From NCBI RefSeq assembly GCF_014648275.1, contig NZ_BMQU01000027.1, positions 1-43,589 on the forward strand: a DNA stretch of 43,589 nt, written 5' to 3'. Positions 1 to 43,589 of the stretch are shown here, in pieces. Positions within the stretch are counted from its first letter, which is position 1, and each line of letters begins with the position of its first letter. This DNA is from Pseudomonas laurentiana (GTDB taxonomy: Bacteria; Pseudomonadota; Gammaproteobacteria; Pseudomonadales; Pseudomonadaceae). The notes under the pieces are model-generated. The model was not told where the DNA came from, searched no databases, and saw only the letters and a program-made list of their open reading frames with translations. The position numbers were made by a program, and so were the translations under genes.

Positions 1-63
1 GGGACTCGAACCCCTGTTACCGCCGTGAAAGGGCGGTGTCCTAGGCCACTAGACGAAGGGGAC
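1..63 (-). tRNA. tRNA-Glu (anticodon TTC), 3' end cut by window edge
   Basis: Read on the minus strand, the gene starts at 63 with the acceptor strand GTCCCC and carries the anticodon TTC in a CCCTTTCAC loop context. The last 13 bases of the 76-base gene, including CCA, lie outside the window. The visible part is identical to the two complete tRNA-Glu genes at 43255-43330 and 43512-43587. It follows tRNA-Ala by 75 bases and is probably co-transcribed with it from the promoter at 289-317. It sits just downstream of gltX, whose product charges it. Confidence 0.95.
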
Positions 64-138
64 GCAACCCTTCTACCAATCGATCAGACTTCATCCTGAT
101 CGTATCCGCAGTTAAACAAAAACTACGAACCTGGAAAT

Positions 139-214
139 TGGTGGAGCTAAGCGGGATCGAACCGCTGACCTCCTGCATGCCATGCAGGCGCTCTCCCAGC
201 TGAGCTATAGCCCC
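139..214 (-). tRNA. tRNA-Ala (anticodon GGC)
   Basis: A complete 76-base cloverleaf on the minus strand: acceptor GGGGCTA, D-loop AGCTCAGCTGGGA, anticodon loop with GGC between CTGCA/TGCAG arms, T-loop GGTTCGATCC and an encoded CCA end. It is the first gene of a two-tRNA operon with tRNA-Glu. The promoter at 289-317 lies 75 bases upstream. Confidence 0.97.
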
Positions 215-288
215 ACAAGTCGCTTTGAACTGAATCGCTTGGCTAGGTGCTTCGCGCTTCGTTTCGTTCATCGCTGTGGACGGGGCGC

Positions 289-317
289 ATATTAAGATCG
301 GATCACAGACCTGTCAA
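289..317 (-). promoter_or_regulatory. sigma-70 promoter of the tRNA-Ala/tRNA-Glu operon
   Basis: On the minus strand there is a perfect -35 TTGACA (317-312), a 17-base spacer and a -10 TAATAT (294-289). The -10 is followed by a GC-rich discriminator (GCGCCCCG). Such a discriminator is typical of stable-RNA promoters that are under stringent (ppGpp) control; that control is inferred here. No other strong promoter is visible between gltX and the tRNAs. Confidence 0.82.
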
Positions 318-464
318 ATAAATTTTTAACAAAATCCAAAGTTTTTTTCCGAGATAACAAACACTTACCGCCCTCAGCGAGAAAACACCCGGTAATTCAG
401 GGGTGTACGCCCCCATGAGGCCGAAGTTGCCGGCGCCACAGGGGCGTTGTGCAAGGCAGCACGC

Positions 465-1946
465 TTACGCGATGGACGCGAACAGCTTCTCCCACTCCTT
501 GTTCTCTTTCTTCGACACACCACCCAGCAGGTCCAGCGCCTGACGCAGGCGGTAGCGGGTCAGGTCCGGGCCAAGGATTTCCATGGCGTCGAGCACTGAG
601 ACCGAACTGGCCTGGCCGGTAATCGCGGCGAACATCAGCGGCATGGCATCGCGCAGTTTAAGCGCCAATGCCTCGACCACAGACTGAATGCAGCCAGTGA
701 TGCGATCCTTTTCCCACTGACGCAGGCTTTCCAGCTTCCACAGGATCAACTGCATCAGTTGACGGACCTGATCAGCGGACAATTTCTTGTGCTCGAACAG
801 CGTCGCATCGAGCTTCAGGCCACCTTCAAAGAAGAACCCGCCCAGTGGCGCGATCTGGCTGAAGGTTTCCACCCTGCCCTGCACGTGCGGTGCGATCTTC
901 ATCATGTAGTCGCTGTTGAACGCCCACTGCTGAACACGCGCGGCAAATTCCTCGACCGGCAGATCGCGCAACCACTGGCCATTGAGCCAGGACAGCTTCT
1001 CGATATCGAAGATCGGCCCGCCCAGGGAAACCCGCGACAGATCGAAATGCTCGACCATCTCGGCCAGGGAGAACTTCTCACGCTCATCCGGCATCGACCA
1101 GCCCATGCGCCCCAGGTAGTTGAGCATGGCCTCGGGCATGAAGCCCATACGCTCGTAGAAGGTCACCGAGGTCGGGTTCTTGCGCTTGGACAGCTTGCTC
1201 TTGTCCGGGTTACGCAGCAGCGGCATGTAGCACAGGACCGGCTGTTCCCAACCGAAGTACTCGTAGAGCTTGATCAGCTTCGGTGCCGATGGCAGCCATT
1301 CTTCACCGCGCAACACATGGGTGATGCCCATCAGGTGGTCATCGACGACGTTGGCCAGGAAGTAGGTCGGCAGGCCATCGGTCTTCATCAAGACCTGCAT
1401 GTCCATGCGATCCCACGGGATTTCGACGTCGCCACGGAGCATGTCCGGCACCACACAGACACCTTCGGTCGGTACCTTCATGCGGATAACGTGAGGCTCG
1501 CCCGCAGCCAGGCGACGCTGAACTTCCTCAGGCGAGAGCAGCAAGGCACGACCGTCATAACGCGGCGTCTCGCCACGTGCGATCTGCTCGGCACGCATCT
1601 GGTCCAGTTCTTCGGCGGTGCAGAAGCACGGGAAGGCGTGCCCCATGTCGACCAGTTGTTGAGCATACTGCTTGTAGATGTCACCACGCTCGCTCTGCCG
1701 GTACGGGCCGTGCGGGCCACCGACGTCCGGCCCTTCGCTCCACTCGATACCGAGCCAGCGCAGGGCGTCGAAGATCTGCTGCTCGGACTCACGGGTCGAT
1801 CGCAGTTGGTCGGTATCTTCGATACGCAGGATGAACTCACCGCCATGCTGCTTGGCAAAGCAGTAGTTGAACAGGGCGATGTAAGCGGTGCCGACATGGG
1901 GATCGCCAGTCGGCGATGGCGCGATTCGCGTGCGAACGGTGGTCAT
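465..1946 (-). CDS. gltX: Glutamyl-tRNA synthetase
   Basis: Attaches glutamate to tRNA-Glu in the cytoplasm, using ATP. The 493-residue product begins [20 protein letters not shown], with the class I HIGH-type signature (HVGT, residues 17-20). The KMSKS-type motif appears as KLSKR near residue 250, and an anticodon-binding C-terminal region follows. The length is normal for the bacterial non-discriminating or discriminating GluRS family. An upstream in-frame start at 2015 would add 23 residues in front of the conserved N-terminus, so I chose the ATG at 1946. The gene lies beside tRNA-Glu and tRNA-Ala, an arrangement common in Pseudomonas, and is divergent from the efflux pair that starts at 2091. 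No clear terminator is visible between 318 and 464. Confidence 0.97.
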
Positions 1947-2090
1947 TGAGAGTCTCGAACAAGAGATGAAACAAAGGCTGGATGTTAACAGGGAGCGGGC
2001 ACTCGGCTCCAGCAATGGGCGCGATCGTCACTTGTGCCAGCGGATCCAAACGCTGTTAAATCTGCTTACATTTTTAGAACGATCGTACTC

Positions 2091-3146
2091 ATGCCTGCCC
2101 AACTCAAACGTCGCCTGCTGATTTTCTTCACGCTGGCCCTGCTTGTCGCACTCGCCTTCCTGGCGCACTGGTACTTCAAGGGACGCTTCTACGAAACCAC
2201 CGACAACGCCTATGTTCAAGGTGAAATCACGCGCATTTCCAGCCAACTTGGTGCACGTATCGATGCCGTACTGGTCGAGGACAACCAGCGCGTGGAGAAA
2301 GGCCAGGTACTGGTTCGCCTGGAGCAGGACGACTTCAACCTGGCGGTGGAACACGCACGAGCCAACCTCGCGACCCGAGAGGCCGAGCGCTTGCAAGCCG
2401 AAAGCCGCCTGACCCAACAAGCGAGCCTGATTGCCGCAGGACAAGCACAAGTGGCTGCCAGTGAAGCCACACTCGGGCGCACGCAGTTGGACCTCAATCG
2501 AGCACAGACACTGCGTAAACCCGGTTTTGTTTCAGAAGAGCGCGTGACCACCCTGTCAGCGGAAAGCCACGTCGCACGCTCCCAGGTGAGCAAGGCCCAG
2601 GCCGACCTGCAGGGACAGCGCCAACAGGTCAACGCCCTCAGCGCCGAGATCAAACGCCTCGACGCACAGATCGCCAGCGCTCGCGCCGAGCTGGCCCAGG
2701 CCGAACTGAACCTGACCCGCAGCGAAATCCATGCACCGATCAGCGGCTTTATCGGGCAACGTGCCGCACGCAATGGCCAGTATGTGCAGGCCGGTGCCTA
2801 CCTGTTGTCGATCGTTCCAGACCAGGACATCTGGGTTCAGGCGAACTTCAAGGAAACCCAGATCGGCAAGATGCAGCCCGGCCAGCGCGCCGAGCTGACC
2901 TTCGACAGCTACCCGGACACGCCGATTGAGGCCCGGGTCGACAGCCTGTTCGCAGCGTCTGGCGCCCAGTTCAGCCTGCTGCCACCGGACAATGCCACCG
3001 GCAACTTCACCAAAGTGGTTCAGCGTATTCCGGTAAAACTGACCTTTGCCCCGAACAATGCGCTACAAGGCAGGATTCGTCCGGGCATGTCCGTCACTGC
3101 CACGGTAGACCTGCGCACCGCTGGCAGCCCTGACAATGGCCGGTGA
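2091..3146 (+). CDS. EmrA/HlyD-family membrane fusion protein of an efflux system
   Basis: Periplasmic adaptor subunit that links an inner-membrane MFS exporter to an outer-membrane channel. The 351-residue protein has one N-terminal membrane anchor (residues about 8-25). A biotinyl-lipoyl-like segment follows (YVQGEITRISSQLGARIDAV), then a long alpha-helical coiled-coil hairpin rich in A, Q and E (about 85-205), and a C-terminal barrel with the family-typical segment GQRAARNGQYVQAG. The start is taken at the ATG at 2091, because a GTG start at 2034 would add residues that do not look like an adaptor N-terminus. Its last 11 bases overlap the MFS gene downstream, so the two are almost certainly translated together. 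Substrate unknown; no dedicated regulator is adjacent. Confidence 0.9.
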   Translation: MPAQLKRRLLIFFTLALLVALAFLAHWYFKGRFYETTDNAYVQGEITRISSQLGARIDAVLVEDNQRVEKGQVLVRLEQDDFNLAVEHARANLATREAERLQAESRLTQQASLIAAGQAQVAASEATLGRTQLDLNRAQTLRKPGFVSEERVTTLSAESHVARSQVSKAQADLQGQRQQVNALSAEIKRLDAQIASARAELAQAELNLTRSEIHAPISGFIGQRAARNGQYVQAGAYLLSIVPDQDIWVQANFKETQIGKMQPGQRAELTFDSYPDTPIEARVDSLFAASGAQFSLLPPDNATGNFTKVVQRIPVKLTFAPNNALQGRIRPGMSVTATVDLRTAGSPDNGR

Positions 3147-4686
3147 TGCCTTGATCCGTCCCATCGGCGAACCAAGCCGACGGGACTGGATTGCTGTGAT
3201 GAGCGCGATGCTCGGTGCATTCATGGCCGTGCTGGATATCCAGATCACCAACGCTTCGCTCAAGGATATCCAGGGTGCGCTGTCTGCAACCCTGGAAGAA
3301 GGCTCCTGGATTTCCACTTCATACCTGGTCGCGGAAATCATCATGATTCCGCTCACCGCGTGGCTGGTGCAGCTGCTTTCGGCTCGGCGCTTGGCGACAT
3401 GGGTATCGCTGGGCTTTCTGGGGTCATCCTTGCTGTGTTCAATGGCCTGGAACCTGGAAAGCATGATCATCTTTCGTGCGATGCAAGGCTTCACCGGCGG
3501 CGCCCTTATTCCGCTGGCCTTCAGCCTCACCCTGATCAAGCTACCGGAACACCACCGCGCCAAGGGCATGGCCATGTTTGCCATGACCGCCACCTTCGCG
3601 CCATCCATCGGCCCGACGCTGGGCGGCTGGCTGACCGAAAACTGGGGCTGGGAGTACATCTTCTATATCAATATCCCGCCCGGGCTGCTGATGATCGCGG
3701 GCATGCTCTATGGCCTGGAGAAAAAGGCATCGCACTGGGAGCTACTGAAGAGCACCGACTACGCGGGCATCGTCAGCCTGGGTATCGGCCTGGGCTGCCT
3801 GCAAGTGTTCCTTGAGGAAGGTCACCGCAAAGACTGGCTTGAATCGAGCCTGATTGTCGGCCTGTTCAGCATTGCCCTGTTCAGCCTGATCACCTTTGTC
3901 ATCCTGCAACTTTCCAAACCCAACCCACTGATCAATCTGCGCATCCTCGGCAACCGCAATTTCGGCCTGTGCAGTATTTCCAGCCTCGGCATGGGTTTTG
4001 GTCTGTACGGCTCGGTCTACCTGCTCCCCCTGTACCTGGCGCAGATTCAGAACTACAACGCCCTGCAGATCGGTGAAGTGATCATGTGGATGGGCATACC
4101 CCAGTTGTTCTTGATCCCGCTGGTTCCGCAATTGATGAAAGTGATTTCGCCCAAGATCCTCTGCACCCTGGGCTTTGCCCTGTTCGGCATCGCCAGTTTC
4201 GGCTCCGGTGCACTAAACCCAGACTTTGCCGGCAGCCAGTTCAACCAGATCCAGATCATCCGCGCCCTCGGCCAACCGATGATCATGGTGACCATTTCGC
4301 TGATTGCCACCGCTTACATCCAGCCCCAGGATGCCGGCTCGGCGTCGAGCCTGTTCAACATCCTGCGCAACCTGGGTGGTGCCATCGGCATTGCCCTGCT
4401 GGCAACGCTGCTGGATGCGCGCACCAAGGTCTACTTCGACTATTTGCGTGAGTCACTGGTGCCTAGTAATCCGCAGGTCGCCGAACGCCTGGCATTACTC
4501 ACGGAGAAGCTTGGCAGTGAAACCGCAGCACTGGGCAAGCTCAGCGAGATCACCCACCAGCAGGCGCAGATCATGGCCTACAACGATGCGTTCCACTGGG
4601 TCGGGCTTGGGCTGGCCATCAGCATGCTGGCGGTCCTGCTGACCCGTCAATTGCCAGCAGGGCTCAAAGCCGGGGAAGCACACTGA
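3136..4686 (+). CDS. EmrB-type MFS drug transporter (DHA2 family, 14 TM)
   Basis: Proton-driven multidrug exporter of the inner membrane. The 516 residues match the usual length of the 14-helix DHA2/EmrB family. The N-terminus is short and cytoplasmic. The first helix contains AVLDIQITNASL, close to the motif D1 LDxTIVNVALP of the family. Further on are the motif-C-like segment FAPSIGPTLGGWL (about residues 155-167) and NWGWEYIFYINIPPG, a signature of EmrB proteins. The gene overlaps the adaptor gene by 11 bases. It converges on uvrB, with only 9 bases between the two stop codons and no visible terminator. Substrate cannot be read from the sequence. Confidence 0.92.
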   Translation: MAGDALIRPIGEPSRRDWIAVMSAMLGAFMAVLDIQITNASLKDIQGALSATLEEGSWISTSYLVAEIIMIPLTAWLVQLLSARRLATWVSLGFLGSSLLCSMAWNLESMIIFRAMQGFTGGALIPLAFSLTLIKLPEHHRAKGMAMFAMTATFAPSIGPTLGGWLTENWGWEYIFYINIPPGLLMIAGMLYGLEKKASHWELLKSTDYAGIVSLGIGLGCLQVFLEEGHRKDWLESSLIVGLFSIALFSLITFVILQLSKPNPLINLRILGNRNFGLCSISSLGMGFGLYGSVYLLPLYLAQIQNYNALQIGEVIMWMGIPQLFLIPLVPQLMKVISPKILCTLGFALFGIASFGSGALNPDFAGSQFNQIQIIRALGQPMIMVTISLIATAYIQPQDAGSASSLFNILRNLGGAIGIALLATLLDARTKVYFDYLRESLVPSNPQVAERLALLTEKLGSETAALGKLSEITHQQAQIMAYNDAFHWVGLGLAISMLAVLLTRQLPAGLKAGEAH

Positions 4687-4695
4687 CACACGCCA

Positions 4696-6711
4696 TCAGG
4701 CCGTCAACAAGCGCTCACGCAAGGCCGCGATCTCGTCACGCAACTGTGCCGCGGCCTCGAACTCCAGGTCTCGGGCCAACTGGTACATTTTCTCTTCAAG
4801 CTGCTTGATGCGCTTGCTGATCTCGGCCGGTGAACGCAGTTCGGCTTCGTAACGCGCGCTCTCCTCTGCCGCCTTGGCCATGCCTTTGCGCTTCTTGCTG
4901 CGCGAACCCGGAACAGTGGCCCCTTCCATGATGTCGGTGATGTCCTTGACCACCCCCTTGGGCACGATGCCATTGGCCTCGTTGAAAGCGACCTGCTTTT
5001 CCCGACGGCGCTCGGTTTCATCAATGGCGCGCTGCATCGAGCCGGTCATCCGGTCGGCGTAGAGAATCGCCCGGCCATTGAGGTTCCGCGCGGCTCGGCC
5101 AATGGTCTGGATCAGCGAGCGCTCCGAACGCAGGAAGCCCTCCTTGTCGGCATCGAGAATGGCCACCAGCGACACTTCCGGCATGTCCAGGCCTTCCCGC
5201 AACAAGTTGATGCCGACCAGCACGTCGAAGGTTCCCAACCGCAGGTCGCGGATAATCTCGACCCGCTCCACCGTGTCGATATCAGAATGCAGGTAACGCA
5301 CCCGGACATCATGATCGGCAAGGTAATCGGTCAGGTCCTCTGCCATGCGCTTGGTCAGTGTGGTCACCAGCACACGTTCTTCGACGGCGACACGCTTGCG
5401 GATTTCCGAAAGCAGATCGTCCACCTGCGTGGTTGCCGGGCGTATCTCGACCTGTGGATCAACCAGCCCTGTCGGCCGCACCACTTGCTCGACCACCCGT
5501 CCCGCATGCTCGGCCTCGTAAGGCCCCGGGGTTGCCGAAACAAAAATGGTCTGGGGGCTGACGCTTTCCCATTCATCAAAACGCATTGGCCGGTTATCCA
5601 GTGCCGACGGCAGACGAAAACCGTACTCGACCAGGGTTTCCTTACGCGAGCGGTCGCCTTTGTACATGGCGCCGACCTGAGGAACACTGACATGGGACTC
5701 GTCGATGACCAGCAGGGCGTCATCGGGCAGGTAGTCGTACAACGTCGGCGGCGGCGCACCGGCAGGACGCCCCGAGAGGTAGCGCGAGTAGTTTTCGATG
5801 CCGTTGCAGTAGCCCAGCTCGAGGATCATCTCCAGGTCGAAACGGGTGCGCTGCTCAAGACGCTGCGCCTCGACCAGCTTGTTCGCCTTGTGCAGGTACT
5901 CCAGGCGCTCCTTGAGCTCTTCCTTGATGCCCTCCACCGCCTCCAGCAAGGTTTCACGCGGAGTGACGTAGTGGCTCTTCGGGTAAAAGGTGAAGCGCGG
6001 CAGCTTGCGAATCACCTCGCCAGTCAGGGGATCGAAAGCGGCGATGTTCTCCACTTCGTCATCGAACAGCTCGATGCGGATGGCCTCCAGGTCCGATTCG
6101 GCCGGAAACACATCGATCACATCGCCCCGCACGCGAAAGGTGGCACGGGCAAAATCCATTTCATTGCGGGTGTACTGCAGGTCGGCCAGACGACGCAGCA
6201 AGGCACGCTGGTCGAGTTTGTCGCCACGGTCCACGTGCAGCACCATTTTCAGGTAGGTTTCCGGGCTACCCAAGCCATAGATACAGGACACGGTAGTCAC
6301 GATGATCGCGTCGCGTCGCTCCAGCAACGCCTTGGTCGCCGAGAGCCGCATCTGCTCGATATGGTCGTTGATCGACGCATCTTTCTCAATGAAGGTGTCA
6401 GACGACGGTACATAGGCCTCAGGCTGGTAGTAGTCGTAGTACGAAACGAAGTACTCCACTGCGTTGTTCGGGAAAAACGCCTTGAATTCGCCGTACAACT
6501 GCGCCGCAAGGGTCTTGTTCGGCGCCAGCACCAACGTTGGCCGCTGAACCTGAGCGATGACATTGGCAATGCTGAACGTCTTGCCAGAGCCGGTCACGCC
6601 AAGCAGGGTCTGATGTGCAAGCCCGGCCTCAATGCCTTCGACCATCAGGCGGATGGCTTCAGGCTGATCACCAGCCGGCTGGAAACGGGTGACGAGTTGA
6701 AACTCGGACAT
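4696..6711 (-). CDS. uvrB: Excinuclease ABC subunit B
   Basis: Damage-verifying helicase-like subunit of nucleotide excision repair. It is loaded by UvrA and recruits UvrC. The 671-residue protein has Walker A GVTGSGKT (38-45), the DNA-clamping beta-hairpin [17 protein letters not shown] (91-107), the DEAD-type box DESH, helicase motif [11 protein letters not shown], and a C-terminal UVR domain (last ~35 residues, coiled helices ending [10 protein letters not shown]) that binds UvrC. The start ATG at 6711 has the Shine-Dalgarno CAGGGG at a good distance. A LexA box overlaps its promoter at 6744-6759, so it should be SOS-inducible. It is convergent with the MFS gene. Confidence 0.98.
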
Positions 6712-6743
6712 GACAAACCCCTGAGATGTACGGATACAGGCAA

Positions 6744-6759
6744 CTGTATTTATAGACAG
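6744..6759 (-). promoter_or_regulatory. LexA (SOS) box over the uvrB -10 region
   Basis: The 16-base site CTGTATTTATAGACAG fits the LexA consensus CTG-N10-CAG with an AT-rich centre. On the minus strand the site contains a TATAAAT that can serve as the uvrB -10, so bound LexA would block RNA polymerase. It ends 33 bases upstream of the uvrB start codon. A flanking ATACAG at 6735-6740 makes a second, imperfect half-site. Confidence 0.85.
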
Positions 6760-7004
6760 TATTTATACCGAATGAAGGGCACCTAACGCCAGTTTCAACC
6801 TGACATGGGGCGTATTTCCTGCTTTCAACCCGGTAAATCGACTAACGGTAAAAAAATAATCGGTCAAACTGCAGGAAAAGCTGCGTCGGACTGTCGCCGT
6901 GACCGATGGGTATCACTATACTGACTCCCCGTTTATGCACCGCTCTAGTGCATCCGACTGGAGCGTGCGACCTCTTTCACCCTCCATTCAGAGCCAAGGT
7001 AATA

Positions 7005-8201
7005 ATGAGCCTGTTTTCCGCTGTCGAGCTGGCACCACGCGATCCCATTCTGGGCCTCAACGAAGCATTCAACGCCGATACCCGCACCAACAAGGTCAAC
7101 TTGGGTGTAGGGGTCTACTGCAACGAAGAGGGGCGCATCCCACTGCTGCGCGCGGTCATCGAAGCCGAAACCCAACGCGCCGCCCTGCACGCCTCCCGCG
7201 GCTACCTGCCAATCGATGGCATTGTTGCCTACGATCAGGCCGTCCAGAAGCTGCTGTTCGGTGCCGAGTCGCCACTGCTGGCCGCTGGCCGCGTGATCAC
7301 CACCCAGGCCGTCGGTGGTACCGGCGCACTGAAGATCGGTGCCGACTTCCTCAAGCAACTGTCGCCAAACGCTGTCGTCGCCATCAGTGACCCAAGCTGG
7401 GAAAACCACCGCGCGCTGTTTGAAGCCGCTGGCTTCCCGGTACAGAACTACCGTTACTACGACGCCGCCAGCAACGACGTGAACCGCGTCGGCATGCTTG
7501 AAGACCTGAACGCCCTGCCGTCGGGCTCCATCATCGTCCTGCACGCCTGCTGCCACAACCCGACTGGCGTCGACCTGAGCCCAGAGGACTGGAAAAACGT
7601 CCTGGACGTCATCAAGGCCAAGGGTCACGTGCCATTCCTCGACATGGCCTACCAGGGCTTTGGCGACGGCATCACCGAAGACGCCGCCGCTGTACGCCTG
7701 TTCGCCGAATCGGGCCTGAGCTTCTTCGTTTCCAGCTCGTTCTCCAAATCGTTCTCGCTGTACGGTGAGCGTGTTGGCGCACTGTCCATCGTGACCGAGT
7801 CGAAGGAAGAAAGCGCACGGGTGCTGTCGCAGGTCAAACGCGTTATCCGTACCAACTACTCCAACCCACCGACTCACGGTGCAAGCATCGTCGCCGCCGT
7901 GCTCAACAGCCCGGAACTGCGTGCCATGTGGGAAGCCGAGCTGGGTGAAATGCGCCAGCGTATCCACGGCATGCGCAAGCAGATGGTCGAACTGCTGGCC
8001 GAGTACGGCGCCAAGCGCGACTTCAGCTTCGTCGGTCGCCAGCGCGGGATGTTCTCCTACTCCGGCCTGACGGTCGAACAGGTTGCCCGCCTGAAGAGCG
8101 AATTCGGTATCTATGCCCTGGATACCGGCCGCATTTGCGTCGCCACGCTGAACCAGAGCAACATTCACGTGGTAACCAAGGCAATCGTCGAGGTGCTGTA
8201 A
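7005..8201 (+). CDS. Aromatic/aspartate aminotransferase (class I, PLP)
   Basis: Transfers an amino group between an aromatic or dicarboxylic amino acid and 2-oxoglutarate. The 398-residue product has the full fold-type I aspartate aminotransferase set: GTGALKIG (105-112), HNPTG (184-188), DMAYQGFG (213-220) and the PLP lysine in SSSFSKSFSLYGERVG (Lys248). The ATG at 7005 is preceded by AAGG. An earlier in-frame start at 6906 adds a non-homologous leader. The closest familiar names are tyrB, aspC or phhC; the sequence alone does not settle substrate preference. It is transcribed away from uvrB, with a possible -10 TATACT at 6917-6922 but no good -35. It is followed by tRNA-Asn. Confidence 0.93.
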   Translation: MSLFSAVELAPRDPILGLNEAFNADTRTNKVNLGVGVYCNEEGRIPLLRAVIEAETQRAALHASRGYLPIDGIVAYDQAVQKLLFGAESPLLAAGRVITTQAVGGTGALKIGADFLKQLSPNAVVAISDPSWENHRALFEAAGFPVQNYRYYDAASNDVNRVGMLEDLNALPSGSIIVLHACCHNPTGVDLSPEDWKNVLDVIKAKGHVPFLDMAYQGFGDGITEDAAAVRLFAESGLSFFVSSSFSKSFSLYGERVGALSIVTESKEESARVLSQVKRVIRTNYSNPPTHGASIVAAVLNSPELRAMWEAELGEMRQRIHGMRKQMVELLAEYGAKRDFSFVGRQRGMFSYSGLTVEQVARLKSEFGIYALDTGRICVATLNQSNIHVVTKAIVEVL

Positions 8202-8234
8202 GCTGTTTTTTGCCAAGGGGAGGCTAGCAAAAGC

Positions 8235-8262
8235 TTGACTTCCCCTTAGCAATCAGTAAGAT
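8235..8262 (+). promoter_or_regulatory. sigma-70 promoter of tRNA-Asn
   Basis: -35 TTGACT (8235-8240), a 16-base spacer and -10 TAAGAT (8257-8262), 11 bases before the mature 5' end of tRNA-Asn. This lets the tRNA be transcribed independently of the aminotransferase gene. Confidence 0.7.
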
Positions 8263-8273
8263 ACGCCACAGAT

Positions 8274-8349
8274 TCCGCGATAGCTCAGTCGGTAGAGCAA
8301 ATGACTGTTAATCATTGGGTCCCTGGTTCGAGTCCAGGTCGCGGAGCCA
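8274..8349 (+). tRNA. tRNA-Asn (anticodon GTT)
   Basis: A complete 76-base cloverleaf: acceptor TCCGCGA, D-arm AGCTCAGTCGGTAGAGC, anticodon GTT in the loop of ATGACTGTTAATCAT, T-loop GGTTCGAGTCC and encoded CCA. It has its own promoter and is followed within 10 bases by a strong terminator. Confidence 0.97.
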
Positions 8350-8357
8350 AACATATG

Positions 8358-8396
8358 AAAAACCTCCAGTTGCGCAAGCACTGGAGGTTTTTTCGT
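8358..8396. terminator. Bidirectional Rho-independent terminator
   Basis: A 10-bp stem AACCTCCAGT/ACTGGAGGTT around a 9-base loop. It is flanked by an A-run on the left and a T-run on the right, so it can end tRNA-Asn transcription rightward and the DUF1285/lipoprotein/moaA transcript leftward. The stretch from 8397 to 8488 holds nothing else I can identify. Confidence 0.9.
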
Positions 8397-8488
8397 TTCA
8401 GCCTACTGACAATGCGCTGACGACCCAGGCACCACCTCCCGAATCATCTGCACACCCCGCCACTCACGCGACCCGGAACGACACCCTA

Positions 8489-9052
8489 TCAGGCTCGACC
8501 GATAGGAAAGAAACGGCCACCACTCCACACCCCCAGCCAGTCCTCCTCGTCAATCCGCCGATGCACTGCCAGTTCCACCAACTGGTAGAACACATTGCGA
8601 TGAATCAGCGCTTCGAGGTTGCTGCGGATGTGTACGTAGGGCGAAGGCTCCTGGGTTAACGGGTCAATTTCAAAACGCAGCGGGTGTTCAGCACCGGCAT
8701 CAACCTGCTCATCGACGTTGCTGGTAAAACGCAGCAGTTGCTGCTCACCACTCCCCTGCACCTCCAGGCTGACGGCGACGAAAGGCGCATCGTCAACCGT
8801 GATCCCCACCTTCTCTACCGGCGTAATCAGGAAGTAGTCATCGCCATCTCGGCGGATAATGGTCGAGAACAACCGAACCATCGGCTTTCGACCGATTGGG
8901 GACCCCATGTAGTACCAGGTGCCATCGCGGGCGATACGCATGTCGATATCGCCACAGAAGTCAGGATTCCACAGATGCACCGGAGGCAGCCCCTTTTCTG
9001 CTTTGGGGATCTGCGCCAATAAATCGTTAGCCTTGCCGGTACTGTCCATCAT
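8489..9052 (-). CDS. DUF1285 family protein
   Basis: Conserved protein of unknown function, 187 residues. It carries the family-typical stretches FCGDIDMRIARDGTWYYMGSPI (about residues 33-54) and DDYFLITPVEKVGITVDDAPF, and ends in a domain with HIRSNLEALIHRNVFYQLVE. It has no signal peptide or membrane segment, so it is probably cytoplasmic. The Shine-Dalgarno GAGGGG overlaps the end of the lipoprotein gene upstream; only 7 bases separate the two, so they are likely one transcript. Either of two adjacent ATG codons (9052 or 9049) could be the start. The family name is recognised from the sequence pattern; the biochemical role is unknown. Confidence 0.85.
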   Translation of the reverse strand: MMDSTGKANDLLAQIPKAEKGLPPVHLWNPDFCGDIDMRIARDGTWYYMGSPIGRKPMVRLFSTIIRRDGDDYFLITPVEKVGITVDDAPFVAVSLEVQGSGEQQLLRFTSNVDEQVDAGAEHPLRFEIDPLTQEPSPYVHIRSNLEALIHRNVFYQLVELAVHRRIDEEDWLGVWSGGRFFPIGRA

Positions 9053-9059
9053 CCACCCC

Positions 9060-9662
9060 TCAAAGACTCATGCCCAACAGGCTGCGAGCGTAGTCTTCCA
9101 GCGGCTGGGCAAGCAAATCTTCCGGCTTGTTGTCGTGAAACGTCAGCAAACCGCCGCGACTCTTGATCCGTGCGGTATCGATCAAATAACGGGTATTGGT
9201 CTCAATCAACATCAACTGAATCACACCCGTATCGATTCCCAGGCGATCGACCGCCTGCTGGTCATACCACTCGTCACCATTCCCAATACGGTCATCGGCT
9301 TTGGCAAAGCGTGCATACAGCAGGTAGTGGGCCCCGACTGACCGCGCCTCGTTAAGCGCGTCTTCCAGCCCCAATGGCCCGCGAGCACGACGCACCATTG
9401 GGAAGTACTCGATGAAGCCCTTGAACGCCTCTTCGGCCACAACGTTAGGGCGCGGGTAAGCACCGCCAGGCGGTACGAACGCCCCCTGGCCAATATAGAT
9501 AAACGAGTCGGGTTGCAGCCGCAACGACATCGAACGCCGGGTCTCACTGTGATCGAGCAAGCCGGCATCGCTCAAATGGTAACGGGCACCCTCGCCCATA
9601 TCGCTGACATTCATGCAGCCACTCAGCGCCGTCAGCGCCAGCAGCACAACCAGACTACGCAT
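9060..9662 (-). CDS. Predicted outer-membrane lipoprotein (DUF4823-like)
   Basis: A 200-residue lipoprotein. The signal peptide MRSLVVLLALTALSGC ends in the lipobox LSGC, so Cys16 would be lipidated. The residue after Cys is Met, not Asp, which favours outer-membrane sorting by Lol. The mature part has no further membrane segment. I believe it belongs to the Pseudomonas-specific DUF4823 family (conserved RARGPLGLEDALNEAR and YLLYARF stretches), but the family number is from memory. A very strong Shine-Dalgarno (GGAGGAAAG) just before 9662 fixes the start and excludes a longer reading from 9734. It lies between moaA and the DUF1285 gene. Function unknown. Confidence 0.85.
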   Translation of the reverse strand: MRSLVVLLALTALSGCMNVSDMGEGARYHLSDAGLLDHSETRRSMSLRLQPDSFIYIGQGAFVPPGGAYPRPNVVAEEAFKGFIEYFPMVRRARGPLGLEDALNEARSVGAHYLLYARFAKADDRIGNGDEWYDQQAVDRLGIDTGVIQLMLIETNTRYLIDTARIKSRGGLLTFHDNKPEDLLAQPLEDYARSLLGMSL

Positions 9663-9742
9663 CTTTCCTCCAATGGCCGGCGACGGAAAACCGGCGAATA
9701 GTGGGCAGATGCAGATTTTGCGCCAGCTCGCCAACGGCCCGC

Positions 9743-10711
9743 TTAGCCACCGATGATTTTCATCACGGTTGCACCACCGGAAAAGGCCACGGGTTGCTTG
9801 TCGGCCAATGCCTTGACCAACAGCCCCTGCAAGGCCGGCAGCGCCTGGTGGCGCGGCTTGTCCAGAAGGTCACCGACATAATGGCGGTTGCTGGAGGAGA
9901 GACAACCGTGCAGCCAGCCCGTGGACGACAGCCGCAAACGCGAACAGGTACGACAGAACGGCACGCTTTCATTGGCAATCACACCAAAGAAACCCTGACC
10001 GGGAATACTGTAGCGCAAGGCGGTCGCATCGACCGGCGCATCGGCCTGCAGGTACTCGTAACGCTCGCCAATCACCTGCAGCAGCTGTTGCAGGCCGACA
10101 AACTGCTGCAGGAACGCATTACTGTCGCGCGCCAGGTGCCCCATTCGCATCAATTCAATGAAGCGCAGTTCGTATCCACGCGCCAGGCAGTACTCCAGCA
10201 GCGGCAATACCTGGTCAAGGTTCTGGCCGTTCAACGGCACCATGTTGACCTTGATTTTCATCCCCGCAGCACTGGCTTGCTGCATGCCGTCGAGCACCGT
10301 CGCCAGGTCACCACCTCGCGCGATACTGCGAAAGGCTTCGGCATTCAGGGTATCGAGGGACACGTTGAGCCGAGCGATCCCGGCATCCAGCAGCAATGGC
10401 AGTTTGCGCGCCAACAACTGACCATTGGTGGTCAGACTGATTTCATCCAGGCCGAAACCGGCAACCGTCTTCAGAAAGGTCTCGAGCTTCGGACTGACCA
10501 GCGGCTCGCCGCCCGTAATGCGCAGGCGCTCGATACCCGCAGCCTCGATGAGATAGGCAACGCCACGCGCCATCGTCTCGGCCGACAACTCATCCTGAGC
10601 GGCGACCAGTCGCTTGCCGTCCGGCACACAATAGGTGCAGGCGTAATTGCAGGCGGCGGTAAGGCTGACACGCAAATTGCGAAAGCGTCTGCCTTGATGA
10701 TCGACGATCAT
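9743..10711 (-). CDS. moaA: GTP 3',8-cyclase MoaA (radical SAM)
   Basis: First step of molybdenum cofactor synthesis: with MoaC it converts GTP to cyclic pyranopterin phosphate. The 322-residue protein has the radical-SAM motif Cys21-x3-Cys25-x2-Cys28 (ACNYACTYC), the SAM-binding RITGGEP (64-70), the second cluster Cys253, Cys256, Cys270, and the C-terminal Gly-Gly tail required for catalysis. The usual Asn after the second cluster's CxxC (FCxxCNR) is Ser here (FCRTCSR), and the following region is divergent. The ATG at 10711 has a GGAG upstream. No other mo- gene is nearby, so it looks like an orphan or second moaA copy; the main moa cluster would be elsewhere. It may be the first gene of a unit with the lipoprotein and DUF1285 genes. 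Confidence 0.92.
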   Translation of the reverse strand: MIVDHQGRRFRNLRVSLTAACNYACTYCVPDGKRLVAAQDELSAETMARGVAYLIEAAGIERLRITGGEPLVSPKLETFLKTVAGFGLDEISLTTNGQLLARKLPLLLDAGIARLNVSLDTLNAEAFRSIARGGDLATVLDGMQQASAAGMKIKVNMVPLNGQNLDQVLPLLEYCLARGYELRFIELMRMGHLARDSNAFLQQFVGLQQLLQVIGERYEYLQADAPVDATALRYSIPGQGFFGVIANESVPFCRTCSRLRLSSTGWLHGCLSSSNRHYVGDLLDKPRHQALPALQGLLVKALADKQPVAFSGGATVMKIIGG

Positions 10712-10837
10712 GATGACTCCGGCTCGAATGAATTTGGCTCGCAAAACCTGACTCAAAAATCAAGTTTTTGCAAGCCTCATCTCCGAGTATATTCCCGAGC
10801 GGCTCACGCCAGTAGCGTTACAGTACTGCCAAGCGGT

Positions 10838-11476
10838 TTAGTTACCGGAGACGTCGGGATCACGCTTGCGCTTGTTACCCATGCGCACGCCGATATCCAT
10901 CAGGAACTGGAAAAAGCCTTCCTGATCTTCCAGCACATTGCTCCAGAACGGCGAGTGATAGAGCGCCACGGCACCGTGCACCAACGCCCAGGCTGCGCAG
11001 TAATGGAAGTATGGCGGGACATCCTCAAGCTTGCCTTCGCTGATGCGCCCCTTGATCAACAGGGTCAGACGGTCGAAGTTGGAGGCACGGATACTGTGCA
11101 GTTCCTCGACCATCTCCGGCACCTGGTTGCCCTTGACTACCTTTTCTTCCAGACGGTCGAACAACCGATAGCGCTGAGGATCACGCATCCTGAATTCAAA
11201 ATAGGCACGCGACAGGGCTTCCTTATCGCGATCAACGTCGGCAGAGTGCAGCAATTGGTTCAAATCGCGCTCATAGTCGAGCATCAGGCGCAGGTAGATC
11301 TCCGCCTTGGACTTGAAGTGCTTGTAGATCGTGCCTTTGCCGATACCGACCGCATCAGCGATCATCTCGACGGTGACACTGTCTTCACCCTGTTCGAGAA
11401 ACAGCTTGAGCGCGGTGTCGAGAATCTCTTGCTCACGGCGACGAAACTCACGGACCTTACGAGGTTCTTTCTGCAT
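10838..11476 (-). CDS. TetR-family transcriptional regulator
   Basis: A 212-residue TetR repressor. The N-terminal helix-turn-helix spans about residues 17-62 (ILDTALKLFLEQGEDSVTV then AVGIGKGTIYKHF, the classic TetR recognition helix). The C-terminal ligand and dimer domain starts near residue 65. The start ATG at 11476 is chosen because it puts the usual short tail before the HTH; the Shine-Dalgarno is weak. It is divergent from the class V aminotransferase with 72 bases between the starts, and a 23-bp imperfect palindrome at 11499-11521 is a likely binding site. Its position, upstream of rgsA and tatD, resembles that of the PAO1 regulator PA2957 (from memory). Ligand unknown. Confidence 0.92.
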   Translation of the reverse strand: MQKEPRKVREFRRREQEILDTALKLFLEQGEDSVTVEMIADAVGIGKGTIYKHFKSKAEIYLRLMLDYERDLNQLLHSADVDRDKEALSRAYFEFRMRDPQRYRLFDRLEEKVVKGNQVPEMVEELHSIRASNFDRLTLLIKGRISEGKLEDVPPYFHYCAAWALVHGAVALYHSPFWSNVLEDQEGFFQFLMDIGVRMGNKRKRDPDVSGN

Positions 11477-11498
11477 AAGAAGGACTGGATCAAAATCG

Positions 11499-11521
11499 AA
11501 GCCAGGTATTATGCCTAACTT
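11499..11521. promoter_or_regulatory. Candidate TetR operator in the divergent promoter region
   Basis: A 23-bp palindrome centred on 11510, from AAGCCAGG on the left to CCTAACTT on the right, with 17 of 23 positions symmetric. It covers a TATTAT (11507-11512) that could be the -10 of the rightward aminotransferase gene. It lies between a TetR gene and its divergent neighbour, where these repressors usually bind. That it is the binding site is inferred. Confidence 0.5.
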
Positions 11522-11548
11522 GCGCCAAAATGCACGGATCATCCAACC

Positions 11549-12682
11549 ATGTCTATGTTTCATGATGAGTTCCCACACGCTGACGGCCTCCGCTATCTGA
11601 ACCATGCTGCCGTCGCACCCTGGCCGAAACGTGCAGCCGAGGCGGTCGCGCGCTTCGCCAAAGAGAACGTTTTGATCGGCGCCCGCGACTATCCAGACTG
11701 GATGGCCATGGAACAAAGACTTCGCGAACGCCTGAAGCGACTGACGAACGCACCGTCGACGGATGATATCGCGCTGGTCAAAAACACCTCGGAAGCACTC
11801 TCATTCGTCGCCTTCGGCCTGGACTGGCAGGTTGGCGATCAAATCGTTATCAGCGATGAGGAGTTCCCTTCCAACCGGGTGGTCTGGGAGGCCCTGGCCA
11901 ACCAAGGCGTAAAGGTGCGCCAGGTCAGCCTCAAGGGGCAGGACCCGGAAGGCGCCCTGCTGGAGGCTTGTGACTCGCGCACACGACTGCTGGCGATCAG
12001 TGCCGTGCAGTTCGCCAGCGGTCTGCGCCTGGACCTCACCCGCCTGGGACGCGGCTGCCGCGAGCGCAACGTGTTGTTCTGCATCGATGCCATCCAGCAA
12101 CTAGGCGCCCAGCCCTTTGACGTCCAGGCCTATGATTGCGACTTCGCCATGGCCGACGGCCACAAGTGGATGCTCGGCCCGGAGGGTCTAGGGGTGTTCT
12201 ACTGCCGAGCCGAAATCCGACCACAGCTGGAACTCAGCGAGTATGGCTGGCATATGCTTGAGCACATGGGTGACTACAACCGCACCACATGGGAGCCAGC
12301 ACGCAGTGCGCGGCGCTTCGAATGTGGCAGCCCGAACATGCTCGGTGCCGTGGCCCTGGAGGCCAGCCTGTCGTTGCTGGAAGAGGTGGGTATGGAACGC
12401 GTGGCTGCCGCCATTGAAGAACGCGTGCAATGGTTGAGCACCGGGCTTGCCGCCATCCCCAGTGTGCGCCTGCACAGCCCACTGGAGCCAATGCGCCGGG
12501 CCGGGATCGTTTCGTTCAGTATCGACGGCCAGGAACATGCGCAGGTGTACCAGTCTCTCAAGGCCGCACAGGTCGTCTGTATCCCCCGAGGACCAGGTAT
12601 ACGCTTTTCCCCACATTTTTATACGGATAAGCACGTAATCGACGAAACACTGGCCTTGGTACGCCAAATTGCAGAGCAATGA
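11549..12682 (+). CDS. Class V aminotransferase (cysteine desulfurase-like fold)
   Basis: A PLP enzyme of the class V / NifS-like group, 377 residues. Visible motifs: RYLNHAAVAPWP near the N-terminus, Asp180 in LFCIDAIQQLG (binds the pyridine nitrogen), and the PLP lysine Lys206 in ADGHKWMLGPEG. The cysteine loop required for desulfurases is not evident in the C-terminal half, so it is more likely an aminotransferase, lyase or isopenicillin-epimerase-like enzyme than a true desulfurase. The start at 11549 (or the second ATG at 11555) is ambiguous. It is divergent from the TetR gene and may be its target. It is followed by the rgsA locus, and no terminator is visible directly after its stop. 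Substrate unknown. Confidence 0.85.
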   Translation: MSMFHDEFPHADGLRYLNHAAVAPWPKRAAEAVARFAKENVLIGARDYPDWMAMEQRLRERLKRLTNAPSTDDIALVKNTSEALSFVAFGLDWQVGDQIVISDEEFPSNRVVWEALANQGVKVRQVSLKGQDPEGALLEACDSRTRLLAISAVQFASGLRLDLTRLGRGCRERNVLFCIDAIQQLGAQPFDVQAYDCDFAMADGHKWMLGPEGLGVFYCRAEIRPQLELSEYGWHMLEHMGDYNRTTWEPARSARRFECGSPNMLGAVALEASLSLLEEVGMERVAAAIEERVQWLSTGLAAIPSVRLHSPLEPMRRAGIVSFSIDGQEHAQVYQSLKAAQVVCIPRGPGIRFSPHFYTDKHVIDETLALVRQIAEQ

Positions 12683-12794
12683 GTGCTCAATAACCCCAAA
12701 CGTATTCCAAATCTGTTTAAAAATCGACCAACATGCAGTGGAATAGCGGCAATCCTGACCAATACTTGAACTGTTAGCGCGACATACCCCCCCC

Positions 12795-12892
12795 AAGTGT
12801 TGCGCTAATAAAGGTGCGAAAGGACTGCGTGCCTTTGTTTTACTCCTAATGGTCTTAACCCGGATTCACCCCCCAGAACCCGGGTTTTTTTT
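12795..12892 (+). ncRNA. rgsA: RgsA small regulatory RNA
   Basis: Lies between the convergent class V aminotransferase and tatD genes. Three parts are visible: a hairpin (12810-12817 with 12829-12836, loop containing AAGGA); an unpaired, pyrimidine-rich stretch TTTTACTCCTAATGG (12838-12852); and a terminator hairpin AACCCGG/CCGGGTT (12857-12886) followed by an 8-T run. Positions 12835-12852 match the antisense of the acpP ribosome-binding region (18881-18899) with only one base inserted. In P. aeruginosa the Hfq-dependent, RpoS-controlled sRNA RgsA is encoded next to tatD and represses acpP and fis, so locus and target both agree. The 5' end is estimated; a weak CATACC -10 and a run of eight C lie just before it. 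The rest of 12683-12790 shows no gene. Confidence 0.8.
12857..12892 (+). terminator. Rho-independent terminator of rgsA
   Basis: A 7-bp stem AACCCGG/CCGGGTT with a 16-base pyrimidine-rich loop, followed by eight T on the plus strand only. The T-run direction shows it ends a rightward transcript 175-210 bases beyond the aminotransferase stop, which supports a separate sRNA gene. The poly-U tail is also the usual Hfq contact. Confidence 0.85.
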
Positions 12893-12901
12893 GCCTGCGA
12901 T

Positions 12902-13690
12902 TCAGCTCGCAGCAACACGCGCCAAAGGAAACAGACGCTTGAAGTTGGCCGTGGTCTGCTCTGCAAGACGCTCATAGGTTTCACCGCGCAGCATGGCGAC
13001 AAACTCCGCCACTTCCCGCACATACTGCGGCAGGTTTGGCTTTCCGCGATAGGGAATAGGTGCGAGGTACGGCGAGTCGGTTTCCACCAGCAAGCGATCC
13101 ACCGGAACCTGGCGCGCCACATCGCGCAAGGCATCCGCATTACGGAAGGTGACGATGCCAGAAAGGGAAATATAGAAGCCCAGGTCCAATGCGGCCTTGG
13201 CCATGTCCCAGTCCTCGGTAAAGCAATGCAGGACACCAGCCTGCGGCAAAGCCGCCTCACGCAGCAGAGCCAGGGTATCGGCGCGCGCCGCACGGGTATG
13301 CACGATCACCGGCTTGCCCGTGATACGCGCGGCATCCAGGTGCAGACGAAAGGAGTCCTGCTGCAACTCGGCAGCCTCAGGCTCGTAGTGATAATCCAGG
13401 CCGGTTTCACCGATTGCCACGACATGCGGGTGATTCAGCTCCTGCAGCAACCAGTCCAGGGCTGGCTCGGCACCGGGTGCCAAGTCTAGCGGGTGCACCC
13501 CCACCGAACAGTCGACATCACCATAGCGCTCAGTGACCGCCTTCACCGCCGCAGCATTCTGCGCACTGACGCCAATGCACAGAAAGTGCCCGACGCCCCT
13601 CGCCCTGGCAGCATCCAGAGCGGCATCCAGCGAGCCCTGGCAGGCAGTAAGGTCGAGGCGATCAAGGTGACAATGGGAATCTACAAGCAT
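12902..13690 (-). CDS. tatD: TatD-family metal-dependent hydrolase/DNase
   Basis: A 262-residue TIM-barrel hydrolase of the TatD family (3'-5' exonuclease/DNase in E. coli). The first metal pair is in MLVDSHCHLD (His6, His8); other ligand-bearing segments are GETGLDYHYEP, VIVHTRAA, LHCFTEDW and ETDSPYLAP. The start is set at the ATG at 13690, directly before the metal-binding motif; a longer reading from 13915 runs through holB in another frame. It is the last gene of the leftward cluster. In PAO1 pilZ lies between holB and tatD; here only 37 bases separate them. Confidence 0.93.
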   Translation of the reverse strand: MLVDSHCHLDRLDLTACQGSLDAALDAARARGVGHFLCIGVSAQNAAAVKAVTERYGDVDCSVGVHPLDLAPGAEPALDWLLQELNHPHVVAIGETGLDYHYEPEAAELQQDSFRLHLDAARITGKPVIVHTRAARADTLALLREAALPQAGVLHCFTEDWDMAKAALDLGFYISLSGIVTFRNADALRDVARQVPVDRLLVETDSPYLAPIPYRGKPNLPQYVREVAEFVAMLRGETYERLAEQTTANFKRLFPLARVAAS

Positions 13691-13727
13691 GGGTGTCTTT
13701 TCACGGAAGTAATGGAAAAATCGGTGC

Positions 13728-15348
<1,621 letters not shown>

Positions 15349-16473
15349 TTAATTTTGATCAGTACGGGAGGACTCATCGACCACTGTCGAAGACTCGCTC
15401 GGTTCGACGACCATGTCATCAGGTGTCGACTGCTGGGCTTGTGGTGCCGGGCTGGACCGATAATCGGCACGACGCTTGAGCTGATACTCGCGTACCGCCG
15501 CATTGTGCGAGTCCAGATCATCAGAGAAGACATGACTACCGTCGCCACGCGCAACAAAATACAAGCTGCTGCCGGGCACAGGGTTCAACGCTGCATGAAT
15601 TGCCTCACGGCCCACCATGGCGATTGGCGTCGGCGGCAAGCCCGCGTTCACATACGTATTGTAAGGGGTAGGCTCACGCAAGTCGGCACGTGTGATCTTG
15701 CCGTTGTAACGCTCGCCCATGCCATAAATAACCGTCGGGTCGGTCTGCAGCAGCATGCCGATTTGCATACGGCGCACAAACACGCCAGCGATCTGGCCGC
15801 GCTCTTGAGGAACGCCGGTTTCCTTTTCCACCAGCGAAGCCATGATCAATGCCTGGTAAGGGTCACGATAAGGCGTCTCAGGGGCACGTGCATTCCACTC
15901 TTGAGCCAGCACGTCTTCCAAACGCGCATAGGCTTGCTGCAGGAACTCGACATCGGTCATGCCCCGCACAAAGCGGTAGGTGTCCGGGAAAAAGCGCCCT
16001 TCCGGGAACACACCGGCATGCCCGAGCTTTTCCATGACCTCACTGTCGCTCAAACCGTTAAGCGTCTGTTCGATTTTTTCGTGCCTGGCCAATGCGGCAC
16101 GCACTTGACGGAAGTTCCAGCCCTCAACCAGCGTCAGGTTGTACTGCACCACCTCGCCGCGACGCCACAGCTCGAAAAGCTCGCGCACACTCATGCCTGG
16201 GCTCAGGCGGTATTCGCCCGAGTGCAGCGGCACACCGACCATATTGAAACGCCAGTACACGCGTAACCAGAACGCATCGTTGAGCAGGCCGTCCGTCTGC
16301 ATACGGTAGAACATGCGATTGGGCGTCGCACCGGTCGGCACATCGAGCAACTGCTCCTGGGTCACATGCAACGGTTGCTGCAGGGCCGAATTCAGCTTCC
16401 AGGCGGAGTACCCCAACAGAAGGCCACCCAGAATCAGACCGATCTCCAGCAGCACCAAGAATTTACGTCTCAC
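15349..16473 (-). CDS. mltG: Endolytic murein transglycosylase (YceG family)
   Basis: Inner-membrane lytic transglycosylase that cuts nascent glycan strands and so limits their length. The 374-residue protein has a single N-terminal membrane helix (about 6-24), a LysM-like region, and the YceG domain with the catalytic-glutamate motif ASLVEKETG (Glu216/218) and the downstream DPTVIYGMG and TPYNTYVNAGLPPTPI segments. The C-terminus is a polar tail. It starts with GTG at 16473, 3 bases after the pabC stop. The order pabC-mltG-tmk-holB is conserved across gammaproteobacteria. Confidence 0.95.
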   Translation of the reverse strand: MRRKFLVLLEIGLILGGLLLGYSAWKLNSALQQPLHVTQEQLLDVPTGATPNRMFYRMQTDGLLNDAFWLRVYWRFNMVGVPLHSGEYRLSPGMSVRELFELWRRGEVVQYNLTLVEGWNFRQVRAALARHEKIEQTLNGLSDSEVMEKLGHAGVFPEGRFFPDTYRFVRGMTDVEFLQQAYARLEDVLAQEWNARAPETPYRDPYQALIMASLVEKETGVPQERGQIAGVFVRRMQIGMLLQTDPTVIYGMGERYNGKITRADLREPTPYNTYVNAGLPPTPIAMVGREAIHAALNPVPGSSLYFVARGDGSHVFSDDLDSHNAAVREYQLKRRADYRSSPAPQAQQSTPDDMVVEPSESSTVVDESSRTDQN

Positions 16474-16476
16474 AAA

Positions 16477-17292
16477 TCAGGCATCCAGTAACGTACGGGC
16501 AATGGCCTGCAGTTTACGGGTGACCGGGCCCGGCGACCAGTTCATCGATGCACATGCGCGCACCGGCCAGATACCGTAAACACTGTTACAGAGAAAGACC
16601 TCATCGGACCGTGCAAGATCCTCAAGGCTCAGATCGCCGACACGAACGTCGATGCCCAGGCGCGCAGCCTCGACCATCAGCGCCGCCCGCATGACCCCGG
16701 CAACCCCGCAACGGCTCAGGTCGGCAGTCAACAGGACGCCATCCTTGACCAGAAACAGATTGCTGTAGACCCCTTCAACCACGCGACCGGCGGTGTCACG
16801 CATCAGCCCTTCGGCATAGTCGGGATCGTGCCACTCCGAGCGGGCCAGCACCTGCTCAAGACGATTAAGGTGCTTGAGCCCCGCCAACAGCGGCTGTTCC
16901 GCCAGACGGGTACGGCACTCGAAAAGCCTCACCCCGTGCTCGGCATTGCACGCGGGGTAAGCTGCTGGTGGATTGCCCTGCAAGATACGCCGCGGGGGCA
17001 CGCCAACTGCGGGCGCATAGCCACGCTGACTGTCACCACGGGTCAGAATGAGCTTGAGCACACCCTCGCCCAGCACACTGGCGTAACGGCTCAACTCATC
17101 GCGAATCAGTGCCAGATCGGCGGTAATCGCGAGGCGCTGGCAACCCAGCGCCAAGCGTTCGAGGTGATACTCGAACAATGATGGCCTACCGGCCTTGACC
17201 GCAATGGTCTCAAACAGACCATCGCCGTAGGCCAACCCGCGGCTCTGCAGCCCCAGGGTATCGGCCGGCTGACCATCGACCCAGCTTTGCAT
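16477..17292 (-). CDS. pabC: Aminodeoxychorismate lyase
   Basis: Releases pyruvate from 4-amino-4-deoxychorismate to give p-aminobenzoate for folate synthesis; a fold-type IV PLP enzyme. The 271-residue protein has SRGLAYGDGLFET (17-29), the PLP lysine Lys140 in AGLKHLNRLEQVLAR, and the C-terminal cofactor-binding segment DEVFLCNSVYGIWPV. The ATG at 17292 overlaps the fabF stop as TGATG; a TTG one codon earlier is also possible but less likely. It is part of the fab-pabC-mltG-tmk-holB transcription unit. Confidence 0.95.
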   Translation of the reverse strand: MQSWVDGQPADTLGLQSRGLAYGDGLFETIAVKAGRPSLFEYHLERLALGCQRLAITADLALIRDELSRYASVLGEGVLKLILTRGDSQRGYAPAVGVPPRRILQGNPPAAYPACNAEHGVRLFECRTRLAEQPLLAGLKHLNRLEQVLARSEWHDPDYAEGLMRDTAGRVVEGVYSNLFLVKDGVLLTADLSRCGVAGVMRAALMVEAARLGIDVRVGDLSLEDLARSDEVFLCNSVYGIWPVRACASMNWSPGPVTRKLQAIARTLLDA

Positions 17293-18536
17293 CAACCCGC
17301 GAACCGGCGGAACACCAGCGAGCCGTTGGTACCGCCAAATCCGAAGGAGTTGGACAAGACCACATCAATCGGCATGCTGCGCGCCTCATGCGGTACGAAG
17401 TCCAGGTCACACCCCTCGTCCGGCTCATCAAGGTTGATGGTCGGCGGCGCTACCTGGCCGTTGATCGACAACACGCTGAAGATCGCTTCCACAGCACCAG
17501 CAGCGCCCAACAGGTGACCGGTCATGGACTTGGTGGAGCTGACGGCCAGCTTGTACGCATGCTCACCGAACACCGACTTGACCGCCGATGCTTCCGCCAG
17601 GTCACCGGCTGAAGTCGACGTGCCATGGGCGTTGATGTAGCTGACTTCGTTCGGGTTGAGGCCCGCATCACGCAGGGCGTTGGCCATGCAGCGTGCAGCA
17701 CCGGCACCGGTTTCCGGAGGCGACGTCATGTGGTAAGCATCACCACTCATGCCGAAACCTACCAGCTCGGCATAAATGGTCGCACCACGGGCCTTGGCAT
17801 GCTCCAGCTCTTCAAGCACCAGCGCACCGGCACCATCAGCCAGGACGAAGCCATCACGCCCCCTGTCCCAGGGACGACTGGCGCGGGTCGGCTCGTCATT
17901 GCGGGTCGACAGTGCACGAGAAGCGCCAAAGCCTCCCATGCCCAAGCCACACGCAGCCATTTCAGCGCCGCCGGCAATCATCACGTCGGCTTCGCCAAAG
18001 GCAATGTTGCGTGCCGCCATGCCAATACAATGGGTACCGGTCGTGCATGCTGTGGCAATAGCGTAGTTAGGCCCCTGTACACCCAGATGGATCGACAGGA
18101 AGCCGGAAATCATGTTGATGATCGAGCCTGGCACGAAGAACGGCGAAATACGCCGAGGCCCCTGCTCATGCAAGGTGCGGCTGGTTTCTTCGATATTGGT
18201 CAGGCCACCGATGCCCGAACCCATGGCCACGCCGATACGCTCACGGTTGGCATCGGTCACTTCCAGGCCGGCATTACGCACTGCCTGAAAACCGGCCGCC
18301 AGACCATACTGGATAAACAGGTCGAGCTTGCGAGCTTCCTTGACAGACAGGTACTGCTCAACCTCGAAGCCCTTTACCGAGCCGCCAAAACGGGTGGAGT
18401 AAGCAGAAAGGTCTGTATGTTCGATCAGACCGATGCCACTGCGGCCAGCCAGAATGCCCTGCCAACTGCTCGGCACATCCGTACCCAGTGGTGACAGCAT
18501 ACCCATACCGGTGACCACGACGCGTCTACGCGACAC
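17292..18536 (-). CDS. fabF: Beta-ketoacyl-ACP synthase II
   Basis: Condenses malonyl-ACP with acyl-ACP in fatty-acid elongation. The 414-residue protein has the active-site triad Cys164 ([10 protein letters not shown]), His304 (NAHGTST) and His341 ([10 protein letters not shown]), as in E. coli FabF. It starts with GTG at 18536 with AAGGAG a few bases upstream. The terminator-like hairpin at 18575-18612 lies between it and acpP, so fabF expression depends on read-through or on a promoter in that gap. Confidence 0.97.
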
Positions 18537-18574
18537 AGCACTCTCCTTTTTCTAAGGTCAACATCTCTTGCAAA

Positions 18575-18612
18575 GAAAAAACCGCACGCCAGTGAAGGCA
18601 GTGCGGTTTTTC
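18575..18612 (-). terminator. Intrinsic terminator/attenuator between acpP and fabF
   Basis: The stem ACCGCAC/GTGCGGT extends into matching A and T runs on both sides (12-base loop). On the minus strand it is followed by a T-run, the form of an intrinsic terminator. It starts about 28 bases after the acpP stop. It would let abundant acpP message end here while a fraction of transcripts continue into fabF-pabC-mltG; that partial read-through is inferred. Confidence 0.85.
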
Positions 18613-18640
18613 CATGACAAGAAGCGACGACTACAACGTC

Positions 18641-18877
18641 TTAAGCCTGGTGGCTGGTGACGTAGTCGATAGCTGCTTGAACAGTAGTGATCTTCTCGGC
18701 TTCTTCGTCAGGGATTTCGGTCTCGAATTCCTCTTCCAGAGCCATCACCAGCTCAACGGTGTCAAGGGAATCGGCACCCAGATCTTCGACGAAGGAAGCA
18801 GTGTTCACTACTTCTTCTTCTTTAACGCCCAGTTGCTCGGCGACGATTTTCTTGACGCGTTCTTCGATGGTGCTCAT
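18641..18877 (-). CDS. acpP: Acyl carrier protein
   Basis: Carries growing acyl chains on 4'-phosphopantetheine. The 78-residue acidic protein has the attachment site DSL (Asp36-Ser37-Leu38) within [18 protein letters not shown]. It lies in the canonical fabD-fabG-acpP-fabF order. A gap of 196 bases before it contains a likely promoter of its own, matching the high demand for this protein. The leader has ATTAGGAG and, nearer the ATG, AAGG. The leader segment at 18881-18899 is complementary to the sRNA at 12835-12852 and is the expected RgsA target. Confidence 0.98.
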
Positions 18878-18880
18878 ACC

Positions 18881-18899
18881 TTGTTTTCACTCCTAATGG
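18881..18899 (-). promoter_or_regulatory. RgsA pairing site over the acpP Shine-Dalgarno
   Basis: The 19 bases covering the acpP AGGAG are complementary to 18 consecutive bases of the small RNA at 12835-12852, with one bulged base (18888). The continuous part is 11 bp (18889-18899) and 7 bp follow after the bulge. Pairing would cover the ribosome-binding site 4-22 bases before the start codon. RgsA repression of acpP is established in P. aeruginosa; the exact duplex here is my reading. Confidence 0.75.
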
Positions 18900-18930
18900 A
18901 CATATGTCAGGCAGCTGGCCGGGGTGTAAG

Positions 18931-18960
18931 TGTATAGAAAGAGTTTGGCTTTTCAAGCGC
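18931..18960 (-). promoter_or_regulatory. Candidate acpP promoter
   Basis: On the minus strand a -10 TATACA lies at 18936-18931, with a poorer -35 (GCTTGA or CGCTTG) 16-17 bases upstream. Transcription would begin near 18924, giving a leader of about 47 bases that includes the RgsA site. The -35 is weak, so the call rests mainly on the -10 and on the unusually long gap after fabG. Confidence 0.45.
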
Positions 18961-19073
18961 CAAGCGCTTCTCGAACGTCACACCCAACCGCTGACTAGAA
19001 TTTGGTTGCAGCTTTATAACGGATTTTACACGCCACGTATGACATTTTTTTGAAGCAATCCGTCACATTTGCC

Positions 19074-19814
19074 TTACATGTACATCCCGCCGTTGACCGG
19101 AATAGTTGCACCGGTGACATAACCTGCACCCTCGGACGCCAGGAAAGCCACGACTTTGGCGATTTCCTCGGCTTGTCCCAGGCGCCCCAGAGGAATCTGG
19201 GTCTGCAGGGCTTCGCGCTGCGCTTCTGGCAGCTCACGAGTCATGTCAGTGTCGATGAAACCAGGCGCCACCGAGTTGACGGTGATCGCACGGGAGCCCA
19301 CTTCACGCGCCAGCGCACGGCTGAAGCCTTCCAGGCCCGCTTTGGCAGCGGCATAGTTGACCTGACCGACGTTACCCATGGCACCGACTACCGAACCGAT
19401 GCTGATGATACGACCCCAGCGCGCCTTGGTCATGCCGCGCAACACACCCTTGGACAGACGGTACAGGCTGTTGAGGTTGGTATCGATCACGTCGAACCAC
19501 TCGTCATCCTTCATGCGCAGCATCAGGTTGTCACGGGTGATACCGGCATTGTTGACCAGGATCGTCGGGGCACCGAATTGCTCCTGGATCGCGGCCAGGG
19601 TGGCGGTTACCGACTCATCGCTGGTGACGTTCAGCTCAAGGCCGGTACCTGCGATACCGTGCTCCTTGAGGGTAGCAGCGATACGCTCGGCGCCAGCGGC
19701 CGAGGTGGCAGTACCGATGACCGTAGCGCCCAGGCGACCCAACTCCAGGGCGATGGCTTGGCCAATCCCACGGCTGGCACCAGTCACCAGTGCAACTTTA
19801 CCTTGCAGGCTCAT
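19074..19814 (-). CDS. fabG: 3-oxoacyl-ACP reductase
   Basis: NADPH-dependent reduction of 3-ketoacyl-ACP, the second step of each elongation cycle. The 246-residue short-chain dehydrogenase has the cofactor motif TGASRGIG (11-18), NNAG (88-91), and the catalytic set Asn113, Ser141, Tyr154 and Lys158 (NYAAAKAG). The ATG at 19814 has the Shine-Dalgarno ATTAGGAG about 9 bases upstream, which also shares 8 bases of complementarity with the RgsA seed. It follows fabD by 17 bases. Confidence 0.97.
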   Translation of the reverse strand: MSLQGKVALVTGASRGIGQAIALELGRLGATVIGTATSAAGAERIAATLKEHGIAGTGLELNVTSDESVTATLAAIQEQFGAPTILVNNAGITRDNLMLRMKDDEWFDVIDTNLNSLYRLSKGVLRGMTKARWGRIISIGSVVGAMGNVGQVNYAAAKAGLEGFSRALAREVGSRAITVNSVAPGFIDTDMTRELPEAQREALQTQIPLGRLGQAEEIAKVVAFLASEGAGYVTGATIPVNGGMYM

Positions 19815-19831
19815 GCAAGCTTCTCCTAATT

Positions 19832-20770
19832 TCAGGCCAGCGCCGCACGGGTGGCGGCGACAGCGTCTGGGGTATTGAGGTTATAGGTGGTCACACCGTC
19901 GGCGCAGCGCTTGTTCAAGCCAGCCAGGACCTTGCCCGGACCGCACTCGACCAGCGACGTAGCGCCTTGTGCCGCGAGGTACTGAACGCATTCAACCCAA
20001 CGCACCGGCTTGAACAACTGCTCCAACAGGTCGCGCTTGAGCGTCTCCAGATCAGCAGAAACAGTCGCGTTGACGTTCTGCACGACCGGGATCTGCGGCG
20101 CCTGCCAATCGATGGCCGCAACCGATTCAGCGAACCGTTCGGCAGCCGGGCGCATCAGCTCGCAGTGCGACGGCACGCTGACGGGCAATGGCAAGGCGCG
20201 CTTGGCGCCACGCGCCTTGCACCCTTCGATGGCGCGCTCGACAGCCGCCTTGGAACCGGCGATCACGACTTGACCTGGAGAGTTGAAGTTGACTGCGCTA
20301 ACGACTTCGCCCTGCGCCGCTTCCGCGCACACAGCGATGACATCCGCATCATCCAGACCCAACACCGCCGCCATGGCGCCCTGCCCGGCCGGCACGGCCT
20401 CCTGCATCAGCTGACCGCGACGTTCGACCAGTTTCACGGCATCGCCGAGGGTCAGGCTACCCGCGGCCACCAGGGCGCTGTATTCGCCCAGGCTGTGACC
20501 GGCGACAAATGCAGGACGCGCGCCACCCTCGGCCAGCCACAGGCGCCACAGGGCGATCGAGGCGGTCAGGATAGCCGGCTGGGTTTTGTCGGTTTGATTG
20601 AGTTGCTCTTCCGGGCCCTGCTGAGTCAGTGCCCAGAGATCATAGCCCAGAGCCTCGGAGGCCTCGCGGAAGGTATCGATGACCAGTGGGTACTGGGCGC
20701 CCAGCTCGGCCAACATGCCGAGGGACTGCGAACCTTGACCCGGAAAGACGAATGCGAGGGATGCAGACAT
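19832..20770 (-). CDS. fabD: Malonyl-CoA:ACP transacylase
   Basis: Moves malonyl from CoA to ACP. The 312-residue protein has the N-terminal FPGQGSQ, the nucleophile Ser93 in GHSLGEYSAL, and His202 in VPSHCELM. The ATG at 20770 has AGGGG upstream; an earlier in-frame start at 20833 adds a leader not seen in the family. It lies between plsX and fabG, with 129 bases after plsX that hold no other gene. Confidence 0.97.
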   Translation of the reverse strand: MSASLAFVFPGQGSQSLGMLAELGAQYPLVIDTFREASEALGYDLWALTQQGPEEQLNQTDKTQPAILTASIALWRLWLAEGGARPAFVAGHSLGEYSALVAAGSLTLGDAVKLVERRGQLMQEAVPAGQGAMAAVLGLDDADVIAVCAEAAQGEVVSAVNFNSPGQVVIAGSKAAVERAIEGCKARGAKRALPLPVSVPSHCELMRPAAERFAESVAAIDWQAPQIPVVQNVNATVSADLETLKRDLLEQLFKPVRWVECVQYLAAQGATSLVECGPGKVLAGLNKRCADGVTTYNLNTPDAVAATRAALA

Positions 20771-20899
20771 TGAACAAGCCCCTAATGATCTTGTCGTCGG
20801 AAATTGAGCGAACAGCCGTAGGACTGATCGCAAGAAACTGAAAATTGGATGGTAACGAGAACCAAGCGGTCACATTTAACCACTTCCTTGTCGATATGC

Positions 20900-21910
20900 C
20901 TAAAGCAACAGATCTTCAAGACGCCCGTGCAGGCGCTGCGGCAGATCCTCCTGAATTTCGATCAGGGCACGCTGAATAGCACTCTGAAACCCCTGAACGC
21001 CAGCTGAACCATGGCTTTTGATGACAATCCCCTGCAACCCCAGAAAGCTCGCACCATTGTGTCGTGCCGGCGCAAGATCCGCCTGCAACCGCTTGAGCAA
21101 CGGCATGGCCATGGCACCCGCCATACGAGCGAACACCCCCTGACGAAACAGCGCCTGAATCCGCGCACCGATCATGGTGGCCAGGCCTTCACTGGACTTG
21201 AGCAGGATATTGCCGACAAAACCGTCGCAGACCACGACATCGGCCTCACCACGGTACAAGCCATCACCCTCAACGAAACCGATGTAGTTCAAGCCCCTGG
21301 CATTCTGCAACAGACTGGCAGCCAGCTTGACCTGCTGATTACCCTTGATGTCTTCGGTACCGATATTGAGCAGCGCCACCCGCGGGCGATAGACACCCAG
21401 CGCCTGGGCAGCCACCGAGCCCATCACCGCAAACTGGTAGAGGTGCTCGGCGCTGCAATCGACGTTGGCCCCCAAATCCAGCAGCTGGCAGTAGCCTGTC
21501 TGGGTAGGAATAGCCGCCACCATTGCCGGCCGGTCGACGCCAGGCAGCGTCTTGAGCACGTAACGCGACAGCGCCATCAGCGCCCCCGTATTACCCGCAC
21601 TCACGCAGGCCTGAGCCTTGCCATCACGCAATAATTCAAGGGCGACGCGCATGGACGAATCGGGCTTACCGCGCAACGCTTGCGAAGGCCGCTCGTCCAT
21701 GCCGATCACTTCACTGGCCGCAACAACCTGCAGGCGCGAGCGATCCGCTGCCGACTGGCCAGCGATCAAATCTTCAAGGAGGGAGGGTTGACCAACGAGG
21801 GTCAGGTGCAGCGAGGGGGTAGCCGAAAGGCAAGCAATGCTAGCCTGAACAATGCTGCGGGGACCGAAGTCCCCGCCCATTGCGTCGATCGCGATGATCT
21901 GAGCGGACAA
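20900..21910 (-). CDS. plsX: Phosphate acyltransferase PlsX
   Basis: Makes acyl-phosphate from acyl-ACP, the acyl donor for the first step of phospholipid synthesis. The 336-residue protein has the family N-terminus [13 protein letters not shown] (5-17), the [10 protein letters not shown] segment, the LLDLGAN segment, and [17 protein letters not shown]. The start is a TTG at 21910, 3 bases after the rpmF stop; the first in-frame ATG falls inside the conserved AMGGD motif and cannot be the start. Translation is probably coupled to rpmF. The rpmF-plsX-fab order is typical of proteobacteria. Confidence 0.95.
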
Positions 21911-21913
21911 GGA

Positions 21914-22096
21914 TTACTCGTCAGCGCCCTTGTCGATCACTTTACGACCACGGTATACGCCTTCTGGCGATACGTGGTGGCGCAGGTGAACTTCACCGGT
22001 GGTTTTTTCTACGGACAGAGCGCTGGCCTCGAGGGCGTCGTGCGAACGGCGCATGTCACGGGCAGAGCGGGATTTTTTGTTCTGCTGAACAGCCAT
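21914..22096 (-). CDS. rpmF: 50S ribosomal protein L32
   Basis: A small basic protein of the large ribosomal subunit, 60 residues, with the family start [21 protein letters not shown]. It lacks the zinc-binding cysteines found in some L32 proteins, so it is the C-minus form. The Shine-Dalgarno TTTAGGAGT lies about 9 bases upstream. It is 13 bases downstream of yceD and 3 bases upstream of plsX, within one operon. Confidence 0.97.
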
Positions 22097-22109
22097 AATT
22101 GATTAACTC

Positions 22110-22637
22110 CTAAACGTTTGGGTCACGCTTTAACTGCGCCAATACACTGAACGGGTTGGACCGCGTTACCTCGTCCTCGCTCGGCTCGGGCTCATCGGCG
22201 CCCGCCGGCTGCTGGCATTCTTCCGGATGATGAGCAGGCACAATGGGCAAGGCGAGCAAAAGCTCTTCCTCGATCAATGCCTGCAGATCCAATGGATCTT
22301 CGCCCAGTTCCAGCACGTCATAACCTTTCGGTAACGACTGGGTATTCGAACCCTCCTTCACCACAGCATAAGTACATTCGCTATGGATCGGCAGGGTAAC
22401 CAGCTCAAGACAACGCTGGCAAACCATTTTGACTTCGACGTTGAGGTCAGTGTGTATAACCACTGTCTTCTGTTCGTCTCGTTCAAAATCGAATTTCGCC
22501 TGCACCATACCGACATTGTCGGAAAGCGGGTCGCAGAGTCTCTCCAAATCGGCTAGCAGCACTTTCCCTTCAAGGGAAACGCCACGATCGGCCAATTTGC
22601 GCGGGTCAACGTGAGGTGGAATCGGGTCATTCAACAT
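22110..22637 (-). CDS. yceD: DUF177 protein YceD (23S rRNA accumulation factor)
   Basis: A 175-residue member of DUF177. E. coli YceD is linked to 23S rRNA accumulation, and the gene is usually located upstream of rpmF, as here. A Cys73-x2-Cys76 pair (MVCQRC) sits in the middle, and an acidic C-terminal tail follows (DEPEPSEDEV). The ATG at 22637 gives the expected Pseudomonas N-terminus MLNDPIPPHVDPRKLADRG but has no Shine-Dalgarno. The promoter at 22647-22675 places the transcript start only a few bases upstream. Confidence 0.9.
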   Translation of the reverse strand: MLNDPIPPHVDPRKLADRGVSLEGKVLLADLERLCDPLSDNVGMVQAKFDFERDEQKTVVIHTDLNVEVKMVCQRCLELVTLPIHSECTYAVVKEGSNTQSLPKGYDVLELGEDPLDLQALIEEELLLALPIVPAHHPEECQQPAGADEPEPSEDEVTRSNPFSVLAQLKRDPNV

Positions 22638-22646
22638 AGGCGCAGC

Positions 22647-22675
22647 ATTCTAGGGATGCCCCCCGCCCCTGTCAA
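22647..22675 (-). promoter_or_regulatory. sigma-70 promoter of the yceD-rpmF-plsX-fab operon
   Basis: On the minus strand: perfect -35 TTGACA (22675-22670), a 17-base GC-rich spacer and -10 TAGAAT (22652-22647). The start codon of yceD is only 9 bases after the -10, so the expected leader is about 2-6 bases. The strength of the hexamers makes this one of the two best promoters in the window. Confidence 0.82.
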
Positions 22676-22732
22676 AGGAAATTAGGCGCCATGGCTCATG
22701 TTAGAATCGACGCACACGCTCAGGAGTTCATC

Positions 22733-23311
22733 ATGCTGCCTTTATTACTGGCTTCAAGCTCACCCTATCGGCGCGAATTGCTGGCGCGCCTGCAACTCCC
22801 CTTCGACTGGGCCGCCCCGGATATCGATGAGCGACGCCTGGACGAAGAGCCCGCCGTAGAGCTGGTAAAGCGCCTGGCACTGGAAAAAGCACAGGCCCTG
22901 GCCAGCACCCATAATTGTCACCTGATCATCGGTTCCGACCAGGTTGCCGTACTGGGCGAGCAGATTCTCGGCAAACCCCACACCTTCGACAAGGCCTGCG
23001 AACAATTGCTGGCGGCCAGCGGCAATCATGTCACCTTCCTGACCGGCCTCGCCCTGCTCAACAGCAGCACCGGCCAACACCAGGTCGACTGCGTCCCCTT
23101 CACCGTAAACATGCGCGAACTGGACCTGCCACGCATCGAGCGCTACCTGCACACAGAACAGCCCTACGATTGCGCCGGAAGCTTCAAGGCCGAAGGCCTG
23201 GGTGTCAGCCTGTTTCAAAGCACACACGGCGTCGACGCAACCAGCCTGGTGGGCTTGCCGCTGATTCGCCTGGTGGACATGCTGCTCAAGGAAGGCGTAG
23301 CCATTCCTTGA
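22733..23311 (+). CDS. yceF: Maf-like nucleotide pyrophosphatase (YceF subgroup)
   Basis: Hydrolyses non-canonical nucleotides; the YceF subgroup prefers 7-methyl-GTP. The 192-residue protein has the signature ASSSPYRRELLARL (7-20), IIGSDQVAVL with the catalytic Asp, and the C-terminal YDCAGSFKAEGLG. The start at 22733 has AGGAG at a good distance; an earlier start at 22691 adds unrelated residues. It is divergent from yceD, the arrangement after which both E. coli genes are named. It converges on sppA across the terminator at 23315-23343. Confidence 0.92.
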   Translation: MLPLLLASSSPYRRELLARLQLPFDWAAPDIDERRLDEEPAVELVKRLALEKAQALASTHNCHLIIGSDQVAVLGEQILGKPHTFDKACEQLLAASGNHVTFLTGLALLNSSTGQHQVDCVPFTVNMRELDLPRIERYLHTEQPYDCAGSFKAEGLGVSLFQSTHGVDATSLVGLPLIRLVDMLLKEGVAIP

Positions 23312-23314
23312 GGC

Positions 23315-23343
23315 GCAAAAAAGCCGACCCTCAGGTCGGCTTC
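23315..23343 (-). terminator. Intrinsic terminator after sppA
   Basis: A 9-bp stem AAGCCGACC/GGTCGGCTT with a 4-base loop, followed on the minus strand by a run of six T. It ends the leftward rluC-HAD-sppA transcript. On the plus strand the hairpin follows maf but has only two T, so it would be weaker there. Confidence 0.88.
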
Positions 23344-23371
23344 AGCCCATGCACACAACACGGGCATGCAA

Positions 23372-24355
23372 TCAGCGCAGCGTCGGCCCCTGGAACCCCA
23401 TCCACATCGCCAGATGCTCGGCAACACTTGCACCCAGGCGCTTTGAAAAGCGATCGAATGGCGACTCTTCAATCGTGAAGTCCACCAGGTTTTTCTCCCC
23501 GATCACATCGCGCGCGACATAACTGGCACTACCAAGGCCATCCACCAGCCCCAGCTGCACGGCCTGTTCGCCCGACCAGATCAAGCCACTGAACAACTCG
23601 GGATGCTCTTTATCCTTGAGCCGCTCACCACGCCCTTGCTTGACGCTGGCAATGAACTGCCGATGAGTGGTCTCGAGCACACCCTGCCAGAACCTGGTTT
23701 CTTCAGGTTTTTGTGGCTGGAACGGATCCAGGAATGCCTTGTGCTCGCCTGCCGTGTAGGTACGGCGCTCGACACCCAGCTTCTCCATGGTCCCAACAAA
23801 GCCATAACCCGCCGCAGTCACGCCAATCGACCCCACGAGACTGGCCTTGTCGGCATAGATTTGATCGGCGGCACTGGCGATGTAGTAGGCACCGGAAGCC
23901 CCAAGATCAGTGATGACCGCGTACAGCTTGATTGCCGGGTACTGCGCACGCAGGCGGCGAATCTCGTCATAGATGTAACCAGACTGCACCGGACTGCCAC
24001 CCGGGCTGTTAATGCGCAGGATCACACCCTTGGTCTTCGGATCTTCGAATGCCGCACGCAGGCTACCAACGATGTTATCGGCACTGGCAGGCTCCTGATC
24101 CGCAATCATGCCGCGCACTTCGATCAACGCGGTATGACTGGAGCCACGAGCAGCCGCCTTCTCGACATCCATCAACGGCGTGAACAGCATCAGCGCGCCA
24201 AACAGATAGGCGAAGGTCAACAACTTGAAAAAGATACCCCAGCGCCTGGCGCGCCGCTGCTCTTGCACACCAGCCAGCAGCGTCTTTTCGAGCAACTGCC
24301 AGCTCTTCTGCTCTTCATTCTTTTCAGCGCTGGGCGCTTTCCATTCATCAGCCAT
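23372..24355 (-). CDS. sppA: Signal peptide peptidase SppA, short form (S49 family)
   Basis: Inner-membrane serine protease that degrades cleaved signal peptides or envelope proteins. The 327-residue protein has a cytoplasmic N-terminus, a single membrane helix (about 41-60), the conserved LRINSPGGSP (113-122), the nucleophile Ser154 in LGASGAYYIA, and the general-base Lys206 in TAGEHKAFLDPF. This is the half-size form, not the 67-kDa tandem E. coli form. I chose the ATG at 24355; a GTG two codons earlier (24361), next to the HAD stop, is also possible. Confidence 0.92.
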   Translation of the reverse strand: MADEWKAPSAEKNEEQKSWQLLEKTLLAGVQEQRRARRWGIFFKLLTFAYLFGALMLFTPLMDVEKAAARGSSHTALIEVRGMIADQEPASADNIVGSLRAAFEDPKTKGVILRINSPGGSPVQSGYIYDEIRRLRAQYPAIKLYAVITDLGASGAYYIASAADQIYADKASLVGSIGVTAAGYGFVGTMEKLGVERRTYTAGEHKAFLDPFQPQKPEETRFWQGVLETTHRQFIASVKQGRGERLKDKEHPELFSGLIWSGEQAVQLGLVDGLGSASYVARDVIGEKNLVDFTIEESPFDRFSKRLGASVAEHLAMWMGFQGPTLR

Positions 24356-24361
24356 GCTCAC

Positions 24362-25051
24362 CTACCCTGGGATACCGTCACAACTGACCGGCGCGCCAGC
24401 AAGGCCGAGCCAATCCTGCAACTGAGAAAAATGATCGATGGACAACCGAGGCTCATAGACACGCAACGCCTCAAGCGACATCGCACCATGACCGACCGCA
24501 ACCGAATGCATACCCGCGTTACGCGCCATCAACAGATCAAACGCCGAATCCCCAACCATCAAGGCACGCGAGGGCTCGACACCGCAATGCGCAAGAATCT
24601 CTTCAAGCATCAACGGGTGGGGCTTGCCCCGGGTCTCGTCGGCGGCACGGGTAATATCGAAGTAATGCTCCCAACCATTGGCCTGAAGCACACGATCGAG
24701 GCCACGGCGCGCTTTTCCGGTCGCAACGGCCAGGCGATAACCATCGGCCCGAAACGCTTCGAGCGCCTCGACAACACCGTCATACAACGGCGAAGGCTGC
24801 TCGTCCAATGCCATGTAAACATCGGCATAGTGCTGCCGGAACGCCGCCACTGCCACCGCATCAAGCGACGGATACAAGGTACTGATCGCTTCAGGCAAGG
24901 CCAGACCGATAATCCCCTTGACCGCCTCGACCTCACTGCGCGGATGACCACTGCGATCTGCCGCCAGGTGCATCGCCTCGACAATGCGCCCGATCGAGTC
25001 GGCCAGCGTGCCGTCCCAATCGAAGATCAGCAGGTCGTACTCACGGCGCAC
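24362..25051 (-). CDS. HAD-superfamily phosphatase (phosphoglycolate phosphatase-like)
   Basis: A 229-residue HAD hydrolase. Motif [10 protein letters not shown] has the nucleophile Asp11 and Asp13. A helical cap domain lies between about residues 18 and 90. Motif II is VATGKARRG, motif III lysine is in RGKPHP, and motif IV is [14 protein letters not shown]. It resembles the Gph-like phosphatase found beside rluC in pseudomonads, but the substrate cannot be assigned. It starts with GTG at 25051, overlapping the rluC end by 11 bases and with GGAG upstream inside rluC, so translation is coupled. Confidence 0.9.
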
Positions 25052-25997
25052 TCAGACGCTCCACGGTCTTGGACCACATTTCGTCCACTGGCGCCTCGAC
25101 CTTGAGCACGCCGCCATCAGGCAGCGGGACGCTCAAGGCATAGGCATGCAGGAACAGGCGCTTTCCGCCCAACTCACGAATCTCGCGGGTAAAGTCTTCA
25201 TCGCCGTACTTGCTGTCGCCAGCAATGCAATGCCCGGCATGCAACGCATGCACACGAATCTGGTGAGTACGCCCTGTAACAGGACGCGCCTCGACCAAGG
25301 TGGCGAACTCCCCGAAACGACGCAGGACACGGAACAGGGTCAACGCCTCCTTGCCCTCGGGGTTCACCTCGACCATCCGTTCACCGGAACGCAGGTTGCT
25401 CTTGAGCAACGGCGCACTGACCTGTTTCTTGGCCGTAGCCCAATGGCCGCGCACCAGTGCCATGTAGCGCTTGTCTACACCATCACCGCGCAATGCCGCA
25501 TGCAGGTGGCGCAGCATGCTGCGCTTCTTGGCGATCATCAGCAGACCCGAGGTATCCCGATCGAGGCGATGGACCAGCTCCAGCTCCTTGGCATCGGGAC
25601 GCAACTGACGAAAGGCTTCGATCACACCAAAGCTCAGCCCGCTGCCACCATGCACGGCGATCCCGGCAGGCTTGTTCAGCACGATCAGCGCCTTGTCTTC
25701 GTAAACAATGGCCGCTTCCAGGCGCTGCAGCAAACCCTGGGCAACCGGAGCCGGCTCGTCGCGCTCAGGCAGGCGAACGGGTGGCACGCGCACCACGTCG
25801 CCGGCCTGCAATTTGTACTCAGGCTTGATCCGCCCCTTGTTAACGCGCACTTCGCCTTTACGCAAAATGCGGTAAATCAAGGTCTTGGGAACGCCCTTGA
25901 GTGCGGTGATAAGAAAATTGTCGATACGTTGGCCGGCAAGTTCCGGCGCGACCTCAATCAGCTGAACGCCGGGGGTCGGAGGGGTATTGGTCGTCAT
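25041..25997 (-). CDS. rluC: 23S rRNA pseudouridine(955/2504/2580) synthase
   Basis: Converts three uridines of 23S rRNA to pseudouridine. The 318-residue protein has an N-terminal S4 RNA-binding domain (about 20-75), the catalytic Asp146 in HRLDRDTSG, the [13 protein letters not shown] segment, and the C-terminal [13 protein letters not shown]. The ATG at 25997 gives the normal N-terminus but has no Shine-Dalgarno. A TATGAT sits 6 bases before it, so the message may be leaderless. It is divergent from rne, a pairing conserved in gammaproteobacteria. Confidence 0.95.
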
Positions 25998-26025
25998 TTG
26001 CGCATCATAACAATTTTTTATGGAT

Positions 26026-26054
26026 TTGAAGCACTTAATGATTGCTGCTATAGT
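26026..26054 (+). promoter_or_regulatory. sigma-70 promoter of rne
   Basis: -35 TTGAAG (26026-26031), exactly 17 bases, -10 TATAGT (26049-26054). Transcription should start near 26061, giving a leader of about 683 bases before the rne start codon. It faces away from the rluC promoter region. Confidence 0.75.
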
Positions 26055-26060
26055 CGCGAA

Positions 26061-26743
26061 CGCCGCCAAAAGCGGCTGGCCAGCGGACCAATGGCTTTGA
26101 GCCGGCCCTGACCTACGCAATTCTCGAGGACGCGAGGCCGTCCGACGGGGTGTTTGCCAGTTTACAAAATGCCTGGATTAGCCACCAGCGCCGACGAGAG
26201 AAGACCGATAAAAAACAAAAAGAGCGGTGCATTACCCTCCCTTCACGTTTTTTTTCGATGCCGCCCGTCGGTGCAATCGCTTCCACGCAGGTGTGGTGAA
26301 CGCTTCGGAAATACAAGCCTTAGCCATAAATGCGCGGGCTCCCGTACGGAGCCGGCGATAAATGCAACCCGTTGCGGATTCAGCGCGCGGCAGCACCCGA
26401 ATTATCAGGGATACGTGTAGGGTGGAGATGCACAACCGTCGGACCGTGTAGTAATGCGTCCGGTCGACAGGCCTCTACGGGCCCGCTCGTCCAGACCCGT
26501 TCTTGATCAAGATGCCCCCGTGGCATCCATGGCCGAAGGCTGATTCCTCCTCCTGACTGAGTGCATTTGACACCACAGCTAGCAGGACGCGTCGTCGCGA
26601 CTTCGGCAGCACTGGATTCCAGTCAGGCCGAATCTCGCTAGACACGGGAGTGGCCCGCCACCCCTGACGCACCCTGACACCGACCGTGAGAAGTCGTGTG
26701 TGCCGAACGCCGTTTCCGGCAGCCCGGAAACCGACGGTACTAC
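26061..26743 (+). ncRNA. Long structured 5' leader of rne (rne-II-like regulatory RNA)
   Basis: This 680-base stretch has no convincing gene and follows a good promoter. It contains several clear hairpins: 26337-26353 (GGCTCC/GGAGCC), 26511-26527 (GATGCC/GGCATC), 26611-26623 (ACTGG/CCAGT), 26650-26661 (GTGG/CCAC) and an 8-bp stem 26712-26731 (GTTTCCGG/CCGGAAAC) that ends 12 bases before the start codon. E. coli RNase E controls its own message through such a leader, and a conserved structure named rne-II has been described upstream of rne in Pseudomonadales. I infer this leader is the same kind of autoregulatory element; I did not align it to the published model. Confidence 0.65.
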
Positions 26744-29700
26744 ATGAAAAGAATGCTGATTAACGCGACTCAACCCGAAGAGTTGCGTGTTGCTCTGGTG
26801 GACGGCCAACGTCTCTACGACCTGGATATCGAGTCCGGTGCTCGCGAGCAGAAAAAAGCCAACATCTACAAAGGCCGGATTACCCGGATCGAACCCAGCC
26901 TCGAAGCCGCATTCGTCGACTTCGGTTCTGAGCGCCACGGCTTCCTGCCGCTGAAAGAAATTTCCCGCGAATACTTCAAGAAGGCCCCAGAAGGCCGCGT
27001 CAACATCAAGGAAGTACTGAGCGAAGGCCAGGAAGTCATTGTCCAGGTCGAGAAAGAAGAGCGTGGCAACAAGGGCGCAGCCCTGACCACCTTCATCAGC
27101 CTGGCCGGTCGTTACCTGGTGCTGATGCCGAACAACCCGCGTGCTGGCGGCATCTCGCGCCGCATCGAAGGCGAAGAGCGCAACGAACTGCGCGAAGCCC
27201 TCAATGGCCTGGTCGCACCTGCCGACATGGGCCTGATCGTTCGCACCGCCGGCCTGGGCCGCAGCAGCGAAGAAATGCAATGGGACCTGGACTACCTGCT
27301 GCAGCTCTGGACTGCAATCAAGGAAGCCTCCCTGGACCGCGCCGCACCTTTCCTGATCTACCAGGAAAGCAACGTCATCATTCGCGCTATCCGCGACTAC
27401 CTGCGCCAGGACATCGGCGAAGTACTGATCGACAGCATCGATGCCCAGGAAGAAGCCCTGACCTTCATCCGCCAGGTGATGCCGCAGTACGCCAGCAAGA
27501 TCAAACTCTACGAAGACAGCGTTCCGCTGTTCAATCGTTTCCAGATCGAAAGCCAGATCGAAACCGCCTTCCAGCGCGTCGTCGAACTGCCATCGGGCGG
27601 CTCGATCGTCATCGACCCAACCGAAGCACTGGTCTCCATCGACATCAACTCGGCGCGCGCCACCAAAGGTAGCGACATCGAGGAAACCGCACTGCAGACC
27701 AACCTGGAAGCGGCCGAAGAAATCGCCCGCCAACTGCGCCTGCGCGACATTGGCGGTCTGATCGTCATCGACTTCATCGACATGACGCCGGCGAAGAACC
27801 AGCGCGCCGTCGAAGAAAAGGTCCGTGAATGCCTGGAAGCCGACCGCGCACGCGTTCAGGTTGGCCGCATCTCGCGCTTCGGCCTGCTGGAAATGTCCCG
27901 CCAGCGTCTGCGTCCATCCCTGGGCGAGAGCAGCGGCATCGTCTGCCCACGCTGCAGCGGCACCGGCATCATCCGTGACGTCGAGTCCCTGTCGCTGGCC
28001 ATCCTGCGCCTGATCGAAGAAGAGGCCCTGAAGGACCGCACTGCTGAAGTCCGCGCCCAGGTGCCGATTCCAGTCGCAGCCTTCCTGCTCAATGAAAAAC
28101 GCAACTCGATCACCAAGATCGAACTGCGTACCCGCGCACGCATCGTGATCCTGCCAAATGATCACCTTGAAACCCCGCACTTCGAAGTCCAGCGCCTGCG
28201 CGATGACAATCCAGAAGCGCTGAGCGGCCAGTCCAGCTACGAAATCGCCGCCACCGAGACCGAAGAAGTCCAGCCGGTTGCCGCAACGCGCACCCTGGTT
28301 CGCCAGGAAGCCGCAGTCAAGACTGCACCAGCCCGCGCCAATGCACCGGTACCTGCCGCACCAGAGCAGCCTGCCGCCCCCGTGCACGTCGCGCCCGAGC
28401 CAAGCCTGTTCAAAGGCCTGGTCAAGTCGCTGGTCAGCCTGTTCGCCAGCAAGGAAGCGCCTGCCGCCGCACCGGTCGTGACCGAGAAGCCAGCCGCCGA
28501 ACGCCCACAGCGCAACGAAGAGCGCCGCAGCGGTCGCCAGCAGAGCCGCAGCCGCAACGGTCGTCGCGACGAAGAACGCAAGCCTCGTGAGGAACGTGCC
28601 GAGCGCGCCCCGCGCGAAGAGCGTCAACCTCGTGAAGCCCGCGAAGAGACTCAGGCCCGCGAAGAGCGTGCACCTCGTCAGCCTCGCGAAGAGCGTCAAC
28701 CACGTGCCCCACGCGATGAGCGTCGCCGCGAAGAGCGCGTTCGCGAACTGCGCGAACCACTGGATGCCACTGCACCTGCCGCAGCCGCCGCTGCACCGGC
28801 TGCCGCACCAGCTGTACGCGAAGAACGCCCTGAGCGCGCACCACGCGAAGAACGCGCACCACGTGAAGAACGTGCGCCTCGTGAAGAGCGAGCGCCTCGC
28901 GAAGAGCGTGCACCACGCGAAGAACGTGCGCCGCGCGAAGAGCGCCAACCGCGTCCGCCACGTGAAGAACGCCAGCCACGCCCAGCCGAAGCGACCGCCG
29001 AAGCGACCGAAGAGCAACTGCCAAACGAAGAGTTGCTGCAAGAGGAAGCCGAAGGTGCCGATGGCGAGCGCCCACGTCGCCGCTCGCGCGGTCAGCGTCG
29101 CCGTAGCAACCGTCGCGAACGTCAACGTGATGCCAATGGCAACGTCGTTGAGGGCAGCGAAGAAGCCACTGAAGAGTCGGGTGCAGAACTGGCAGCGGGC
29201 CAGGTCATTGTTGCAGACGTAGCCGCCAGCAACATCGGCGCCGAAGTCGAAGCACAGGCCAACCCGCAAGCCGAAAGCGCTACCGTTGCTGTCGAAGCAC
29301 CTGTAGCCGCTACCGAGGTCGCTGCACAGGCTGCCCCCGCAGTTGAAGCCGCACCGGTAGAAGCCGCACCTGCAGTCGTAGAAGCCGCTGTAGCCGACAT
29401 CGCGCCAGTTGCCGAACAGCCTGCTGCGCCGGTAGAAGCCGTTGAAGCGGGTGCTGCTCCAGTCGTGGAAGTCACCCCGACTGTCGAGGCTGCGGTCGAA
29501 GCCCCTGTCGTCGCCAAGGAAGCCGAGCCTGTAGTCGAAGCACCTGCTCCAGTCGTGGTCGAAGCGCCCGCCGCCGAACCGGTAGCAGCTGCCGAAGCAC
29601 CTGCCCTGCCGCTGCCAAGCAGTGGCCGTGCGCCAAACGACCCACGCGAAGTACGTCGTCGCAAGCGCGAAGCAGAGGCTGCAGCAGCCGCGGCGGCGGC

Positions 29701-29854
29701 TAAAGCCGTTGAGGCACCGGCGGCTGTCGAAGCGCCAGTAGAAGCCCCCGCAGAAGCCGAGCAACCGTCCACCGAAGCTGCCGTAGCAGCAGAAGTGACC
29801 GAGCAAAGCCCGAAAGCCCTGGAAACCACAGAAGAGCATAAACCGCTCGCCTGA
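26744..29854 (+). CDS. rne: Ribonuclease E
   Basis: Essential endoribonuclease for mRNA decay and rRNA/tRNA maturation, and scaffold of the degradosome. The 1036-residue protein has the S1 domain (about 35-120), catalytic Asp300 (SIDINSARA) and Asp343 (IDFIDM), and the zinc-link Cys401/Cys404 (CPRC), all offset by 3 from E. coli. A probable membrane-binding amphipathic helix lies at about 553-572 ([17 protein letters not shown]). The tail has an Arg/Glu-rich region (about 585-745) with six exact-length APREER repeats at 699-734, a long Ala/Val/Glu-rich part, and the NDPR motif at 965-968. NDPR and REER repeats have been described as short linear motifs of Pseudomonas RNase E. The start at 26744 gives [10 protein letters not shown] and lacks a Shine-Dalgarno. 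Confidence 0.97.
28838..28945 (+). repeat. Six 18-bp in-frame repeats in rne (APREER)
   Basis: Six tandem 18-base units encode APREER six times (residues 699-734). The units differ at synonymous positions (GCA/GCG, CCA/CCT/CCG, CGC/CGT, GAA/GAG at the second Glu), so the repeated peptide is under selection, not freshly duplicated DNA. Looser copies surround the block from about 28590 to 28990. Confidence 0.9.
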
Positions 29855-29867
29855 TTTCCAAGGCTGA

Positions 29868-29907
29868 AAAAAAGCCCCGCCAGTTGATGCTGGCGGGGCT
29901 TTTTATT
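29868..29907. terminator. Bidirectional terminator between rne and murB
   Basis: An 11-bp GC-rich stem AGCCCCGCCAG/CTGGCGGGGCT with a 6-base loop, flanked by seven A on the left and a T-run on the right. It can end rne rightward and the long envelope operon ending in murB leftward. Confidence 0.95.
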
Positions 29908-29966
29908 GGCGGAAAACTCAACCTGAATAACTACCTGCGATGCCGCACACTGCGGCTTCGCGGCAC

Positions 29967-30986
29967 TCAGTACAAATTAGGCTCCATCTCCAACTCGACA
30001 CCAAAGCGCTCGAGGATATCGACCTGGATCTTTTGCGCCAGCCGATGAAGCTGCATGCCACTGGCCTGGCCGTAGTTGACCAGCACCAATGCCTGAAGGC
30101 GGTGTACGCCAGCATCGCCATCGCGATAACCTTTCCAGCCAGCCAGTTCGATCAACCAGCCGGCCGCCAACTTCACCTGACCATCCGCCTGAGGGTATGC
30201 CACAAGCCCCGGGTGAGCCTGGCGGATATGTTCGGCCAGCGCAGCAGGCACGACTGGGTTCTTGAAGAAACTCCCCGCATTCCCCAGCTCGGCTGGATCA
30301 GGTAGTTTTTCCCGCCGAATACTGCAAATAGCATCGCTGACATTCTGTGCGGTTGGCTGCTCGATACCCTGCTCGCTCAACCGCTGGCGCACCGGCCCAT
30401 AGTCCAGGTGCAAATGCATGGCCCGGCTCAGTGCAAAGCGTACTCGTAGAATCAGCCAGCGCCCGGGGTTACGCTTGAACAGGCTGTCACGGTAGGCAAA
30501 TGCACAGTCTTCAAGGGTGAACTCACGCAACTCACCCGTTTGGCGATCCAGTGCGGTCAGCCCGACAAATACATCCTTGATCTCGACGCCGTAAGCACCA
30601 ATGTTCTGCATCGGCGCAGCACCGACCGTGCCCGGAATCAGACTGAGGTTTTCAAGCCCCGCCAATCCCTGCGCCAGCGTCCACTGGACAAACGCATGCC
30701 ATGGCTCACCCGCCTCTGCTTCCACGATCACTCGCTGGCCGTCATCACTGAGCATCCGCACGCCGGTACTGGCCATGCGCAACACCAATGCCTCGACGTT
30801 GGCCGTGAGCAACAGGTTGCTACCGCCACCAATCACCAGCACCGGCCACTGCTGCGCAGCCGCATAGGCCAGCAGCTCCCGTACATCCGCGTCAGTGTGA
30901 GCCTCGGCAAAATGCGCTGCACGCACATCGATGCCGAAAGTGTTGTAAGGCTTGAGCGAAACATCTGACCGTACCTGTACGCTCAT
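29967..30986 (-). CDS. murB: UDP-N-acetylenolpyruvoylglucosamine reductase
   Basis: Reduces UDP-GlcNAc-enolpyruvate to UDP-MurNAc with NADPH and FAD, in the cytoplasm. The 339-residue protein is a type I (E. coli-like) MurB. It has the FAD-binding VIGGGSNLLLT (about 51-61), GTVGAAPMQNIGAYG, YRDSLFK, and the proton-donor serine in NAGSFFKNP. It is the last gene of the leftward operon and overlaps ptpA by 4 bases (ATGA). Confidence 0.97.
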   Translation of the reverse strand: MSVQVRSDVSLKPYNTFGIDVRAAHFAEAHTDADVRELLAYAAAQQWPVLVIGGGSNLLLTANVEALVLRMASTGVRMLSDDGQRVIVEAEAGEPWHAFVQWTLAQGLAGLENLSLIPGTVGAAPMQNIGAYGVEIKDVFVGLTALDRQTGELREFTLEDCAFAYRDSLFKRNPGRWLILRVRFALSRAMHLHLDYGPVRQRLSEQGIEQPTAQNVSDAICSIRREKLPDPAELGNAGSFFKNPVVPAALAEHIRQAHPGLVAYPQADGQVKLAAGWLIELAGWKGYRDGDAGVHRLQALVLVNYGQASGMQLHRLAQKIQVDILERFGVELEMEPNLY

Positions 30987-31447
30987 AGACGTCCCCTCAG
31001 CTCGATAACCAGCGCCCTACAGGCGTCCTCGATCAGATCAAGCACCCGCTCGAAACCCTGTTCACCGCCGTAGTAAGGGTCTGGAACTTCATCAACAGCC
31101 CCCTCGAAGCGACGCAGAAACAGGTCCAGCTCTGCCTTTGCCTGCGCTGGGCGCATCGCCTGCAGATGACCCAGGTTACTGTTGTCCATCGCCAGGATCA
31201 GGTCGTAACGCTCGAAATCCGCCGCACTCACCTGCTGCGCACGCTGCTGGGACAAATCATAGCCACGCAACTGAGCCGCACGCCGGGTACGGCTGTCTGG
31301 CGGGTTACCGACATGCCAGTCACCGGTTCCGGCCGATGCCACCTCGATCACCTCAGCCAGGCCCGCCTCCTTCAACTGATGGCGCAAAACACCTTCAGCG
31401 GTTGGCGAACGGCAGATATTGCCCAGGCAGACAAAAAGAACCCGCAT
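30983..31447 (-). CDS. Low-molecular-weight protein tyrosine phosphatase
   Basis: A 154-residue LMW-PTP with the P-loop CLGNICRS (Cys7 nucleophile, Arg13) and the general acid Asp in DEVPDPYYGG. In this context between kdsB and murB it could act on a tyrosine kinase or on another phosphorylated envelope factor, but the substrate is unknown. It overlaps kdsB by 1 base (TGATG) and murB by 4. Confidence 0.93.
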   Translation of the reverse strand: MRVLFVCLGNICRSPTAEGVLRHQLKEAGLAEVIEVASAGTGDWHVGNPPDSRTRRAAQLRGYDLSQQRAQQVSAADFERYDLILAMDNSNLGHLQAMRPAQAKAELDLFLRRFEGAVDEVPDPYYGGEQGFERVLDLIEDACRALVIELRGRL

Positions 31448-32211
31448 CAGGCCTCCAGCAAGCGCCGTACGCGCTCAAGGTCTTCAGGGGTATCAACCCC
31501 AACCGGCGGGGCTTCCAGGGCATCGGCCACATGGATACGCACACCGTTCCAGAGTGCTCGCAACTGCTCAAGCGACTCGGTTTTTTCGAGCCAGCACGGC
31601 CCCCAACCAACAAAGTCCTGCAGGAAACCGGCGCGATAGGCGTACATGCCAATGTGCCGGCGATACGGCACACCCGACGGAAGCTGATCACGGCTCTGCG
31701 CAAAGGCATCACGGGCAAATGGCAACGGGGCACGACTGAAGGTCAGGGCCAGGCCGTTGCAATCGCTAACCACCTTGACCGCGTTAGGATTGAACAGGGC
31801 TTCGACGTCGCTAATCGGCTCGGCCAGGGTGGCGATACCTGCCTCTGGATGAGCGGCCAGGTTAGCCGCCACCTGATCAATGATCACCGGAGGAATCAGG
31901 GGTTCGTCACCTTGCACGTTGACCACGATCGCGTCGGCAGGCAGGCCCAACTGAGTCGCCACTTCGGCCAGACGATCGGTACCCGAATCGTGATCCTCAC
32001 GGGTCATCAGCACTTCAGCGCCAAAGGCCTCACATACCTTGAAGATCTCGGCATCATCAGTGGCTACCACCACCCGTGCCGCACTGCTCTTGCGCGCCTG
32101 CTCCCAGACATGCTGGATCATCGGCTTGCCGGCGATCAGCAGCAGCGGTTTACCCGGCAGCCGGGTGGAACGCAAACGGGCCGGAATCACTACCGTGAAC
32201 GCTTGGCTCAT
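31447..32211 (-). CDS. kdsB: 3-deoxy-manno-octulosonate cytidylyltransferase
   Basis: Activates Kdo as CMP-Kdo for lipopolysaccharide inner-core synthesis. The 254-residue protein has the nucleotidyltransferase start [17 protein letters not shown], the VVATDD segment, [16 protein letters not shown], and [10 protein letters not shown]. It overlaps ycaR by 4 bases and ptpA by 1. It works in the same pathway as lpxK two genes upstream. Confidence 0.97.
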
Positions 32212-32393
32212 TTCTCCAGGCGCTCTTCGTCAGTCAAGGTGCGGGCTTCGCTCTCCAGCATGACCGGAATACCGTCGCGAATCGGGTACGCAAGGCCCGC
32301 ACCCTTGCTGATCAGCTCGGTCTTGTCAGCGCTGAGCTTGAGCGGACCCTTGGTGATGGGGCAAGCAAGGATGTCGAGCAATTTGGTGTCCAT
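32208..32393 (-). CDS. ycaR: UPF0434/Trm112-like small protein (YcaR)
   Basis: A 61-residue protein located between lpxK and kdsB, as in most gammaproteobacteria. It matches the YcaR pattern ([31 protein letters not shown]). The family often has a CPxC zinc pair at this point; here the second Cys is replaced (CPITK), so a zinc site of the usual kind is incomplete. It overlaps kdsB by 4 bases. Function unknown. Confidence 0.92.
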
Positions 32394-32431
32394 GGAAATT
32401 CCTCAGGCCTGTGGCCGGAAAAAGAAAAGGT

Positions 32432-33442
32432 TCAGGGTTGCCGGTGACCGGGCAGCAAACGCGTCAGTTGGTCGTCGAACCAACGAGCAAAGGCCGGAGA
32501 TGGCACGGCATCCACTGCAAGGTACCACCAGTCGGCGGCGGCGAAGGCACGGCATTTCACCGCATCCTTTTCGGTCATCAGCAGCGGCAAGGAAGGCGTA
32601 AAGCTCAAGGCTTCGGCGCTGTAAACCGCATGATCGGCAAAGGGATGAGGCTCTGGTCGCCAGTTTAGCCCCTCCAAGGTATTGAAGAAACGCTGCGGAT
32701 TACCGATTCCGGCCACGGCATGCACAGCCTGACCGGGCGGAAAATGATCGACACCGCAGCGCTCGCCACTGCGCACATTGACCAGCGCAGCAGGCTCGAG
32801 CCGAAAGGCATAGCCTTCGTCGTTGTCGGCTGCAGCGCCATTGAACAGCACCGCATCGACCTCAAGCAGACGCTCGACCGGCTCGCGCAACGGACCGGCC
32901 GGCAGGCAGCGGCGATTACCCAGGCCCCGTGCGGCATCGATCAACACCAGCTCCAGGTCACGAGCCAAGCGGTAATGTTGCAAGCCGTCATCACTGAGGA
33001 TCAGGTCCAGCGGCTCGGCGGCCAACAGCGCCTGGACCGCTCGCGACCGGTCGGGATCGATCATCAGCGGCACACCGCTACGCTGAACGATCAACAGCGG
33101 CTCATCGCCCGCCTGAGCGGCTGACTGCTCTGCGCGCACACGCCAAGGTAACTGCGGCGGCGTGGCACCATAACCGCGGCTGACCACACCGACACGCAGC
33201 CCCTGGCGGCGGCAGTGCTCGATCAGCCAAAGGATCAGGGGCGTCTTGCCAGTACCGCCGACGGTGATATTACCGACCACCACCACCGGTACCGGGGCAC
33301 GGTAACTGCTGCTCTCACCAGCCAGAAAACGCTGGCGCTTTCGCAGCACCACACGCCGGTAGAGGGCTTCCAGCGGCCTCAACAGGGCCAGGGCCGGATG
33401 CCCTGCATACCAGGCCTTGAGCAAGTGATCGGCAAAGGCCAT
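32432..33442 (-). CDS. lpxK: Tetraacyldisaccharide 4'-kinase
   Basis: Adds the 4'-phosphate to the lipid A precursor at the inner membrane. The 336-residue protein has an N-terminal amphipathic/membrane-associated helix, the P-loop [12 protein letters not shown] (58-69), RGYG, and [15 protein letters not shown]. The ATG at 33442 overlaps the exbD stop by one base. It is usual in Pseudomonas for exbB-exbD to precede lpxK here, whereas enterobacteria have msbA in this place. Confidence 0.96.
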
Positions 33443-33873
33443 CAAGGATTCCCCGGCGCTGCCTCGACCGTGGTCATGCGCAACTGGCTGAAGCCCAGCT
33501 TGCCTGCAGCGTCCATTGCGGTAACCACCGCTTGATGCGGCGTCTTGCCATCAGCACTGATCGACAACGGCAACCGAGTATCACCACCCGACTCCTTTTG
33601 CAGGGCATCGGTCAGCGTTGCCAGGTCACTTTTGGGCAGCAGGTTATTGTTCAGCGAATACACCCCTTCAGCACTGATGGTGATCTCCAACTGCTTGAGC
33701 TCCGACTCCGGGGCAGGCGTGCCACTGGCGGCTTCCGGCAGTTCGACGCGCAACTGGGTTTCGCGGGTGAAGGTAGTGGTCACCACAAAGAACAGCAGGA
33801 GGATGAACACCACATCGATGAGTGAGGCCAGGTTGATGTCCACGGTCTCCCGTGGCTTGCGCCGGAATTTCAC
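33442..33873 (-). CDS. exbD: ExbD/TolR-family energy-transducing protein
   Basis: Partner of the upstream ExbB/TolQ-like protein; together they use the proton gradient to drive work at the envelope. The 143-residue protein has a basic N-terminus ([16 protein letters not shown]), one membrane helix with the conserved Asp ([16 protein letters not shown]), and a periplasmic domain. It starts with GTG at 33873 and overlaps exbB by 4 bases. No TonB or TolA gene is adjacent, so its outer partner is not shown by context. Confidence 0.92.
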
Positions 33874-34505
33874 GCCTTGCCCTCAGCCAGGTCGACATCA
33901 CGGTCACCCTGGACCACTTCGACCAGCTTGATTGCCTCCTGCTCCATGCCGACCACCAGTTCATCGATGCGCCGCTGCAGGAAACGGTGGAAGAAGACCG
34001 AAGGGATACCGACCATCAAGCCTGCTGCCGTGGTGATCAACGCCTTGGAAATACCGCCGGCCAGTACCGAGGCGTTAGCCGACATCCCCGTGCCCATGAA
34101 CGAGCTGAAGATATCGATCATGCCCAACACCGTACCCAGCAGGCCAAGCAGTGGTGCCATGGCAGCAATGGTGCCCAGTGCATTGATATAGCGTTCCAGC
34201 TCGTGGATGACCCGGGCAGCGGCTTCTTCAATGCACTCTTTCATGATTTCGCGACCATGCCGCGAGTTCGCCAGGCCCGCTGCGAGGATCTCGCCCAGTG
34301 GCGAATCGGCACGCAGGGCCTTGAGTTTATCGCTGTTGAGTTGCTTGTCCTGAATCCAGCGCCAGACCTGACCCAGCAGGTGCGGCGGGGTGACACGGCT
34401 GGCGCGCAGGGTCCACAGGCGCTCGGCGACGATCGCCATGGCGGCGATGGAGCTCAGAATGATCGGCAGCATCATCCAACCGCCAGACTTGACCAATTCC
34501 CACAC
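33870..34505 (-). CDS. exbB: ExbB/TolQ-family proton channel protein
   Basis: A 211-residue inner-membrane protein of the MotA/TolQ/ExbB family. It has three membrane helices: GGWMMLPIILSSIAAMAIV near the N-terminus, LGTIAAMAPLLGLLGTVLGMI in the middle, and ISKALITTAAGLMVGIPSVFF near the C-terminus. The GTG at 34505 gives (V/M)WELVKSGGW, the N-terminus expected for this Pseudomonas family, and has AGGGGG upstream; the longer reading from 34640 runs back into comEC. It lies 71 bases after comEC and overlaps exbD. Confidence 0.93.
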   Translation of the reverse strand: MWELVKSGGWMMLPIILSSIAAMAIVAERLWTLRASRVTPPHLLGQVWRWIQDKQLNSDKLKALRADSPLGEILAAGLANSRHGREIMKECIEEAAARVIHELERYINALGTIAAMAPLLGLLGTVLGMIDIFSSFMGTGMSANASVLAGGISKALITTAAGLMVGIPSVFFHRFLQRRIDELVVGMEQEAIKLVEVVQGDRDVDLAEGKA

Positions 34506-34576
34506 AGTAACGACCCCCTCGAAAAAGTCCGCCACTTTACCATAGGGCTTCCGCCGCTCGCAGGTCGTCATGTCGG

Positions 34577-36790
34577 CTAGCGCCAGAAGCGTTGCTGGCG
34601 ACGCATCCCCTGAGGCTCGCCGAAACTCCCCAGGCGCCAATAGACCGCGCCTTCCAACGCACTGTCATAGGGGACAATACCCAAGTGTCTGTAGCGCGCC
34701 ATCACCTCGGGATGGGGATGACCAAACGCGTTGTAACGGCCGCGTGAAATCAGGACGCCCCTGGGTGCCAACGCCTCAAGAAATGCCTGGCCAGAGGCGC
34801 TTCGACTGCCATGATGAGGGGCTTGCAACCAATCGACGCGGGGCTCTGCCGTTGCCTGCAGCCAAGCCCGCTCACCTTCCGCATCGATATCTCCGGTCAG
34901 CAACAATCGCTCCCCGGAAGCCTCGACCAATAACACGCATGAGCCTTGATTGCTGTCGCCTGCCTCGTGCCATTGCCACACAGAAAACCGTACCCCATCC
35001 CACTCCCAGTGTTCACCGGCAACACAGGGCTGGGCCTGCAAGGCCTGGGGCAACCTCTGCACCTCACCGGCCAGTACACGTGCAACCGGCAAACCACGCT
35101 TCACCGCCAGCGCGCCTCCGGCGTGGTCGGCATCCGCATGACTAAGCAGCATCAGGTCGAGTGTGCTTACACCCAGCTTCAGGAGCGTAGGCAGTACGAT
35201 GCGCGCCCCCAGATCGACCTCTCCCATGGCCGGTCCCGCGTCATACAACAGGGCGCGGTGACGGGTACGCAGAATAAAGGCCTGCCCCTGCCCTACATCC
35301 AGCTGCCAGACCTCCAACTGCCCCTCCGGCACCTCATCACGCGGGGCAAAGACCGCCAGCAGCACAGCGGGCCAGCCTAATATCCGCATCGGCAACCCTT
35401 TGGGCAATAACACCAGGAACACCCCAAGGCAGACCAGCAGCCATGCCCATAACGGCAAGGCCGCCGGCACCCAGGCTGGCTGCCAATCAGCGACCTGCCC
35501 GAGCACGCGAAACAGTACATCCAGCAAACCACCCGCCAACCACAACAAGCATGCACCGAGTACCGGCACATCAAGCAGTAACGTCCCCGCCAAGGCGACC
35601 GGCAACACCAGCACGCTGATCCAGGGCACCGCCAACAGATTGGCCAGCGGCGCACTGAGGCTCACGGGCAATCCAAGCACCAGCAAGAACGGAAGCAACC
35701 CCAGGGCAATCATCCATTGCGCCCGGGTCCACGCCTGCCAGGCACGCCAGGCGCCCAGCCGCCCGCTGAATGTGAAGATCAGGATGGCTACCGCACCGAA
35801 GGACAACCAGAACCCTGGCTGCAGACTGGCCAGCGGTTCAATCAGCAGTACCGCATTGAGCGCCAGCAGCCACGGCAGCATGACCCCCAGATGACGAAAA
35901 CGCAGACGCCAGAGCAACACCACCGCCAACATGATGCAGGCCCGACGCACCGGCACCTGAAACCCGGCGAGCATGCCGTACGCCAACGCCGCTGCGAGCG
36001 CCAGAACACACGCGGCAGGCAACCAGGGCACTGCGCGCGGCCAAAGCCCGAAACGCGCCAGCGCGGCTATCAGGGCATAGACCAGTCCCGCCAGCAGACC
36101 GATGTGCTGCCCTGAAATCACCAACAGGTGCACCGTGCCAGTCGCCTGCAACGCTTGCCAGTCCGCCCGTGTCAGGCCACTGCCATCGCCAAGTACCAGG
36201 GCAGCCAGCACGCCCTCGCGCCCTTGAGCATCGACCGCCATCAGCCGTTGCCGGATACCGTCACGCCAGACCATGTTCGCTGACGACAAGCGCTCACCAG
36301 CCTTGACGCTACCGGTGGCACCGATGCGGCGCGCCAACAGGGTCATTTCCTGATCGGCAATATGGGGGTTGAGCAGACCGAGCGGGCGCTTGAGGCTGAC
36401 GGCAAGCCGCCAGCGCTCTCCACTGTTGATCGGTGGCCCGCCATACCAGCTCAGACGCAAGCGCTTCGGCAACTGGGCGCGGCGTGAGCTGGCCTCGGCA
36501 AACTCAAAGCGCACGAACTGAGCATGGTGCTCAGGTAAGCCAACCACCCGTCCCTCCACCCACAATGTGCGACCGTCCAGCGCTGGCGGCAAGCGATCAT
36601 CCAGCGCGTCTTGCGCCGATAGACAGCCCCAGCAAAAACCCAGCAGGAAACACCCCAAGGGACGGGCCCGCGACGGCAGACAGCACAGCCCAAGCAGTAT
36701 CAGCGCAAGCAACACCCCGACCGAAGGCAGCGCAGGAAGCCATCGCAGGCATAACAGCCCGAGCGCAAGCGCAACCATCCCTGTGCGCAT
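34577..36790 (-). CDS. comEC: DNA internalization competence protein ComEC/Rec2
   Basis: Inner-membrane channel for single-stranded DNA uptake in natural transformation. The 737-residue protein has N-terminal helices, an OB-fold segment (about 60-150), a multi-helix competence domain (about 200-480) and a C-terminal metallo-beta-lactamase-like domain with LSHADADHAGG and APHHGSRSASG. All domains appear intact. Shine-Dalgarno AGGAG precedes the ATG at 36790. It is the first gene of the leftward run into exbB-exbD-lpxK. It is divergent from the DUF2062 gene with 141 bases between the starts, in which I see no convincing promoter. Confidence 0.94.
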   Translation of the reverse strand: MRTGMVALALGLLCLRWLPALPSVGVLLALILLGLCCLPSRARPLGCFLLGFCWGCLSAQDALDDRLPPALDGRTLWVEGRVVGLPEHHAQFVRFEFAEASSRRAQLPKRLRLSWYGGPPINSGERWRLAVSLKRPLGLLNPHIADQEMTLLARRIGATGSVKAGERLSSANMVWRDGIRQRLMAVDAQGREGVLAALVLGDGSGLTRADWQALQATGTVHLLVISGQHIGLLAGLVYALIAALARFGLWPRAVPWLPAACVLALAAALAYGMLAGFQVPVRRACIMLAVVLLWRLRFRHLGVMLPWLLALNAVLLIEPLASLQPGFWLSFGAVAILIFTFSGRLGAWRAWQAWTRAQWMIALGLLPFLLVLGLPVSLSAPLANLLAVPWISVLVLPVALAGTLLLDVPVLGACLLWLAGGLLDVLFRVLGQVADWQPAWVPAALPLWAWLLVCLGVFLVLLPKGLPMRILGWPAVLLAVFAPRDEVPEGQLEVWQLDVGQGQAFILRTRHRALLYDAGPAMGEVDLGARIVLPTLLKLGVSTLDLMLLSHADADHAGGALAVKRGLPVARVLAGEVQRLPQALQAQPCVAGEHWEWDGVRFSVWQWHEAGDSNQGSCVLLVEASGERLLLTGDIDAEGERAWLQATAEPRVDWLQAPHHGSRSASGQAFLEALAPRGVLISRGRYNAFGHPHPEVMARYRHLGIVPYDSALEGAVYWRLGSFGEPQGMRRQQRFWR

Positions 36791-36931
36791 GATCTGAAGC
36801 TCCTGAAAAAGAATCCCCCCAGAGGCTTAGATCAACGACGGCAAAGGTTCGCTTATTAATTGTCACAAAGTCTGAATTGGAGGCTTTTAGAATCCGTGCA
36901 TACTGACGGATCAAGAACGCCGAGAACCCAC

Positions 36932-37471
36932 ATGCCGCGTCGAATTTTCAAACGCTACATGCCCGATCCGACCAGCATTCGGGAACACAAATCCTTACGC
37001 TTTCTCGGGCGACTGCTGCACGACCCCAACCTCTGGCACCTGAACCGTCATTCGGTGGCACGGGCCATGGCGGTCGGCCTGTTCGCCGCATTCATACCGA
37101 TTCCGATGCAAATGTTGCTGGCCGCCAGCCTGGCGATCATGGCCAGGGGCAACATGCCGATTTCAGTCAGCCTGGTCTGGCTGACCAATCCGATCACCAT
37201 GCCTCCGGTGTTCTTCTGCACCTATCAGATGGGTGCCTGGTTGATGCAGATCCCACCCCGCACCTTGCCCGATGAGTTGACCTGGGAATGGATCACCAAT
37301 CAACTGTCGACACTGTGGCAACCCTTCCTGCTCGGGTCGGTGGTCTGCGGCCTGCTATTGGGTGGGCTGGCCTACTGCCTGACCATGCTCTATTGGCGTT
37401 GGTGGGTGGGCAGGCAGTGGCGCCAGCGCAAGGGAAAATCAGCTACGCATTCCTCGACCACTGACCAGTAG
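36932..37471 (+). CDS. DUF2062 membrane protein
   Basis: A 179-residue integral membrane protein of the DUF2062 family. It has a basic N-terminus (MPRRIFKRYMPDPTSI), the family-typical HDPNLWHLNRHSVARAMAVG (38-57), then several hydrophobic segments (FAAFIPIPMQMLLAASLAIM, VSLVWLTNPITMPPVFFCTY, and a helix near the C-terminus). The start at 36932 is the one directly before the conserved region. Its last 33 bases overlap the end of the ABC permease gene on the other strand. Function unknown. Confidence 0.88.
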   Translation: MPRRIFKRYMPDPTSIREHKSLRFLGRLLHDPNLWHLNRHSVARAMAVGLFAAFIPIPMQMLLAASLAIMARGNMPISVSLVWLTNPITMPPVFFCTYQMGAWLMQIPPRTLPDELTWEWITNQLSTLWQPFLLGSVVCGLLLGGLAYCLTMLYWRWWVGRQWRQRKGKSATHSSTTDQ

Positions 37472-38218
37472 CCGAACGCAGCCGACGTACAACACGGCGG
37501 TCGCTACCAGCATGAAACTGATGGCCACGCCAATACGAATATCGGAAACCCCCAGGATGCCATAGCGGAACGAGTTGACCATGTGCAGAACCGGGTTGGC
37601 CAACGATACCGTCTGCCAGAACGGCGGCAGCAGGTTGATCGAATAGAACACGCCTCCCAGGTAGGTCAACGGCGTCAACACGAACGTCGGGATAATCGAA
37701 ATATCGTCGAAGTTGCGCGCAAACACCGCATTGATGAAGCCCAGCAACGAAAAAATCGTTGCCGTAAGCAGCACGACCAGCACGGTTACGCCCAGGTGGT
37801 GTACCTGCAGGTGAGTAAAAAACAGTGACAGCAGGGTCACGATGACCCCGACCGCCAAGCCGCGCAATACGCCGCCCAAGGTGTAGCCAATAAGGATGGT
37901 GTGCGGCGAAACCGGCGAGACCATCAATTCCTCGATGGAGCGCTGGAACTTGCTGCCAAAAAAGCTGGAAACCACGTTGCCATAGGAGTTGGTGATCACT
38001 GACATCATGATCAGCCCCGGCACGATGTACTCCATATAGGTGAAGCCACCCATATCGCCGATCTGCCGACCGATCAGGTTACCGAAGATCACGAAATACA
38101 AGACCATGGTGATCGCCGGCGGCAGCAAGGTCTGCGGCCAGATTCGGGTGAAACGGCGCACTTCGCGGTAGACGATGGTGTTGAGGGCGACCAGATTGCC
38201 GCGCAGCTCCGAACTCAT
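37439..38218 (-). CDS. ABC-2 type transporter permease (YadH-like)
   Basis: A 259-residue permease with six predicted membrane helices and the ABC-2 family segment SRNSIEE-like KFQRSIEELMVSPVSP. It also has VPGLIMMSVITNSYGNV and, near the C-terminus, LTYLGGVFYSINLLPPFW. It resembles E. coli YadH and PAO1 PA2811 (from memory). It forms an exporter with the ATPase upstream, overlapping it by 4 bases (ATGA). Substrate unknown; it is convergent with and overlaps DUF2062. Confidence 0.92.
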   Translation of the reverse strand: MSSELRGNLVALNTIVYREVRRFTRIWPQTLLPPAITMVLYFVIFGNLIGRQIGDMGGFTYMEYIVPGLIMMSVITNSYGNVVSSFFGSKFQRSIEELMVSPVSPHTILIGYTLGGVLRGLAVGVIVTLLSLFFTHLQVHHLGVTVLVVLLTATIFSLLGFINAVFARNFDDISIIPTFVLTPLTYLGGVFYSINLLPPFWQTVSLANPVLHMVNSFRYGILGVSDIRIGVAISFMLVATAVLYVGCVRLLVSGRGMRS

Positions 38219-39147
38219 ACCGCCACCTTCGCCAGGTTTTTCTCCACCAGGGACACAAACAGCTCCTCAAGACGGTTGGTTTTATTACGCAGGCTTTGCA
38301 CTTCGATGTTCTGCAGGGCCAGTTGGCCGAACAGTGCAGTGATGCCCATGGCCTTGTCCACCTGGACTTCCAGGGTGTGCGGGCTGATCAGGCGGCAGGG
38401 GTAGCCGGTCAGTTGCGGCGCCTGCCGCAGCTCCTGCTTGAGATCGAGCAAGAAGGTTTCCACATGCAACGAGCCCAGCAGTTTGCGCATGCTGGTGTTC
38501 TCGACGATGGTGCCGTGATCGATGATGCCGATGTTGCGGCACAGTTGCTCAGCCTCTTCGAGGTAGTGCGTTGTCAGGATGATGGTGATGCCCTGCTCGT
38601 TCAGCTCAGTCAGGAAACTCCACATCGAACGCCGCAACTCGATATCCACACCGGCGGTTGGCTCATCGAGAATCAGCAAGCGCGGCTCATGAACCAGCGC
38701 CCGGGCAATCATCAGGCGGCGTTTCATGCCACCGGACAACGAACGCGATGGCACGTTGCGCTTGTCCCACAGCCCCAGCTGGGTCAAATACTGCTCGGCA
38801 CGAGCCTTGGCCACCTTCGACGGAATGCCGTAGTAACCGGCCTGGGTCACGACGATGTCGAAGGTTTTCTCGAACTGGTTGAAGTTGAACTCCTGGGGCA
38901 CCACGCCAAGGCAGCGCTTGAGCGCGGCCGGCTCGCGGTCCAGGTCATGGCCAAAGACCTTCACCGTACCGCTGGTCTTGTTCACCAGGGTAGAGAGGAT
39001 GCCGATGGTGGTGGATTTGCCGGCGCCATTGGGGCCGAGCAAGGCGAAAAAGTCACCTTCGGCGACATCCAGGTCAATGCCCTTGAGGGCCTGGAAGCCG
39101 TTGCCGTAGGTCTTGGTTAGCTGCCTTATGGACAGAGCAGAACTCAT
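38215..39147 (-). CDS. ABC transporter ATP-binding protein (YadG-like)
   Basis: A 310-residue ATPase with Walker A GPNGAGKST (38-46), the Q-loop VVPQEFNFN, the signature LSGGMKRR, Walker B LLILDEPTAGVD and the H-loop TTHYLEEAE. A C-terminal extension of about 80 residues follows. The ATG at 39147 starts directly before the ABC domain; an upstream in-frame start adds an unlikely leader. It is paired with the ABC-2 permease. The PAO1 equivalent pair is next to a GST and fadE, as here. Confidence 0.93.
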   Translation of the reverse strand: MSSALSIRQLTKTYGNGFQALKGIDLDVAEGDFFALLGPNGAGKSTTIGILSTLVNKTSGTVKVFGHDLDREPAALKRCLGVVPQEFNFNQFEKTFDIVVTQAGYYGIPSKVAKARAEQYLTQLGLWDKRNVPSRSLSGGMKRRLMIARALVHEPRLLILDEPTAGVDIELRRSMWSFLTELNEQGITIILTTHYLEEAEQLCRNIGIIDHGTIVENTSMRKLLGSLHVETFLLDLKQELRQAPQLTGYPCRLISPHTLEVQVDKAMGITALFGQLALQNIEVQSLRNKTNRLEELFVSLVEKNLAKVAV

Positions 39148-39270
39148 AACGGGTCTATGCACCAGTGTGGAAGGGTTTATGAACAACAGGCTGAGTGGCC
39201 ATGGTGAGGGGCGCGGCCACACAAGTACAGTCAAGTCTATCGATAATAACTATCAGGATAAGCGCTGCAA

Positions 39271-39894
39271 TCAGGTCAGCGCTGTCATCACGGCCGCCTG
39301 ATAGGCAGGGCGTTCTTTCAGCCGTTCATACCAGGCGCGCAGGTGACGCATCTCTGGACGCTCGATCGGCATCTCGAACCAGGCATAGGCGAAACAGCCC
39401 AGCGGCACATCACCAACGCCGAGTGCATCACCGCTGAGGTAGGGTTGCCGGGCCAGCGCCTGATCGGCAATCGACAAGACCTGGGCGCAGGTCTTGTGCG
39501 CCGCGTTGATGGCTACCCAATCACGCTGCTCTGCCGGTGTACGCAACATGCCCCAAAACAATGGGCGAAACGGCGTAGCCAGGGAAGACGTGACCCAATC
39601 CATCCATTTTTCCGCCTCGGCCCGCTGCCGAACGTCGCTCGGGTACCAGTTCGAATCCGGCGCGTGACGTGCCGCCAGATAACGCACGATGGTGTTGGAC
39701 TCCCACAACACCAGGCCATCCTCTTCGATCATCGGCACAAGGCCATTCGGGTTCTTTGCCAGGTACTCCGGCTCCTGAACCACACCGAAGGCTCCACCCG
39801 CATCAATCGACTGGTAGTCGAGGCCGAGCTCCTCGGCACACCAGAGCACCTTCCTGACATTGGACGAGTTCTTTCGACCCCAAATCTTGAGCAT
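39271..39894 (-). CDS. Glutathione S-transferase family protein
   Basis: A 207-residue GST with an N-terminal thioredoxin-like domain (KIWGRKNSSNVRKVLWCAEELGL, with the serine/asparagine pair in the place of the catalytic residue; NPNGLVPMIEEDGLVLWESNTIVRYL) and an all-helical C-terminal domain with GDVPLGCFAYAWFEM. The ATG at 39894 has AAGGA upstream; an earlier ATG at 39912 is less well placed. An inverted repeat (AGCGCTG/CAGCGCT, 39261-39283) spans its stop but lacks a T-run. Substrate unknown. Confidence 0.92.
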   Translation of the reverse strand: MLKIWGRKNSSNVRKVLWCAEELGLDYQSIDAGGAFGVVQEPEYLAKNPNGLVPMIEEDGLVLWESNTIVRYLAARHAPDSNWYPSDVRQRAEAEKWMDWVTSSLATPFRPLFWGMLRTPAEQRDWVAINAAHKTCAQVLSIADQALARQPYLSGDALGVGDVPLGCFAYAWFEMPIERPEMRHLRAWYERLKERPAYQAAVMTALT

Positions 39895-40082
39895 GACGAA
39901 TCCTTGAGCCATTTGTGGTGCCCTCAGTCTAACCCAGTCGATTGCTCAGGTAATCGTTCGGCACACTCGACAGTGAACACCTGCCCACCACCACGGTCAC
40001 TGATCTGGGGCGGCCGTTTGGACGATGCCGTCTACGCTGTCTGGGACGACCTATTGCCCTGACGTTTCACGGAGGAAGACCT

Positions 40083-42530
40083 ATGTTGCTGTTGTGGTTT
40101 GTGGTTCTTGTAGTAGGTTCAGCCTATTTGATGCATCGCCGCATGGCTGTACCGCCCATTCTGGGCATCGTTGCCGCCTATTTGCTGGCAATGGGCCTGT
40201 TCAGCAGCGCGCCAACCTGGTTGATGGCCTTGCTCTGGTTTGCGCTGATCATCAAGTCTTCCTTTTTTTTGCTGCCTGAAATGCGCAGAAAATGGATCAG
40301 CGCCCCCTTGTTTGCCTGGTTCCAGCGCACGCTCCCGCCACTCTCACAAACCGAGCGCGAAGCGATCGAAGCCGGTACGGTGTGGTGGGATGGTGAGCTG
40401 TTCAGCGGTCGCCCGAACTGGAACACACTGCTGGCATACCCTAAGGCGCAATTGAGCGAAGAAGAGCAGGCCTTCATCGATGGCCCGACCGAGCAGCTCT
40501 GTGCGATGGTCAGCGATTGGCAAATCAGCCAGGATCTCGACTTGCCTGCCGAGGCCTGGGCCTTTATCAAGGAACAAGGCTTCTTTGCCTTGATCATTCC
40601 CAAGGCATACGGCGGCAAGGGCTTTTCGGCCTACGCACACTCCCAGATCGCCATGAAACTGGCAACCCGAAGCGGCGACCTAGCGTCCACCGTCATGGTC
40701 CCCAACTCACTGGGCCCTGCCGAGCTACTGCTGCACTATGGCACCGAAGCGCAACGCAACCATTACCTGCCTCGCCTGGCGCGCGGCGAGGAAATCCCCT
40801 GCTTCGCGCTGACCGGCCCACTGGCCGGTTCCGACGCCGGTGCGATGCCTGACACCGGCATCGTTTGCAAGGGCCAATGGCAAGGTCAAGAAGTCCTCGG
40901 CCTGCGCCTGAATTGGGAAAAGCGCTACATCACCCTTGGCCCGGTCGCCACCTTGCTGGGCCTGGCTTTCAAAGCGTACGATCCTGAACACCTGCTGGGC
41001 GAAACAGAAGCACTCGGCATCAGCCTGGCACTGATTCCTACCGATACCCCCGGCGTAGAGATCGGCAAACGACATCTGCCGCTTGGCGCCGCGTTCATGA
41101 ACGGCCCAAACAGCGGCAAGGACGTATTCATACCACTGGATTACCTCATCGGTGGCCAGGCCATGCTCGGCAAAGGCTGGATGATGCTGATGAACTGCCT
41201 CTCCGTGGGGCGCTCCATCTCACTGCCGGCTGTGGGTACAGGCGCAGCCAAATACACCAGCCTGGTGACCGGCCAATACGCACGAATCCGCGAGCAATTC
41301 AACGTCCCGCTGGCAGCCTTTGAGGGCATCCAGGAATCCCTTGCGCGTATCGGCGGCAACGCCTGGTTGATGGACAGCGCACGCCTGCTGACCGCCAAGG
41401 CTATCGACCTCGGGGAGAAGCCATCGGTCCTCTCTGCCATTCTCAAGTACCACCTGACCGAGCGCGGCCGCGAGTGCATTCAGCACGCCATGGACGTTCA
41501 TGGCGGCAAGGGCATCATCATGGGGCCGAACAATTACCTGGGCCGCAACTGGCAAGGCGCGCCGATCTTCATCACCGTCGAAGGCGCCAATATCCTTTCG
41601 CGCAACCTGATGATTTTTGGTCAGGGGGCAATCCGCTGCCATCCCTTTGTACTCAAGGAAATGGCCTTGGCTGGGCGTGAGGACCACGATCAGGCGCTCA
41701 AGGCGTTCGACGCCCTTCTGCTGCGCCACATCGGTTTTGCCGTGGGCAATGCCGCCAGCACCCTGATACTCAGCCTTGGCCTGGGACATTTCGAGAAAGC
41801 GCCGGGTGACGCCCTCAGCCAAGGCTATTTCCGCGCCCTGAATCGCCAGGCGGCTGCTTTCGCCTTGCTGGCAGACCTGTGCATGATGCTACTGGGGGGC
41901 AGCCTGAAACGGCGCGAACGACTTTCGGCTCGTCTGGGCGATGTGCTCAGCCACCTCTACCTGAGTTCGGCAGCACTGAAACGCTACTACGACCTGGAAT
42001 CCCCCGACCACCTGCAACCGTTGCTGCGCTGGGCCATGGAAGAAAACCTCGGCCAGGCTGAAAAAGCCCTGGACCAGTTGCTCGACAACCTCCCCAATCG
42101 CTTCCTCGGCTGCGCCCTGCGACTACTGGTGTTTCCTTTTGGACGCCGCCATACCGGCCCAAGCGATGCACTGGACACTGAAGTCGCAGCACTGATCTGC
42201 CGAGCGAAAGGCGACCCGGCGCTGGAGGAACTGTTGTCCGGTTGCTACCGCCCAGAGGATGCCGAAGACCCGGTTGGCGCCCTGCACCATGCCAGCCAAC
42301 AACTCGCCGCCAGCGAACCGCTGCAACACACCTTGCACCAGGCGCTCAAAAGCGGTCAGGTCGTGCCCGCGCCCGGGCAGTCCCCCATTGACGCAGCCTT
42401 GCAGGCCGGTGTGCTTCAGACCAGCGAAGCCCTCACCCTGCACGCCGCAGAACAGGCACGACGACGGGTCATTGACGTGGACGCCTTCGACAAGGATGCG
42501 CTGCTGCCGGTCGCCGGCAGGGTGCGTTAA
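40083..42530 (+). CDS. fadE: Acyl-CoA dehydrogenase FadE
   Basis: First step of fatty-acid beta-oxidation: FAD-dependent oxidation of acyl-CoA to trans-2-enoyl-CoA. The 815 residues match the long FadE type (E. coli 814). Two membrane helices at the N-terminus (about 2-18 and 22-62) anchor it. An N-terminal linker is followed by the acyl-CoA dehydrogenase core with GGKGFSAYAHSQIAMKLATR, CFALTGPLAGSDAGAMPDTG, WEKRYITLGPVA, and VHGGKGIIMGPNNYLGRNW, and then a long C-terminal helical domain. The Shine-Dalgarno GGAGGAAG is excellent. It is followed by a terminator hairpin at 42551-42586. It runs opposite in direction and in metabolism to the fab operon. Confidence 0.97.
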   Translation: MLLLWFVVLVVGSAYLMHRRMAVPPILGIVAAYLLAMGLFSSAPTWLMALLWFALIIKSSFFLLPEMRRKWISAPLFAWFQRTLPPLSQTEREAIEAGTVWWDGELFSGRPNWNTLLAYPKAQLSEEEQAFIDGPTEQLCAMVSDWQISQDLDLPAEAWAFIKEQGFFALIIPKAYGGKGFSAYAHSQIAMKLATRSGDLASTVMVPNSLGPAELLLHYGTEAQRNHYLPRLARGEEIPCFALTGPLAGSDAGAMPDTGIVCKGQWQGQEVLGLRLNWEKRYITLGPVATLLGLAFKAYDPEHLLGETEALGISLALIPTDTPGVEIGKRHLPLGAAFMNGPNSGKDVFIPLDYLIGGQAMLGKGWMMLMNCLSVGRSISLPAVGTGAAKYTSLVTGQYARIREQFNVPLAAFEGIQESLARIGGNAWLMDSARLLTAKAIDLGEKPSVLSAILKYHLTERGRECIQHAMDVHGGKGIIMGPNNYLGRNWQGAPIFITVEGANILSRNLMIFGQGAIRCHPFVLKEMALAGREDHDQALKAFDALLLRHIGFAVGNAASTLILSLGLGHFEKAPGDALSQGYFRALNRQAAAFALLADLCMMLLGGSLKRRERLSARLGDVLSHLYLSSAALKRYYDLESPDHLQPLLRWAMEENLGQAEKALDQLLDNLPNRFLGCALRLLVFPFGRRHTGPSDALDTEVAALICRAKGDPALEELLSGCYRPEDAEDPVGALHHASQQLAASEPLQHTLHQALKSGQVVPAPGQSPIDAALQAGVLQTSEALTLHAAEQARRRVIDVDAFDKDALLPVAGRVR

Positions 42531-42543
42531 AGGCAATCGAACC

Positions 42544-42572
42544 GGGACATCGGGCGCCGGGAGCCGTATACT
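42544..42572 (+). promoter_or_regulatory. Promoter of the PA2817-like gene, within the fadE terminator
   Basis: -35 GGGACA (42544-42549), a 17-base spacer and -10 TATACT (42567-42572), followed by a GC-rich discriminator. The start would be near 42579, about 27 bases before the ATG. The -10 lies in the loop and right arm of the hairpin at 42551-42582. The -35 matches consensus at four of six positions, so confidence is moderate. Confidence 0.45.
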
Positions 42573-42586
42573 CCCGCGCCCGTTTT
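42551..42586 (+). terminator. Terminator of fadE
   Basis: A stem of 12 base pairs with one bulge (CGGGCG-C-CGGGAG against CTCCCG-CGCCCG), a 7-base loop and four T after it. It starts 20 bases after the fadE stop. The T-run is short, but the stem is very stable. Confidence 0.65.
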
Positions 42587-42605
42587 GCTCAAGAGGATCG
42601 CCAGC

Positions 42606-43016
42606 ATGGCCAACGCGCATCTGGATTACCATCTCAACCTGCTCAACCACCTGCGCACCATCCTGGTTGCACTGGGCGAGGCCGAACAGGTACCGGAAGA
42701 GAGCCATGGCCTGTTCCTCGAACGCTTCGACGAACTGCTGACGCAACTTCCGCAAGACCCACTGGAGAGCCAGTACCTGGGTCAGGACCTGATGTGCCAG
42801 GTCATCCAGCGCTACCCACAGATTGCCCATCTGGTACCACGCGACCTGCTGTGGTTCTTCGGTGGGGACTGCCTGCATTTCATGCCAGACGATGAGCTGG
42901 ACCTGTATCAGGCACTGGAAGAACGCCGCTACGAAGCGGAGCAGAATGACGAGCCGTTCGACTGGAACCAGGAAAAACAGTTGCTGAGTATGTCGAACGA
43001 CAACAGCAAGCACTAA
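42606..43016 (+). CDS. Conserved hypothetical protein (PA2817 family)
   Basis: A small acidic protein of 136 residues without membrane segments or signal peptide. I recognise it as the Pseudomonas PA2817-like family from the context after fadE and from stretches such as DYHLNLLNHLRTILVALGE and RDLLWFFGGDCLHFMPDDEL. The ATG at 42606 has AGAGGAT upstream; an earlier in-frame start at 42585 lies before that Shine-Dalgarno. It probably has its own promoter. It ends 120 bases before a bidirectional terminator. No known function. Confidence 0.85.
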   Translation: MANAHLDYHLNLLNHLRTILVALGEAEQVPEESHGLFLERFDELLTQLPQDPLESQYLGQDLMCQVIQRYPQIAHLVPRDLLWFFGGDCLHFMPDDELDLYQALEERRYEAEQNDEPFDWNQEKQLLSMSNDNSKH

Positions 43017-43134
43017 GACCGCGCGATGGACTCAGGCGGGGCTTCTTACAGGTGCCCTGCCTGAAAGCATCAAACTACGCAGGCCTGATTCAATCTCAGG
43101 AGCACTGAATAACAACCGTAGTTTTTCAGAGGCA

Positions 43135-43170
43135 AAAAAAAACGCCGTTCAATCGAACGGCGTTTTCTTT
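43135..43170. terminator. Bidirectional terminator before the tRNA array
   Basis: A 10-bp stem AACGCCGTTC/GAACGGCGTT with a 4-base loop, with nine A on the left and a T-rich run on the right. It can end the PA2817-like gene rightward and, with the longer T-run, the leftward tRNA-Glu/Gly transcript. Nothing else is seen in 43017-43134. Confidence 0.93.
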
Positions 43171-43174
43171 GAAT

Positions 43175-43250
<76 letters not shown>

Positions 43251-43254
43251 AAAA

Positions 43255-43330
43255 TGGCGTCCCCTAGGGGACTCGAACCCCTGTTACCGCCGTGAAAGGG
43301 CGGTGTCCTAGGCCACTAGACGAAGGGGAC
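43255..43330 (-). tRNA. tRNA-Glu (anticodon TTC), copy 2
   Basis: A complete 76-base gene with encoded CCA. It is identical over the shared part to the partial copy at 1-63. It forms a unit with tRNA-Gly that is repeated at 43434-43587. The spacer upstream (43331-43433) contains a small hairpin AAACATG/CATGTTT (43339-43357), which may aid processing. Confidence 0.97.
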
Positions 43331-43433
43331 GCTGCCCAAAACATGCAACGCATGTTTCAGTGACCAGATCAGAATCTTAGACCCTAACCTGGATTTTCTT
43401 ACCAGCCCTGCCCTTGAGCAAGACCGTTAAAAC

Positions 43434-43509
<76 letters not shown>

Positions 43510-43511
43510 AT

Positions 43512-43587
43512 TGGCGTCCCCTAGGGGACTCGAACCCCTGTTACCGCCGTGAAAGGGCGGTGTCCTAGGCCACTAGACGAAGGGGAC
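43512..43587 (-). tRNA. tRNA-Glu (anticodon TTC), copy 3
   Basis: A complete 76-base gene with encoded CCA, ending 2 bases before the window edge. The array promoter would lie outside the window. The last 65 bases of the window are identical to the first 65. Confidence 0.97.
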
Positions 43588-43589
43588 GC

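Follow-up and report, generated by a model that had tools for sequence, protein, structure and literature searches.

The 43,589-nt window analysed here (the whole stretch of Pseudomonas laurentiana contig NZ_BMQU01000027.1) carries beside tatD a small RNA (sRNA), a segment of which is antisense to the ribosome-binding site of acpP about 6 kb away. The locus raises the question of which sRNA this is, whether its match to acpP and the closeness of the two genes are meaningful, and whether the same segment could act on further genes, including others of the fatty-acid cluster.

The rgsA locus and its surroundings

The Rfam search gave a match to RF00628 (RgsA) at 12688-12883 on the plus strand, with 189.1 bits against a gathering threshold of 88.4. 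The neighbouring open reading frame tatD, the last gene of the cluster (12902-13690, minus strand, start chosen at MLVDSHCH), converges with rgsA on the plus strand, as is characteristic of the RgsA family, and tatD is described as the rgsA neighbour in PMC2375449. In addition, both the conserved seed ACTCCTAATGGTCTT and the CCCGG hairpin with its U-run are present. These results confirmed that the feature is the known Pseudomonas stress sRNA RgsA, the identity proposed in the preliminary description.

The limits given there, 12795-12892, proved too short. The Rfam model extends about 87 nt further upstream than the true RgsA start and includes the promoter (PMC3709562). We placed the start near 12774 because a -10-like element, CAATACT, is located at 12760-12766 (plus strand) and because the RgsA length reported in the literature is 120-122 nt (PMC2375449 and PMC5458535 among the sources). 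Therefore, the 5' hairpin at 12775-12807 belongs to RgsA, and the transcript probably spans about 12774-12892 on the plus strand, ending in the U-run of a rho-independent terminator with a C-rich loop (12857-12892, plus strand, from sequence and fold), consistent with the RF00628 match, the three-hairpin fold and the published length. The -10-like element is conserved in the alignment and, as judged by eye only, resembles the published rgsA -10 (PMC2375449); the literature suggests an RpoS-type promoter. The conserved upstream sequence (URS) TATTCCAAATCTGTTTAAAAA at 12703-12723 (plus strand) is among the best-conserved parts of the locus in our alignment. It is named in PMC2375449, which reports no similar sequence, and no second copy was found in this genome at up to 3 mismatches. 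The URS is nearly intact in L053, a genome of genus g6 whose RgsA has lost the seed. Elsewhere in the window, an rne-II element (RF01756, 245.9 bits) at 26411-26734 is an ordinary known feature.

RF00628 matches were present in 269 of the 298 genomes of the family and in 14 of its 19 genera. An RgsA match lay downstream of tatD in 76 of 80 named tatD loci; among the four loci lacking it, two contigs stop within 507 nt, and no match was found downstream of the Thiopseudomonas and Atopomonas tatD loci. The acpP gene was located upstream of tatD in 75/80 loci, with 5,957-6,576 nt between the acpP start and the tatD stop (5,975 in the window), and at L071, L101 and L139 about 10 kb of sequence upstream of tatD yielded no plus-strand hit for acpP. 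The 6-kb distance between regulator and target, to which attention had been drawn earlier, is thus present but represents the ordinary conserved order of the fab cluster, and we consider the proximity of rgsA and acpP an old gene order because this spacing is so constant. If the closeness mattered, read-through of the acpP-tatD operon could yield an antisense RNA that titrates RgsA. The convergence of tatD and rgsA within about 10 nt (12892-12902), a tatD end 5 nt from the RgsA match and an RgsA terminator that lacks a U-run on its reverse strand would suit such titration, whereas the gap of 0.3-1.6 kb between tatD and rgsA in Stutzerimonas and some other loci argues against it, and we regard it as improbable.

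Complementarity between RgsA and the acpP leader

In the predicted fold, RgsA begins with a 5' hairpin whose loop is C-rich, followed by a second hairpin, a stretch that is mostly open and the terminator. The segment antisense to acpP (12835-12852, plus strand) had been described as unpaired between two hairpins. Most of it is indeed largely open, but positions 12835-12838 are paired within the second hairpin (predicted probability of being unpaired 0.01-0.22), and 12845-12846 tend to pair weakly with 12851-12852 (0.28-0.36). The seed core is the near-invariant block ACTCCTAATGGTCTT at 12842-12856 (plus strand), which is exact in 74 of the 77 aligned RgsA copies (76 named loci and the window). 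The outer hairpin loops at 12787-12794 and 12869-12874 are C-rich (CCCCCA-type), are kept in most aligned relatives and look like a potential further site at which G-rich mRNA could bind; the latter loop is shortened or gone in Stutzerimonas loci.

The open reading frame of acpP, encoding acyl carrier protein, occupies 18641-18877 on the minus strand, preceded by the leader with the Shine-Dalgarno (SD) region at 18881-18899. The RgsA segment reads TTGTTTTACTCCTAATGG and the leader region TTGTTTTCACTCCTAATGG; the two are the same except for one extra C in the acpP copy. The previously claimed 18-nt antisense match, with one bulge and covering AGGAG, therefore agrees with the sequences, and at this level the complementarity is confirmed in this genome. 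No other match with at most one indel was found on either strand of the window, self excluded. When CCATTAGGAGTAAAAC was searched in the 5.2-Mb genome at up to 3 mismatches, it hit the sRNA itself (0 mismatches), acpP (2) and four more sites (3), and its reversed control gave 14 hits; the acpP leader was the best non-self match found, at 2 mismatches ungapped. The duplex of RgsA with the acpP start region (our standard target, -45 to +30 around the gene start) had an energy of -24.3 kcal/mol, which was reached by none of 309 sampled gene starts and by 2 of 15,960 arbitrary 75-nt windows from the sampled stretches. The accessibility-corrected energy, -13.5 kcal/mol, was better than that of all 308 sampled gene starts. 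This sample, 400 kb of the 5.2-Mb genome in 20 stretches of 20 kb each, rests on home-made gene calls, some of which are apparently spurious. Taken together, the genome and window searches and the samples of gene starts and 75-nt windows bear out the earlier view that chance is an unlikely source of the match.

The complementarity could still be a mere consequence of SD and anti-SD motifs with no regulation in this species, and two lineages that conserve the core of the acpP leader with no matching RgsA seed (see below) would fit this. Such an explanation is nevertheless highly improbable: the match extends well past AGGAG (18/19 positions), no sampled gene start is as good, and repression is published for P. 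aeruginosa. In that species RgsA represses acpP and fis (Lu et al. 2016, as cited in one research paper and two reviews: PMC9308961, PMC8395346 and PMC5686131), and the published repression of acpP is post-transcriptional. One of the reviews has the repression act via the conserved nt 71-77, and both reviews add dependence on Hfq. The control of rgsA by RpoS is reported in PMC2375449 and PMC3709562, and stationary-phase expression and Hfq binding are published for other strains (PMC3709562 among the sources). The literature agrees with the earlier statement that P. aeruginosa RgsA is RpoS-dependent, Hfq-bound and targets acpP and fis. Because this repression is published, the acpP finding is not new; the interpretation is supported as biology already known in another species, and the value of the acpP part lies in confirmation in another species and in comparison across many.

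The comparison revealed that AGGAG is near-constant in the acpP leader and that the bases around it differ, the leader reading CCATTAGGAGTGAAAAC, CCATTAGGAGTTAAAC, CCATAGGAGTG, CCACTAGGAGTT or CCAATAGGAGTG in relatives. Because the leader varies in this way while ACTCCTAATGGTCTT is near-invariant, the 18-nt length is lineage-specific: the match is real here, but many relatives keep the AGGAG core with varying flanks. We considered covariation between seed and leader and rejected it: almost none was seen, owing to the near-invariance of the RgsA block. In a swap test with 38 distinct RgsA-acpP pairs drawn from 72, which ignores kinship, native pairs scored only marginally better (-19.1) than swapped ones (-18.8), and 2.15% of the swaps were as good. 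Moreover, TAGGAGTGA is retained in the leader of two genomes of genus g17, which has ACTCCTAACGCTTTT as its RgsA block, of two g6 genomes that lack the seed and of one g8 genome whose block has an extra base. Since TAGGAGTGA stays where the seed has changed or been lost, conservation of the acpP leader alone is not evidence of pairing, and this retention counts against any strong claim of RgsA-acpP co-evolution. The RgsA-like locus of the g6 genomes (L215 and L216; also L052 and L053) keeps the family match and the terminator with the seed lost, and fis and acpP remain in these genomes. In L205, L206 and L207, which carry the changed g17 block or the g8 block with the extra base, the targets may differ. 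Lineages with a changed or lost seed are natural test cases.

Pairing with fis and a candidate site at fabD

The comparison also suggests a reason why the acpP leader drifts and the seed hardly changes. The second published target, fis, pairs with a whole stretch of 22 nt through its codons 6-13, GAGACTTTAGTGAGTGGAACAA, with a duplex energy of -22.5 kcal/mol, so that complementarity to both acpP (-24.3 kcal/mol) and fis, a feature of RgsA membership, is present here. The accessibility-corrected energy for fis, -12.7, lies beyond all 308 sampled gene starts, with fis scanned to +60 and the rest to +30. In the -45/+30 region the duplex-only energy was -15.1, and 35 of 309 gene starts were as good; the site reaches deeper into the gene. 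Among 23 genomes, 10 had fis pairing at -20 or lower, 11 had weaker pairing (-11.6 to -17.2) and 2 had no seed, and in one g9 genome, where RgsA has UUGUUCCACUC, the pairing reached -30.1. The left flank of the seed, UUGUUUUACUC, fits fis GAGUGGAACAA with no bulge but needs one to fit acpP GAGUGAAAACAA; the match of this flank to fis may be why the acpP duplex is imperfect.

The right part of the block, GGUCUU, hardly pairs with acpP beyond GG. The near-invariant block ACUCCUAAUGGUCUU also fits the SD region of another gene of the cluster, which we take to be fabD (malonyl-CoA:ACP transacylase) from its protein sequence. The fabD open reading frame lies at 19832-20770 on the minus strand, with the start ATG at 20770-20768 as read from its leader. 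The leader/SD region AAGATCATTAGGGG at 20779-20792 (minus strand), a candidate RgsA site by genome search, duplex and accessibility, would pair without interruption over 14 positions, including two G-U pairs, with RgsA 12843-12856 (plus strand), so that the SD would be covered.

The genome search with the whole block AAGACCATTAGGAGT gave 28 non-self sites at 2-3 mismatches, acpP and fabD included, whereas the reversed control gave 138 hits; these sites are thus not enriched, and few of them precede a start codon as judged by eye. Uninterrupted 14-bp pairing including G-U occurs at three places in the 5.2 Mb besides rgsA, one of which is the fabD SD; with five hits for the reversed control of this pattern, the number does not exceed chance, and what is notable is the position alone. 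The other two sites do not resemble gene starts: the C10 site sits inside a 475-codon open frame (TTG at 10 nt), and at the C26 site an ATG at 12 nt opens only 8 codons. The accessibility-corrected energy for fabD was -12.8 kcal/mol, equal to that of fis and matched by none of the 308 sampled gene starts (best -11.2, mean -1.3, SD 3.5); by duplex energy alone 2 of 309 were as good. Four other gene starts showed fair pairing with RgsA (L178, L189, L193 and L195, accessibility-corrected -9.4 to -11.2), presumably an algU-like, a glmS-like and a MaoC-like gene, named from their N-termini, and one unclear call.

We scored 11 cluster genes with each genome's own RgsA (53-77 genomes per gene, the window included); sppA, with one row in the duplex-only set, was left out of the accessibility comparison. 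Accessibility scores of -10 or lower were obtained for acpP in 53/72 genomes, for fabD in 34/72 and for fabG in 2/71, and in no genome for tatD, holB, tmk, mltG, pabC, fabF, plsX or yceD. Of 70 genomes, acpP scored best among the cluster genes in 58, and fabD ranked first or second in 49. Duplex-only energies of -18 or lower were found for acpP (59/72), fabD (37/72) and fabG (7/71), and at most twice for the others. Of the 11 genes compared, acpP and fabD are thus the only ones to stand out. These genomes are related to one another, and a single large group of species accounts for most of the fabD hits.

It is an evenly balanced question whether, with RgsA-acpP pairing real, the fabD match is just a by-product of an anti-SD-like core meeting a purine-rich leader. 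A shuffled block reached -20 with one or more of 10 cluster genes in 175 of 3000 trials, and in 336 of 3000 if CTCCT was kept (5.8-11.2%), which speaks for a by-product, as do the 2/309 gene starts that equal fabD by duplex energy and the isolated strong scores of fabF (-23.2, L217) and plsX (-18.4, L202). For fabD itself the corresponding shuffle counts were 5 and 14 of 3000. Pairing with fabD is also weak in several groups assumed from species names, namely the Stutzerimonas, P. alcaligenes-like, P. syringae-like and P. putida-like loci (-6.3 to -13.3), and across the remaining genera read the site scores less well (-5.1 to -15.5); in g17 the fabD leader retains AAGATCA although the RgsA block no longer fits. 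On the other hand, the pairing is uninterrupted and uses GGUCUU outside the anti-SD core, the other two 14-bp sites of the genome lie inside a 475-codon frame and ahead of an 8-codon one, and none of the 308 gene starts matches fabD when accessibility is considered. The motif [AG]AGAYCA was present in 37/72 fabD leaders and in no other cluster gene, the looser RRGRYYR occurring also in yceD (10/72), tmk (4/73), fabF (4/72) and tatD (1/77), and L129 and L132 retain the fabD pairing with a different base.

We therefore treat fabD as a specific extension, a candidate RgsA target whose chances, judged from sequence, lie a little below even. No link between RgsA and fabD was found in the searchable literature, and Lu 2016 or Lu 2018 may mention one. 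In a P. aeruginosa study fabD served as the qPCR reference, with an RgsA change of about four-fold (PMC5458535); the fabD site is predicted in other species. Should fabD prove to be a target, a single stress sRNA would slow one pathway at two of its steps.

Proposed mechanism and known systems

The reading that we favour, and hold with considerable confidence, is that RgsA carries a composite seed and, under RpoS and with Hfq, acts as a brake on acpP and fis, and possibly on fabD. As published for P. aeruginosa, RgsA would be transcribed in stationary phase in response to RpoS and bound by Hfq, and by base-pairing over translation start regions it would block translation. For this genome, the analysis shows the match in sequence, how accessible it is, how far it exceeds the sampled gene starts and that the block is conserved; transcription, dependence on Hfq and RpoS, repression and the fabD step we infer. 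The open region that separates the second hairpin from the terminator would serve as a composite seed roughly 22 nt long (12835-12856): its left 18 nt would cover the acpP SD with one bulge, the whole 22 nt would pair with fis codons 6-13, and the right 14 nt may pair with the fabD SD. As a consequence, fatty-acid synthesis (ACP, possibly FabD) and Fis would be braked when growth stops. In the full three-target version, the entire 22-nt seed would pair with fis, its left part with acpP and its right part with fabD, RgsA would repress two cistrons of one cluster, and the bulge would be the price of the fit to fis; this version is tentative, with the balance leaning somewhat against it. If true, it would constitute a direct RpoS-controlled brake on ACP and on the enzyme that loads malonate onto it, and it would cover this and many related Pseudomonas species.

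The closest known system is RgsA/P16 (RF00628) of P. aeruginosa, P. fluorescens CHA0 and P. syringae DC3000, with which the sRNA described here shares the family, the length, the convergent tatD, the conserved seed and the complementarity to acpP and fis. It differs in that the acpP duplex is longer here than in many relatives and in the predicted fabD site, which is weak in the three g12 genomes compared. More generally, stationary-phase Hfq-binding sRNAs that block ribosome-binding sites form a broad class. RgsA resembles this class in its open single-stranded seed, the predicted occlusion of the SD and the terminator with a U-run. In contrast to it, however, the composite seed of RgsA is predicted to engage three targets through different parts, and two of these predicted targets share one fatty-acid gene cluster.
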